From assembly GCA_903839035.1 (NCBI GenBank), contig CAIMAQ010000030.1, positions 1-50,197 on the forward strand: a stretch of DNA of 50,197 nt, in the 5' to 3' direction. Made by a program: the position numbers and the translations under genes. The number at the start of each line of letters is the position of its first letter. The stretch's first letter is position 1. The DNA is from an uncultured Opitutia bacterium. GTDB taxonomy: Bacteria; Verrucomicrobiota; Verrucomicrobiia; Opitutales; Opitutaceae. Under the pieces are notes generated by a model that was given only the letters and a program-made list of their open reading frames with translations, did not search any database and was not told the origin of the DNA. Shown piece after piece: positions 1-50,197 of the stretch.

Positions 1-38
1 CCCGCGCCGCACACACTTCCGCGGTTGGAAAAATCCCC

Positions 39-1472
39 ATGATGCCCTCCTCGCCGACTCCGAAACTGCCTCTTTGGATTTTCATCCTCACGGATGTCGC
101 CCTGCTCCTGGCAGGCCTGTTCATCGCCGCCCGGAGTCCCACCCCGCTCTCGTCCACCGCCGTCCTGTCGATCGTGACCTGCGTCATCGCGGGCGCCATC
201 GTGCTCTTCGTGCCGCTCGTCAGCCATGTGGAGCGCGAGAAAAACGAGGCCCTCGACGACCGCCAGCGCGCCCTCGAGGCCCTCGCCAGCACCGTCACCA
301 CCTCCGCCGAGCAGATCAGCATCGCCACCCAGGGCCTCCACGCCATCGCCGAGCTTGCCCAGAAAAACCTCCGCTCGGCTGAGCAGCTCCCGGCGGTGCT
401 CCAGGCGAAGATCACCGAGTTCGAATCCCTCCTCGCCAACGCCCAGGCCGACGAGCGCGAGGAATTGAAAAAGGAGCTCGCCCAGTTGCGCGCCTCCGAA
501 AGCGACCGGCTCGAGGCCATCGCCGACAAGGTCGACCACGCGTCCGGCGAGCTCACCAAGCTCGAGGCCTCCACCCAGCGGCACCTCACCGCCGCCCAGG
601 CCGCCCTCGCCGCCGCCCCCGAGGCGCTCACGGCTGCCACCCATTCCGCCCTCGCCAAGATCACAGCCGCCCTCGCGGCCATCCCGGCCCCCGTCGCCGC
701 GCCCGTCGAGCCGGCGGCCGAAAAACCCAAGTCCGTCAAACCCGCGCCCAAGCCGACCGAAGAGGGCCTGCACATCATCCCGGTTGTCCCCCCGACCGCC
801 ACGCCCTTCATCGGCGACGTCGCTTCCATCGCCCCGGAGATGACCATCGCCCCGTTCGCGGGCAGCCTGCTTTCCTCGGATCCCACCAAGCTGTCCCCGC
901 CGCCTGTTGAGGCCCCGTCCACCGCCTCACCCACGGACTTGCCTGCCAGCAACCCGGCGCCGGCGGAAGCCTCGGCGTCGGAAAGCACGCCACCCACCGC
1001 GGAACCCAAGCCCGTCAAGAAGCGCGCCCCGCGTAAACCCAAGCCGGTGGAAACCGCCGAGCCCTCGCCGGTGGCTGCGCCGCCGGAAGAGCCAATCCTT
1101 AGTCCCGCGGACGAAGCCGGGCCCAACATTGCCCAAAGTGAATTCAGCCAGATCCCACCCGACGAGTCCCCGCGCGCCAGCGCCGAGGTGACAGAAACCG
1201 TCATCTCCTCCGACGGCGCCACCCGCCTTCTCGTCACCGCCTACATCGGCATCGGCAACCGCCTCTTCATCCGTGGCGAGGGCCCGGGCCTGAGCTGGGA
1301 CAAGGGCGTGCCGCTCCAGTTTGTCTCCATCGGCAAGTGGCGCTGGGAAACCAGCGACGCCGCCGCGCCGGTGAAATTCAAACTCTACAAGAACGACGAA
1401 ACCGAATGCGCCGCGCTCGGCAGCCGGTCCCTGGACCCCGGCCAGCAGGCGGAAGTCAACGCGACGTTCTGA
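39..1472 (+). CDS. Membrane-anchored coiled-coil protein with C-terminal beta-rich domain
   Basis: The 477-residue product has two hydrophobic segments near the N-terminus (about residues 11-31 and 39-60), which should anchor it in the inner membrane. Residues about 65-200 are charged and Ala/Leu/Glu-rich, as expected of a coiled coil. Residues about 215-390 form a Pro/Ala/Lys-rich linker of low complexity. The last 80 or so residues look like a compact beta-domain, with motifs such as RLFIRGEGPGLSWDKG and a KFKLYKND strand that resemble starch-binding or isoamylase-N-type sandwiches. Two ATG codons lie in tandem at 39 and 42 and either could start the gene; no strong ribosome-binding site is visible. 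I do not recognise a named family. A structural or envelope role is inference only. Confidence 0.7.
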   Translation: MMPSSPTPKLPLWIFILTDVALLLAGLFIAARSPTPLSSTAVLSIVTCVIAGAIVLFVPLVSHVEREKNEALDDRQRALEALASTVTTSAEQISIATQGLHAIAELAQKNLRSAEQLPAVLQAKITEFESLLANAQADEREELKKELAQLRASESDRLEAIADKVDHASGELTKLEASTQRHLTAAQAALAAAPEALTAATHSALAKITAALAAIPAPVAAPVEPAAEKPKSVKPAPKPTEEGLHIIPVVPPTATPFIGDVASIAPEMTIAPFAGSLLSSDPTKLSPPPVEAPSTASPTDLPASNPAPAEASASESTPPTAEPKPVKKRAPRKPKPVETAEPSPVAAPPEEPILSPADEAGPNIAQSEFSQIPPDESPRASAEVTETVISSDGATRLLVTAYIGIGNRLFIRGEGPGLSWDKGVPLQFVSIGKWRWETSDAAAPVKFKLYKNDETECAALGSRSLDPGQQAEVNATF

Positions 1473-1497
1473 GTGTCCTGCGGTCAGCGGATCGCTT

Positions 1498-3060
1498 GTG
1501 GCCATCACGGATCATTTCATTGCCGGTGACGTCGCCAGCCGTTCGTTTCGGCTGCGAGCGAACGGGCAGCCCGTCGCGGTGGTCGAAACGCCGCCCATGG
1601 ACGCCGCCGAACGCGACCGCCTCGCCGCGGCCTACGGCCAGCTGCCCTCGTACTGCCACATCTATGATCCCGCCGGCATGCAGCTGCATTACGCCCACTT
1701 TGCGGCCGCCGGCGACGTGGAGCTGTGCATCGAACTCGAGGAGGAGATCCACTCCTTCCGCATTCATCCGCTGCGCCGGCAAATTTCCGCCAGCGCCGCG
1801 GGCCGCCGCCTGACGTTCCGCTCCGGTCCGCGGGGCCCGCGACATTTCATCGTCCGCATCAACGCGCTGCCACCGCTGATCCTGATCACCGAGGAACCGG
1901 AAGCCGGCCAGCCCCGGCCGGACGACCCGGCCGTCGTGGACGCCGCGGCGTTCCTCACGGACCACAGCGGCGCCACCGACCAGACAGAAAACTTTCACCG
2001 CGCCTTCGCCGCCGTGGACGGCACCGGCCGCACCCTTGTCGTGCCCGCCGGGGTTTACCTCGTCACGCAGTTGCACGTGAAGGCCGGGCGGAATTTCCGG
2101 ATCTACCTGGCGCCGGGCTGCCTGCTGAAAATCAAGGCCAGCGCGCACGGCGAGAACGAGCATCGCCATGGCCTCTGGCTGCAGGATTGCGAGGATGTCG
2201 CCCTCCTCGGCCGCGGCTGCATCGACCAGCAGGCTTACGAGCACTACGTCCGCGGCGGAAACCAGTACTCGCACGGCATCGTGGACTACTACACCGCCAA
2301 CGAGCTGTGCCCGTGGCTGACCCAGTCCCCGCTATTCATCACGGGCTCGCGCCGGATCCACGTGGACGGCCTGCTGATCCGCAACGGCCGCAATTTCAAC
2401 GTCAACTGCCGCGGTTGTGACGACCTCACGTTGCGCAATCTCAAGATCCTGACGCCGCCCGCCTGCACCCCCGAGTACGCCGACGGGATCAATACCGGGA
2501 GCTGCCACCGCGTGCTCATCGAGGACTGCCTCGTCGCGGCCAACGACGATTGCTTCGCCTCAGGGCATTACCTGGGGGCCTACGACACCCGCTCGTCGCA
2601 GGACCATGTCATCCGCCGGATGCTCGGCTGGAACCTCCGCGCGAGCGGCGTGCGGCTCGGATTTTATGCCGCGCATGACCAGGGCGACTTCACGTTTGAG
2701 GACTGCGACTTCGTCGGGATGATCTACACCTCCTTCCTGGTTCACCCGCTGCAGCCCGCCGCCGGGGGCCGGCCCGCGCGCTACGGCACCATCCGCGCCG
2801 TGGATTGCGCCTTCGACGACGCCCCGCGGCTCGCCTCACTGCTGGATGTGCAGGGGCCGGTCATCGAAAAACTCGCGCTCATCAACCTGACCTTCCACGG
2901 CGCCCCGTCGGCCCAGGCCGCGCTCATCGTCCAAGGCGACGCCCACGCCGGCATCGGGCAGCTCTTGCTCGAGCATCTCTCCTGCCATGGCCAGCGTGTG
3001 ACCCGCCTGGATCAGGTTCCCCACCAGCTCAGCCACGTGACTGAGGTGACCGTCCGCTAA
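1498..3060 (+). CDS. GH28-like (polygalacturonase-type) right-handed beta-helix protein
   Basis: This 520-residue protein has an N-terminal beta-sandwich-like region (about 1-145) followed by a right-handed parallel beta-helix. Residues about 326-352 match the GH28 core: EYADGINTGSC (D329) followed by IEDCLVAANDDC (D350, D351), which correspond to two of the three catalytic aspartate positions. The usual GHG motif is not seen; the equivalent stretch reads ASGVRLGF. No signal peptide is evident, so it may act on imported oligogalacturonides or have another exit route. The start is a GTG, 25 bp after the preceding stop. Function as a glycoside hydrolase acting on pectin-like chains is inferred from the fold and motifs; the missing His makes activity and substrate uncertain. 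A GH49-like relative (sandwich plus beta-helix) is an alternative. Confidence 0.72.
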   Translation: MAITDHFIAGDVASRSFRLRANGQPVAVVETPPMDAAERDRLAAAYGQLPSYCHIYDPAGMQLHYAHFAAAGDVELCIELEEEIHSFRIHPLRRQISASAAGRRLTFRSGPRGPRHFIVRINALPPLILITEEPEAGQPRPDDPAVVDAAAFLTDHSGATDQTENFHRAFAAVDGTGRTLVVPAGVYLVTQLHVKAGRNFRIYLAPGCLLKIKASAHGENEHRHGLWLQDCEDVALLGRGCIDQQAYEHYVRGGNQYSHGIVDYYTANELCPWLTQSPLFITGSRRIHVDGLLIRNGRNFNVNCRGCDDLTLRNLKILTPPACTPEYADGINTGSCHRVLIEDCLVAANDDCFASGHYLGAYDTRSSQDHVIRRMLGWNLRASGVRLGFYAAHDQGDFTFEDCDFVGMIYTSFLVHPLQPAAGGRPARYGTIRAVDCAFDDAPRLASLLDVQGPVIEKLALINLTFHGAPSAQAALIVQGDAHAGIGQLLLEHLSCHGQRVTRLDQVPHQLSHVTEVTVR

Positions 3061-3068
3061 GCCCGGAC

Positions 3069-3269
3069 TCAGTAATGCGGCGGACGCTCGTCGGCCGGCT
3101 CCCCGCCGTCGCCCGTCGCGGTGTCGGTCATCCGCTCGCGCAGCTTGCGCAGCTCCTGCCGGACCCGGGACAGCGTCTCGGTGAGCTCCAGCATCGCCTT
3201 GTCCTGTTCCGTCACATGACGTTCCAGGTAGGCGACCTTTTCCTCCAGCCGCAGCACACGGTCGTTCAT
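3069..3269 (-). CDS. slyX: SlyX family protein
   Basis: The 66-residue product is a short coiled coil (about residues 4-45, heptads of Leu/Val with Glu/Lys/Arg) ending in the PPHY tail typical of SlyX proteins. Length and layout match the family, whose molecular role is poorly known; the name comes from an E. coli gene near slyD. Its ATG overlaps the stop of the upstream receiver-domain gene by four bases (ATGA), so the two are probably translationally coupled. It faces the GH28-like gene tail to tail with only 8 bp between stops. Confidence 0.75.
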   Translation of the reverse strand: MNDRVLRLEEKVAYLERHVTEQDKAMLELTETLSRVRQELRKLRERMTDTATGDGGEPADERPPHY

Positions 3270-3841
3270 TTCGCGGCGTGCTTGAGTTTCTCCAGCTCGG
3301 GAATCACCACGCGCTGGTAGCAGTCCGGGCAGATGGAATGACTGAATTCACTGCCCGTCCGCTCGTTGATGTAGCCCTCGATCTGCTGCCAGTAGTTCTG
3401 GTCGTCGCGGATTTTTTTGCAGTACGAGCAGATCGGGAGCATCTCCTCGAGCTGGCGGACCTGGGTCGCATACCGCAGGATCCGCTCCGCGACGCGCAGA
3501 CGGTTCCAGAGTTCCTCGATATCGAGCGGCTTCGTGAGAAAATCATCCACGCCCGCGTCCGCCGCCTCCTGCTGGTTTTCGCCCGTCGCATCACGCGCGG
3601 TGAGCAGGATGAAATACGTGTAGTCGGCCCCCGCGGCCTTGCGGATGCGGCGGCAGAGCTCGAGCCCGTCCATCTGCGGCATGGCCCAGTCACTCACCAC
3701 CACCCGCACCTGCTCCGACGTCGCCAGCTTCCAGGCCTCCTCGCCATTCGCGGCCTCGAGTACCTCATGGCCCAGCTTGCGCAGCGCCTGGCGCAGCACC
3801 GCGCGGGTCACCGCATCGTCTTCAACGGCGAGGATTTTCAC
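3266..3841 (-). CDS. Response regulator receiver protein with C-terminal Cys4 domain
   Basis: Residues 1-120 form a CheY-like receiver domain: acidic pocket VEDD near the start, phospho-acceptor D51, T81, and K104 in the FLTKPLD motif. Residues about 134-180 form a small domain with two CxxC pairs (C138/C141 and C171/C174) around the phrase CKKIRDDQNYWQQIEGYI, a module often found at the end of sensory and regulator proteins and probably binding zinc. There is no HTH or enzymatic output domain. The GTG at 3841 directly before KILAVEDD is chosen as start; a TTG at 3898 would add 19 residues without similarity and overlap the upstream gene by 8 bp. The cognate kinase is not in the neighbourhood. 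Confidence 0.85.
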   Translation of the reverse strand: MKILAVEDDAVTRAVLRQALRKLGHEVLEAANGEEAWKLATSEQVRVVVSDWAMPQMDGLELCRRIRKAAGADYTYFILLTARDATGENQQEAADAGVDDFLTKPLDIEELWNRLRVAERILRYATQVRQLEEMLPICSYCKKIRDDQNYWQQIEGYINERTGSEFSHSICPDCYQRVVIPELEKLKHAAK

Positions 3842-3890
3842 GGCCCCCAGCGTGGGTTGGGCCCCTGCCAAGGGCAACGTGGAAAAGCAC

Positions 3891-6047
3891 TTACCCAACC
3901 AGCAACTGCCGCAGCGCCGCCGGATCCGTCACCGGCGCCTGGCAGGCAAAGCGTTCACACACAAAGGCTGTAGCGCTTCCCCCGACCGGCCGCATTTCCG
4001 CCAGCCAGGGGGACCGCGACCCCAGCCACTCACGATCCACTTCGCTGGTGACCGCCAGCACGACTCGCCGCGGCCCCAAGCGCTCGTGCAACACCGCCAG
4101 CAAGGCCTGAAAGTCCGGTTCGCGCGGGTCACCCGCGAGCACGACCTGACGCGGGGGCTCGAGCGCGCTGCCCAGTGCGCAGAGCATTTCCGGCATCGCG
4201 TGCGGTGTGCCGCTCCATTGCGCCCGGAAGGCCTCCAGCGTGCGCACCGCGCGGGCGTGGAGCGTTTCATCGTGCAGCATCGCCGCCAGCCGCAGCAGGT
4301 TCACCGCGGCCACCGAACTCGGCGCCGGCTCCGCCCCGTCGTAGTCCTCCTTCAGCCGCAGCACGATCGCCGTGTCGTCCGCGCGGGAATTGAAATAGCC
4401 GCCCTTGGCTTCATCCCAAAACCGCGTGTCCATCGCGCCTTGCAGCTGCTCCGCCCATTCGAGCCAGCGCAGTTCAAATGTCGCCTCATACAGGTCGAGC
4501 AGCCCTTGGATGAGATAGGCGTAGTCCTCGGCAAATCCCTCCGCCGCGCCGCGCGTCAGGCGCCAGCTGCGGAAGAGACCGCCGGTCGCGGGATCAAACA
4601 GCTCCCGCCGCACAAATTCCGCGGCGCGGATCGCCGCCGACAGGTGCTCGGGCTCGCCCAGGACCAGCGCACCTTTGGCCAGCGCGGAAATCATCAGTCC
4701 GTTGTTCGCGGTGATGATCTTGTCGTCGAGCAACGGACGGGGCCGCCGCGACCGCACTTTGCGCAACTTGGTCAGCGCCGCCAGGATCCGCTCGTTTGCC
4801 TGCTCGGGCGTCAGGCCAAACTGCGACGCGGTTCCCATCAACGGATGCCGCTGCACCAGGATGTTTTTACCGACGAACTCTCCGTGCGGATCCCGCTCCG
4901 CCTCTACATTCCCCGCTTCCTTCACGTTGAAGTGCACCCCAAACAACGCCGCGTCGTCCCCCAGCACTTCCCGTAACTCCGCCGCGCTCCAAACGTAGAA
5001 GGCTCCCTCCACGTGCTTCGCGTGCTTGTCGTTCCGCGCAGTCCCCGGCAGCGCGCTATCCGCGTCCTCCGCCGTGAAAAATCCCCCGGCCAGGCCGGTC
5101 AGTTCGCGCCGCACGTAGTCGAAGATATCCCGCGCCATCCACGCAAACCGCTCGTCGCCCGTCGCCTGCACTGCCTCGAGGGCATTGAGCGCAATCTGCG
5201 CCTGGTCATAGAGCATTTTCTCGAAGTGCGGCACGAACCACTCGCCGTCCACCGAGTAGCGGTGATAACCGCCGCCCACGTGGTCGTGGATCCCACCCCG
5301 CGCCATGCCGCGCAGGGTCGACGCCGCCAAACGGATCGCCTCCGCGCCGACCTCGCCCGTCACGCCCTGGATCGCGGCGCAGCGAAAGAGGAAATTGAGA
5401 TTCGAGGCCCGGGGAAACTTCGGCGCGTTGCCAAAGCCGCCGTGATCCGCGTCGAAGGATTCAAAGAAATAGCCCAGCCCCTTCTCAAACGCGTCGCCTC
5501 CCGCCACCGTGAGGTCATCCGCCGACGGCGCCGGCGCCTTGTCCAGATAGTGCTCCCGCAGCATCGCAATCACCCGGTCGCCCTCAGCCACCAGCTTGGC
5601 GCGCTCGTCTTTCCACCCGCGCGCGATCGCGCGCAGGATGGCCGGAAACCCCGCGCGACCTTGCCGGTCCTCCGGTGGAAAATACGTGCCGCCATAAAAC
5701 GGTTTCAGCTCCGGCGTCAGCCATGCACTCAGCGGCCAGCCGCCATGGCCGGTCATCGCCTGCACGTAGGTCATATAAACCTTGTCCACGTCGGGCCGCT
5801 CCTCGCGGTCCACCTTGATGGGGATGAAATGCGCGTTGAGGATCTCCGCCGTCTCCGGGTTCTCGAACGACTCGTGCGCCATCACGTGGCACCAGTGACA
5901 CGTCGAGTAGCCGATGCTCAGGAAGATCGGCTTGTCCTCGGCCCGGGCCCGGGCAAATGCCGCCTCACCCCACGGCAGCCACGCCACGGGATTGTCGGCA
6001 TGCTGGAGCAGGTAGGGCGATTTCTCGTGCGCGAGGGCGTTGGGCAT
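3891..6047 (-). CDS. Thioredoxin-domain protein of the YyaL/SSP411 (SPATA20) family
   Basis: The 718-residue protein begins with the family hallmark ([20 protein letters not shown]), then a thioredoxin-like domain with the CHWC active-site motif at C50 and C53. The remainder is an (alpha/alpha)-barrel related to N-acylglucosamine 2-epimerase and glycosidase toroids (for example [21 protein letters not shown] and YDQAQ). Length is normal for the family, which is widespread but biochemically poorly defined. The ATG at 6047 is chosen because homologues start there; a TTG at 6062 lies in a repeat. The gene is first of a minus-strand group that includes the receiver protein and SlyX. Its start codon lies only 6 bp from the repeat beginning at 6054. 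Confidence 0.9.
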
Positions 6048-6053
6048 GGGTGA

Positions 6054-6093
6054 TTGCCACAAAGAGGCACCGAAAGAGCAAAAAGGAAAAGCA
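6054..6093. repeat. Half of a tandem-unit intergenic palindrome (family D)
   Basis: About 40 bp starting TTGCCACAAAGAGGCACCG and made of degenerate 9-11-nt purine-rich units of the GCACCGAAAGA type. Only one arm is seen; the sequence then runs into a GGGCGGGTC-type palindrome. It lies directly upstream of the YyaL-type gene. Confidence 0.55.
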
Positions 6094-6096
6094 GTG

Positions 6097-6118
6097 GGGC
6101 GGGGTCTTCGACCCGCCC
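6097..6118. repeat. GGGCGGGTC-type short palindrome with TTC loop
   Basis: GC-rich hairpin in which GGGCGGGGTC at 6097-6106 pairs with GACCCGCCC at 6110-6118 around a TTC loop. Similar stems occur at 11632, 45469 and 50182. A weakly related sequence, GGGTCCGCCCTACC, at about 6160-6173 may be part of a larger nested structure that ends at the stop of the next gene. A REP-like element is the likely interpretation; it could also act as a terminator or RNA stabiliser. Confidence 0.7.
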
Positions 6119-6171
6119 TCTGGATTCCGCCAGTCTAGGAGGCAGGACGTGACCGCCGGGTCCGCCCTACC

Positions 6172-7218
6172 TCACTTTCCCAAGACCCAAGAAAAGATCA
6201 GTGGCGCCACGATCGTCGCGTCGCTCTCCACGATGAACTTCGGGGTCTTCGCCCCAAGCTTGCCCCACGTGATCTTCTCGTTCGGCACCGCGCCGGAATA
6301 GCTGCCGTAGCTCGTGGTCGAGTCGCTGATCTGCGCGAAATAGCCCCAGAGCGGCACGCCCGTGCGCTGCAGGTCCTGGTGCAGCATCGGAACGACGCAG
6401 ATCGGGAAGTCGCCCGCAATGCCGCCGCCGATCTGGAAAAACCCGATCGAGCCCTCGCCGTTGCGCAGTCTCTTCGCCGTCTTCGTGTACCACTCGGCCA
6501 GCACGGTCATGTACTCGATGCCGGTGCGGACGGTGTGCACGTTCTTCACGTGGCCGCTGATGACGTGGCCGGCAAACATGTTGCCCAGCGTCGCGTCCTC
6601 CCAGCCCGGAACGATGATCGGCAGGTTCTTTTCGCACGCGGCCAGCATCCAGGAATTCTTCGGGTCGATCTGGTAGCTCGGCTTCAGTTTTCCGCCGCGC
6701 AGGATCTTGTACATGAACTCGTGTGGGAAATAACGCTCGCCGGCCCGGTCAGCCTTCACCCATTCCGCGAGTACGACCTTCTCGATGCGGCGCATGGCCT
6801 CCATCTCGGGGATGCACGTGTCTGTCACCCGGTTCATGTGCCGGTTCAGCAGCTTCTGTTCATCCGCCGCCGTGAGGTGCCGGTACTGTGGCACACGCTC
6901 GTAGTAGTCATGCGCGACGAGATTGAAAATGTCCTCTTCCAGGTTCGCGCCGGTGCAGACGATCGCGTGGACCTTGTCCTGGCGGATCATCTCCGCGAGC
7001 GAGATGCCAAGCTCGGCCGTGGACATCGCGCCAGCGAGGGTGACGAGCATCTTGCCGCCCGCGTTGAGGTGCGTCTCGTAGCCCTTGGCAGCGTCCAACA
7101 GCGCCGCGGCGTTGAAGTGGCGGTAGTGCTGGGCAATAAACTTGGAAACCGGGCCTTTCTTGGCCGCGAGCGCGGCATTCACCGCCTCCGGCTTCACTTT
7201 GGCTTTCTTGGCTTTCAT
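6172..7218 (-). CDS. Deoxyhypusine synthase family protein
   Basis: The 348-residue protein is clearly of the deoxyhypusine synthase family throughout, with the NAD-binding segments GAMSTAELGISLAEMI, VCTGANLEEDIFNL and SDATIVAPLIFSW. The active-site lysine is present in ITWGKLG (K320), so the aminobutyl-transfer chemistry from spermidine should be possible. Bacteria lack eIF5A; family members in bacteria are thought to make homospermidine or modify unknown targets. The ATG at 7218 is preferred over a GTG at 7236 because MKAKKAK is a natural start; no clear Shine-Dalgarno sequence is seen. It is transcribed towards 6172 and lies about 125 bp upstream of the YyaL-type gene, with the 6054-6118 repeats between them. 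Confidence 0.9.
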   Translation of the reverse strand: MKAKKAKVKPEAVNAALAAKKGPVSKFIAQHYRHFNAAALLDAAKGYETHLNAGGKMLVTLAGAMSTAELGISLAEMIRQDKVHAIVCTGANLEEDIFNLVAHDYYERVPQYRHLTAADEQKLLNRHMNRVTDTCIPEMEAMRRIEKVVLAEWVKADRAGERYFPHEFMYKILRGGKLKPSYQIDPKNSWMLAACEKNLPIIVPGWEDATLGNMFAGHVISGHVKNVHTVRTGIEYMTVLAEWYTKTAKRLRNGEGSIGFFQIGGGIAGDFPICVVPMLHQDLQRTGVPLWGYFAQISDSTTSYGSYSGAVPNEKITWGKLGAKTPKFIVESDATIVAPLIFSWVLGK

Positions 7219-7307
7219 AAAGGTGAAGGTTAGCACCCGGTCTTCCGGGAGGATACAAAAAACCGTCGCAACGGGGGGTTAAGTCGTCTCTTGTCGTTGG
7301 TTACCCG

Positions 7308-8219
7308 ATGTTTGCCTCGTTTCTAGCCGCTTTCTTCTTTGCCCTCAACGCCACCTGCGCCAGCCATAGCGTCCGGGCCTTGGGCGCCCTGCGCGCCAAC
7401 CTCGGCCGGCTGGTCGTCGCGGCCCTGATTTTGGGCTTCTTCGCCCATACCGTCGGCCGCGGTTTCGCCAGCGCCAGCCTCGGCTGGTTCCTCCTGAGCG
7501 GCCTCATCGGGATGGGGCTGGGTGACCTCGGCGTCTATGGCGCCCTGCCCCTGCTGGGCTCGCGCCTGACGGTCCTCATGACCCAATGCCTCGCCGCCCC
7601 CATCGCCGCCCTCGGGGAGTGGCTCTGGCTCGGGACGAAGCTCACGACCCAGCAAGTGCTCTGGGGTAGCGTGATCCTGGTGGGCGTCGCCGTGGCCATC
7701 ATGCCGAGCAAATCCAGCCCGCCCAAGGTGCACGTCCGGCCGATCGGTTTTCTCTTTGGCCTGGTCGCGGCTGCCGGACAGGGAATCGGCGCCCTCGTCA
7801 GCCGCAAGGGCGTGACCGTCGCCACCGCCGCCGGCGAACACGTGGCCAACGCCACCTTCGGCCTCACCGCCACGTATCACCGCATTCTCGCCGGGCTCAT
7901 TTTCATCACCGTCTGGTTTCTCGTGCTGCGCCTGCTCCGCCGCGTGCCACCCGCCCCGGTGATCACGCCCGAAGTGCGACGCACCAGCCCGCGCTGGGTG
8001 CTCGCCAACGCCCTCGCCGGTCCGGTCGCCGGCGTCGGCTGCTACCAATGGGCCCTCGCCACGACGCCCAGCGGACTCGTCCTGCCCATCGCCGCCACGA
8101 CGCCCCTCCTCGCCATCCCGATCGCCTTCTGGCTCGAGGGCGACCGCCCCACCCGCCGCTCGCTCGTCGGCGCCGTGATCGCCGTCGCCGGCTGCATCGC
8201 GCTGACGCTGAATCGCTGA
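7308..8219 (+). CDS. DMT/EamA-type inner-membrane transporter
   Basis: The 303-residue protein has about ten hydrophobic segments in two halves, as in the drug/metabolite transporter superfamily. The first half ends near LWGSVILVGVAVAIMPS and the second near RRSLVGAVIAVAGCIALTL, the usual EamA repeat ends. The substrate cannot be told from sequence; amino acids, metabolites or drugs are all possible. It is divergent from the deoxyhypusine-synthase-like gene with about 90 bp between start codons, so a shared promoter region is likely. No Shine-Dalgarno sequence is obvious before the ATG. Confidence 0.85.
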   Translation: MFASFLAAFFFALNATCASHSVRALGALRANLGRLVVAALILGFFAHTVGRGFASASLGWFLLSGLIGMGLGDLGVYGALPLLGSRLTVLMTQCLAAPIAALGEWLWLGTKLTTQQVLWGSVILVGVAVAIMPSKSSPPKVHVRPIGFLFGLVAAAGQGIGALVSRKGVTVATAAGEHVANATFGLTATYHRILAGLIFITVWFLVLRLLRRVPPAPVITPEVRRTSPRWVLANALAGPVAGVGCYQWALATTPSGLVLPIAATTPLLAIPIAFWLEGDRPTRRSLVGAVIAVAGCIALTLNR

Positions 8220-8223
8220 TTCT

Positions 8224-8292
8224 TATCGCGGAAGCGCGGAGCAGCCGTCCACTCCGAATTCTGCGCTTCCGCTCTTTCGTGTTTCCGCGATA
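8224..8292. repeat. Family A intergenic palindrome (full copy, diverged)
   Basis: Left arm TATCGCGGAAGCGCGGA at 8224-8240 is mirrored by CGTGTTTCCGCGATA ending at 8292. The outer 10 bp pair perfectly and the inner part is diverged. The arms consist of 8-10-nt units like GCGCGGAAG. It fills the gap between the transporter stop and the lipoprotein gene start. Related copies are at 16071 and 43678, and one arm at 11766. Confidence 0.85.
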
Positions 8293-8306
8293 CTTCCGCG
8301 GTCCCC

Positions 8307-8822
8307 ATGAAACGACTCATCCTCCCGGGCCTAGGTTTGATGATCGCGCTGCTCGCGAGCAGTTGCACGACGGTGATCAACACGAAGAAGGGAACAGACG
8401 GCGACGACCTGGTCGGCGCCTGGCGCGGCAAGGTACAGTTCAAAACCGGCGCCTTCGCCGCCGTCAAAGACCTCGACTTCCTCTACGTCTTCAACGCCGG
8501 CGGTACGATGACGGAGTCCTCCAACTACGACGCCATGCCGCCCGTCACCCCGGCGTACGGGGTGTGGAAAAAAACCGGCCCGCGCCAGTACGAGGCGAAA
8601 TACGTCTACTACTGGACCAAGCCCCCGGCCGCACTGGATGAGATCACCAAGGGCGGCGGCTGGTCCCCCGGCGGCCATGGCGTGCTCACCCAGAAAATCA
8701 CCGTGTCCGAGGATGGAAACACCTTCGACTCGACCCTGACCTACGAGGTCTTCGACCAGGCCGGCAAACCCACCGACCCCGGCAGCGAGGCCTCAGCCAA
8801 GGGCGCGCGGATCAAGTCCTGA
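8307..8822 (+). CDS. Hypothetical lipoprotein
   Basis: The 171-residue product has a lipoprotein signal peptide with a lipobox (LLASSC, Cys at about residue 20), so it should be lipid-anchored in the cell envelope. The mature part (KVQFKTGAFAAVKDLDFLYVFNAGGTMTESSNYD and after) looks like a small beta-barrel with lipocalin- or META-like character. I cannot assign a family with confidence. It starts 14 bp after the family A repeat. The following gene starts 27 bp downstream and also has an N-terminal hydrophobic segment, so the two may be co-transcribed. Confidence 0.75.
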   Translation: MKRLILPGLGLMIALLASSCTTVINTKKGTDGDDLVGAWRGKVQFKTGAFAAVKDLDFLYVFNAGGTMTESSNYDAMPPVTPAYGVWKKTGPRQYEAKYVYYWTKPPAALDEITKGGGWSPGGHGVLTQKITVSEDGNTFDSTLTYEVFDQAGKPTDPGSEASAKGARIKS

Positions 8823-8849
8823 GGTTTTCGCTCGAACCAGCTCCCACGG

Positions 8850-9659
8850 ATGAAATCCAAGCCCGCCCTCATCTGGGTCATTTGTCTAGGGCTGGGGTTT
8901 GCCGGCGGGTGGCTCAGCCGCGGCACGTCGTTTGCACCGGCCCCAAGTTCGCCGAGGCTAGCAGAGTCCAAACGCGTGGTCGCAAAGCCTGGGGCCATCA
9001 TGATCTCGCCTCCCTCCGGACCAGCCAGAAATATCCGGGAGCCCGTCGATTCGGCCTCAGCCCAGCGGTCGCAGGTGGTCTCAGAATTGAACACGTTGGC
9101 CGGCGAAAGAAAGCGCGGGTTGTACATTGCGATCCCGGTCTTTGGGGCCGACGGCTTGGAACCGACGTTTGCGAAGGTATATGGCCTTTCGCCGGAGGAA
9201 ATCTCCGTCCTCAACGAGGCCATCAAGGTCACCAAGGGGAAATTCACCGCGCTCGCGATCCAAACCGCCAAGGCTGAGCTCAGCGCCGACGGCTCCCACC
9301 TCGTGGTGGAGGTGCCGTCCGTGACAGATCAAGGCGGTGGTATTTACGACCAATTGTTACAGTCATTCGAGGGGGTGCTGGGACCGGATCGTTTCCAGAG
9401 TTTTAACGCCCTCTCGGGCGCGATTTTTGACACGGGTTTCGGTTCCTTTGGCATATGGAACACCCGCTATGAAGTCTCCGTGGCGACGCCGAAGACTGCG
9501 ACCCATGCTGCGACCTATCGAATCACCATGAACTCGACCGGTCCCAACGGGTCATCCAACGGGAATTTCACGCTCCATCAGAATGGCCTCTCGACCCAAT
9601 ATCCAGTACTGAGCCATTTTATTTCGGCCGGATTTGAACCCAAGCCGGGCCGGAAGTAG
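8850..9659 (+). CDS. Hypothetical protein with N-terminal membrane anchor
   Basis: The 269-residue product has one hydrophobic segment (about residues 6-22, ALIWVICLGLGFAGGWL) that can be a signal anchor, followed by a Ser/Pro-rich stretch and a mixed alpha/beta domain. I see no known motif. The codon use looks less GC-biased than its neighbours in places (for example around 9330-9480), which could mean recent acquisition or weak expression. It follows the lipoprotein gene by 27 bp and precedes the ABC-F gene by 88 bp. Confidence 0.65.
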   Translation: MKSKPALIWVICLGLGFAGGWLSRGTSFAPAPSSPRLAESKRVVAKPGAIMISPPSGPARNIREPVDSASAQRSQVVSELNTLAGERKRGLYIAIPVFGADGLEPTFAKVYGLSPEEISVLNEAIKVTKGKFTALAIQTAKAELSADGSHLVVEVPSVTDQGGGIYDQLLQSFEGVLGPDRFQSFNALSGAIFDTGFGSFGIWNTRYEVSVATPKTATHAATYRITMNSTGPNGSSNGNFTLHQNGLSTQYPVLSHFISAGFEPKPGRK

Positions 9660-9747
9660 CGCATCCGGCCCCAGTGGGCGGATGCCGCACAATCCCCAAC
9701 CCGCGCATTGACGCCGGGCCCGGCATCCCGTGTGCTGACCGGTTCCG

Positions 9748-11619
9748 ATGCTTACCATCGCCGATGTTTCCAAGTCCTATGGCACGCGTGAACTCTTTCA
9801 CGACGTGTCGCTCTTCGTCGCGCGCACCGACCGCTACGGCCTCGTCGGCCCCAATGGCGCGGGCAAATCCACCCTGTTCAACCTGATCCTCGGCGAGGAG
9901 GCCCAGGACACCGGCACCATCGAGTGGGAACGCGGCGCCGACTTCGGCTTCCTGCCCCAGGAAAGCGCCCCCGTCGGCGACGAAACCATCCTCCAGATCG
10001 CGACCAGCGGCAAAAAGCTCGTCCCGGAGAACGACGACGACTGGGACATCGACTGGACCCTCGAGCCGCGCGCGAAAAAGATCCTTTCCGGCCTTGGCTT
10101 CAAGGAGGGTGACGCCGACAAGCTCGCCAAGACGTTCTCCGGCGGCTGGGTCATGCGCGCCCATCTCGCCCGCCTGCTCGTCGCCGAGCCCGCCCTGCTC
10201 ATCCTCGACGAGCCGACCAATCACCTCGATCTCGAGGCTCTGCTCTGGTTCCAGGACTACCTGACGCGCTACCCGGGCGGCCTGCTGGTCGTCTCCCACG
10301 ACCGCGCCTTCCTCAACATCCTCTGCACCGGCATCCTCGAGCTGCGTGGCGGCACGCTCAACCGCTACACCGGCAACTACGACGACTACCTCGCCGAGCG
10401 CGTCGCCCGCAAGGAGCAGCAGGCTTCCATCTTCAAGAACCAGCAGCGCGAGATCGCCCACCTCCAGAAGTTCGTCGACCGCTTCGGCGCCAAGGCCTCG
10501 ATGGCCTCCCGCGCCAAATCCAAGGAAAAACAGATCGAGCGTCTCCAGGACGTCGCCGTCGAGGAGCCGATGGAGGACCTCAAGAAAGTGCATTTCCGCT
10601 TTCCGCCGTCACCCCGCTCCGGCCTGAAGGTCATCTCCCTCAAGAAGGTCCAGCAGGCGTACGGCGACCACATCGTCTACCGCGACCTGAACTTCGAGGC
10701 CGAACGCGGCCAGCGCATCGTGCTCGTCGGCCCCAACGGCGCCGGCAAGTCCACCCTGCTCAAGATCCTCGGCGACGTCATCCCGATCCAGGGCGGCACG
10801 CGCGAGCTCGGCAGCAACGTCTTCCCGGGCTATTTCGCCCAGAACCGCGCCGACAACCTGAAGCTCAACCTCACCGTGATGGAGAACGTCATGGAGTTGC
10901 GCACGGCCGCGAACGACCTGACCGAGCAGCAGGCCCGCACCATCCTGGGCGCATTCCTCTTCCGGAAGGACGACGTCTTCAAGAAGGTCTCCGTGCTCTC
11001 CGGCGGAGAAAAGTCCCGCCTCGCGCTCGCGCGCCTGCTGGTGGACCCGCCGAATTTACTGCTGATGGACGAGCCCACGACCCACCTCGACATCGCCTCG
11101 ATCGACGCGCTGCTCTTCGCGCTCAAGCAGTACGAGGGCACGTTCATCTTCATCAGCCACGACGTGTATTTCATCCGCGAACTCGCGAAGACCGTGCTGC
11201 ATGTGCACTCGGGCCGACTGACGCCGTATTCCGGCGACTACGACTACTACCTCGAGAAATCGAAGGCCACGAACGCCCGCGAGGCGCTCACCGCCGGCTT
11301 CACCGACGCCCGCCCGAAGCAAAACGCTCCCGCCGCCAAGGCCGCCCCGGCCCCCGCCGCGCCGGCGAAGGCGCGTGCGGCCCAGGGCGACATCAAGAAG
11401 ATGCACACCGAGGTGCACCGCCTGGAGGAGGAAGTCTCCAAGCTCGAGACCAAGCAAAACGAGCTGGCCGCCGCCCTCGAGGCGCCCGAGACCTACGCCG
11501 ACAAGGGCAAGTTCCACCATCTCAACCTCGAGCTCAGCACCCTCGTCGACCAGCTCGCCTCCGCCACCGCCGCGTGGGAAAAAGCCGCGTCGAAGCTGGC
11601 GGAGATGGAGCAAGCCTAA
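9748..11619 (+). CDS. ABC-F family ATPase (ribosome-associated type)
   Basis: The 623-residue protein has two ABC ATPase domains and no membrane segments. The first Walker A is GPNGAGKST at residues 34-42, with a variant signature (TFSGGW) and DEPTNHLD; the second Walker A lies near residues 327-335, followed by VLSGGEKS and DEPTTHLD. Between them is the linker typical of ABC-F proteins. After an Ala/Pro-rich stretch (about 511-550), the last 70 residues form a coiled coil as in Uup-type members. ABC-F proteins act on the ribosome in translation or antibiotic protection. Closest to Uup/YheS by layout; no specific role can be assigned. It converges with the thymidine phosphorylase gene, with repeat elements in between. 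Confidence 0.92.
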   Translation: MLTIADVSKSYGTRELFHDVSLFVARTDRYGLVGPNGAGKSTLFNLILGEEAQDTGTIEWERGADFGFLPQESAPVGDETILQIATSGKKLVPENDDDWDIDWTLEPRAKKILSGLGFKEGDADKLAKTFSGGWVMRAHLARLLVAEPALLILDEPTNHLDLEALLWFQDYLTRYPGGLLVVSHDRAFLNILCTGILELRGGTLNRYTGNYDDYLAERVARKEQQASIFKNQQREIAHLQKFVDRFGAKASMASRAKSKEKQIERLQDVAVEEPMEDLKKVHFRFPPSPRSGLKVISLKKVQQAYGDHIVYRDLNFEAERGQRIVLVGPNGAGKSTLLKILGDVIPIQGGTRELGSNVFPGYFAQNRADNLKLNLTVMENVMELRTAANDLTEQQARTILGAFLFRKDDVFKKVSVLSGGEKSRLALARLLVDPPNLLLMDEPTTHLDIASIDALLFALKQYEGTFIFISHDVYFIRELAKTVLHVHSGRLTPYSGDYDYYLEKSKATNAREALTAGFTDARPKQNAPAAKAAPAPAAPAKARAAQGDIKKMHTEVHRLEEEVSKLETKQNELAAALEAPETYADKGKFHHLNLELSTLVDQLASATAAWEKAASKLAEMEQA

Positions 11620-11631
11620 GCGTCCGAATGC

Positions 11632-11655
11632 AGGGCGGGGTCGCCGGCCCCGCCT
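11632..11655. repeat. GGGCGGGTC-type palindrome, copy between convergent genes
   Basis: AGGGCGGGG at 11632-11640 pairs with CCCCGCCT at 11648-11655 around a 7-nt loop. It follows the ABC-F stop by 12 bp and could act as part of a terminator. Same type as 6097 and 45469. Confidence 0.6.
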
Positions 11656-11656
11656 A

Positions 11657-11752
11657 GGGTGGAACGCGTTGCCCCTAACGCGTTTAGTTTTGGGCGGACG
11701 TTGGGCCCGAGGCGGAACCAAACAAAACGTTGGGGACAGCGCGTTCCATCCC
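11657..11752. repeat. Inverted-repeat element with 24-bp arms (family E)
   Basis: The left arm (11657-11680, beginning GGGTGGAACGCG) and right arm (11728-11752, ending CGCGTTCCATCCC) pair over about 24 bp with four mismatches, enclosing about 47 bp. It lies between two convergent genes and directly after a GGGCGGGTC palindrome. No second copy was seen in the window. Confidence 0.7.
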
Positions 11753-11765
11753 GGAAATTCCGTAC

Positions 11766-11792
11766 TTCCGCCCCTCCGCGTTTCCGCGATTA
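11766..11792. repeat. One arm of a family A palindrome
   Basis: The sequence CTCCGCGTTTCCGCGAT (11774-11790) with its pyrimidine-rich flank matches the right arm of the family A elements at 8224 and 43678. No left arm is seen; in its place lies the family E element, suggesting insertion of one element beside or into another. Confidence 0.65.
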
Positions 11793-11804
11793 AGGATTGG
11801 CGCC

Positions 11805-13121
11805 CTACTCAATGATCTCGTCGATCAACTTGACCGGCTTGACCGGTTTCGTCCCCAGGGTGATGGCCTTCTCGAGCAGGGCCTTCGCCGCGGTGAGGGT
11901 CGCCTCGTCGTTCGCGTGAATCACGCACAGCGGCGCCCCGGCCGCGACCGGCTCCCCGACTTTCACGAGGTCGCTCACGCCGACCGCCGGGTTGACCTTG
12001 TCCTCGGCCTTCGCCCGGCCCGCCCCGAGCCGCAACGCGGCCAGCGCCACGTCCATGGCATCGACATCCTGCACAAAGCCCGCGTGCGCCGCCACCAGCG
12101 GCACCTTCAGTTTCGCCTGCGGCAGGCGGCCCGGCTCCTCCACCACGCGGGCGTCGCCGCCCTGCGCCTCGATCATCTCGGTGAATTTTTTCAACGCCGT
12201 GCCGTCCAGGATCGTGGATTCAAGCTGCGCCCGGGCCTCCGCCGGCGTCCGCGCGGTGTTCGTGAGCAACAGCATCTGTTCGCCCAACGCATAGGTCACC
12301 GCCATCGTGTCGGCCGGCCCCTCGCCGCGCAGGCATGCGATGGACTCGGCGACTTCCAGGGCATTGCCGACGCTACGGCCCAGCGGCTCCTCCATCGCGG
12401 TGAGCACGGCACGCGTCGGTTTGCCCAGGGCCTTTGCCACCGCGACCAGCGCCTGGGCCAGTTCCCGGGCCTTCAGCTTGTCCGGCATGAAGGCGCCGCG
12501 GCCGAACTTCACGTCGAGCACGAGCACATCAATGCCCTCCGCGAGTTTCTTGGCCAGAATGCTGCCGCAGATGAGCGGGATGCTCTCCACCGTGCCGGTG
12601 ACGTCGCGCAGCGCGTAAATTTTCTTGTCGGCCGGCGCCAGCTCGGCGGTCTGGCCGATGAGGCAGAGCCCGATCCGCTTCAGTTGCGCCCGGTAATCAT
12701 CCAGCGAGAGGTTCACCCGGAAGCCGGCGATGGATTCGAGCTTGTCGAGTGTGCCGCCCGTGTGGCCCAGCCCGCGGCCGGAGATCATCGGCACGGTCAC
12801 GCCGCAGGCCGCGACCATCGGGGCCAGGTGCAGTGAAACCTTGTCCCCCACACCACCCGTCGAGTGCTTGTCCGCCTTCGGTTGCCGGATGGAGCTGAGG
12901 TCGGCCACCCGGCCGGAGTGCATCATAGCCTGGGTGTAGTCCACGGTCTCCGCCGCCGTCATGCCACGCAGGAAGATCGCCATCAGCATCGCGCTCAGCT
13001 GGTAGTCCGCCCAGGACCCGTCGGTCGCCCCGCGGACAAAGGCCAGGATCTCCTCCCGGGTCAGCGTCTCACCATCGCGCTTTTGGGCAATAATGTGCTG
13101 GGGAAAAAGCGACGGACTCAT
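11805..13121 (-). CDS. deoA: Thymidine phosphorylase
   Basis: The 438-residue protein carries the pyrimidine-nucleoside phosphorylase signature (KHSTGGVGDKVSL near residue 84) and the MISGRGLGHTGGTLDKLESI segment, and has the family's normal length. It should split thymidine or deoxyuridine with phosphate to give the base and 2-deoxyribose 1-phosphate in the cytoplasm. Together with the deoxyribose-phosphate aldolase at 21984 this gives two steps of deoxynucleoside catabolism, although the genes are 9 kb apart and no phosphopentomutase is seen here. A broader pyrimidine-nucleoside phosphorylase (pdp type) is possible. The start ATG at 13121 gives MSPSLFPQHIIAQKRDG, the natural N-terminus. Confidence 0.9.
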   Translation of the reverse strand: MSPSLFPQHIIAQKRDGETLTREEILAFVRGATDGSWADYQLSAMLMAIFLRGMTAAETVDYTQAMMHSGRVADLSSIRQPKADKHSTGGVGDKVSLHLAPMVAACGVTVPMISGRGLGHTGGTLDKLESIAGFRVNLSLDDYRAQLKRIGLCLIGQTAELAPADKKIYALRDVTGTVESIPLICGSILAKKLAEGIDVLVLDVKFGRGAFMPDKLKARELAQALVAVAKALGKPTRAVLTAMEEPLGRSVGNALEVAESIACLRGEGPADTMAVTYALGEQMLLLTNTARTPAEARAQLESTILDGTALKKFTEMIEAQGGDARVVEEPGRLPQAKLKVPLVAAHAGFVQDVDAMDVALAALRLGAGRAKAEDKVNPAVGVSDLVKVGEPVAAGAPLCVIHANDEATLTAAKALLEKAITLGTKPVKPVKLIDEIIE

Positions 13122-13194
13122 GGCAGCGGACGCCTTTGAATAGCAGCCCGGCGGCCATGCCGATGAAAAACTTCCAGACCGAATCGGTCGGCAT

Positions 13195-13258
13195 TCGTGG
13201 GGCGGGGTTTATCCCCGCCATCGGATTGATCGCGTCGGGCGTAAAGCCCGACCCACGG
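13195..13258. repeat. Compound palindromic structure (two GC hairpins within an outer stem)
   Basis: Two adjacent hairpins, GGCGGGG/CCCCGCC at 13201-13219 and GTCGGGC/GCCCGAC at 13234-13252 with a GTAAA loop, are enclosed by a short CGTGGG/CCCACG outer stem. The region lies between the start of deoA and the stop of the upstream coiled-coil gene, so in the minus-strand transcript it would fold before deoA. It may be a REP-like pair or a regulatory leader; no riboswitch class is recognised. Confidence 0.5.
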
Positions 13259-13267
13259 GTGCCCGGC

Positions 13268-13897
13268 TTACTCCGACGCCGCGGTTTTCCCGCCGAAGAC
13301 GGACTTCGCGAGGGTGAAGGGCGACTGGGTGAAGCGCAGGATGGCCGACGGCTGCTTGACGTTTTCCGCGAGCTGGGCGGCCGTGGCGGAGGCGAGGATG
13401 GACTCGCGCTGGGCTAGGCTGGCCTCCCGGGCCGTCAGCGCCGCCTCATGGCGCTTCAGCAGCGCGGCGGTTTCCTTGAGATTGAGCCGGTCGTCGCGCA
13501 CGTGCGCCTGCTCCGCCTCGAGCAGCTCGCGGGCGCGGTGGAGTTTTTCCCAGCCGGCCTGCAACGCGGCGTCGCCCTCGAAGGGCGAGACGCTCGGGCC
13601 GCGGCCCAGCGCCACGGGGGCGATGTACTGCGGGGTCGGCGGCTGTTGCAGCGTGGTTTCCAGCTGTGCCTGCCACTGGCGGAGACGGGTCTCGTAATCG
13701 CGGAGGTTGGCCTCGCGGTCGCGCAGGGCCTCGTGGTCCTGGTCGAGATTGTGGCGCTCCATCATGGCCTGCCCGGCGATGGCGCTCTCGGCGCGGTCAC
13801 TGGCGAACAACGACAGTTTGATTTCCGGCTTGGGCGCGGGAAAAACGATGATCGGATTGGTGTTGGGCGTGGGCATGATTGGCGACGCGCCCACCAT
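13268..13897 (-). CDS. Hypothetical coiled-coil protein
   Basis: The 209-residue product is mostly charged and helical from about residue 45 to 190, with many Glu, Arg, Ala and Leu in heptad-like spacing (RDREANLRDYETRLRQWQAQ is a sample), so a coiled coil is likely. The N-terminus is Pro-rich and has no signal peptide. An alternative start at 13876 (MPTPNTNP) is equally reasonable. No family is recognised. It precedes deoA on the same strand by about 145 bp holding a palindromic structure, and follows the ABC exporter genes on the same strand by about 130 bp. Confidence 0.7.
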   Translation of the reverse strand: MVGASPIMPTPNTNPIIVFPAPKPEIKLSLFASDRAESAIAGQAMMERHNLDQDHEALRDREANLRDYETRLRQWQAQLETTLQQPPTPQYIAPVALGRGPSVSPFEGDAALQAGWEKLHRARELLEAEQAHVRDDRLNLKETAALLKRHEAALTAREASLAQRESILASATAAQLAENVKQPSAILRFTQSPFTLAKSVFGGKTAASE

Positions 13898-14026
13898 AAA
13901 CTATCCCGGGCCAAAAAGGCCATAGCTGCAGCCGGCTTTTACCGATGTTTACCCCGGCCACCGGGGGTTTCACACAAAATTTACCAGCCGCGCTGCCGCG
14001 GCGGGTAGATTTTTTTCGTCGCACCC

Positions 14027-15265
14027 TCAGGCGCGGAATATCACGTCCTCACGGTTGAACATTTTCACCGCCAGCATGAGCGCGAACGCGGCGTAAACGC
14101 AGGACGAGCCGAAGATGAGCGCGATGTAATTCCAGTGCCAGATGCCGGACAGCATCTCCTTGCACACGAGCGAGAGGTTCAGGATCGGCACGAGGGCAAG
14201 GCGCGCGTTGAGATCGATGCCCGGCAGCATGCCGACGACCGCCGGCATGATGATGAGGAAGACCATCGGTGCGACGTAGCTCTGCGCCTCCTTGTAGCTC
14301 TTGGCGAAGAGTGCGACGGTGAAGATTACCGCCGAGAACAGCACCGCCACGGGCAGCACCATCCCCACCACGCCCAGCAGGCCCACCGGATCGATCATCG
14401 GCATGGCCGTGCCCGCGGCTTTCGCCTGCGTGGCGGCGGCCGCCAGTTTGGCCCCGCCCCCGCCGCCCAACATCATGCCGGCGGCCATCGCGCTCAGGCC
14501 CATCGACGTGAGCGAGAGCAGCATCGCCGACAGCGAGCCGGTGAGCACCATGAGGAACTTGCCTAGCACGAGGTCCACGCGCGCGACCGGACTGCACAGA
14601 AGCGTTTCCATCGTGCCCCGCTCCTTCTCGCCGGCGGTCAGATCCATCGCCGGGTACATTGCGCCCGTGAAGCAGAGAATGATGATGATGTAGGGCACGA
14701 TGCCGCCGAGCAGGTTGCCACCCACCTTCTCGGGCGCCGCCACGTTCTCGCGGCGCAGGTCAAAGGGTTTCACCAGCGTCGCCGGCAGCGCGCGCTCGGC
14801 CAGCCGCGCCGTGACCGTCTGGTCGCGCAGGTCGCGGAAAAACTTCTCCAGCTCGGACACGGCGAAGCCGGACTTCAGTTCGCCGTCGTAGTTGTAGATG
14901 ACCACGGAATCGGCGGCCCCCGCCTTGAGCCCGGCCTCAAACCCGGCCGGGATCAGCACGGCCGCGCGGACTTTCTTGTCCGAAATCTGCTGTTTCCAGT
15001 CGGCCCCCGTCGGGACCACCTTGAGCTTCTTGTCCTGCCGGAGGGCGGCGGCCACACCGGGCGAGTCGTCCCCGCCCACGATCATGACCGCGGGGATTTC
15101 CTCCCGGGCCTTGTTGACGACCCCCGCGGCGATCTTGCCCACGCCAAAGGTCAGCGCCGGCATGACAAAGGTCGGGATGATGATCATCGACATCAGCGAG
15201 CGCCGGTCGCGCAGCGTGTCTTTGAGTTCCTTCAGGTAAACGGTGAAGATGTTGTGCAGGTTCAT
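14027..15265 (-). CDS. ABC-2 type transporter permease (NatB-like)
   Basis: The 412-residue protein has one N-terminal membrane segment (about residues 25-45), a large extracytoplasmic region (about 50-190), and about five membrane segments towards the C-terminus, the layout of NatB/YhaP-like exporters. The motif AGEKERGTMETLL after the second segment is the typical ABC-2 coupling helix. It is encoded 10 bp after the ATPase gene and should form its membrane partner. Export of sodium, drugs or lipids is possible; the substrate cannot be read from the sequence. Confidence 0.87.
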   Translation of the reverse strand: MNLHNIFTVYLKELKDTLRDRRSLMSMIIIPTFVMPALTFGVGKIAAGVVNKAREEIPAVMIVGGDDSPGVAAALRQDKKLKVVPTGADWKQQISDKKVRAAVLIPAGFEAGLKAGAADSVVIYNYDGELKSGFAVSELEKFFRDLRDQTVTARLAERALPATLVKPFDLRRENVAAPEKVGGNLLGGIVPYIIIILCFTGAMYPAMDLTAGEKERGTMETLLCSPVARVDLVLGKFLMVLTGSLSAMLLSLTSMGLSAMAAGMMLGGGGGAKLAAAATQAKAAGTAMPMIDPVGLLGVVGMVLPVAVLFSAVIFTVALFAKSYKEAQSYVAPMVFLIIMPAVVGMLPGIDLNARLALVPILNLSLVCKEMLSGIWHWNYIALIFGSSCVYAAFALMLAVKMFNREDVIFRA

Positions 15266-15275
15266 GGGTGGTTCC

Positions 15276-16037
15276 TCAGTTTTTCAGCGCCGCCACCAGG
15301 GCCGCTTCGCCGCCGACCGCCTTGACGAAGACTTCCTCCATGTCCTGTTCGCCGAATCGGGCGCGGAGTTCGGGCAGCGTACCCTCGGCCACCAGCCGGC
15401 CACCGTGGATGATGCCGACGGTGTCGCAGAGTTTCTCCACCTCGCTCATGATGTGGGTGGAGTAGATGACGGTCTTGCCGCGGTTGCGGCACTCGCGGAC
15501 AAAGCTGACGATCGCGCGCGCGGTCATGACATCGAGTCCGAGTGTCGGCTCGTCAAAGATCATCACCGCCGGGTCGTGGACCAGGGTGCGGGCGATGGAG
15601 GTCTTCTGCTTCATGCCGGTGGAAAACTTGTCACACCGCCGGTCGAGGAACTCGGCCATGTCGAGCTCCGCGGCGAGGTGCTGGATACGCGCCTTGATCG
15701 TGGGCTCCGTCATCCCGTTCAGGCGGCCGAAATAGGTGATCATCTCCCGGGCGGTCAGGCGGCCGTAGAGCGCGGTGCTCGCGGCAAGGAAGCCGACCTG
15801 CGCGCGAACCTTCTCCGGCTCGCGCTCCACGTCGTAGCCGGCGACGGTGGCGTGGCCGCTCGAGGGCTTGAGCAGCGTGGCCAGGAGCCGAAGCGTGGTG
15901 GTCTTGCCGGCGCCGTTGGCGCCGAGCAGGCCGTAGATCTGTCCGGGACGGCAGGTGAAGGACACGTCGTCGACGGCGGTTATCACGCCGCGTTTCTTAT
16001 CCTTGAACGTCTTGGTCAGGTGCTGGGCTTCGATCAT
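15276..16037 (-). CDS. ABC transporter ATP-binding protein (NatA-like)
   Basis: The 253-residue ATPase has Walker A GANGAGKTT (residues 39-47), the signature KFSTGMKQK, Walker B MIFDEPTLGLD and an H-loop STHIMSEVE, and should power the permease encoded downstream. The ATG at 16037 (MIEAQHLTKTF) is chosen over an upstream codon at 16097 that lies in a palindromic repeat. The LytTR regulator and LytS-like kinase lie upstream on the same strand, which may mean this exporter is regulated by them; this link is inferred from position only. Confidence 0.9.
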   Translation of the reverse strand: MIEAQHLTKTFKDKKRGVITAVDDVSFTCRPGQIYGLLGANGAGKTTTLRLLATLLKPSSGHATVAGYDVEREPEKVRAQVGFLAASTALYGRLTAREMITYFGRLNGMTEPTIKARIQHLAAELDMAEFLDRRCDKFSTGMKQKTSIARTLVHDPAVMIFDEPTLGLDVMTARAIVSFVRECRNRGKTVIYSTHIMSEVEKLCDTVGIIHGGRLVAEGTLPELRARFGEQDMEEVFVKAVGGEAALVAALKN

Positions 16038-16070
16038 GGATCGCGAGGGGCGGAGGTTGGAGAAAATTTG

Positions 16071-16163
16071 TTTTATCGCAGAAGCGCGAAAGAGCAAAAA
16101 TACAGGGAAACAGAGAGTGTGGTCCGGTTGGCGCTTCTGTTCTTTCGCGCTTCTGCGATAAAA
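16071..16163. repeat. Family A intergenic palindrome (full copy, perfect arms)
   Basis: The arms at 16071-16093 and 16141-16163 are perfect inverse copies over 23 bp; the left arm begins TTTTATCGCAGAAGCGCG. A 47-bp centre separates them. Arms are built of tandem 8-10-nt units (CGCAGAAG, CGCGAAAGA type). It sits between the LytTR regulator stop and the ABC ATPase start. Its strong hairpin with flanking A/T runs could end or stabilise the transcript. Confidence 0.92.
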
Positions 16164-16167
16164 AATT

Positions 16168-16890
16168 TTAAAGGCTCATCTTCTCTCTGAATTCCTGCGC
16201 CTGCCGGCGGCTCAATTCGACCTTGGCGGCGCCCTTCAGGTGCACGAGCAGGCCGCCGCTGAACCAGGGCTCGATCTTGTCGATCCAGGCGAGGTTGATG
16301 ATCTGGCGGCGGTTCGCGCGGAAGAAATACTTCGGGTCGAGCCGCTCCTCCATCGCGTTCAGCGAGCGGAAAAGCTGCGGCTGGGCCGCGTCGAAGTGCA
16401 CGCGGGTATAGTTGCCCTCGCTCTCCAGCAGGCGGATGGACCTTACCTCCACGAACCAGCAGCGGTCGCCCTCGCGGACGAAAACCTTGTCCTCGGCCGC
16501 GAGCTTTGCCTGGTGGGCGACGGGCGCGGTGGGCGTGCCGAGCTTTGTCCGCAGCTTTTCCAGCGCGGCGGCTAGCCGGGCGGGATCCACGGGCTTGAGC
16601 AGGTAGTCGAGCGCGTTCAGCTCGAAGGCCTTGACCGCAAACTCGTCGTAGGCGGTCGTGAAGATGACCTCGGGCGCCGGCGGCTCGAGCGACTCAAGCA
16701 GCTCCATGCCCGTCTCGCCGGGCATCTGCACGTCAAGGAAGATCAGGTCGGGCGAGAGCGCCGTGAGCTGTTCGCGGGCCTGCTTGGCGTTGGCTGCCTC
16801 GCCCACGATCTCAACGTCGGGAAAAGCCGCGAGCAGCCGGCGGAGCTCGTTGCGGGCGAGCCGTTCATCGTCGATCAGCAGGGCTTTCAT
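16168..16890 (-). CDS. LytTR-type response regulator
   Basis: The 240-residue protein has a receiver domain (residues 1-120, acidic DDE at the start, D53 as phospho-acceptor) and a LytTR DNA-binding domain (about 135-240, with the EGNYTRVHF and RRQIINLAWIDKIEP segments). It should bind direct-repeat promoters when phosphorylated. Its ATG overlaps the kinase stop by four bases, so the pair is translationally coupled and surely forms a two-component system of the AlgR/LytR class. Confidence 0.93.
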   Translation of the reverse strand: MKALLIDDERLARNELRRLLAAFPDVEIVGEAANAKQAREQLTALSPDLIFLDVQMPGETGMELLESLEPPAPEVIFTTAYDEFAVKAFELNALDYLLKPVDPARLAAALEKLRTKLGTPTAPVAHQAKLAAEDKVFVREGDRCWFVEVRSIRLLESEGNYTRVHFDAAQPQLFRSLNAMEERLDPKYFFRANRRQIINLAWIDKIEPWFSGGLLVHLKGAAKVELSRRQAQEFREKMSL

Positions 16891-18056
16891 GCGTGGGACA
16901 GCGGCAGCGGGATGATGGCCTCGGCCACGACGCTGCCGGGCTCCCCGGCGCGGAGCTGCAGCGTGGCTTGTTCGCCAAAGAGCAGGCGGAGCCGGTGGGC
17001 GGCGTTGGCCAGGCCCATGCCGGTCGAGCCATTGGCCTTCGCCAGGCGCGGAGAGCCGGGTTCGAATGCGCCGGGATTCGTGACCTGGAGGCGCAGGGAG
17101 TCGTTCTCGCGGCGGGCGATGATGGCGATCTCGCCACCCTCGGGGCGCGTGGAGATGCCGTATTTGACGGCGTTCTCGACCAGCGTCTGCAGCAGCATTG
17201 GCGGGATCGGCAGCTGCAGCGTATCGGGGGCAACGTCCAGCCGCAGGCGCAGGCGCTCCTCGTGGCGGACCTGCTCGAGCGCGAGGTAGTCGTTGACCAC
17301 GCTCAGCTCGTCTTCGAACGGCACTGTCTCCAGCTGGCCGCTCTGCAGTGAATAGCGCAGGAGGTTCGCCAGCTGCGTGACCGCCTGCCGGGCCCGCAGC
17401 GGGTCCTCCTCGATCAGCGCGCGGAGGGAGTTGAGCGAGTTGAAGATGAAGTGCGGGTTGACCTGTGATTTCAGCGCGCGGAGCTCAGACTCCTTCACGC
17501 TCGTCGCGAGCCGCAGCCGCTCGATCTCGAGGCGGTTAAGGCGGTCAAACAGGTGGTAGAAAAAGTAGATACACCACCAACCCGACAGCATGATCACGCC
17601 GTTGAGGATGCTGAAGACGCAAGCCCCCCACAGTGGCACCTTGCCCGTCCACGGCAGGGCCACCACGAGGTAGGTATAACCGTAGCCAATCACGCTCCAG
17701 AGGACGGACTGGACAGTGCTCACCATCAGGATGCGCGGCAGCAACGCGCGCCAGCCGAGCGCCTTCCAACCCCAGGGGGCCACCACCGGGCGGGTGAAGT
17801 GCGTGATCAACCAGCCGAGCGCGACCACCATCGTCACGATGCAGAGCGTGCACGTGAGGTTCGGCTTGGCCTCGTTGGCCCGGTTGTCCGGAAAGGCAAA
17901 GACCAGGAAAAACTGCAGACCCAGCCAGAACAGCCAACCGGCGGACTGGCAGATGACGTAGAGCCGGTCCTTGGCCCGCACGCGGTGACGTTCGTCGTCG
18001 AGCAGAACGCTGGTCAGGGCGGTGGTTACCATGGGAGCCGGACCATACAAGGCCAT
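16887..18056 (-). CDS. LytS/YehU-type sensor histidine kinase
   Basis: The 389-residue protein has four hydrophobic segments in the first 165 residues (about 36-55, 70-88, 107-133, 145-170), then the His_kinase domain with phospho-accepting H202 in LKSQVNPHFIFNSLNSL. The catalytic ATPase region carries an N-box (TLVENAVKYGI) and G-box (GMGLANAAHRL). There is no separate periplasmic sensor domain, so the membrane segments are the likely sensor. It forms a coupled pair with the LytTR regulator downstream. ATG codons at 18056 and 18032 are both plausible starts. Confidence 0.9.
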   Translation of the reverse strand: MALYGPAPMVTTALTSVLLDDERHRVRAKDRLYVICQSAGWLFWLGLQFFLVFAFPDNRANEAKPNLTCTLCIVTMVVALGWLITHFTRPVVAPWGWKALGWRALLPRILMVSTVQSVLWSVIGYGYTYLVVALPWTGKVPLWGACVFSILNGVIMLSGWWCIYFFYHLFDRLNRLEIERLRLATSVKESELRALKSQVNPHFIFNSLNSLRALIEEDPLRARQAVTQLANLLRYSLQSGQLETVPFEDELSVVNDYLALEQVRHEERLRLRLDVAPDTLQLPIPPMLLQTLVENAVKYGISTRPEGGEIAIIARRENDSLRLQVTNPGAFEPGSPRLAKANGSTGMGLANAAHRLRLLFGEQATLQLRAGEPGSVVAEAIIPLPLSHA

Positions 18057-18124
18057 CCCCGCGGGAGAGCAAACTTTGGACGAGCGGTCAGCCCGGCCCG
18101 TCGAGTGGCAATCCCGTCCAAGAT

Positions 18125-18991
18125 CTACGCCCCGATCGGGTGCCAGGTGGTCTTGTACTCGAGGAAATCGCGGACTGCGTAGAGGCTCTGGGCCGTGTCG
18201 GCGTACCAGTCGGGCTGGGCCTCGCTCTTCAGCAGCCGCGTGCGCTTGACGCTGTCCGCCGCCCCGAGCGCGAGCGCCTTGCGCTCGTCGGCGCCGACCA
18301 CCGCGGAAACGGCGCGCAGATGCGTGTGCGTCGCAAACGTCGGCACCAGCTCCTTGCGGAAGCCCGTGAGCAGGTTGACCACGCCGCCCGGCAGGTCGCT
18401 CGTTGCGAGCAGCTCGCCGAGCACGATGGCCGGATAGGGCTGTGTGGACGACGCCAGCGCCACGACGGTGTTGCCGCTCGTGATGGCGGGGACGATCAGC
18501 GACAGCAGCGCGAGCAGCGGCGCCTCATCCGGCGCGATGACGCCCACGATACCCATCGGCTCGGTGACGGTGAAGTTGAAATATGGCGCGGCCACGGGGT
18601 TCACGTTGCCCAGCACCTGTTCGTACTTGTCGGCCCAGCCCGCGTAATAAATCAGCCGGTCCACCGTGGCGGTGACTTCCTTTGCCGCCGCAGCCTTCGC
18701 GGCCCCGCCCAGCTGGATGGCGGCGGCGAGTTCGCTGGCGCGCGCCTCGAGCATCTCGCCCAGCCGGTACAGGATCTGCCCGCGGTTGTACGCCGTGCGC
18801 TTCGCCCAGCCCGGGCCGGCCTTGGCCGCCGCCTCGACGGCATTGCGCAGGTCCTTGCGCGTGCATTGGGGAATGTTGGCGTAAAAATTGCCCGCGGCGT
18901 CCTGGAGCGGAAACACGCGGGCGCTCTCGGAGCGGATGAACGCACCGCCGACGTAGACCTTGGGGGTTTTGGTGATGGGGAGACGGCTCAT
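18125..18991 (-). CDS. Short aldehyde dehydrogenase homologue lacking the catalytic half
   Basis: The 288-residue protein resembles the N-terminal, NAD-binding part of ALDH enzymes (TEPMGIVGVIAPDEAPLLAL corresponds to the cofactor loop), but stops at about the position where the Glu and catalytic Cys segments begin. Neither the ELGG nor the QGxxC motif is present, so it should not be a stand-alone dehydrogenase. It is not an obvious frameshift remnant: the start overlaps the POT gene stop by four bases (ATGA) and the C-terminus has its own sequence (WYADTAQSLYAVRDFLEYKT). Pairing of a full and a short ALDH near deoC recurs in other bacteria as I recall; a regulatory or structural subunit is possible. 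Confidence 0.82.
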   Translation of the reverse strand: MSRLPITKTPKVYVGGAFIRSESARVFPLQDAAGNFYANIPQCTRKDLRNAVEAAAKAGPGWAKRTAYNRGQILYRLGEMLEARASELAAAIQLGGAAKAAAAKEVTATVDRLIYYAGWADKYEQVLGNVNPVAAPYFNFTVTEPMGIVGVIAPDEAPLLALLSLIVPAITSGNTVVALASSTQPYPAIVLGELLATSDLPGGVVNLLTGFRKELVPTFATHTHLRAVSAVVGADERKALALGAADSVKRTRLLKSEAQPDWYADTAQSLYAVRDFLEYKTTWHPIGA

Positions 18992-20364
18992 GTGGCGGCG
19001 GAGTTTTCGGCTTCGATTTCGGTTTCGGGCGTATCGCCCTGCAGGTAGCTCTGACCCTTGTAGGCCTTGGCCACAAAAATGAACACGGCGACGCAGCCAA
19101 TGGAGAGCCAGGCGAAGAAATTGTAGTAGGCCGCGCCGTGGAGCTTCACGGTGCCGTCATCATTGGCGATGAAGACGTGGACCAGCGCCGTAAAGAGATT
19201 GCCGGCGGAAATCGACAACAGGAACAGCGCCTGCACCATCGCCTTCATGGGTTTCGGCGCCTGGGTGTAGGCGAACTCGAGGCCCGTAATCGCCACCATC
19301 ACCTCGCCGCCGGACAGCAGCGCGTAGGCCGGGATCTGCCAGCCGATGCTCGGCTTCAGGCCGGCGGCGAGCTGGTTCTCAATCCATGCGCTGACGAAAA
19401 ACGACAGACCCGTAACGATCAGCCCGAGCCCGATCTTTCGCAGCGGCGTCAGGGGGAAGACTTTGCCGATCACCGGATAAATCACGTACTGGAAGAGCGG
19501 GATGAACGACAGGATCATGATGGCGTTCAGCGCCTGGATCTGGGACGAGAGCCAGGTGATGCCCGCAAAGTGCAGGTTCATCTTCTCCGCCTGCGTGACC
19601 CACTCGCCGCCGCTTTGGTCCCACAGCGACCAGAAGATCGCGACAAACGCGAAGATGATCGCGAGCCGGCCCAGCGTCGAGAGACCCGCGCGACTGAAGG
19701 TGTTCCGCAGGAACGCTTCCCCCGTCGGCGGAATGTGCGCGAATTTAAACCGGCCCAACCAGAACACGACGGCCGCAAGCAACATCAGCGCGGCGGGCAC
19801 GCCGAAAGCGGGCACCGCGCCGTAGTGGTCAAGCAGCCAGGGGATCAGCAGGATCGAGAAGAACGACCCGAAGTTGACCGAGAAATAAAACCAGCCGAAC
19901 GCCCGCGAGAGCAGGTGCTGGTTGTCGGAACCAAACTGGTCCCCGACGTGCGAGGACACGCAGGGCTTGATCCCGCCCGAGCCAATCGCAATCAGCGTCA
20001 GGCCGAGCGTCAGGCCCAGGCGGGTGTGATCCAGCGCCAGGACCACGCTGCCGGCGCAGTACACCAGGGAGAGCCAGAAGATGGTTTTGTATTTGCCCCA
20101 GAAGGCGTCGGAGACAATCGAGCCGAGCATCGGCACGAAGTAATTCGCGAAGAGGAAAAGGTGATACCACTTATTGGCGTCGTTCTCGCTCATCGGCGCA
20201 AACGCCCCCGACCGGTCCATGAGGTACTTCGTCATGAACACGACGAGGATGGCGCGCATCCCGTAGAAGTTGAACCGCTCCGCCGCCTCGTTGCCGATGA
20301 TGTAGGGGATGCCCGGCGGCATCTTGTCCGTTTTGACCGGGGCGGTGAGATAGGGTTGGGCCAT
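18988..20364 (-). CDS. POT/PTR family proton-coupled oligopeptide transporter
   Basis: The 458-residue protein has about 12-14 membrane segments and the POT signature ExxERF (NEAAERFNFYG near residue 25), plus a WFYFSVNFGS segment typical of helix 5. It should import di- or tripeptides or related compounds using protons. It lies between a full and a short ALDH gene, 19 bp after the former and overlapping the latter by four bases, so all are probably one operon with deoC. Its place in a deoxyribose-type operon suggests that it may carry a nucleoside or other non-peptide solute; that is inference. Confidence 0.9.
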   Translation of the reverse strand: MAQPYLTAPVKTDKMPPGIPYIIGNEAAERFNFYGMRAILVVFMTKYLMDRSGAFAPMSENDANKWYHLFLFANYFVPMLGSIVSDAFWGKYKTIFWLSLVYCAGSVVLALDHTRLGLTLGLTLIAIGSGGIKPCVSSHVGDQFGSDNQHLLSRAFGWFYFSVNFGSFFSILLIPWLLDHYGAVPAFGVPAALMLLAAVVFWLGRFKFAHIPPTGEAFLRNTFSRAGLSTLGRLAIIFAFVAIFWSLWDQSGGEWVTQAEKMNLHFAGITWLSSQIQALNAIMILSFIPLFQYVIYPVIGKVFPLTPLRKIGLGLIVTGLSFFVSAWIENQLAAGLKPSIGWQIPAYALLSGGEVMVAITGLEFAYTQAPKPMKAMVQALFLLSISAGNLFTALVHVFIANDDGTVKLHGAAYYNFFAWLSIGCVAVFIFVAKAYKGQSYLQGDTPETEIEAENSAAT

Positions 20365-20383
20365 GGGAAGTCGGGTCGCGGGC

Positions 20384-21892
20384 TCAGACGAGTTGGCAGT
20401 AATCCAGCAGCCCCTGGCGGCCGCCCTCGCGGCCGAAGCCGCTTTCCTTGTAGCCGCCGAAGGGCGACGTCGGGTCGAACTTGTTGTAGGAGTTGGCCCA
20501 GACCACGCCGGCCTTGAGTTCCGTGGACATCTTCAGGATGCGCGAGCCCTTGTCCGTCCAGACGCCGGCGCTGAGTCCGTACGCTGTGTTGTTCGCCTTC
20601 TCGATCGCCTCGTCGACGGTGCGGAAGGTCAGGATCGAGAGCACCGGCCCGAAAATCTCCTCGCGCGCGATGCGGTGGCTCATCGCGACGTTGGAAAAGA
20701 TCGTCGGGCGGAAGTACCAGCCCTTCGCCGGCAGCGGGCACGGCGACTGGTAGATCTCGGCGCCTTCCTTCACCCCCGAGGCGACGAGCTTCGTGATCTT
20801 GGCAAGTTGCTCCTTCGAGTTGATGGCGCCGACGTCGGTGTTCTTGTCCAGCGGGTCGCCCACGCGCAGCACCTTGATCCGCTGCTTGAGCTTCGCGATG
20901 ACCTTCGCCGCGACGGGCTCATGCACGAGCAGGCGCGAGCCGGCGCAGCAGACGTGGCCCTGGTTGAAGAAAATGCCATTGATGATGCCCTCGACCGCCT
21001 GGTCGAGCGGCGCGTCGTCGAACACGATGTTCGCCGCCTTCCCGCCGAGCTCCATCGTCATCTTTTTGTCCGTGCCCGCCAGCGAGCGCATGATGATCTT
21101 GCCGACCTCGGTCGAGCCGGTGAACGCGACCTTCGCCGGGATCGGGTGCGCCATCAGCGCCGCGCCGGTCGCCCCCGCGCCCGTCACGAAATTCACCACG
21201 CCCGGCGGCAGGCCCGCATCCTGGATGATCTCGGCGAGCTTGAGCGCGGTGATCGAGGTGGTCTCGGCGGGCTTGAGCACGACGCAGTTGCCCATCGCCA
21301 GCGCGGGCGCGAGCTTCCACGCGCACATCAGCAGGGGGAAATTCCACGGGATGACCTGCGCGACCACACCGAGCGGGGCGACCCGGCGGCCCGGGGCGAC
21401 GTACTCGAGCTTGTCCGCCCAGCCGGCGTGGTAGAAAAAATGCGCCGCGGCCATCGGCACATCGAAGTCGCGCGATTCCTTGATCGGCTTGCCGCCATCC
21501 ATCGTCTCGGCGACGGCGAACTCCCGCGCGCGGTCCTGCAGCAGCCGGGCGATGCGGAAGAGATATTTGGCGCGTTCGCGGCCGGACAGCTTACCCCAGA
21601 CGTTGTCGTAGGCGCGCTGCGCGGCCCGACAGGCCGCGTCCACGTCGGCCGGCCCGGCCAGCGCGATTTCCGCGAGTTTCCGCTCGGTCGCGGGGTTGAT
21701 CGTGTCGAAATACTTGCCCGACTTCGGGGCGACGAACTTCCCGTTGATGAAGAGTTCGTAGCGCGGCTTGAGCTTCGGGTCGGCCGTCTCCGGCGCCGGA
21801 TCAAAATCCCAGAGGTCGCCGAAGATGAGCTCGGGTGCGGGCCGGCCGTTGCGAGCGGTCGTTTTCCTTTTCTTGGAGGCTAAGGTGGGCAT
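20384..21892 (-). CDS. Aldehyde dehydrogenase (NAD(P)+)
   Basis: The 502-residue protein is a full-length ALDH with the N-terminal cofactor loop (IPWNFPLLMC), the general base E281 in MTMELGGK, and the catalytic C315 in NQGHVCC. A C-terminal NPFG-type segment (PTSPFGGYKESGFGREGG) is also seen. The likely substrate is acetaldehyde released by DeoC, encoded next upstream, giving acetate; other aldehydes are possible. The gap of about 90 bp to deoC holds a family B palindrome, so expression within the operon may be tuned there. Confidence 0.92.
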   Translation of the reverse strand: MPTLASKKRKTTARNGRPAPELIFGDLWDFDPAPETADPKLKPRYELFINGKFVAPKSGKYFDTINPATERKLAEIALAGPADVDAACRAAQRAYDNVWGKLSGRERAKYLFRIARLLQDRAREFAVAETMDGGKPIKESRDFDVPMAAAHFFYHAGWADKLEYVAPGRRVAPLGVVAQVIPWNFPLLMCAWKLAPALAMGNCVVLKPAETTSITALKLAEIIQDAGLPPGVVNFVTGAGATGAALMAHPIPAKVAFTGSTEVGKIIMRSLAGTDKKMTMELGGKAANIVFDDAPLDQAVEGIINGIFFNQGHVCCAGSRLLVHEPVAAKVIAKLKQRIKVLRVGDPLDKNTDVGAINSKEQLAKITKLVASGVKEGAEIYQSPCPLPAKGWYFRPTIFSNVAMSHRIAREEIFGPVLSILTFRTVDEAIEKANNTAYGLSAGVWTDKGSRILKMSTELKAGVVWANSYNKFDPTSPFGGYKESGFGREGGRQGLLDYCQLV

Positions 21893-21906
21893 GAAAGTTT
21901 GGTTTT

Positions 21907-21978
21907 ACAGGAGGCAACGGAGGAAACAGTGGCGGATCGTGGCAGGCAATTCTCTCCGTTCTCTCCGTTTTCTCCTGT
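21907..21978. repeat. Family B intergenic palindrome between deoC and ALDH
   Basis: ACAGGAGGCAACGGAGG at 21907-21923 is matched by an inverse copy ending in CCTGT at 21978, over about 23 bp with a few mismatches. The arms are made of 9-10-nt units like AACGGAGGA. It fills the gap between the deoC stop and the ALDH start. A second copy is at 44094. Confidence 0.85.
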
Positions 21979-21983
21979 GCAAA

Positions 21984-22937
21984 TTAGTATGATTCGGCGG
22001 CTTCGCTGAAATAGTACGGCGCCTGGTAGGCCCCGGTCCGCTCCTTTTCGATCTGGCGGAGGAGGTCGTTGAGCAGCGAGCTCGCGCCGAAGCGGTAGCG
22101 CTCATTCGTCAGCCAGGCGTCGCCGAGCGTCTCCTTCACCGCGATCAGGAACTGCAGCGCCTGCTTCGCCGTGCGGATGCCGCCGGCGGGCTTCATGCTG
22201 ATCGCGGTGCCGGTATCGAGGTAGAAGTCCCGGATCGCCTCGAGCATCACCTGGTTGTTGCCCAAGGTGGCGTTGAGCGTGGTCTTGCCGGTGCTCGTCT
22301 TGATGAAGTCACCCGGCCGGATCACGCGCATCGCGAGGAAGGACGCCGCCCGGATGTTGTCGTAGGTCTCGAGTTCGCTGACCTCGAGGATGACCTTGAG
22401 CGTTGCCCCGCCGCACGCGGTGCGGACCGCCGCGATCTCGTCCTGCACCCGGCCAAATTCTCCCGCCAAAAACGCCCCGCGGTTGATCACCATGTCGATC
22501 TCGTCCGCCCCGTCGGCCACCGCCGCCCGCACCTCGGCGAGCCGCGTCCTCAACGGCGTCTGGCCAGAGGGAAACGCCGTGGCCACCGACGCGATACGCA
22601 CCGCGGTGTCGGTCCCGAGGGCCCGCCGCGCGTGCTTCACCATCGCCGGATAGACGCAGACCGCCGCGACCTGCGGCACCGCCGGGTCATCTGCCGGCTG
22701 CAGCGCCTTCGCGCAGAGCGAGGCGACCTTGCCGGGCGTGTCCTTGCCCTCGAGCGTGGTGAGGTCGACCATCGAGACCGCGGTCCGCAGGCCCCAGAGC
22801 TTGGACGCCTTCTTGATGCTGCGCGTCGTGTATTTCGCGACACGCTCCTCGATACCGACGCAGTCGACCTGGCCGACTTCATCGAACAGCCGTCGCAACG
22901 ACACTGACTGGCCCGCGTTCATGAGGTTGCGAACCAT
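21984..22937 (-). CDS. deoC: Deoxyribose-phosphate aldolase
   Basis: The 318-residue protein has the DeoC active site: the Schiff-base lysine K213 in DFIKTSTGK, the second lysine K249 in SMKPAGGIRT, and the acid D148 in ADEIDMV. It should split 2-deoxyribose 5-phosphate into acetaldehyde and glyceraldehyde 3-phosphate. An extra N-terminal stretch of about 60 residues makes it longer than the E. coli enzyme and similar to the longer class. The start at 22937 is chosen because GGGAGGG lies just upstream, one of the few clear ribosome-binding sites here. It leads an operon with ALDH, POT and a short ALDH. Confidence 0.92.
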   Translation of the reverse strand: MVRNLMNAGQSVSLRRLFDEVGQVDCVGIEERVAKYTTRSIKKASKLWGLRTAVSMVDLTTLEGKDTPGKVASLCAKALQPADDPAVPQVAAVCVYPAMVKHARRALGTDTAVRIASVATAFPSGQTPLRTRLAEVRAAVADGADEIDMVINRGAFLAGEFGRVQDEIAAVRTACGGATLKVILEVSELETYDNIRAASFLAMRVIRPGDFIKTSTGKTTLNATLGNNQVMLEAIRDFYLDTGTAISMKPAGGIRTAKQALQFLIAVKETLGDAWLTNERYRFGASSLLNDLLRQIEKERTGAYQAPYYFSEAAESY

Positions 22938-23031
22938 GCCCCTGCCCTCCCTTGAAAACAAGGGAGAACTCGACCGGAAACCCGCGCTCACGGCTTGCGC
23001 CCGCCCGCCTGGCTTCGTTCCCTAAGCCGTC

Positions 23032-23430
23032 ATGACCACGCCCGCCCCGTCCGATCCCGCCGCCCCCACCGGCGATGTCGTCATCCGCACCATCGCGATG
23101 CCCGCCGTCGCCAATGCCAACGGTGACATCTTCGGCGGCTGGCTCGTGTCCCAGATGGACCTCGGCGGCGCCATCCTCGCGCGCAGCACCGCACTCAGCC
23201 GCGTGACCACCGTGGCGATTGACGCGATGTCCTTCATCCGCCCGGTCTGCGTCGGTGATACCGTCAGCTGCTATGCGTCGATGATCAAAATCGGCCACAC
23301 CTCGATGAAGATCTCCGTCGAGGCCTGGGTCCACCGCTACACCGACAGCTCGCAACACCGCGTGACCGCCGGCCTTTTCACCTACGTCGCCATCGATGCC
23401 AAGGGCAAACCCCACGCCGTCCAACGCTGA
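23032..23430 (+). CDS. YciA-type acyl-CoA thioesterase
   Basis: The 132-residue hotdog-fold protein has the family core NANGDIFGGWLVSQMD, in which the Asp is the catalytic residue and the helix follows. Length matches YciA proteins, which hydrolyse a broad range of acyl-CoAs in the cytoplasm. It diverges from deoC with about 94 bp between start codons and is followed by a short gene after 6 bp, so these two are probably co-transcribed. Confidence 0.88.
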   Translation: MTTPAPSDPAAPTGDVVIRTIAMPAVANANGDIFGGWLVSQMDLGGAILARSTALSRVTTVAIDAMSFIRPVCVGDTVSCYASMIKIGHTSMKISVEAWVHRYTDSSQHRVTAGLFTYVAIDAKGKPHAVQR

Positions 23431-23436
23431 CCGCCC

Positions 23437-23895
23437 ATGCGCCGCCTGCTCCCCACCCTCGCCCTGCTGCTCCTGATCGCCCTCCCCCTCCGCGCCCAGT
23501 CGCTCGAGGACGAGGTCCGCGTGGCCGACACCGCCCGGGTGCTTTCCACCCTGCGCGGTGATGCCGACCGGCTCGGCCGCCTGCTCTCCGACAGCCTCAC
23601 CTATGGCCACGCCGACGGCCGGGTGCAGACCAAGGAGGTCTTTCTCGCCGCGGTGCGCACCAACCGCATCAAGTACGAGGCCTACGATTACCAAGAAACG
23701 AAGATCACCAAGGTCACCGATGATGTCGCGATCATGACCGGCCACGCCCAGCTCAAGGCCAGCATGGGGAAGGAGTATGTGGCGTTTGCCCTGCGCTTCC
23801 TCGCCGTCTGGCGCCGCGAGGCCGGGGTCTGGCGCCTCTTTGCCTACCAGTCCGCCAAGCTGTCCGACCCCGTCATCGTCGCCGCCGGGAAATAA
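23437..23895 (+). CDS. Secreted NTF2-like (DUF4440/SnoaL-type) protein
   Basis: The 152-residue product has a signal peptide (about residues 1-20, LLPTLALLLLIALPLRAQ) and then an NTF2-like cone-shaped fold. The segment LLSDSLTYGHADGRVQTKEVFLAAV and the final RREAGVWRLFAYQSAKL match the DUF4440 pattern. Proteins of this type are found in the periplasm with varied small-molecule functions; no active-site residues can be picked. It starts 6 bp after the thioesterase gene. Confidence 0.78.
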   Translation: MRRLLPTLALLLLIALPLRAQSLEDEVRVADTARVLSTLRGDADRLGRLLSDSLTYGHADGRVQTKEVFLAAVRTNRIKYEAYDYQETKITKVTDDVAIMTGHAQLKASMGKEYVAFALRFLAVWRREAGVWRLFAYQSAKLSDPVIVAAGK

Positions 23896-23901
23896 CCCCG
23901 C

Positions 23902-25224
23902 TCAAACGAGCGGCCCCACGTCGGCGAACACCGCCGGGTTGCCCAGCACGGCGCGCACAAGGATCGCGGGGTATTCGCCGTAGCCGCGCGGTCCCGTCCA
24001 GTCCACCCGCTGCACCTGCAGCGGATGATAGCGCTCATGCCAGAAGCCGCCGTCCTTCAGGCCCATCTGGCAGACTTTTACGACCGACTCGCGTAGCCGC
24101 TTCGTCTCGCCGCGCTTCGCGCAGGCCTGCCATTCGAGAAACCACACGCGGCCCATCGCGGCCACGTCGTACAGCTGGCCGACCGCGATCTTGAAGCCGA
24201 CATCCTCGTGGGACTCCCAGAATTCCCACTCCTGATACGTGAACGGCTTCGACACCGTCTGCGTCGGCATGCCGCCGTGCCAGAACGCCGGTTCGTTCAT
24301 CATCCGCGGCCAGAGCGCGTCCGCGTGCGCCGGCGTCGCCACGTCATGGGCAATCGCCGCCCAGTTCACATCCGCCAGCCCGTGCAGGTCCACCACCCCG
24401 CGCTCCGGGTGCACATACTCCGCATAATGGTCGCCGCGCCAGAACACCTCGCGAAATTTCGCCGCGAGCGTCTCGGCCTCCACCGTCCAGCGCGCCGCCG
24501 CCGCCGTCTGCCCGAGCGCGGCGTGCAGCCGCGCGCATTTTCTAAAAACGTGCACGACATAACACTGCGCCACGCCATCCCACTGGTGCCGCGGGGGCAT
24601 TTCCGTGTAGAAACCCGCGCCGGCGATCAGGCCGTTGGCGCTCTTGCGGGACAACAGGTACTGCGCTGCGCGGTCCAGCGAGGGCAGTTTCGCGGCCAAC
24701 CACACCTGGTCGCCGGTCGCCGTGAAAAACTCGTCGCCCAGCAGCACGTAGCTCACCGCCGCGAGCGTGCCGAGCGGGTTGATCCCCGCGATCCAGTGGC
24801 TGCACGACCCGATCCATTTGCGCGGCGGGTACCCCTCCCGCTGGGGATCGAAGACAAACACGTCCTCCGGGTAATGCATGCCCTTGTTGTACGTCGTCGC
24901 GTGTTCCGGCGGTCCATCCGCGGGGATGATCGCATAGGGAATGTTGCCGTCGGCGCGCTGCGACGCCTGCACGTAGTCGAAATAGTCCCGCACGAGCTGC
25001 GTCTTCCCCAGCAGCAGGTACGCCCCCGCCATCTGCCACGAGTCCAGCCCGGGCCAGGTCGCTTCCATGCCGAACCAGTGGCCGTCCGCCACGATGGTGA
25101 AATGCCCCGGATACGCGCGCTGCGTCGCCGCCGGCTCGAGGGTCTGCTTGATCGCCGCCGTGACGCCCTGGCGGATGATCGTCGCGTCGTCGACGGGCAG
25201 GGTCGGGGCGGAAGCTTCGGCCAT
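23902..25224 (-). CDS. Six-hairpin (alpha/alpha)6 glycosidase-like protein
   Basis: The 440-residue protein looks like an (alpha/alpha)6 toroid glycosidase without signal peptide. Recognisable stretches are MEATWPGLDSWQMAGAYLL near residue 53, the aromatic loop around residue 137 (RKWIGSCSHWIAGINPLGTL), and EWEFWESHEDVGFKIAVGQ. Such patterns occur in GH63/GH37/GH78-type catalytic domains, but I cannot assign a family. It lies 2 bp after the PhyH-type gene on the same strand and is likely translated with it. A cytoplasmic role in breaking down oligosaccharides is inferred. Confidence 0.72.
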   Translation of the reverse strand: MAEASAPTLPVDDATIIRQGVTAAIKQTLEPAATQRAYPGHFTIVADGHWFGMEATWPGLDSWQMAGAYLLLGKTQLVRDYFDYVQASQRADGNIPYAIIPADGPPEHATTYNKGMHYPEDVFVFDPQREGYPPRKWIGSCSHWIAGINPLGTLAAVSYVLLGDEFFTATGDQVWLAAKLPSLDRAAQYLLSRKSANGLIAGAGFYTEMPPRHQWDGVAQCYVVHVFRKCARLHAALGQTAAAARWTVEAETLAAKFREVFWRGDHYAEYVHPERGVVDLHGLADVNWAAIAHDVATPAHADALWPRMMNEPAFWHGGMPTQTVSKPFTYQEWEFWESHEDVGFKIAVGQLYDVAAMGRVWFLEWQACAKRGETKRLRESVVKVCQMGLKDGGFWHERYHPLQVQRVDWTGPRGYGEYPAILVRAVLGNPAVFADVGPLV

Positions 25225-25226
25225 GG

Positions 25227-25988
25227 TCAGGCGGTCGCTCCCGCGGCGTAACGCAGGATGGCGTCGTCGGGCGCCTCGCGGATCGGCTCGGGCTTGCCGT
25301 GCCCTTTCCCGCCGTACGGGACGTTCGAGAGCGCATTGTAGCAGCAGATATAGGCGCGGCGGTGCTTGTCCGAGAGATTGGCCTCCGACGCGTGGAAGGT
25401 GTTGCCGTGGAAAAACAGCGCGCTGCCCGCCGGGGCCTCGCAGTACTGCACGCCGAGCCGCTCGATCACGGCCTGGACGCGCGCCTGGTCGGCCCCCGCC
25501 TGGTTGCCGACCACGCCGTGCTCAAAGCGTCCGAGGAGGTGTGAGCCCGGGATCACTTTCAGGCAGCCATTCGCCTTCGTCGCCGGGTCGAGTGCGATCA
25601 TGCACGAAATCATCCGCGGGTAGAGGCAGCCATCCTTGTACCAATAACCGTAGTCCTGGTGCCATTCCCACGCGCCGCCGACCTTCGCTTCCTTCAGCAT
25701 GACTTTGCTGTGCCAGTGATAGATCTCTTCACGCATCAGCATGCGCACGTTGTTCACGATGCGGGGACTCGTGGAAACCGCGCCAAAAACGTCGTCACCC
25801 GCATCCATCCACAGTGCCAATTTGCTCGAGCGGCCGGCGGCGTCCGGCATGTTGCCCGTGTGCTTGGCGACTTTGCCGTCCTTCGTGACGTGGGAAAGCA
25901 GGATCTCGATCTCTTGCGCCGAGAACACATCCGGGACGAGCACGTAGCCGTCGCGGTCAAAGGCCTGGATCTGGTCAAAGGAGAGCAT
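25227..25988 (-). CDS. Phytanoyl-CoA-dioxygenase-like Fe(II)/2-oxoglutarate oxygenase
   Basis: The 253-residue protein has the PhyH iron triad: H110-x-D112 in WEWHQDYG and the distal H199 in HGNTFHASEAN, with R210 or R211 as 2-oxoglutarate anchor. The substrate is unknown. The start at 25988 (MLSFDQIQAFDRDGYVLVPD) is chosen because the family begins this way; upstream codons continue without similarity. It lies between a UroD-like gene (89 bp upstream) and the six-hairpin glycosidase (2 bp downstream), so a joint role in sugar or C1 processing is possible. Confidence 0.85.
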   Translation of the reverse strand: MLSFDQIQAFDRDGYVLVPDVFSAQEIEILLSHVTKDGKVAKHTGNMPDAAGRSSKLALWMDAGDDVFGAVSTSPRIVNNVRMLMREEIYHWHSKVMLKEAKVGGAWEWHQDYGYWYKDGCLYPRMISCMIALDPATKANGCLKVIPGSHLLGRFEHGVVGNQAGADQARVQAVIERLGVQYCEAPAGSALFFHGNTFHASEANLSDKHRRAYICCYNALSNVPYGGKGHGKPEPIREAPDDAILRYAAGATA

Positions 25989-26077
25989 GGCAATTTCGGG
26001 GGTGGGGAAAGTGAGCCGGGGCGGCGCGGAGGAAAGCGCCGGCATCTTGCCGGGCGGCCTTGCCTCTGCAAGGCGCT

Positions 26078-27133
26078 TTAGCCCGGCCGACTCGCGCCGG
26101 TCGCTTCGTGCGCGACCGCGACCATGGCGTCGAAATTGGCGTACGGCGTTTCCACAGCGAGCGTGCAACCCGAACTGAGCACAAACCGCCGGTGTCCGGC
26201 CGCGGCCACGGTGTCCCGCACCTGCCCGGCAGCCTCCCGCACGCGGGCCGGGTTGCCGCGGCTAAGGACCCCGACCGGATCGAGATTGCCCCACAGCGCG
26301 ATGTCCGGACCCACGGTGCGGCACGCCCGCCCCATGTCCGTGCGGTGATCAATCTCGAGCCCGTCGGCCCCGCTGCGCGCCATGTCCGCCAGAATCGGCT
26401 CGGCATCGCCGCAAATGTGCAGCGAGACGGGTTTCCCTGTCGCGGCTTTCAACCCGGCAATCAGCCGCTGCTCGAAGGGCAGTGCGATTTCGCGGTAACG
26501 CCTCGGACCGATCAACCCCGCCGGCGAGTCGCCGCCGGTCAGCACATCGGCGCCAGCCGCCGCCAGCGCCCGTCCGTAGGCCAGGCCGTACTCCGTGCAG
26601 CGCTCCATCAGCGCCCGCACCAGCGGCGGATCGTCATCCAGCGCCACCATGATTTCGTTGATGCCCATCAGCGCCGCCGCGAGGGAGAAGGGATACTGGT
26701 CGAAGCACGCCACGACCGCGATATCGTGGCCCAGGGCCGCGACCACCCGTTGCAGCGCCTCCAGCATCAGTGGATACCGGCCCTGGCTTTCGGGGGCGGG
26801 CGGCGGAATGCGTCGGATATCCGCGGCGGTCCGCACGAGCGGCTCCCCCAGCCCGCCCCACGGCTGGTCCCCGCCCACCGCGCCCACCCGCGCGCCCATG
26901 GCCTGCGCGCTGACCCACGTGTCCGCCGAAACGAACACCGCGTCCGGCTGAAACTTCTCCCCCGTGCGAATCACGCAATCCGCCAGCGTCGCGGCATCGC
27001 TCGTATAGCGATGCAGGGAAACTCCCCCGACCCGGGCGCAGAAATGCACCGTGAGTGGCGCGACCGGCACCCGCGGGACGGGCCGGCCCTGCAGGGCCGC
27101 AAGGACGAGTTGCTTCGAGTTCAGCTGGGCCAT
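26078..27133 (-). CDS. UroD-superfamily methyltransferase, MtaA/MtbA-like
   Basis: The 351-residue protein has the UroD (beta/alpha)8 fold and the zinc motif of corrinoid-dependent methyltransferases: H239 and C241 in LHICGDAEP and C323 in SSGCTLAVETP. True uroporphyrinogen decarboxylases lack this motif, so a heme role is unlikely. A methyl acceptor or donor reaction is expected, but no corrinoid protein or reactivator is seen in the window. The start at 27133 (MAQLNSKQLVL) is chosen by alignment with family members. It diverges from the C45 gene by 83 bp. Confidence 0.88.
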   Translation of the reverse strand: MAQLNSKQLVLAALQGRPVPRVPVAPLTVHFCARVGGVSLHRYTSDAATLADCVIRTGEKFQPDAVFVSADTWVSAQAMGARVGAVGGDQPWGGLGEPLVRTAADIRRIPPPAPESQGRYPLMLEALQRVVAALGHDIAVVACFDQYPFSLAAALMGINEIMVALDDDPPLVRALMERCTEYGLAYGRALAAAGADVLTGGDSPAGLIGPRRYREIALPFEQRLIAGLKAATGKPVSLHICGDAEPILADMARSGADGLEIDHRTDMGRACRTVGPDIALWGNLDPVGVLSRGNPARVREAAGQVRDTVAAAGHRRFVLSSGCTLAVETPYANFDAMVAVAHEATGASRPG

Positions 27134-27216
27134 GCCACTCAACCGCCCCCGCAACCGCAAGGCGCTTCCGGCTGGGGATTGACAGAATTTGCCCACCCAC
27201 GCCACCGTCGCGCCGC

Positions 27217-28284
27217 GTGACGACCCCATCCCCCACCGTCCTCCTCCTGCAGGGCGACCCGCGTGCGCTGGGACGGCAGCAGGGCACGGCGTTGCGCAGC
27301 CAGATCCACGCCAACATCGGCGCGCTGCTCGGTGATTTCCTCACGGGGACGAAGGGGCCGGCGCCTGCCACGATCCGGGCCTGGCAAAAACGCCTGCGCA
27401 CGTTCTGCTTCGACCACTGGCCGTGGCTGCAACCCGAGATCGCCGGGATCGCGGAGGGCGCAGGCATTGATCCCGAACTCGCCGAGCTGCTCAGTTTCCG
27501 CGCCTGGCAGTACGAAATCTATCATGCCGGTAGCTGCTCCAGTTTCGCGCTGCCGGGCGCCGGCGGAAAAATCCTCACGGGCGGCACGCTCGATGACCCG
27601 CGCTTCCTCTACACCATCGCGCAGGTCCAGCCATCCCTCGGCCTGCGCTTCCTCAGCTTCCCGCTCGCCGGCACCGTCTGGGCCAACCGCGGGCTCAACG
27701 AGGCCGGCCTCGCCCTCGGCATTTCCTCGCTGCTCTGCCCGGGCGTGAAATTCGAACTCGATCACCTCGTGCCCGTTGACCTCGTGTTCCGCTACCTGCT
27801 GCAGTTCTGCAGCACCGTCGCCGAGGTCGAGGCGGCGTGCGCCAACTACAAGTTCTTCTGCAACCTCGTCGCCGTCGACCGGCACGGCGGCGTCTACGCC
27901 GGCTCGCACTACTGTGGTGGCCGCACCGTCTATCCTTCCCGCGACGGCCGCGCGGCGCTGACCAACCACCCGCTCGAGCCCGCCGCCACGGCCCTGCGCG
28001 GACGCGGCTTTACCGGACCCGAGCCGGGTGCCTACAGCTTCGAGCGCCTCGCCGAGCTTACTGCGTGGAATGAGGCCCACGCCGGCCGCGCCACCGTGGT
28101 GGACGCCCAAGCCTTCCTCGGCAGCGAGGGCAAATTCGGCCGCGTGAACAACCCCAACACCGCCTTTGCCACCATCGCCGTCCCGCAGACCGACCCGCAC
28201 ACCCTCTGGATCGCCCAGCAGCCGGTGATGGCGGCGGGATTTCAGGCCTTCGACGTCCGCACCGGCGCGCGGGTTGTGAATTAG
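27217..28284 (+). CDS. C45-family autoproteolytic acyltransferase/hydrolase-like protein
   Basis: The 355-residue protein resembles the isopenicillin N acyltransferase-like C45 family, an Ntn hydrolase group. The proposed autocatalytic cleavage site and nucleophile is C107 in HAGSCSSFALPG, and the following segments (GLNEAGLALGISSLLCPG and TGGTLDD) agree with the family. The upstream 106 residues would form the alpha chain. No signal peptide is seen with the GTG start at 27217, chosen because VTTPSPTVLLLQGDP leads into the fold; upstream ATG extensions lack similarity. An amide-bond substrate is expected; identity is unknown. Confidence 0.8.
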   Translation: MTTPSPTVLLLQGDPRALGRQQGTALRSQIHANIGALLGDFLTGTKGPAPATIRAWQKRLRTFCFDHWPWLQPEIAGIAEGAGIDPELAELLSFRAWQYEIYHAGSCSSFALPGAGGKILTGGTLDDPRFLYTIAQVQPSLGLRFLSFPLAGTVWANRGLNEAGLALGISSLLCPGVKFELDHLVPVDLVFRYLLQFCSTVAEVEAACANYKFFCNLVAVDRHGGVYAGSHYCGGRTVYPSRDGRAALTNHPLEPAATALRGRGFTGPEPGAYSFERLAELTAWNEAHAGRATVVDAQAFLGSEGKFGRVNNPNTAFATIAVPQTDPHTLWIAQQPVMAAGFQAFDVRTGARVVN

Positions 28285-28287
28285 GTC

Positions 28288-28950
28288 TTATTTCCCGCCC
28301 GCGGCCTTGAGCAGGGCCGCAATTTCCATGTTTCCCGCCCGTTCCGCGTGCGCCAGCGGCGTCACGCCCTGGTGATCGGGGAGATTCGGATTGGCCCCGG
28401 CCGCGAGGAGCAGCTTCGTGATCTCGGTGTGGATGGCGCCGCGCTTTTTCTTCATCGCCGTCTCCATCAGCGCGGTCCAGCCGAGCCGGTTCACGTGGTT
28501 CACGTCGATCCTCGTCTTGAGCAGTTCGCGCACGTTCTCGACGTGACCCTTTTCCGCGGCCGGGATCAGCGCCGTGCCGCCAAACCGGTTGGTGCTCTTC
28601 AGGTCGGCGCCTGCCACGAGCGTGAGGCGCAAAATTTCCAGCCGGCCCTCGGCGCCGGCGTAAAGGTAAGGACTGTCCTGCAGGCTATCTTTCGCGTTCA
28701 CGTCCGACCCGGCCGCGATCAGCAGCTTCGCCGCCTCGACCTGGTTGGCATGCGTTGCCGCCATCAGGGCCGTCCACCCATGCTCGTCGCGCGCCTGCAC
28801 CTTCGCCCCGGCGGCCAGCAACTGTTTCACGTCCACCACGTCGCCTCGCGTCGCAGCGGCAATCAGCCGCTGGTCGGCGCTCGGCGGCGGCCCGGCGAGG
28901 GCCGCACTGGCCAACAGGCCGACAACAACCAGGAGAAGGGTCTTTTTCAT
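28288..28950 (-). CDS. Secreted ankyrin-repeat protein
   Basis: The 220-residue protein has a signal peptide (residues 1-19, MKKTLLLVVVGLLASAALA) followed by about six ankyrin repeats; HGWTALMAATHANQVEAAKL is one clear copy. It should be periplasmic or exported and bind other proteins. The ATG at 28950 is chosen because the signal peptide begins there. It converges with the C45 gene, stops 3 bp apart, and diverges from the lyase-like gene with about 118 bp between starts. Confidence 0.85.
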   Translation of the reverse strand: MKKTLLLVVVGLLASAALAGPPPSADQRLIAAATRGDVVDVKQLLAAGAKVQARDEHGWTALMAATHANQVEAAKLLIAAGSDVNAKDSLQDSPYLYAGAEGRLEILRLTLVAGADLKSTNRFGGTALIPAAEKGHVENVRELLKTRIDVNHVNRLGWTALMETAMKKKRGAIHTEITKLLLAAGANPNLPDHQGVTPLAHAERAGNMEIAALLKAAGGK

Positions 28951-29068
28951 AGGGTGCGGAAATAAACACTCTCCCGGCCCGCGAGGCACGGGCTAAATCC
29001 GCCATGGTTTTCCTTCGCCCCCGCAGCCTTCTCCGCCAGCATGGAACCTCCACCCCGCTTCGCGTTCG

Positions 29069-30883
29069 ATGAAACCACTCCGCCAACTCGTTCCCGCCTG
29101 CCTGCTGCTGTCCGCCGTGTTGTTGCTCGCCGGACGCGCTTACGCCCAGCCGGCCATCCCGACCGACGCCGCTTACCGCGCCGGTTTTCAGGAGCGGTGC
29201 GCACGGACGCGCGAGGTCATGGCGCAGCAGACGTGGACCGCCGGCGTGGACAAGGACACCCGCCGCCGCATCTACCTCGGCGTATTGAAGGTCGCCACGG
29301 GCTCCGACGCCGCCACGGGCCTCCGCTACCTGGAGGACTCCGTCGCCGACCCGGCGCCGTGGAGCAGCTTCGAGGTTTATTCGTTCATGGACGCTGTACT
29401 TCGGCTCGGCGCCAAGCTGCCGCGGGCGCTGGTGGAGAAGATCCACGCCCGACTGGCGGCGAGCTTCACCCATGACTTCGGCTTCACCGACAATCACATG
29501 CTGCAGTATCGCACCGCGCGTTACCTCTTCGGCCAGACCTGGCCAAACGGCCCGGCGCTCGCGGACGGTTCGACGCCGGGGCAGTCGCAGCGCGACGCCG
29601 CCGCATGGATCGCGCGCTGGATCGAATCCACCATCGACCACGGCATGTACGAATACGACTCGCCCAACTATCACCACCTCTACCTCCTCTGCTTCGCCAG
29701 CCTGCATGAGTTCGCCCAGGACGAACTCGTCCGGAAAAAAGCCGGCATGATGATGCAGTTGCTGCTGGCCGACTGGGCGGAGTGCTACCTCGACGGCAAC
29801 TGGGTCGGCGCCCACAGCCGGGAGAAATACAACCAGGTCCTCCACACCCGCGAACACACCGGCGCCGCCACGCAGTTTGGCCGGCTGTACTTCGGCGGCG
29901 CGCCGCTGCGGTTCGACCTCGCCGAGAATTACTACATCACGCTCGCCGCCCTCCAGGAGTTCGAGTGCCTGCCGCTGATCGGGCGCATCGCCACCGACCG
30001 CTCCCGGCCCTACGTGCTGCGCGAACTGAAGGCCCCGCGGCGCGGTCCCGGCATCGTTTACGGCGAGCCGACTTGGAAATACACCTTCGTCACGCCGGAG
30101 TTCGCCGTCGGTTCCTCCTGGGGCGACCTCACCGACGTCGAGAACCACCGCTGGGACCTCACCTGGGAGTCGCCGCAGGACGGCGCCACCTGCTTCTTCA
30201 TCAACCCCTCCTATTCGGCCCGCCAGCTCAGCCGGTATTTCACGACGCCGCCCAGCCTCATCGTCGCCGACATCGTGCACCAGCGGCCCTACTACGCCGA
30301 CCCGGACAAGTGGATCGAGGGCTCGCCGTTCGAGGATGTCTTCCAGCACGAGGGCACCGTCATCGCGCTCTACGACCTTCCCGCCGACGCCGAGCGCCAG
30401 CACATCAACGGCTTCTTTCCCCACGTCATCGCCGAGCGCCGCGAAGCCAACGGGTGGATCCTCTGCCGCGCCGACGGCATTTTCTTCGCCGTCTGGACAA
30501 GCGTGCCCGGTACCTGGCACCCGGGAGGCGACCACGACCGCCTGACGATCGTGCACCCCAGGGCCGCCGTCATCCTCGAGGCCGTGGCCTCCAAGGAAGA
30601 AAATAACTTCGACGCCTTCTGCGCCCGCATGGCGCAAAACCATCCCGCCTTTGACGAGCGCACCCTGACGACGACCTACACCACCGGCCGCGGGCACAAA
30701 ATCCAGTTCACCCACCGCGGTCCGCGCCAGGTGGACGGGGTCGCCGCGAATCTCGACGAGTGGCCGCTGTTCGAGGGACCGTTCATCAACTCCCGCCGCC
30801 ACACCGGCGTGGTCACACTGTCCCACGGCGCCGAGCACGTGACGTTCGACTTCAACACCGCCACAGTGACGACCACGCCCTAG
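29069..30883 (+). CDS. Secreted polysaccharide-lyase-like protein ((alpha/alpha) toroid plus beta-sandwich)
   Basis: The 604-residue protein has a signal peptide (about residues 1-26, ending GRAYAQ) and a helical N-terminal half with a lyase-like stretch, HGMYEYDSPNYHHLYLLCF, followed near residue 240 by LDGNWVGAHSREKYN. The C-terminal half is beta-rich (about 340-600), as in heparinase II/III and alginate-lyase relatives. Substrate and family are not clear; the neighbouring OGL-like and GH106-like genes suggest a plant polysaccharide. It converges with the PL22-like gene with one base between the two stops. Confidence 0.7.
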   Translation: MKPLRQLVPACLLLSAVLLLAGRAYAQPAIPTDAAYRAGFQERCARTREVMAQQTWTAGVDKDTRRRIYLGVLKVATGSDAATGLRYLEDSVADPAPWSSFEVYSFMDAVLRLGAKLPRALVEKIHARLAASFTHDFGFTDNHMLQYRTARYLFGQTWPNGPALADGSTPGQSQRDAAAWIARWIESTIDHGMYEYDSPNYHHLYLLCFASLHEFAQDELVRKKAGMMMQLLLADWAECYLDGNWVGAHSREKYNQVLHTREHTGAATQFGRLYFGGAPLRFDLAENYYITLAALQEFECLPLIGRIATDRSRPYVLRELKAPRRGPGIVYGEPTWKYTFVTPEFAVGSSWGDLTDVENHRWDLTWESPQDGATCFFINPSYSARQLSRYFTTPPSLIVADIVHQRPYYADPDKWIEGSPFEDVFQHEGTVIALYDLPADAERQHINGFFPHVIAERREANGWILCRADGIFFAVWTSVPGTWHPGGDHDRLTIVHPRAAVILEAVASKEENNFDAFCARMAQNHPAFDERTLTTTYTTGRGHKIQFTHRGPRQVDGVAANLDEWPLFEGPFINSRRHTGVVTLSHGAEHVTFDFNTATVTTTP

Positions 30884-30884
30884 T

Positions 30885-32141
30885 TTAGCCGAAGGCGGGA
30901 ACCGAATAAATCCGCCGCACGCCGTCGAGGTCGGACGTAAACAGCACCTCGCGCTGGTCGGGCGAGAGCACCGGGTGCGGGTGGTTGTCCTGCGTGTGCC
31001 AAGAGGTGTTGCTCGCGCACAGCGGCACGACGTCCATCCGACCGTTGACCCAGTCCACGTTGAGTCGCGAGATCAGGTTGCCGCGGCGCTGCTTTTTTCC
31101 GGCTTCATCAGTGATCGCGTCGGTGATGACAAAGTCACCTTTCCGGCTCGGGAAGAAATGCCCGTAAAACGACGCCACGTCCCGCGGAAGGGAAATTTCC
31201 TGCAGCGGTGCGCCCGCGTCCACCGGCGCGCGGCCGACAAACTGCTCCGGATACTCCCCCGCGTCCCAGCGCACGCCGTGATAAATGACTGCGTTGCCGT
31301 CCTCCTGCCAGACCTCGTGCGCCACGTCGTCAAGCCCGGGCTCCGGGGTGCGGCGGAACTGGATCGGCCGCCCCGGACGGCGCACCTGCGTCCGCGGCTG
31401 GCCGTTCGCCTTCATCCAGATGCGCTCCACCCCGAGCGGCCACGTCCACTCGTGATTGTAGAGCACGAGGTCGCGGCGGTGCGGATGATACTGCACATGC
31501 GTCACCCACGCCGGTTCCTCCCAACGGAGAGTCATTTTCCCGGTGGCCACTTCCACTTCGACCAACTGCGTCGTGAGCCCAAACTTCGCGTAGTTCTCCG
31601 ACATCTCCTGGTTGCCCTTCCGTTTCTCGCCAAAGCCCAGAATCCGGCTGTCTGCCAGACTGAGCAGCACGTGCTCACCGGCCGCATCGAGATGGCAGTA
31701 ACCCACCGTGCGCGTCGGCGGGATCTCGACCAGCATGCGGCGTTTCCCGTCGCGCACGTTGACGCAGTCCAGCTGACCCCAACCGTCCTCACGACCCCAG
31801 ACGAAAAACAGGTTCCCCGAGGCCGGATGCAGACACGGGCTGGATTTGTTGAGCCCATGCGTGGCCACCGTGCCGTTGAACAGGTAATCCTCTGCCGGGT
31901 TCTCCGATCGCGACCGGGCAAAATAGGGATACGCCTGCATCGCCGGTCCCGGAAAAACCGCGAGCGGCTCCATCTGCCCGGTCGCCCGGTCAATCCGCGC
32001 CAGGCTCGCGCCCTCGGGATGCTCCGAGAAGGCGTTGGTGATCGCCGCCAGCACCGCGCCGTCGGCCGTCAGGCTGTACGACGTGAAATAGAGCAGCTGG
32101 CAGTTGGCGCTGCGCGGAGATTCCGACCGGGGTGAGTGCAT
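30885..32141 (-). CDS. Oligogalacturonate-lyase-like protein (PL22 type, beta-propeller)
   Basis: The 418-residue protein has the beta-propeller pattern of oligogalacturonate lyases. The metal-binding triplet of the family, Q-x-x-H-x-H, is present as TQDNHPHP (Q384, H387, H389), and H275 in VAHEVWQEDG fits the fourth ligand. Segments THVQYHPHRRDLVLYNHEW and ERIWMKANGQ also match. There is no signal peptide, as expected for the cytoplasmic enzyme that cleaves unsaturated digalacturonate. Its start at 32141 lies 10 bp from the CATTGCGAG-type palindrome that ends the upstream gene. Confidence 0.85.
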   Translation of the reverse strand: MHSPRSESPRSANCQLLYFTSYSLTADGAVLAAITNAFSEHPEGASLARIDRATGQMEPLAVFPGPAMQAYPYFARSRSENPAEDYLFNGTVATHGLNKSSPCLHPASGNLFFVWGREDGWGQLDCVNVRDGKRRMLVEIPPTRTVGYCHLDAAGEHVLLSLADSRILGFGEKRKGNQEMSENYAKFGLTTQLVEVEVATGKMTLRWEEPAWVTHVQYHPHRRDLVLYNHEWTWPLGVERIWMKANGQPRTQVRRPGRPIQFRRTPEPGLDDVAHEVWQEDGNAVIYHGVRWDAGEYPEQFVGRAPVDAGAPLQEISLPRDVASFYGHFFPSRKGDFVITDAITDEAGKKQRRGNLISRLNVDWVNGRMDVVPLCASNTSWHTQDNHPHPVLSPDQREVLFTSDLDGVRRIYSVPAFG

Positions 32142-32150
32142 GGATTATCT

Positions 32151-32238
32151 TGTCATTGCGAGCGTCGCATAGCGGCGCGCGGCAATCCAGCCGGATGGAT
32201 TGCTTCGTTGTTCGCTGCACTCACGCCTCGCAATGACA
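32151..32238. repeat. CATTGCGAG-type palindromic element
   Basis: The 88-bp element begins TGTCATTGCGAG (32151-32162) and ends CTCGCAATGACA (32227-32238), perfect inverse ends, with an inner hairpin GCAATCCA/TGGATTGC (32182-32189 and 32196-32203). Such CATTGCGAG palindromes are known in several bacterial phyla. Here it covers the 3' end of the GH106-like gene: the TGA stop lies at 32153-32155 inside the element. Confidence 0.9.
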
Positions 32239-34987
32239 CGCGGCCGCCCAGCTTTGTCGGATCCACCCGGCCCGTGAGGGTCACGGGGGATCCGCGCCAG
32301 TCAATTTCCAGCAAGTTCACCCCTCGCTTCAGCGCCGCCGCCACCTCCACCTCGTCCGGCGCCCAGCGCACAGATCCGCACGCGACGCCATTCACTGTCA
32401 CCGCCGCGCCGTTCGCGACAATCCCGTCGCAGCGCAGCCGGACCGATTTACCGGGGGACTCCGCCAGGTTGAACCTCTGCCAGTAACGCACCGGTCCGGA
32501 GTAAAACGGCAACCCCAGCGCGCTCCGGGTGGTCGCAGCCGTGGCCGTTGTCCGGACGACCGCCCCGCCCGCCAGCGTCCCATCGGGCAGCAACCTGAAA
32601 TCGCCCTCAAGCCGGGGAACTCCGATCATGCCCTCGGTCGAGTTTCGGAGCGTGAAATGAAATTCCAGCCGGTTGATCCCGCTCCGAACCATTCCAGCCA
32701 GCGAGTGGCTCAGTAAAAAATCCCCGGTCTTGCTCCACCGGCCCAGCGCACGCCCGTTCAGCCGGGCCGTCCATTCGCCGCGCATGTGACCCGACTCACA
32801 CACCAGTGTTAGCGCCATCCGTCCCCGCACCGAAAACCGCGTGCGGTAAATCCATTCGCGCGGCTGGGCCAAGGCCGGATTCAGCGGTACCGGCCCGAAC
32901 AGGGTCTGCCCCGTGACGGGCGACCAGCCGGGCTGCAGGTCAAAGGCCGGAAGCAGGTCCACTTTTTTTCCGTTCAACGTCCAGTTAGCGAGCAGAGCCG
33001 TGTTCACCTCCGGCCGCACGACGTTCCAGCGATCAGGCAGCACCTGCAGGGTCCGTTCCGGCTGGGGTGGCGCGGAAAACACGCGCGCATCCACCACCCG
33101 GCTCTCCCCGCCCTGCAAACTCCCGCCAGCCCGTCCGAGCGTAAAAACTGCCGGCGTCTGCCCGATGTTCGCCACGAACCAGCGCCCGTCCCGGCGCCGC
33201 GCCGCGTGGACGTCCCCGTTGCTTACGAGCGGGCCGCGCACGGACGTGAGCGCGGTGCGGTCGTTCAGCACCGGGCCTTTTCTCCCCAGCGTCGCCAACT
33301 GCCGGGACGTCTCCCGGTCAGTGAAGTCGCGAAAATAAGCGAGATGCCGGTAGCGGCAGGCACCGAACTTGAATCGTCCGCCCGCGGCTTTGACGCCGCC
33401 CAGCTCGTCATCATCAATCCAGTGCAGCCGCAAGCCACGCCGGGCCATCGCCGTGGCGAAATTCGCCGCGCGCGTGAGCAGCCGGTCGCCTTTCCGAATA
33501 TCCGAGTCCGGCAAACCGCGCAGGAAATCAATCGGCCGGATCGCGAGCATGTCCGGCGCGACGGCCGGTCCGAGCGATTCCGCCGCGTTCCGAAACTCCT
33601 CCGCCCACGCCGCCAGATCCTCCGAAGCAAACGCCGGTGGCGCGAAGTTCGGCGGCGCATCCAGCTTCCTATAGCCGTCCATCGAATAAAGGAACCCGTG
33701 CGGCACGGCGACGTTGATGCCCGCGATCGCGAGCCAATCGGCCATCCGCTTCATCGTGCGCAGGCCGAGCGTAAAATCACAGGCCCCGAACACCTCGCAC
33801 AGCGCCTGCGGCTTGCCGGCCTGCGCCGCCGCCGACACCGCCAGCCCCGCCGTCAGGTTGAGAATCGCGTTCTTCCGGTCCCCCGCCGCCGGGATGATCA
33901 CGTCGCAGCCCGGCACCTGGAACTGACGCAGGTTGGCGAGTACGCTGCCGACATGGCGCGACTCATACCACCACTCCTCCTCCGGACTGATGTGGCCCGT
34001 GAGGGAAAGCTTGTGCCGCCCGCACCACCGGCTGATCGGCGTGGTCCAGTGCTCCAAAAACGCCCGCGCCGCCACCCGCCGATACTTCCGCCGCTCCGCA
34101 TTCGCCGCCGGACCGGTGTCCCCGGCGAGGGCAAACGCGAGCGCGGGTGAGATCCGCCCGATCGCCTTCGCCACGCCCCAGCCCCACGGCAGCGGGTTGC
34201 GGAACTTCGGCTCGTCACAAAAAATCCCGGGTACCGTCCGCCCAAAGTGCTTCGCGAACCGGCTCCCGTACGCCTCGTGCGTCAGCTCGAGGAACAGCCG
34301 CGTCGCCGCCGGATTCGAGACGTCCACGTAGTTCCCGAACGGCTCCAGCAGGTCGCCGCCGGTCTTCGTCGCAATCGCGACGAGGTCCCACGTCCCGCGC
34401 GGCAGTGTCACCGCGAGCACGTTCTCCGGCAGCACGCAGATCGCGCGCGGACATTCAAACACCTCCGCCGGCCCGGTCGGGTAATACAGCTTGCTGTCCA
34501 CGACGTAGGTCTTCCGCCACGTGTCGGCGACCGAGCCCACGTCGCCGCGCAAATCAACGACCTCGCGCCGCCCGTTCCGCCGGCGCGCGTAGCAGGCCAG
34601 GATTTCCCCGCCGCCGAGCTTCCATTCGATCCGCGGCCCACCCGGGAAACGCTTCTGTTCCAATCGCAGCGATTGCTCCACAAACTCCGGCCGCCGCCGC
34701 ACCACTTCGCCGCCCGCCACCCCGCTCGGATACGGCATCTCATCGTAGAGCCACGCACGCAGCCCGAGTTTTCGGGCTTCCGCGATGCAGGCCGCCACCG
34801 CCGCAAACCACTCCGCCGAGAGATACGGCGTCGCCAGTCCCTCGCGCGCGTGGATGAAAAACCCGTCGCTGCCCGCCGCCTTCATTTCCAAGATCCTCGC
34901 GCGCAGCCGCGCCGGCTCCAGCCGGTGGTTAAGGAAAAAAAAGGGAAGCACCTCCGCGGAAGGCGCCGGACGCCGGGGCGGTTTCAT
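32153..34987 (-). CDS. GH106-like glycoside hydrolase (possible alpha-L-rhamnosidase)
   Basis: The 944-residue protein has an N-terminal (beta/alpha)8-like domain with AGSDGFFIHAREGL and LRAWLYDEMPYPSGVAGG, patterns I recognise from GH106-related hydrolases, and C-terminal beta-sandwich domains that include a galactose-binding-like module. Members of GH106 remove L-rhamnose from rhamnogalacturonan; other glycosidase activities are possible. There is no signal peptide. The last 28 or so residues (from about VSLRGVSAANNEAIHPAG) are encoded by the CATTGCGAG element, so the natural C-terminus has been replaced or extended. ATG at 34987 is chosen; a GTG at 34993 would overlap the upstream stop. 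Confidence 0.75.
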   Translation of the reverse strand: MKPPRRPAPSAEVLPFFFLNHRLEPARLRARILEMKAAGSDGFFIHAREGLATPYLSAEWFAAVAACIAEARKLGLRAWLYDEMPYPSGVAGGEVVRRRPEFVEQSLRLEQKRFPGGPRIEWKLGGGEILACYARRRNGRREVVDLRGDVGSVADTWRKTYVVDSKLYYPTGPAEVFECPRAICVLPENVLAVTLPRGTWDLVAIATKTGGDLLEPFGNYVDVSNPAATRLFLELTHEAYGSRFAKHFGRTVPGIFCDEPKFRNPLPWGWGVAKAIGRISPALAFALAGDTGPAANAERRKYRRVAARAFLEHWTTPISRWCGRHKLSLTGHISPEEEWWYESRHVGSVLANLRQFQVPGCDVIIPAAGDRKNAILNLTAGLAVSAAAQAGKPQALCEVFGACDFTLGLRTMKRMADWLAIAGINVAVPHGFLYSMDGYRKLDAPPNFAPPAFASEDLAAWAEEFRNAAESLGPAVAPDMLAIRPIDFLRGLPDSDIRKGDRLLTRAANFATAMARRGLRLHWIDDDELGGVKAAGGRFKFGACRYRHLAYFRDFTDRETSRQLATLGRKGPVLNDRTALTSVRGPLVSNGDVHAARRRDGRWFVANIGQTPAVFTLGRAGGSLQGGESRVVDARVFSAPPQPERTLQVLPDRWNVVRPEVNTALLANWTLNGKKVDLLPAFDLQPGWSPVTGQTLFGPVPLNPALAQPREWIYRTRFSVRGRMALTLVCESGHMRGEWTARLNGRALGRWSKTGDFLLSHSLAGMVRSGINRLEFHFTLRNSTEGMIGVPRLEGDFRLLPDGTLAGGAVVRTTATAATTRSALGLPFYSGPVRYWQRFNLAESPGKSVRLRCDGIVANGAAVTVNGVACGSVRWAPDEVEVAAALKRGVNLLEIDWRGSPVTLTGRVDPTKLGGRVSLRGVSAANNEAIHPAGLPRAAMRRSQ

Positions 34988-34989
34988 GC

Positions 34990-35535
34990 TCACGTCACCC
35001 AGTCTTCCGGATCACCCACGCGTCCCGCTGCCGCCGGGGGCCGCAACCGCGCCGCAATCGCCTCCTGTACCACCCCTGCGCGCCGACCGTAATAGCGGGC
35101 CATGCCGCCCTGATACACGAGGGTGAGGAGCGCCACCGCGATATAGGTGCCGTAAAAGGCCAGCCGCAGCGAGGGCTCCAACTCGGCCATGTCGATGCCG
35201 AGGTCGGTCATGGCGGAGCGCAACTCCGGGCTCACGCCGTGGTGGGTGTCGAAGAGGAGCTTGATCACGCAGTAGGCCTCGATCGCTGCCAGCACGACCC
35301 ACTGCGAGCGCACCAGCCAGCGCACGCCCGTGGCGTCGTTCGCGAGCAGCTGCTTGCGGCCCGACAATTCCATCCGCCCGCCGATGATGATGGCCGCGCC
35401 CACCGCCATACCCAGCCAGTCGCCGAGGGAGAGCACGGTTCCGATCGCGGCAATGATCACGACGCTCAGCCCGTTCGTCTTCGCGATGCGCAGCATGCGC
35501 TTCAGCTGGTCCTCGGGCGGCGGCGGCGGTTTCAT
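34990..35535 (-). CDS. Hypothetical inner-membrane protein
   Basis: The 181-residue product has four hydrophobic stretches (about residues 20-55, 70-90 and 123-145), so it spans the membrane several times. A Pro-rich N-terminus (MKPPPPPEDQLKRML) and a Gly/Arg-rich C-terminus flank them. No family is recognised. It ends 2 bp before the GH106-like start, and lies 65 bp after the UroD-like genes on the same strand, so all are likely transcribed together. Confidence 0.72.
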   Translation of the reverse strand: MKPPPPPEDQLKRMLRIAKTNGLSVVIIAAIGTVLSLGDWLGMAVGAAIIIGGRMELSGRKQLLANDATGVRWLVRSQWVVLAAIEAYCVIKLLFDTHHGVSPELRSAMTDLGIDMAELEPSLRLAFYGTYIAVALLTLVYQGGMARYYGRRAGVVQEAIAARLRPPAAAGRVGDPEDWVT

Positions 35536-35600
35536 GAAACGCGGCAGGTTGGGCCCCCACGTTTCCGCCCGCGAGCCCTTTCCGGCGGCCGCGAATTCCG

Positions 35601-36689
35601 TCAGGTCTGGTAACGCCCGGGCTGCTCCCGCGCGTGCCGCTCAATGCCCTGCATGATTGACCGGCAGCTGTCCTGCCAGCGCTCCGGCGGCATGTCCTCG
35701 GTGATGCCGATGAGCAGCCCATCCATCCGGCCCGCTTGTTCCAGCAGGTTGAGGGTCACCGCCTCGACCGCCGCGTCGGGCTGGAGATGCACGGAGGAGG
35801 GAAAATTGATCCACAAGACCTTGTCCGGCCAGGCCGCGCGGGCCTCGGCGAGCGTCTGGTCGGTGTCGGGCGCGGGCGTGAAGGCCTCGATATAATCGAG
35901 CGGCGTACCGGCAATCGCCGGGGCGATGAGCTTGGTGTTGGCATCGAAATGGCAGCCGATGAGCTTGCCGTGCCGGTGCATGACCTCGGCCGCCTCGTGG
36001 TAATGAGGCAGGTAGTAGGTCTCGAAGTTTTCGCGGCCGATGATCTCCGGAGTGACATTGCCCCCGTAGTTGGCGTGGGCCGCTGGCGACTGCGCCACCA
36101 GCGGGTAAATCTTCCGCCGGTTCTCCACGAGGATCTCGTACAGGCCCAGCACCTCGTCGCGCCGCTCCATCCACTCCTCGCAATAAGTCTGCATGCCCAT
36201 CACGCCGCCCGAGATCAGCTCCTGCATCGGCTCCAGCCCGAAGTTGGCCCGGTAAATCGTGTCGCCCTTGTCCGCCGCCTGCGCGCGCGCAAACTCGGCG
36301 TAGGCCGGCTCGTACACCTCGTCCCGCAGCAGGCAGCGGATCGCGGCGTAATCCTCAGGGCGCTTGAGCAGGTATTCGTGCCGCCAGGAGGTGAAGCCGC
36401 CGTCTTCCGCCAGGCTGGACAGCGTGCCGCACTTCGTTTCGTGCACCGTCCGCGTGAACTTCCGTTCCCCCACCCAATAAGCCTGCTCGGTCGTCCGGAC
36501 GTTGGGCCGGTGCGTGCGGAAGACCGGCAGCCGGCGGACGATGCAGCAGCCCCGGTTGCGCAGCTCGCGCTCCGCGGCGCACGGGGGGATCATGCATTCG
36601 TAGATCGTGAACGGCACGCGGTCGCCCTTGCCGCCGTGCAACGCCCGTTCCACCCGGGCCCGGGGAGTCATTTGCTGGGCCGGGTTCAT
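35601..36689 (-). CDS. UroD-superfamily protein with altered metal site (H/D/E)
   Basis: The 362-residue protein has the UroD fold but not the H-x-C...C zinc motif. By alignment with its neighbour, the HICGNT segment reads HFDANT (H247, D249), and the final Cys position reads GITEDMP (E331). This suggests a different metal, or none, and perhaps a different reaction. It overlaps the next UroD-like gene by four bases (ATGA) and is the last of three adjacent paralogues on this strand. A role in methyl transfer is inferred from the family only. Confidence 0.83.
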   Translation of the reverse strand: MNPAQQMTPRARVERALHGGKGDRVPFTIYECMIPPCAAERELRNRGCCIVRRLPVFRTHRPNVRTTEQAYWVGERKFTRTVHETKCGTLSSLAEDGGFTSWRHEYLLKRPEDYAAIRCLLRDEVYEPAYAEFARAQAADKGDTIYRANFGLEPMQELISGGVMGMQTYCEEWMERRDEVLGLYEILVENRRKIYPLVAQSPAAHANYGGNVTPEIIGRENFETYYLPHYHEAAEVMHRHGKLIGCHFDANTKLIAPAIAGTPLDYIEAFTPAPDTDQTLAEARAAWPDKVLWINFPSSVHLQPDAAVEAVTLNLLEQAGRMDGLLIGITEDMPPERWQDSCRSIMQGIERHAREQPGRYQT

Positions 36690-37699
36690 GGCTGGTGGGC
36701 CCGCGCATAATCACTAAGCGCGCGTAGGTTTTCCGCGGGCGTGTCCCGGGGCACTTCGCACCCCGCGCCGACGATGAAACGCGGACCGGCCTCGCGATGG
36801 CAGGCCGCCAGCGCGGCGGTGACCGCCGCCGGTGTCGAGTTGCGCAGGACGGCCACCGGATTGAGGTTGCCCAACAGGATCTGGTCCGGGCCCATCTGCG
36901 TGCGCGCCTCGGCGAGGGGCACCATCGAGTCCAGGTCCACGATGGCGCAGCCCAGACGGCCCATGCCGGCCAGATGCGCCCGGGTGTTGCCGCAGATGTG
37001 CAGCCGGACGGGCACGCCCAGCGCCCGGATCCCCGCCACGAGTCGCTGTTCATGGGGCCAGACAAATTCGCGGTAAACCTCCGGTCCAATGAGGGAGGCG
37101 GCCGCGTCGCCCATCCCGATCAGATCCGCGCCCGCGGCTACCTGCTCCCGGGCAAAGCGCAGTTCCATCTCCACCACGAAGGCAAAGAGCTCATGCACGA
37201 ACGCTGGGTCGTCGTAGAAATCCATCATCAAAGTATTGATGCCGCGCAGGTCCGCCGCCTCAGCCATCGGTCCCTCGATCCAGCCCTCGACCAGCCGGTC
37301 GCGGCCCACGCGCTCCCGCAGCCCGGCCACGGCGCGGATGCGGTTGTGCATGCGGCCCCCGCCCAGCGGGTCGGGCGGCCGCAGGCCAGCCAGCTGGATC
37401 TTGTCGGCCAGCCGCGCGTCCTCCTCGACAATCGCCACCGGCTGCTCGTCGAAATACTGGACGCGCGCCCCGCAATCTGCCGCCTCGACCGCGGGATCGG
37501 AGATGACGCTGACGTGATCGAAGCCAAACGCCTCGGCCGTCCGCACCTGGGCGTCGGCGAGGACCCGGTGGTCCGTGCAATAGTCGAGGTAGCGCGCCCC
37601 CGCGAACCGGGCCGCAAACATCATGGTGATAGGCATCAGCGGCAGCCGGTCCACCGGCCGGCCCGCCAGATGGGCGAGGATGAGTTCGCGGCCGTTCAC
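36686..37699 (-). CDS. UroD-superfamily methyltransferase with H/C/C zinc motif
   Basis: The 337-residue protein has the UroD fold and the complete zinc motif of MtaA/MtbA-type methyltransferases: H234 and C236 in LHICGNT, and C314 in GAGCEVPRDTP. It should transfer a methyl group between a corrinoid protein and a thiol, though no corrinoid protein is encoded nearby. It overlaps the next gene by four bases and follows the third paralogue by 15 bp, so the three are co-expressed. Confidence 0.87.
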   Translation of the reverse strand: MNGRELILAHLAGRPVDRLPLMPITMMFAARFAGARYLDYCTDHRVLADAQVRTAEAFGFDHVSVISDPAVEAADCGARVQYFDEQPVAIVEEDARLADKIQLAGLRPPDPLGGGRMHNRIRAVAGLRERVGRDRLVEGWIEGPMAEAADLRGINTLMMDFYDDPAFVHELFAFVVEMELRFAREQVAAGADLIGMGDAAASLIGPEVYREFVWPHEQRLVAGIRALGVPVRLHICGNTRAHLAGMGRLGCAIVDLDSMVPLAEARTQMGPDQILLGNLNPVAVLRNSTPAAVTAALAACHREAGPRFIVGAGCEVPRDTPAENLRALSDYARAHQP

Positions 37700-37714
37700 G
37701 GTGCGCCGGGCCCT

Positions 37715-38734
37715 TCAGTAGTTTCCCTCGCGCCGCCAGACGTCGAGCATCACCTCGTAGCTCGCGAGCGGCATGCCGGTGTAGATGCAGTTGCTCGTCG
37801 AGAAAATATAACCCCCGCCCGGCATGCCGTGCTTCAGCGCATACCGCGCCGCCTCCTCGATCTGCGCCGGCGTGCCCATGTCCAGCATGCCGCAGTGCAC
37901 GTTGCCAATCAGGCAGACTTCCGAGCCGTAGCGCCGCTTGACCTCCGCGATGTCCACCGACCCCTGCGGATCGAGCGAGTGTAGCGCATGCGGTCCGCTC
38001 TGCACCAGCTGGTCAATGATCGGCATGATGTTGCCGTCGGTGTGCTTGATCACGTAGTACCCGAGGTCCCGGTACCCCTTGGTCACGGCCGTGAGGTACG
38101 GCATGATGAACTCGGAAAACTGGGCCGGACTCAGGAAGGGGCCGGTGTTGAAGCAGTAGTCGGCACACAGCGCGTACCCGTCGAGTCCGCCCGGCCGCCG
38201 CCAGCGTGCCGCGCGTTCCAGCGACTCCCGCACCCAGCCCGCGGTCTGCGCCTTCAGCTTCTCCGGCTCCTCCACCAGCTGGCAGGAAAACGCCTCCATG
38301 TCGTTCCCGTTCGGGATCGCAAAGGTCGCGTCGCCATGGGCCATCAGGAAGTAACGGTCGCCCGTGCGCTCGCGGATCAGGTCCACCATGCGCTGCAGCT
38401 CCTCATCGGTGCTAGGATTCTGATGGATGAAGATGGCGCTGTGCTCGTAGCGCTCGGCCGTTGCGATGTAGAGGTCGGCCATGTCGCGCCGGTGCAGCTC
38501 GCGCTCCTTCTCCTCCATCTGCAGCCACTGGTCGTAGTTGCGGTGGGAGGGGTGCATGCGGCCGAACGCCTCCATCGTGAGGAAAAACACCATCTCGAGG
38601 TGCGGCACGCGCCCGGTCAGCGGCCGCCGCTCCAGGGCCGCGATGCAACGTTCGCGGGGCGTGAGGGGGCCGGGCGCGGACCCGGCCGTTGCCGCTCGTC
38701 CGCGGTCTGCACCCCGCGAAGCTTTCACGCTCAT
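37715..38734 (-). CDS. UroD-superfamily protein with H/D/C site
   Basis: The 339-residue protein has the UroD fold. The first metal pair reads H231 and D233 in KHTDGNIMP, with the third position C316 in STSNCIYTGMP retained; it is intermediate between the two downstream paralogues. The start at 38734 (MSVKASRGAD) is chosen because upstream residues do not fit the family. It is the first gene of the UroD trio. The intergenic stretch to the DoxX gene (38735-38946) holds no gene that I can support. Confidence 0.84.
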   Translation of the reverse strand: MSVKASRGADRGRAATAGSAPGPLTPRERCIAALERRPLTGRVPHLEMVFFLTMEAFGRMHPSHRNYDQWLQMEEKERELHRRDMADLYIATAERYEHSAIFIHQNPSTDEELQRMVDLIRERTGDRYFLMAHGDATFAIPNGNDMEAFSCQLVEEPEKLKAQTAGWVRESLERAARWRRPGGLDGYALCADYCFNTGPFLSPAQFSEFIMPYLTAVTKGYRDLGYYVIKHTDGNIMPIIDQLVQSGPHALHSLDPQGSVDIAEVKRRYGSEVCLIGNVHCGMLDMGTPAQIEEAARYALKHGMPGGGYIFSTSNCIYTGMPLASYEVMLDVWRREGNY

Positions 38735-38946
38735 GCCGCCGTTGTTACCGCCCCAGCCCCGGCGCACAATCGGCAAACGCCGGAAGGCAAGAAACGAGGA
38801 GGGATTGCCAAAATTCACCCGGTCACCGCCGCCCGCCATGCCCTCGCTCACGGTCAACCTGAAGCAGATCTCCGACGCGCAGTCGTCCTTCCACTGCCCG
38901 CGGCCCGCCCGGCGGGACCCTTACGCTCGAATTTGACCAGCCGGCT

Positions 38947-39348
38947 TCATGACCAGCAGTCCTGCTTGCCCTCGGGGGTGCGTTTCGCCGCCACCCACCA
39001 CACGAGCGCGATGAACACCGCCTGAAAGGGCAGCCGCAGCCAGAGCGTGACGGGCGAAAAATCCGCGCCCGACCTCCGGCCCATCAGCGCCACGTGCACG
39101 TTGGCGGGGAAAACCGCCACGAGCAGGGTAATCAGACCGCAGCCGGCCAAGCGCCTGATCGCGGGGAAAAACAGGCCGATCCCGCCGAGGATTTCCGCCA
39201 GCCCCGAAACCACGTTGACCGTCACCGGCCAGGTGATCCACGCCGGCATCATCCCGTAATAGGGCGGGGGCGTGCGAAAGTGGTACACCCCCGCCACAAT
39301 GAAGAACCCCGCCAGGATCCAGCGCAGGGCCAGCTGCGCCCAGTTCAT
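38947..39348 (-). CDS. DoxX-family membrane protein
   Basis: The 133-residue protein has four membrane segments (about 5-22, 39-58, 67-85, 103-120) and the early RWILAGFFIVAGVYHF segment typical of DoxX proteins. Function is not well defined; family members have been linked to quinone or sulfur redox and to membrane stress. The ATG at 39348 overlaps the upstream gene stop by four bases, so it is coupled to the 400-residue membrane protein gene. Confidence 0.85.
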   Translation of the reverse strand: MNWAQLALRWILAGFFIVAGVYHFRTPPPYYGMMPAWITWPVTVNVVSGLAEILGGIGLFFPAIRRLAGCGLITLLVAVFPANVHVALMGRRSGADFSPVTLWLRLPFQAVFIALVWWVAAKRTPEGKQDCWS

Positions 39349-40547
39349 ACGACCTGCGTCCGTGCCGCGGAGCCGCCGAACAGTTCCTTGAGCACGCCCC
39401 ACGCGCGGCGGAGTCCGGCGTCACGCACGCCCCCGTCCAACGCGTAGATGCGCGCGAACGTGGTCTCATGGCCGTGATAGCGCGGCGGCAGCAGGAAAAG
39501 CGTGCCGGCGCCGTCCGCCGTGACCGTCGAGAAAAACAATCCCCGGTCCACCTCCAGTGGCGCGGGGCCCCCCGCCACTGCGGCCGATCGCTCCGGCAGC
39601 ACCAGCCACGGGCGGTAGAAAAATTGCAGCGCGCCGTCCGGATTCCGCGCCAGGCGGCCGTAGGTCCGCACCGGCACGCCGGTCAGGTTCGCGCCCGCGA
39701 ACAGGCGGTTGTTGTTTTCCGCCGGCGTGAACCGGTGGCGCCGCAGCGTGAAGAAATCCCAGCAGAACTCGGAGCCGAACCACGTGAGGCGGAACGCCCA
39801 GCCCGCGACAAAATAAGCGAGGATGATCACCCCGATGGAGAGCGCCGCCCCGACCCAGGGATTGATCGTGGCGCTGAGCGTGAGCAGGCCCAGCAGCGCG
39901 GTGCGCGCCGCCTTGAGCGCGGCGTCAATCGCCCCCCACGGGCTGAGCAGGATCAGCACGTTGATCGCGTGGGACGCCATCCATACGACGGCAAACACCG
40001 CGAGGCCAAACGGGACGGTCAGGAGGTCGAGCAGCCACGAAAAGTCCGCGGCCTGGATCATGGCGAAGCCGCCCGAACCGTGGACCGCCGCCGTGTGCGC
40101 CCCGCCCGTCACCAGCTTGGAAAGTGTGTCCATCGTCAGCGGAATGACCGCTCCCGCCGCCACCAGCCCCGAGACCTTGTTTTCAATGGTCTCCAGCACG
40201 TCCAGCGGCTTCTTGAAGCCCGGCGGCAGCATCGCGCCCAGGCTGTCCTTCGCGGCGCACAGGCCGACGATGAGCAAAGCCGGGAGGAAAAAACTCCAGT
40301 GGGCATACCACGGCAGCGCGGCGCGGGCGGCACTGTCCTTGGCCGTCGCCCACTGGTAGGCGCCGTAGGCCCCCGTGCCCAGCAGCGGCGAGATCGCGAT
40401 GCCCGTCACGGTCGCGATCGATTTCGCCAGCCCAACCGCCGGCGAGCGGTCGGCGGCGGGAGGCGCCGCGGGGCCCGCGGCCGAAAGCGGGGTCAGGCAG
40501 GCGGCCAGCATCGCAAGCAGCAGAAACCACGGGGCGGAGCGTTTCAT
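39345..40547 (-). CDS. Hypothetical membrane protein with signal peptide
   Basis: The 400-residue product has an N-terminal signal or anchor (about residues 4-24) and further hydrophobic segments at about 41-60, 75-95, 128-142 and 180-260, followed by a C-terminal soluble part with the sequence LTWFGSEFCWDFFTLRRHRF near its start. No family is recognised. The ATG at 40547 is preferred over a GTG at 40553. It is coupled to the DoxX gene by a four-base overlap. Confidence 0.75.
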   Translation of the reverse strand: MKRSAPWFLLLAMLAACLTPLSAAGPAAPPAADRSPAVGLAKSIATVTGIAISPLLGTGAYGAYQWATAKDSAARAALPWYAHWSFFLPALLIVGLCAAKDSLGAMLPPGFKKPLDVLETIENKVSGLVAAGAVIPLTMDTLSKLVTGGAHTAAVHGSGGFAMIQAADFSWLLDLLTVPFGLAVFAVVWMASHAINVLILLSPWGAIDAALKAARTALLGLLTLSATINPWVGAALSIGVIILAYFVAGWAFRLTWFGSEFCWDFFTLRRHRFTPAENNNRLFAGANLTGVPVRTYGRLARNPDGALQFFYRPWLVLPERSAAVAGGPAPLEVDRGLFFSTVTADGAGTLFLLPPRYHGHETTFARIYALDGGVRDAGLRRAWGVLKELFGGSAARTQVV

Positions 40548-40676
40548 GGGCACAAATTAGCGGCGGGACCAGCCGGTGGAAAGCGCGAAGGTGCCGCCGG
40601 GCCGGCCAGCCCTCGCGGCCGGCACAACCGACCCCAGCGGGCGGCGGGTCCGGCGGACCCGCCGGAATCGGTCACT

Positions 40677-42683
40677 TCAAAGCCGCTCGCGCTCGAGGTT
40701 GAGCCAGGCGGTTTCCTTCGGGGTAAGCGTCACGCCCAGGCACGCCAGCGAGCTCACGGTCTCACTGACGATGCGCGGACCGATGAGCGCAAACGTCGGG
40801 AAGGGCTGCGCCAGCACGTAGGCCGCTGCGATGGCGATGGGCGTCGTGTCCTTCTTCTTCGCCAGCGCAATGGCGCGGTCGCGGCGCACAAAGTTGTCCT
40901 CGGAATACCAGCAACGGACGAGCTGCTCGTCCTCGCGCTTGTCCGGCGCGGCGCGGTCGGTGAAGAACCCGCGGGCCTGGCTCGACCAGGCGAGCAGCGG
41001 CAGTTGGTTTTTCTTCAGCCAGCGGCGCGAGTCCTTGTCCGACGCGGCAATGCAGCCCGCCCAGACCGGGTCCACCATGCGCGCGAGGCTGAAGTTGTTG
41101 CTCAGCACGCTGAAGCCCTGCAGGCCCTTGCGCGCCGCGTAGCGGTTCGCCGCGGCCACGCGGGGCAGCGTCCAGTTGGAGCCGCCGAACGCCTTGATCC
41201 GGCCCGCCTTCACGTGCTCGTTGAGCACCTCGACGAACTCGCCGATGGGCACCTCGAGATTGTCGCGGTGCAGCATATAGATGTCCGCATAGGGCGTCTG
41301 CAGCCGGCCGAGCGACTCGTGCAGCTGCTCGGTGAGATGCTCCGGCGTGCAAAACGGCGTGTGCGCGCCCTTCACGATGACGCTGATCTCCTCGCGGATG
41401 CCGCGGTTTTTGATCCACTGCCCGAGCAGCCGCTCCTGCAGGCCGCCGCCGTAGACGTAGGCCGTGTCGAAGGTGTTGCCGCCGCGGGAGAAATAGTCGT
41501 CCCACACCGCTGCGCTGTGCGGCATCGTGACCGTGTTGTCGCAGCCCATGATCAGCCGCGACACCGGCTTCGCCAGGTGCGGGATCACGCTGGTGGGGAT
41601 GTTGGCGTCCGCGCGCTTGGCCAGCGGCCGGCGCGCATGCGTGTGCAGGAAATTCTCCGGCTTCTCCGCCTCGTACAGCAGGCCGATGGACGCGCGCCAC
41701 GCGTCGAGCGCGGCCATGTTGCCGAGCGTGTCAGCCACGCTCATCGCGGACACCTCGCGCTCGCCAAGCTCCAGCGCCCGGGCGACGGCGTCGGCCTCGA
41801 GGCCGTAGAGATTCTTGTCGGTGGCGACACTGATCTCCTCCACCTTGCCATCCTTGTGCAGGAAAAATTTCGCAGGCGTACCCTCGCTGGGCGGGATCCA
41901 CGGCGACGGCACCACGATCATGCCGGTGCTGCCGTAGATGCGCGCGGAGTTGTCCTGGCTCAGGCCGACGCTCGTCGCTACCTGCGCCACAAGGCCGTTG
42001 GCGAATTTCAGTGTCGCCGCCGCGACCACGTCCACGCCCGTCTGCGGATGCAGCTCGCCCGCCCCCGTGACCGAGGTGGGATTGAGGAACGGCTTGCCCG
42101 ACATCGCGCCGGCGATGAGCCGCGAGAACGACACCGCATAGCAGCCGACGTCGAGGATGCCGCCGCCACCCGCGGCGTTGGACCAGAGGCGGGACTCGGC
42201 GTTGAAGCCGGCGTTGAAGCCAAAGGTCGCCTGCACGAGCTTCACCTCGCCGATCGCGCCGCTGCGGACAAGCTCGACGATCCTGGCGGTCTGCGGATGG
42301 CAGCGGTACATGAACGCCTCCATCAGGAGCACCTTGTTCGCGCTCGCGGCCTCGGCCATGACCATGGCCTCGGCGTAGTTCAGCCCGATGGGCTTTTCAC
42401 AGAGAATGTGTTTCCCCGCCTCGGCGGCCTTCACCGCCCACTCGACGTGCTGCGGGTGCGGGACGGCGATGTACACGGCCTCGACCTCGGGGTCGGCGAG
42501 CAGCGCCTCGTAGCTGCCGTGGGCGCGCGGATTGCCATGCCCGGCCGCGAATTTCTGGGCGCTGGCCGGGGTTCGGCTCCCCACCGCCACCAGGCGGCTG
42601 TTTTCGGCGCGGGCCAGGCCCTGCGCGAAAATCCCCGCAATGCGTCCCGTGCTCAAGATTCCCCAGCCAAGCTTTTTGGTCAT
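40677..42683 (-). CDS. Gfo/Idh/MocA oxidoreductase fused to aldo/keto reductase
   Basis: The 668-residue protein is two enzymes in one. Residues about 1-360 are a Gfo/Idh/MocA-type NAD(P) oxidoreductase (GILSTGRIAGIFAQGL Rossmann start, EKPIGL motif near residue 97). Residues about 372-668 are an aldo/keto reductase with the tetrad Asp and Tyr in FDTAYVYGGG, Lys in VIVKGAH, and His in YMLHRDN. The fusion suggests that a sugar or inositol is oxidised at one site and a carbonyl reduced at the other, possibly with cofactor recycling. Its start at 42683 is just 49 bp from the 42732 palindrome. The gene stands alone on the minus strand. Confidence 0.87.
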   Translation of the reverse strand: MTKKLGWGILSTGRIAGIFAQGLARAENSRLVAVGSRTPASAQKFAAGHGNPRAHGSYEALLADPEVEAVYIAVPHPQHVEWAVKAAEAGKHILCEKPIGLNYAEAMVMAEAASANKVLLMEAFMYRCHPQTARIVELVRSGAIGEVKLVQATFGFNAGFNAESRLWSNAAGGGGILDVGCYAVSFSRLIAGAMSGKPFLNPTSVTGAGELHPQTGVDVVAAATLKFANGLVAQVATSVGLSQDNSARIYGSTGMIVVPSPWIPPSEGTPAKFFLHKDGKVEEISVATDKNLYGLEADAVARALELGEREVSAMSVADTLGNMAALDAWRASIGLLYEAEKPENFLHTHARRPLAKRADANIPTSVIPHLAKPVSRLIMGCDNTVTMPHSAAVWDDYFSRGGNTFDTAYVYGGGLQERLLGQWIKNRGIREEISVIVKGAHTPFCTPEHLTEQLHESLGRLQTPYADIYMLHRDNLEVPIGEFVEVLNEHVKAGRIKAFGGSNWTLPRVAAANRYAARKGLQGFSVLSNNFSLARMVDPVWAGCIAASDKDSRRWLKKNQLPLLAWSSQARGFFTDRAAPDKREDEQLVRCWYSEDNFVRRDRAIALAKKKDTTPIAIAAAYVLAQPFPTFALIGPRIVSETVSSLACLGVTLTPKETAWLNLERERL

Positions 42684-42731
42684 GCCCGGCCAAACTAGGT
42701 GACTCCGCGCCGTCAATGCAATCACGACGAG

Positions 42732-42832
42732 GCCGCGATCCAGCGTAACCCAATAGGTTACACTCCATCACGCCACATGGCGCCCTCCGCAACAGGGCCA
42801 GTGTAACCTATTGGGTTACACCGGATCGCGGC
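42732..42832. repeat. Nested palindrome with two GTAACC inner palindromes (family F)
   Basis: Two arms of about 33 bp, from 42732 (GCCGCGATCC) and ending at 42832 (GGATCGCGGC), are inverse copies with a few mismatches. Each arm contains its own palindrome GTAACC-5nt-GGTTAC (42745-42761 and 42803-42819). It lies between the divergent fusion-enzyme and rRNA methyltransferase genes, so it can be a double operator as well as a mobile-type element. Confidence 0.88.
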
Positions 42833-42889
42833 TCACCGGGGCAAGGAGTGAGGGTTGCGTCGGTGGGTCGCGTCGGTTGAGGCTGGGGC

Positions 42890-43675
42890 ATGCCGCTCAC
42901 CAAGGCCGGACTCCAGCGCCTGCGCTCCCTGCGCGAAAAGAAGCACCGCGAGGCGCTCGGGCTGTTCGTCGTCGAGGGCGAGAAGGTCGTGGCCGAGCTG
43001 CTCGCGGCGGGTTTCCCGTTCGAGGAGGTCTATGTGGTGAAGAATGGAGACGGGGCACCCCCGCACGGGGCACCCCCGCCCCGTTTCACCATCCCCGCGG
43101 CGGGGGCGCCGCGGCTCCAACCGATCGAGATCACCGGCGAGGAGATGGCCCGTGCCAGTCATTTTTCCACCCCCTCGAGCGTGCTCGCGGTCGGAAAAAT
43201 CTCCCGGACACCCCTCGCGGCCGGCGCGCTCGACCGCGGGCTCACCCTGGCGCTCGACGGCGTGCAGGACGCCGGCAACGTCGGTACGCTCCTCCGCATC
43301 GCGGACTGGTTCGGCCTCGACCGCGTGGTGCTGTCGCCCGACTGCGCCGACCTGTTTCACCAGAAGGTCATCAATGCCAGCATGGGCTCGTTTGCCCGCG
43401 TGTCCGCCCACACCGCCGACCTGCCCGCCGTGTTGGCCACGACAAAGGCCCCGATTCTCGGGTGCGACCTGACCGGCGACGATGTACACGGCCTGGCCGC
43501 GCTGCGCGACGCCGTGATCGTCGTGGGCCGCGAGGGCTCGGGCCTGTCGGCGGCGGTGAAGAAAGGCGTGACGCGCTTCGTCACCATCCCTCGTTTCGGC
43601 GGAGCCGAGTCGCTCAACGCTGCCGTCGCCGCCGCCATCGTGTGCGACAACCTCCGGCGGGGGGCCAAATCCTGA
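42890..43675 (+). CDS. SpoU/TrmH-type 2'-O-ribose RNA methyltransferase
   Basis: The 261-residue protein has the SPOUT knot motifs: NVGTLLRIADWFG (motif 1), VVGREGSGLS (motif 2) and IPRFGGAESLNAAVAAAI (motif 3). A preceding substrate-binding domain (residues 1-95) is of the RNA 2'-O ribose methyltransferase type; target is tRNA or rRNA. A perfect 15-bp tandem duplication at 43050-43079 adds DGAPP/HGAPP in the N-terminal domain. ATG at 42890 follows a GGCTGGGGC stretch. Confidence 0.9.
   Translation: MPLTKAGLQRLRSLREKKHREALGLFVVEGEKVVAELLAAGFPFEEVYVVKNGDGAPPHGAPPPRFTIPAAGAPRLQPIEITGEEMARASHFSTPSSVLAVGKISRTPLAAGALDRGLTLALDGVQDAGNVGTLLRIADWFGLDRVVLSPDCADLFHQKVINASMGSFARVSAHTADLPAVLATTKAPILGCDLTGDDVHGLAALRDAVIVVGREGSGLSAAVKKGVTRFVTIPRFGGAESLNAAVAAAIVCDNLRRGAKS
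43050..43079 (+). repeat. In-frame 15-bp tandem duplication within the TrmH gene
   Basis: ACGGGGCACCCCCGC is present twice without gap at 43050-43064 and 43065-43079. It adds five codons to the loop after VVKNGDG and keeps the frame. Probably a recent slip duplication in a GC-rich loop. Confidence 0.85.
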
Positions 43676-43677
43676 TT

Positions 43678-43773
43678 TTTATCGCGGAAGCGCGGAGAAG
43701 CGGAATTAGGAAAACAATCCTTCTGCTTCGGATCGAATTCCCCCGTTCCGCTCCTCCGCGTTTCCGCGATAAA
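43678..43773. repeat. Family A intergenic palindrome (full copy) between convergent genes
   Basis: The left arm begins TTTATCGCGGAAGCGCGGA at 43678 and its inverse ends TTTCCGCGATAAA at 43773; about 29 bp pair with few mismatches. It fills the gap between two convergent genes, where the transcript from either side would form the hairpin, so it may serve as a terminator for both. Confidence 0.9.
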
Positions 43774-43788
43774 TTCCGGGGATCGGCC

Positions 43789-44025
43789 TCAATCCTTGCT
43801 CGCCTTCTTCTTGGAGCCGCCGCCGGTGTGGAGCACCATGCCGGCCATCATGCCAATCGCGAACACGCCGAAAAAGATCAGCGCCGCCTGAGCATGGAGG
43901 GGATTCTTGGCCGTGGTCCCGGCGATCGGGAAGTTGAAGTCGATCACCTGCAGGTTGTTCATGCCCACGTAGAGCACGATGAACAGCATCGCGAGGAACC
44001 AGAGGGTCTTGAGAAAAGCCTTCAT
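43789..44025 (-). CDS. Small membrane protein (LapA/DUF1049-like)
   Basis: The 78-residue product has two membrane segments (about 4-22 and 48-67) joined by a short loop with QVIDFNFPI, and a basic C-terminus (GGGSKKKASKD). This is the LapA/DUF1049 pattern. The ATG at 44025 (MKAFLKTLWFLAML) is chosen; upstream in-frame sequence continues into the family B palindrome without similarity. It lies between a convergent methyltransferase gene and a divergent PhyH gene. Confidence 0.78.
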   Translation of the reverse strand: MKAFLKTLWFLAMLFIVLYVGMNNLQVIDFNFPIAGTTAKNPLHAQAALIFFGVFAIGMMAGMVLHTGGGSKKKASKD

Positions 44026-44093
44026 GGCCCGGCACCTTGGAGAATTCCCGCCCGCTTGGCGAGTATTTGCCGCGCAGACCTGACTCAGAATCC

Positions 44094-44166
44094 TTACAGG
44101 AGGTAACAGAGGAAACAGAGAGAGGATTTCGAGCGACTCCTCCGTTCTCTCCGTTTCTTCCTGTAA
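44094..44166. repeat. Family B intergenic palindrome (second copy)
   Basis: TTACAGGAGGTAACAGAGG at 44094-44112 has an inverse copy ending CCTGTAA at 44166, with a few mismatches over about 25 bp. Same family as 21907. It lies in the 320-bp gap (44026-44345) upstream of the small membrane protein gene; the rest of this gap shows no gene that I can support apart from a possible coding remnant. Confidence 0.87.
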
Positions 44167-44169
44167 AAC

Positions 44170-44289
44170 GGTTTGGTTCTGCCGCTCCCACGCCTTCGCC
44201 CGGAGCGCGCGCGGCGAGACCCCGAGCACCGCAGCTACCGCGAGAAATGAAACGCCTCCTCCGGGCTTGGCCTTTGGGGTAGGTTTAAA
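44170..44289 (-). other. Possible gene remnant with helix-turn-helix-like stretch
   Basis: In minus-strand frame, about 40 codons read through from 44289 to 44170 and include AVLGVSPRALRAKAWER, which resembles a helix-turn-helix segment. There is no start and it runs into the family B repeat, so it is at best the end of a degraded regulator gene. Chance reading frames are common in GC-rich DNA. Confidence 0.2.
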
Positions 44290-44345
44290 CGGCTGATGGC
44301 TGGCAGGAGACAGGGTTATGTGTTAATCGATGTGCTCCATACTGC

Positions 44346-45377
44346 ATGATTCCCGCAACCCTCGACACCCCTTCCCTCATCATTGATACCGGCGGCTTTG
44401 CCGGCACCCGCCAAAGCATTTTTCCGAAAGTCCGCCCGCCGGGCTATTTTTCGCCCGACGCCGACCCGGTCGCCGTGAAGGCGTTTTTCGAGGCTAACGG
44501 CTACCTCGTGCTCGAGAACGGGTTCACCCCCGCCGAGGTCGAGGCGCTCAAGCGCGAGACGACCCTCATCTGCCGCGGCGAGCGCGGCGAACTGCCTGAT
44601 CATCCCAAGGCCGCGCCGACCGAGTCCGACGCCGATGTCCTGCACCGGTTCCTCTGCATCCATTTCCCGCACAAGTGCTCCGCGGTAATGCTGAACACCG
44701 TCCACAGCGCGCCCACGGTGAAGACCCTCACCACGATCATCGGCCCGAACGTGAAGTGCATGCAGTCCATGCTATTCATCAAGTCCTCCGGCAAACCCGG
44801 CCAGGCCTGGCACCAGGACGAGGACTACATCCCGACGCGCGACCGCTCGCTCACCGGCTCGTGGATCGCCCTCGACCGCGCCACCCAGGAAAACGGCTGC
44901 CTCTGGGTCGTGCCCGGCTCGCACCGGCACGGCATCCTTTGGGAACAACGCTGGCACGCCGACCGCCGCTTCGACTGCGCGCAGGAGTCCGTGGATTTCC
45001 CGTACACCGACGAACAGTCCATCCCGGTCGAGGTTGAGGCCGGCTCCGTCGTGTTCTTCAACGGCTACCTGCTCCACCGCTCGCTGCCCAACCGCGCGCC
45101 GCAGGGCACCTACCGGCGCTCGCTGGTGAACCATTTCATGAGCTGCGAATCGTACCTGCCGTGGGGCAAGACCCCCGAGGGCGAGCACAACGCGCACTAT
45201 GATTACCGCGACATCATCATCGTCGCCGGCAAGGACCCTTACGCCTATCGCGGCTACACCAGCATCCAGACGCCCAGCGTCCGCCCGAGCGGCCAGGGCG
45301 GCTGCGACAAGTGGGGCGGTCAGGGCAACGAGTACTCCGAAAACCCGCCACCGCGGCCGATTGGGAAGAAGGTTTAA
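44346..45377 (+). CDS. Phytanoyl-CoA-dioxygenase-like oxygenase
   Basis: The 343-residue protein has the iron-binding H156-x-D158 in AWHQDEDY, distal H244 in GYLLHRSLPN and R257 or R258 for 2-oxoglutarate. The SWIALDRATQENGCLWVVPGSH segment is a typical PhyH core. It is longer than the 25227 protein at both ends. The substrate is unknown. The AT-rich stretch before the ATG (TTAATCGATG near 44322) is a candidate promoter region. It converges with the DUF885 gene, with a GGGCGGGTC palindrome between. Confidence 0.87.
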   Translation: MIPATLDTPSLIIDTGGFAGTRQSIFPKVRPPGYFSPDADPVAVKAFFEANGYLVLENGFTPAEVEALKRETTLICRGERGELPDHPKAAPTESDADVLHRFLCIHFPHKCSAVMLNTVHSAPTVKTLTTIIGPNVKCMQSMLFIKSSGKPGQAWHQDEDYIPTRDRSLTGSWIALDRATQENGCLWVVPGSHRHGILWEQRWHADRRFDCAQESVDFPYTDEQSIPVEVEAGSVVFFNGYLLHRSLPNRAPQGTYRRSLVNHFMSCESYLPWGKTPEGEHNAHYDYRDIIIVAGKDPYAYRGYTSIQTPSVRPSGQGGCDKWGGQGNEYSENPPPRPIGKKV

Positions 45378-45468
45378 GGTCGGGCGAGGTCTCCAATCCG
45401 CCCGGGGTGGTCGCCGATGGCCCCATCAGCAATCGCGTCGGCAGGGACACCGCCGCCCACCAACGGAA

Positions 45469-45491
45469 AGGGCGGGTCAGAGACCCGCCCT
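45469..45491. repeat. GGGCGGGTC-type palindrome between convergent genes
   Basis: AGGGCGGGTC at 45469-45478 pairs perfectly with GACCCGCCCT at 45482-45491 around an AGA loop. It lies in the gap between two convergent genes, where it could act as a terminator in either direction. Confidence 0.8.
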
Positions 45492-45517
45492 ACTCCAATC
45501 AAAATACCCGGCTCCGA

Positions 45518-47362
45518 TTACGCCTTCTTCTTCGCCTCGATCCAGGCGCGCACGTTTTCCTCGAGGATGTCGAGCGGCACCGCGCCGTCCTTTAGCACCA
45601 CGTCGTGGAACTCGCGCACGTCGAACTTGCCGCCCTGCGCCTTCGTGCCGCCGAGCTCCTTCGTCGCCAGCTCCCGCAGCTCCAGGATCTTCATCATGCC
45701 GATTTTGTAGGCGGTAGCCTGGCCGGCCATGACGATGTAGCGGTTAGTCTCGGTCAGAATGTCGCGCTCGCTGTTCGGCGTGTTCGTGCGGAGCCAGTCC
45801 ATGGTCTGCTGCCGCGTCCAACGCTTCGCGTGGATGCCCGTGTCCACCACGAGCCGCGCCGCGCGCCAGAGCTCCATCGAGAGCCGGCCGAAGTTGGAAT
45901 ACGGGTCCGCGTAAAAACCCATCTCCTTCGGGATGCGCTCGCAGTACAGGCCCCAGCCCTCGATGTACGCGGTGTAGCCGCCAAACTTCCGGAACTTCGG
46001 GATGCCCGTCAGCTCCTGCGCCATCGCGATCTGCATGTGGTGGCCCGGGATGCCCTCGTGGTAGGCCAGCGCCTCCATCTCGTACTTCGGCACCGAGTCC
46101 ATCTGGTAGAGGTTCACGTAATACGTGCCGGGACGCGACCCGTCCGGCGCCGGGCGCTCATAAAACGCCCCGCCGCTCTCGCGTTCGCGGAACGGCTCGA
46201 CCGCCTTCACGATGATCATCGCCTTCGGCTTGGTGATGAACAGCTCGTCGAGCCGCCCGCGCATCGTGTCGATAATCTTGATCGCGCCCTCGAGGTAGGC
46301 CGCCTTTCCTTCCGGCGTGTTCGGGAAATAGAACTGCTTGTCCTCGCGCATGAACCTGAAGAACGCCGGCAGGTCGCCCTTGAAGCCGACCTGCGCCTTC
46401 ACCTGGTCCATCTCGGCGTGGATGCGCGCGACTTCCTTCAAGCCGATCGCATGGATCTGCTCCGCCGTCAGGTCGGTCGTCGTCGTGCGGCGCAGCGCAT
46501 AGTTGTAGTAGTCGGCGCCATTCTGGAACTTCCACACGCCGTCGTCCGTCGTCGCGACCTTCTCCAGCGCCACCAGCTCGGCGATGAGCTCGTCATAGGC
46601 GGGCTTGACCGAGCCGGTGAGGGCGAGCTTCGCCCCGGCCACCAGGCGGTCCTTCGTCGCCTGATCGGCGTCGGGCAGCTTCGCGACCTTCTTGGAGAAA
46701 TCCTCCAGCAGCGTGCTGGGCTGGCCGGACGTGTCGAACGGCTCGCCGGTGATGATGCCTCTCGACGAATCGATCACGAGCGGGAACACGAACTTCGGCG
46801 GGATGATGCCCTTCGCCCGGCGCTCCTCGAGGCCGATGACGAGCTCGTCAAACTTCGCCTTGATGCCGTTGAGCCGCGCGATGTACGCCTCGGCGTCCTT
46901 CACGTCGCCGATGCGGTGGATGTTGATCAGGAACGCCGGCGTCCCGGAGTGTTCCCCGAACATCTGGTTCACCGGGTAGTTGTAGAGCCGCCATTTGAAA
47001 CCCTCGATGCCGCGCTCGGCGCGGCTGACATAGAGCCGGTAGCTCAGCTGCGTCTGGTGGTTCAGCGCCTCGAAATTGATCGTCTTCTTGAGCTCCGCGA
47101 GGTGCTCCACCGTCAGCGCGAGATCCTCGGTCTGGTGCGCGTCGGAATCGTCGTCCCACTTGTCCTGGTCCTTCTTGATGCCGAGCTGTGACTCCATTTC
47201 CGGGCTGCGCGCCACGGACTCGTTGAAGACGCGCTCAAAGAACGCATTGGCCTTGGCGGACTCGGCCGCGATCTGTTCGGGGGTGTACGTGGCGGCGCGC
47301 GCGGCGCCGGCGAGCAGGGCAAACAGTGCCGCCAGGGCGGCACGGGGGAGGAAGCGGTTCAT
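45518..47362 (-). CDS. Secreted DUF885 family protein (metallopeptidase-like)
   Basis: The 614-residue protein has a signal peptide (about residues 1-23, ending AARA) and the DUF885 hallmark HEGIPGHH at about residue 434, in YHEGIPGHHMQIA. This is a variant of a zinc-binding HExxH-type site and suggests metal-dependent hydrolysis of peptides or related bonds in the periplasm. Length is normal for the family. The start ATG at 47362 begins MNRFLPRAALAALFAL. A family C palindrome lies upstream. Confidence 0.87.
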   Translation of the reverse strand: MNRFLPRAALAALFALLAGAARAATYTPEQIAAESAKANAFFERVFNESVARSPEMESQLGIKKDQDKWDDDSDAHQTEDLALTVEHLAELKKTINFEALNHQTQLSYRLYVSRAERGIEGFKWRLYNYPVNQMFGEHSGTPAFLINIHRIGDVKDAEAYIARLNGIKAKFDELVIGLEERRAKGIIPPKFVFPLVIDSSRGIITGEPFDTSGQPSTLLEDFSKKVAKLPDADQATKDRLVAGAKLALTGSVKPAYDELIAELVALEKVATTDDGVWKFQNGADYYNYALRRTTTTDLTAEQIHAIGLKEVARIHAEMDQVKAQVGFKGDLPAFFRFMREDKQFYFPNTPEGKAAYLEGAIKIIDTMRGRLDELFITKPKAMIIVKAVEPFRERESGGAFYERPAPDGSRPGTYYVNLYQMDSVPKYEMEALAYHEGIPGHHMQIAMAQELTGIPKFRKFGGYTAYIEGWGLYCERIPKEMGFYADPYSNFGRLSMELWRAARLVVDTGIHAKRWTRQQTMDWLRTNTPNSERDILTETNRYIVMAGQATAYKIGMMKILELRELATKELGGTKAQGGKFDVREFHDVVLKDGAVPLDILEENVRAWIEAKKKA

Positions 47363-47424
47363 CCGGCCACCACACCGGAGCGTCCCCGCGCCGGCAACGG
47401 CATTTTGGATGAACGGTCAGGGAG

Positions 47425-47507
47425 TGCCCACGGAACACACGGAAAACACGGAAATGACCTCCGAATAGGGGATTTCTGTTCCTTGTTTTCCGTGTGCTCC
47501 GTGGGCA
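47425..47507. repeat. Family C intergenic palindrome (full copy)
   Basis: TGCCCACGGAACACACGGA at 47425-47443 has an inverse copy ending CCGTGGGCA at 47507; the arms match over about 26 bp. Units are ACACGGAAA-like and repeat at 8-9-nt spacing. It sits between divergent DUF885 and PhyH genes. Confidence 0.88.
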
Positions 47508-47566
47508 AAAATTCCTCGATTGCAGTGCCTCCCACCTTCCCGGGGCATATCACCCTTATTTCCTCC

Positions 47567-48367
47567 ATGCCCACCGCCTCCCTCGCCCAGCAGCGCGCCT
47601 TCTTTGAAACCTACGGTTTCCTCAAACTCCCCGGGCTCCTCAAAAACGAGATCGCCGGCATCATCTCCGAGTTCGAGGCCGTGTTTCCCCAGGTCGGACC
47701 CAATCCCGACGGCTCCAAGCGCCGGTTCTTCGTCCCCTTCATCGACCAACGTCCCGCCCTCTGCACCCTGCTCGATCATCCCGGCCTCCTCGAGGCCGCC
47801 GGCAACCTGATCGGGCCCGACTTCAACTATGTCGGCAGCGACGGCAACTATTACACCGGTGACACCGGCTGGCACCGCGACAGCCTCTACCAGAGCAGCA
47901 GCTATATCAAAGTTGCGCTCTACCTCGACCGCGTGACCAAGGACACCGGCTGCCTGCGCGTCATCCCCGGCTCGCACCACGACGCCAACATCAAGATTTT
48001 CGACGGCACCATCACCGCAGAGTCAGAGGGCAACTTCGGCGTCCACGGCCGCGACATCCCCCACTTCCCGCTCGAGAACGAGCCTGGCGATGTCCTCCTC
48101 TTCAACCACCGCGTCCTCCATGCGTCCTTCGGCGGCAGCACCTCGCGTCGCATGTTCACGATGAACCTCGGCCGCCGCGCCAAGGACCCCAAGGAAGTCG
48201 ACGACCTGATCTCCTACCTCTCGTACCACCTCAAGCCGCACGCGCCCACGCCCTACGGCAAGACGATGCTGGAAACCGCCAGCCCCGCCCGGATGGTCCA
48301 TCTCACCCAGCCCCCTCAATTCTGGGCCGCCGGCGGCGAGCACTACAAGCTGCGCACGGCGAAGTAA
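47567..48367 (+). CDS. Phytanoyl-CoA-dioxygenase-like oxygenase (short form)
   Basis: The 266-residue protein has H103-x-D105 in TGWHRDSLY, distal H185 in NHRVLHASFGG and R194 or R195, the PhyH iron and 2-oxoglutarate residues. The ATG at 47567 (MPTASLAQQRAFFETYGF) is chosen, since the longer reading frame covers the family C repeat. It is distinct from the 25227 and 44346 proteins in length. Substrate is unknown. It converges with the JmjC/cupin-type gene. Confidence 0.86.
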   Translation: MPTASLAQQRAFFETYGFLKLPGLLKNEIAGIISEFEAVFPQVGPNPDGSKRRFFVPFIDQRPALCTLLDHPGLLEAAGNLIGPDFNYVGSDGNYYTGDTGWHRDSLYQSSSYIKVALYLDRVTKDTGCLRVIPGSHHDANIKIFDGTITAESEGNFGVHGRDIPHFPLENEPGDVLLFNHRVLHASFGGSTSRRMFTMNLGRRAKDPKEVDDLISYLSYHLKPHAPTPYGKTMLETASPARMVHLTQPPQFWAAGGEHYKLRTAK

Positions 48368-48390
48368 GCGCGCGGAGCCAGTCAGACCGC

Positions 48391-49161
48391 TCAATTGCTC
48401 GCTGCGGTCAACCGCCGGTGCTCCACCAACTCCTGCTCGTTCCGCGAGAGCTGCCCGTGGTGACGCAGCCCGCCGTGCGAGATGTTCACACTCAACGCGA
48501 TCTCCTCGCCGGCCTCCACCCAGTGGGGCGTAAGCAATTCGTTCCACAGCACGTCGCCGGGCCGCATGTCATGACAGAGTGCGTCGGCCTCGGTCAGCTC
48601 CGCCGGCCGGGCCAGCTTCCCGGCCTGGTAGTTCACGCGCGTCTCCCGCGGCGCCCAGCGGTCGGGCTCCTTCAGCCCGCAAAAACGCTTCCGCCCGTAG
48701 ATCTGCCAGGCCAGCACGTGCGAGAAATCCATGTGGTAGTTCGTCGCACACTGCCGGCCGCTGATGAAGATGATCGGGGAGCACCGTTCGTAGGTGAAGC
48801 CGTTCGCCGCGAGTGCCGCCCGCCACGGGACCATCACGCTTTGCTCGAAGCCGTGCAGGAACTTTCCCGGCGCGTCGAACCGCGCCAGTTCAAAGTGCGC
48901 GAGCGCGAACGGGGTTTGCAGCGCCGGCCTGATCGGCCGGCGGCGAAAGTCCTCCGCGATGTTACCCAGCTGGAGCCGATCGCCGCGCGTGCCGGGTGTG
49001 ATGCGCGTCAGCGGGTCGTCCCGCAGCTCGGACACCACCCGGTCCAGCGGCGGCAGCGCATACGCGAACGGCACGCACGCGTCCGCCAGCAGGAAATTAT
49101 GCACTCCGTTCCAGCGCTGCTGGAACTGGTCCCAGGTTCGGACCGTGGCGGAGGCGGACAT
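48391..49161 (-). CDS. JmjC/cupin-8-type Fe(II) oxygenase-like protein
   Basis: The 256-residue protein has a cupin-like core with H143-x-D145 in NYHMDFSHVLAWQIYG, followed by GRKRFCGLKEPD and the distal H213 in LLTPHWVEAG, the pattern of JmjC-type hydroxylases. A substrate cannot be told. Its ATG is 6 bp after the stop of the MBL-fold gene, so the two are likely co-transcribed. Confidence 0.78.
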   Translation of the reverse strand: MSASATVRTWDQFQQRWNGVHNFLLADACVPFAYALPPLDRVVSELRDDPLTRITPGTRGDRLQLGNIAEDFRRRPIRPALQTPFALAHFELARFDAPGKFLHGFEQSVMVPWRAALAANGFTYERCSPIIFISGRQCATNYHMDFSHVLAWQIYGRKRFCGLKEPDRWAPRETRVNYQAGKLARPAELTEADALCHDMRPGDVLWNELLTPHWVEAGEEIALSVNISHGGLRHHGQLSRNEQELVEHRRLTAASN

Positions 49162-49167
49162 GCGGGT

Positions 49168-50124
49168 TCAGCCCTGCTTCTCCGTCAGCTCGTCATACGC
49201 CACGCTGAGGTTGCCCTGCAGCCGGTTCGGGAGCGGGGCGTGCAGGTCGGAAAAGCCGGGGAAGTTCTCCAGCGCCACGATCTCCGTCTTCGCCTTACCC
49301 GCCGCCATGCCCTGCTGCACATGTGTGAGCAGCGCGCTGAAATAATCCCGCTGCGCCAACAGATCGGCATGGCCGCCGGTGACGCCAAACTTCGGGTGGC
49401 CGTGGCCGCAGATGTAGATCGCGTCGGCCGGATAGGTCTTCACCGCCGTCTCGAGCACCGTAATCCAATGGCGGATGCTCGCCCCGCCCGGCCGGTCAAT
49501 CACCGGGTAGATGCGGTTGAACATCAAGTCGCCGAGGTGCACGACGTTGGCCTTTTCGAAATGCACGATCACGTCGCCGCGCGTGTGCGCCGGGCCGAAA
49601 TACTTCGCGGTCACGGTCTCGTCCCCCAGCTCCTTCCGCCAGGCGTCCGGGAACGTCGCATCCGGATAGGTCTGCTTGTCTTCCGCGCCCGCCTTGACCG
49701 TGGCCCGCATGAGCTCGGGCACATTTGCCTGCGCCACGATTGTGCGCGCCGCGGGCTTGAAGACGCCGTTGCCGCCGGTGTGATCGGCGTGGTGATGCGT
49801 GTCCAGCACGACATCAATCATCCGGTCCCCGCGCCCGGGCAGGCCCGCGAGGCAGACCGCCGCCGAGTCCAGAAACTGCGTGTCCACCACCACCAGCGCC
49901 GCCGCATTCGACAGCCAGCCGATGGTGCCGCCGCGGCCGATGAACAGCCCGACATTGCGCCGCAACGGGCGGAACTCGGGCGTCCACTTGGCCATGGGAC
50001 CCGCCGGCGTTTTCACGGGCACAGTCGGCGAAGCGGCAGGGGTGGCGGCGAACAAGGAGGGGCGGGCGAGCAGGCCCGCGGAAGCGAGCAGCGACGAACG
50101 GACGAGGAATTCACGGCGGTTCAT
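49168..50124 (-). CDS. Tat-exported metallo-beta-lactamase-fold hydrolase
   Basis: The 318-residue protein starts with a twin-arginine signal (MNRREFLVRSSLLASAG, residues 1-17) and has the MBL zinc motif THHHADHTGG (H110, H112, D114, H115). Further metal ligands are expected from FGPAHTRGDVIVHF and the late GHGHP (CGHGHPKFG). It should be exported folded with its zinc ions to the periplasm. Substrate is not known; lactonase or thioester hydrolase activities are possible. The ATG at 50124 is chosen by the Tat signal. A half repeat follows upstream. Confidence 0.87.
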   Translation of the reverse strand: MNRREFLVRSSLLASAGLLARPSLFAATPAASPTVPVKTPAGPMAKWTPEFRPLRRNVGLFIGRGGTIGWLSNAAALVVVDTQFLDSAAVCLAGLPGRGDRMIDVVLDTHHHADHTGGNGVFKPAARTIVAQANVPELMRATVKAGAEDKQTYPDATFPDAWRKELGDETVTAKYFGPAHTRGDVIVHFEKANVVHLGDLMFNRIYPVIDRPGGASIRHWITVLETAVKTYPADAIYICGHGHPKFGVTGGHADLLAQRDYFSALLTHVQQGMAAGKAKTEIVALENFPGFSDLHAPLPNRLQGNLSVAYDELTEKQG

Positions 50125-50134
50125 GCCCGGATGG

Positions 50135-50170
50135 TTAACCGCGAATGGCCGCAAATGAACGCTAATTTTT
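50135..50170. repeat. Half of a tandem-unit intergenic palindrome (family G)
   Basis: Starting TTAACCGCGAATGG, made of three degenerate 9-10-nt units of the CCGCGAATG type, ending GCTAATTTTT. No second arm is seen before the window end. It resembles the design of families A to D and is followed by a GGGGTC palindrome, as at 6054. Confidence 0.55.
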
Positions 50171-50181
50171 ATACTCAAGGC

Positions 50182-50197
50182 GGGGTCTTCGGACCCC
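50182..50197. repeat. GGGGTC palindrome with TTCG loop, cut by window end
   Basis: GGGGTC at 50182-50187 pairs with GACCCC at 50192-50197 around a TTCG tetraloop. The stem may continue beyond the window. It belongs to the GGGCGGGTC type also seen at 6097, 11632 and 45469. Confidence 0.6.

Follow-up and report, generated by a model that had tools for sequence, protein, structure and literature searches.

How does a protein-coding gene come to end inside a dispersed repeat, and what carries such repeats from place to place? Both questions are raised by a locus in the 50,197-nucleotide stretch of DNA from an uncultured Opitutia bacterium analysed here (the window), where a glycoside-hydrolase-like gene has its 3′ end inside a palindromic element (Table 1). 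We know of no explanation for the spread of these dispersed palindromic repeats. Taking the evidence together, we judge it quite probable that the element is a non-autonomous double palindrome that replaced the end of the gene, with a small GIY-YIG nuclease as its most likely mobiliser. Such a link would identify the enzyme behind the movement of dispersed palindromes in many bacterial genomes, would give a general route to repeat-coded tails and stops at gene ends, and would make the spread of these palindromes testable at the bench.

A gene end supplied by a palindromic repeat

Table 1. The palindromic element, the gene end that it supplies and the next gene
Feature	Position in window	Strand	Basis
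Palindromic CATTGCGAG element, full (double) copy	32151..32238	.	12-nt perfect inverted arms; member of a 17-copy family
Half-element 1, GTCATTGCGAG...GCAATCCAG	32152..32188	+	half-element scan of the window
Half-element 2, GTCATTGCGAG...GCAATCCAT	32197..32237	-	half-element scan of the window
Glycoside-hydrolase-like gene, 946 aa, 3′ end inside the element	32153..34993	-	ORF; orthologs in 7 other genomes; profile match
Element-derived codons S920-Q946 (27 aa)	32156..32236	-	codon listing; missing from 7 aligned orthologs
TGA stop from the element's terminal CAATGA	32153..32155	-	sequence reading
11-nt gap from the stop to the next gene's start (14 nt in G002)	32142..32152	-	
Downstream oligogalacturonate-lyase-like gene (Pectate_lyase22)	30885..32141	-	Pfam PF14583, E 1.2e-11

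The arms of the element (32151-32162 and 32227-32238) are 100% complementary over 12 nt and 64 nt apart, which agrees with the perfect 12-bp ends described in the original prediction. The window copy consists of two inverted half-elements, each of the form GTCAT-stem-ATCCA. Full copies share a layout of GTCATTGCGAG, a variable hairpin and GCAATCCA, followed by the mirror image, with variants, and single halves are also present in the genome. Because the 3.39-Mb genome contains GTCATTGCGAG at 33 sites, against 0 occurrences of a reversed-pattern control, and because the genome holds 17 full palindromic copies, the element is a member of a repeat family and not a chance palindrome. Some of the 33 sites are single halves, and one (C40:33061) is a bare motif with the look of a chance match in coding sequence. 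The window copy has the inverted GTCATTGCGAG arms and the inner GCAATCC/GGATTGC stem of the CATTGCGAG family; it is without the outer GATT/AATC extension seen in many copies, a point that we count against our explanation. It folds better than dinucleotide shuffles both as RNA (z -3.6, with 2 of 200 shuffles as good) and as DNA (z -4.0, 1 of 200). Rfam at gathering scores gave no match in three loci (L038, L072 and L098), and the listed matches to literal element sequences in the literature were only apparently unrelated papers. Three other inverted repeats lie in the window, at 16071-16163, 42745-42819 and 43678-43773, with arms of 23, 20 and 12 nt that are unlike those of the element.

The 946-residue reading frame, which starts with GTG in the mechanical ORF list, reaches the element at V919, a GTG codon whose last two bases are the outermost TG of the 12-bp arm. 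This valine is the last invariant residue of the alignment (V918 in alignment numbering), and since all 8 aligned proteins share it, its codon is probably host sequence. From there the frame is intact across the whole hairpin, and the tail of the protein reads SLRGVSAANNEAIHPAGLPRAAMRRSQ. The tail and the stop come from the element, much as the original prediction had it: the roughly 28 codons that it assigned to the element are 27 plus the TGA, and the stop is made by the terminal CAATGA at 32155-32153. Because both outer ends of copies of this family read CAATGAC in the outward direction, an insertion in the right frame without an earlier stop ends in the element's own TGA; here the result is a tail of 27 residues, with the stop still 11 nt ahead of the start of the next gene.

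The host protein had been called GH106-like, and this label plausibly holds for the C-terminal domain only. Pfam assigned no family to the 946-aa protein at E 0.001, and at 0.1 the eight proteins matched only Glyco_hydro_2_N2 (4 of 8) and CHAD (2 of 8). A profile of the same eight proteins matches, over its positions 815-893, a C-terminal stretch of five distinct solved glycosidases, namely 5mqm, 5mwk, 6q2f and two weak matches (E 0.007-0.008); we take 5mqm and 6q2f to be GH106. An NCBIfam rhamnoside jelly-roll domain was matched below its cut-off, and the catalytic part gave no GH106 family match.

A search of 57 genomes returned near full-length matches in the genome itself and in seven others, the match in G004 being cut by a contig end. 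The seven orthologs align at 69-91% identity, are all without the element and have their own native stops, 7, 14, 7, 7, 7, 7 and 11 residues beyond V919, as compared with 27 in the window protein; CATTGCGAG is present at none of the seven loci. The tail is therefore foreign to the family, as had been supposed, and element-free relatives with the same tail, the finding that would have spoken against an acquired end, were looked for among these seven and not seen. The nearest relative, G002 (91% identity, same next gene), has at this site 39 bp that are unrelated to the element and include native codons and the stop, where the window has the element plus about 10 bp. Since the orthologs are without the element and the G002 site has the native end, the element is, judged from the alignments, the derived state and has replaced the native gene end. 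About seven native codons and the native stop were lost at insertion, a point absent from the original prediction. In G005 the glycosidase gene is missing and the lyase is kept at 93% identity (L284, G005:C90), which is uninformative for the tail; the same locus is also without the window's gene at 29069-30883.

Comparisons of 14 hand-chosen pairs of sites, out of 30 loci, gave seven element-free sites where both flanks align to within 16 bp and 0 to 40 other bases stand in the element's place. Two relatives keep shortened copies, and five sites were too diverged or repetitive to judge. Internally deleted versions of two copies from the window's genome are found in G002 (~41 bp, L262) and G005 (~38 bp, L259), and the comparisons suggest that copies decay by loss of the middle. 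Open reading frames of at least 100 aa end inside other copies of the element; some look like antisense shadows, and we claim no second donated end.

A tail more likely tolerated than selected

The open frame had been read as a repeat insertion domesticated as coding sequence. This was not borne out, as an open frame is ordinary in the family. Among 102 frames of the 17 copies, 44 are stop-free; in 28 the first stop falls in one of the last two codons, and in 30 it comes earlier. Frames open to the last two codons thus make up 72 of the 102, against 0.45 in shuffled copies, and in-frame read-through of these copies is for that reason to be expected often. Most likely the 27-residue tail is tolerated and has not been selected for. 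The insertion preserved the spacing of the genes: the stop precedes the lyase start by 11 nt, compared with 14 nt in G002.

True domestication, in which the element-coded residues were retained because they help the enzyme or couple it to the next gene, could draw on this near-constant spacing, on a frame intact through all 27 element codons and on a structure model that puts a strand at about residues 919-924, such that SLRGV may replace the family's last strand. However, the model of the host protein is poor (mean pLDDT 55), with the tail below 50 and mostly loop, the tail is found in only one genome, and the frequency of open frames in the family makes the intact frame unremarkable; we regard domestication as unlikely. 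That the gene was fused with the repeat by an assembly error is scarcely credible: the assembly does consist of 126 contigs and the element is repeated in the genome, but colinearity with G002 extends over both flanks and through the site, with the two genes adjacent in each. A role for the element in translation, by pairing of its GTGAGTGCA arm with the lyase start, was considered and dropped. The arm is complementary to the lyase start region at 11 of 12 nt (32216-32227 and 32129-32140), but the minimum-energy fold keeps the element's own hairpin, and the element with the lyase-start region shows no folding advantage over shuffles (z -0.5).

A GIY-YIG nuclease gene beside the half-elements

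In the window's own genome a gene for a 96-aa GIY-YIG protein (C94:25116-25403) lies between GTCATTGCGAG half-elements on both sides, and it is the only gene of its clade (clade A) in that genome. Its orthologs in G002 and G005 and relatives in G037 and G044 are likewise flanked by half-elements, and the G012 gene is flanked by half-elements with a CTGAG stem. The protein matches PF01541 (E 1.4e-16). Residues Y9, Y20, G22, H34, E67 and N86 are invariant and R30 nearly so in 36 aligned proteins (32 of the 80 loci described below, with L122 dropped, and four further sequences that belong to this genome or its relatives); we take these seven to be GIY-YIG signature residues with known roles. A stop lies within the nuclease frame at L122 and L139. 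The structure of the nuclease is modelled confidently (pLDDT 92.9), and its best matches are to Slx1 (6seh_A, Z 7.1) and UPF0213 (1zg2, Z 7.0), values below 8 that indicate a shared fold at most; the sequence profile matches 1zg2 and 1ywl. Slx1 acts in eukaryotic branched-DNA repair, and the titles of Slx1 structures mention branched DNA.

The association extends well beyond this lineage. When GTDB genomes were scanned with an alignment built from four such proteins, at least 575 relatives were confirmed, and the best 80, ranked by protein similarity only, were taken as clade-A loci; a single genome contributed two contigs (L124, L132). The titles of the loci name Verrucomicrobia, Bacteroidetes, Alpha-, Gamma- and Deltaproteobacteria, Omnitrophota, Parcubacteria, Uhrbacteria, Armatimonadetes, Chloroflexi, Brocadia and others. 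With no motif supplied, 9-mers within 300 bp of the 80 genes (47 kb) were compared with a larger far set (267 kb). TGTCATTCC leads the list (27 loci near, 9 far), which also includes CTGGATTCC (25 and 8), TGTCATCCC (25 and 4) and CATTGCGAG (14 and 4), with GTCATTCCC and its kin also among the top near-gene words. Under a half-element rule of GTCAT, a stem, the stem's complement and ATCC, 58 of the 80 genes have half-elements within 500 bp, 39 of them on both sides; the remaining 22 loci, with none at that distance, count against a link. The density is 5.4 per kb within 100 bp of the gene and about 0.1 per kb at 1-3 kb. Five rearranged anchors gave 0 to 9 sites versus 235 for the true rule, and random anchors in the same loci gave a mean of 6.6 and a maximum of 13 in 1000 draws, a test made on 79 loci as one of the 80 had no room. 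The element in the window is one of a superfamily of repeats that adjoin GIY-YIG nuclease genes in many bacteria, a relationship that the original prediction had missed.

The flanking copies have median spacings of 35 and 37 bp, and upstream and downstream copies match in their first three stem bases at 28 of 39 loci (shuffles: mean 9.3, maximum 18). The nearest copy is in plus orientation upstream in 31 of 48 cases and in minus orientation downstream in 36 of 49; nearest flanking pairs are +- at 19 loci, -- at 10, -+ at 6 and ++ at 4, so that an inverted-end layout is the commonest around clade-A genes and not a rule. Across 20 hand-picked genomes, ten with a GCGAG flank and ten with a CC(C/T)GCG flank, the flanking one of the two stem types tested is the commoner genome-wide in 17, with reversed-pattern controls of 0 to 4 per genome; the other type is commoner in L127, L129 and L193. 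As side observations, at three of the 80 loci (L120, L126 and L180) the GIY-YIG gene takes its stop from the terminal TGA of the half-element downstream of it, and the G012 gene (L084) also ends in its own half-element's TGA, as the window gene does. At the G044 locus (L290) the gene is surrounded by 13 half-elements, of which 10 share one orientation.

Two other clades of small GIY-YIG genes served as controls, both searches covering 194 genomes of the phylum. Counting distinct genes, 1 of 21 in the first clade and 0 of 30 in the second have half-elements nearby (Fisher 1e-8 and 3e-13), the single control-clade case, at L068, counting against the link. The first set joined the 17 best loci of one search and five of another, with one gene in both; the second comprised the 30 loci kept. 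Each clade has its own near-gene 9-mer: GCCATGAGC at 15 of 22 loci in the first, where one gene is counted twice (L085 = L196), and AGCCTTGGC at 13 of 30 in the second, both with 0 far. The first of these (L068, L076, L078, L085; L194-L210) adjoins other palindromes, with the 9-mers GCCATGAGC and CCCTTCGAC and with the peptide VECPEPVEG in four frames. The other (L224-L253) has AGCCTTGGC/GAGGGCATC motifs, and a tRNA-like TAGCTCAGT occurs near 11 of its 30 genes.

Among the relatives' genomes there are seven clade-A matches below 1e-25, in six genomes, and seven weaker GIY-YIG matches; half-elements are nearby at 6 of 6 strong genes with loci versus 0 of 6 weaker ones with loci. By a strict pattern, at least three full CATTGCGAG palindromes are present in 3 of 6 carrier genomes versus 0 of 51 others (Fisher 0.0007). 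The same pattern, which misses longer-spacer copies such as those in G002, finds 0 full palindromes in the carriers G002, G012 and G037 and one each in the non-carriers G004, G009 and G031.

Proposed mobilisation and relation to known systems

We propose that the double palindrome inserted at the 3′ end of the glycosidase gene, replacing ~30-40 bp that held the last seven codons and the native stop. The GIY-YIG nuclease, Slx1-like in its fold, would cut the hairpin or cruciform that the palindrome extrudes, and repair would place a copy of the element at another break. Cutting followed by repair copying would explain both the loss of target bases and the lack of a regular target duplication of the kind left by classical MITEs: direct repeats of at least 3 bp are missing from the edges of the window copy, and 16 of the 17 full copies carry none of 5 bp or more, C39:6646 having CCAAG. 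As the ends of the half-elements are constant and their stems free, recognition of a hairpin or cruciform together with GTCAT/ATCCA is suggested. The association of clade-A genes with these repeats is observed, and we consider it on balance likely that the clade-A nuclease, as the candidate enzyme, mobilises them.

Two alternatives bear on this step. The GIY-YIG genes may be passengers in repeat-rich intergenic islands where palindromes land, with no mobilising role, as the crowding of half-elements at some loci (13 at L290) and the 22 loci of 80 without one nearby would allow. The tight spacing and the matching stem types on the two sides of the gene argue against this, as does the restriction to one clade (58 of 80, versus 1 of 21 and 0 of 30) with distinct near-gene motifs for the other two, and we find the passenger reading rather unlikely. 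Movement by a RAYT/TnpA-REP (HUH Y1) transposase, as for REP/REPIN, would suit the element's double-hairpin layout, which we take to be REPIN-like, and the genome has two Y1_Tnp matches. However, exact CATTGCGAG is missing within about 1.5 kb of both Y1_Tnp loci (one of them cut at 0.6 kb on one side), in contrast to the copies on both sides of the single clade-A GIY-YIG gene. A Y1 transposase as partner is thus unsupported, and very unlikely. The preferred reading remains mobilisation by the GIY-YIG nuclease, and if it is correct the end of the window's gene would be a by-product of a GIY-YIG/palindrome system.

The donated gene end is itself a precedented case of a repeat becoming coding sequence. 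In the excerpts of PMC5896051, Coxiella burnetii QMITE1 and QMITE2 overlap the 3′ ends of 11 functional genes and give them stops or short C-termini, with tabulated tails of 0-16 aa for the 11 and an extension of 33 aa in EnhC of one strain; the same excerpts leave transposition and origin undetermined. As described there, QMITEs set a precedent for repeats that donate C-termini and stops: they too are short palindromes, their tails shorter than the 27 aa found here, the likeness being one of description and not of sequence. Rickettsia palindromic elements are described in excerpts of PMC2229807 as in-frame insertions within protein genes, with intergenic copies besides, and are called Rickettsia-specific. 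Again by description and not by sequence, they resemble the present element in being palindromic and read in frame, and differ in that here the end of the gene is replaced, in another lineage.

For the repeats themselves, one published pattern considered is Neisseria dRS3, ATTCCC(N8)GGGAAT, given with almost 700 copies in the excerpts of PMC3898611. Compared by this pattern, the window copy fails, having an ATTGCG stem (ATTGCGAG), whereas half-elements elsewhere fit: dRS3-pattern sites lie within 500 bp of GIY-YIG genes at 15 of the 80 loci (the Nf1 subtype at 4), with 23 such sites within 500 bp (77 kb) versus 6 farther off (267 kb). Among the matches listed in a literature search with bioRxiv and most subscription journals outside its scope, none links GIY-YIG proteins to palindromic repeats or dRS3. 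It seems to us rather likely that the small GIY-YIG clade is the autonomous partner of a GTCAT-stem-ATCCA superfamily spanning many phyla and including dRS3-fitting repeats, that further GIY-YIG clades have palindromes of their own, and that the system is a counterpart of RAYT/REP.

In PMC8266576 (see also PMC3116915), REP and REPIN sequences are short palindromes whose dispersal is attributed to an associated nuclease, RAYT (TnpA-REP), and REPs carry a GTAG or CGTC tag at one end (PMC3733652). The repeats described here are likewise palindromes associated with a nuclease, though one of the GIY-YIG and not the HUH family, and their constant ends are different; the base before GTCAT varies, with TGTCATTCC near 27 loci and CGTCATTCC near 10. 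If the proposed link holds, they would represent a second, unrelated counterpart of RAYT/REP, recognising hairpin structure together with constant ends.
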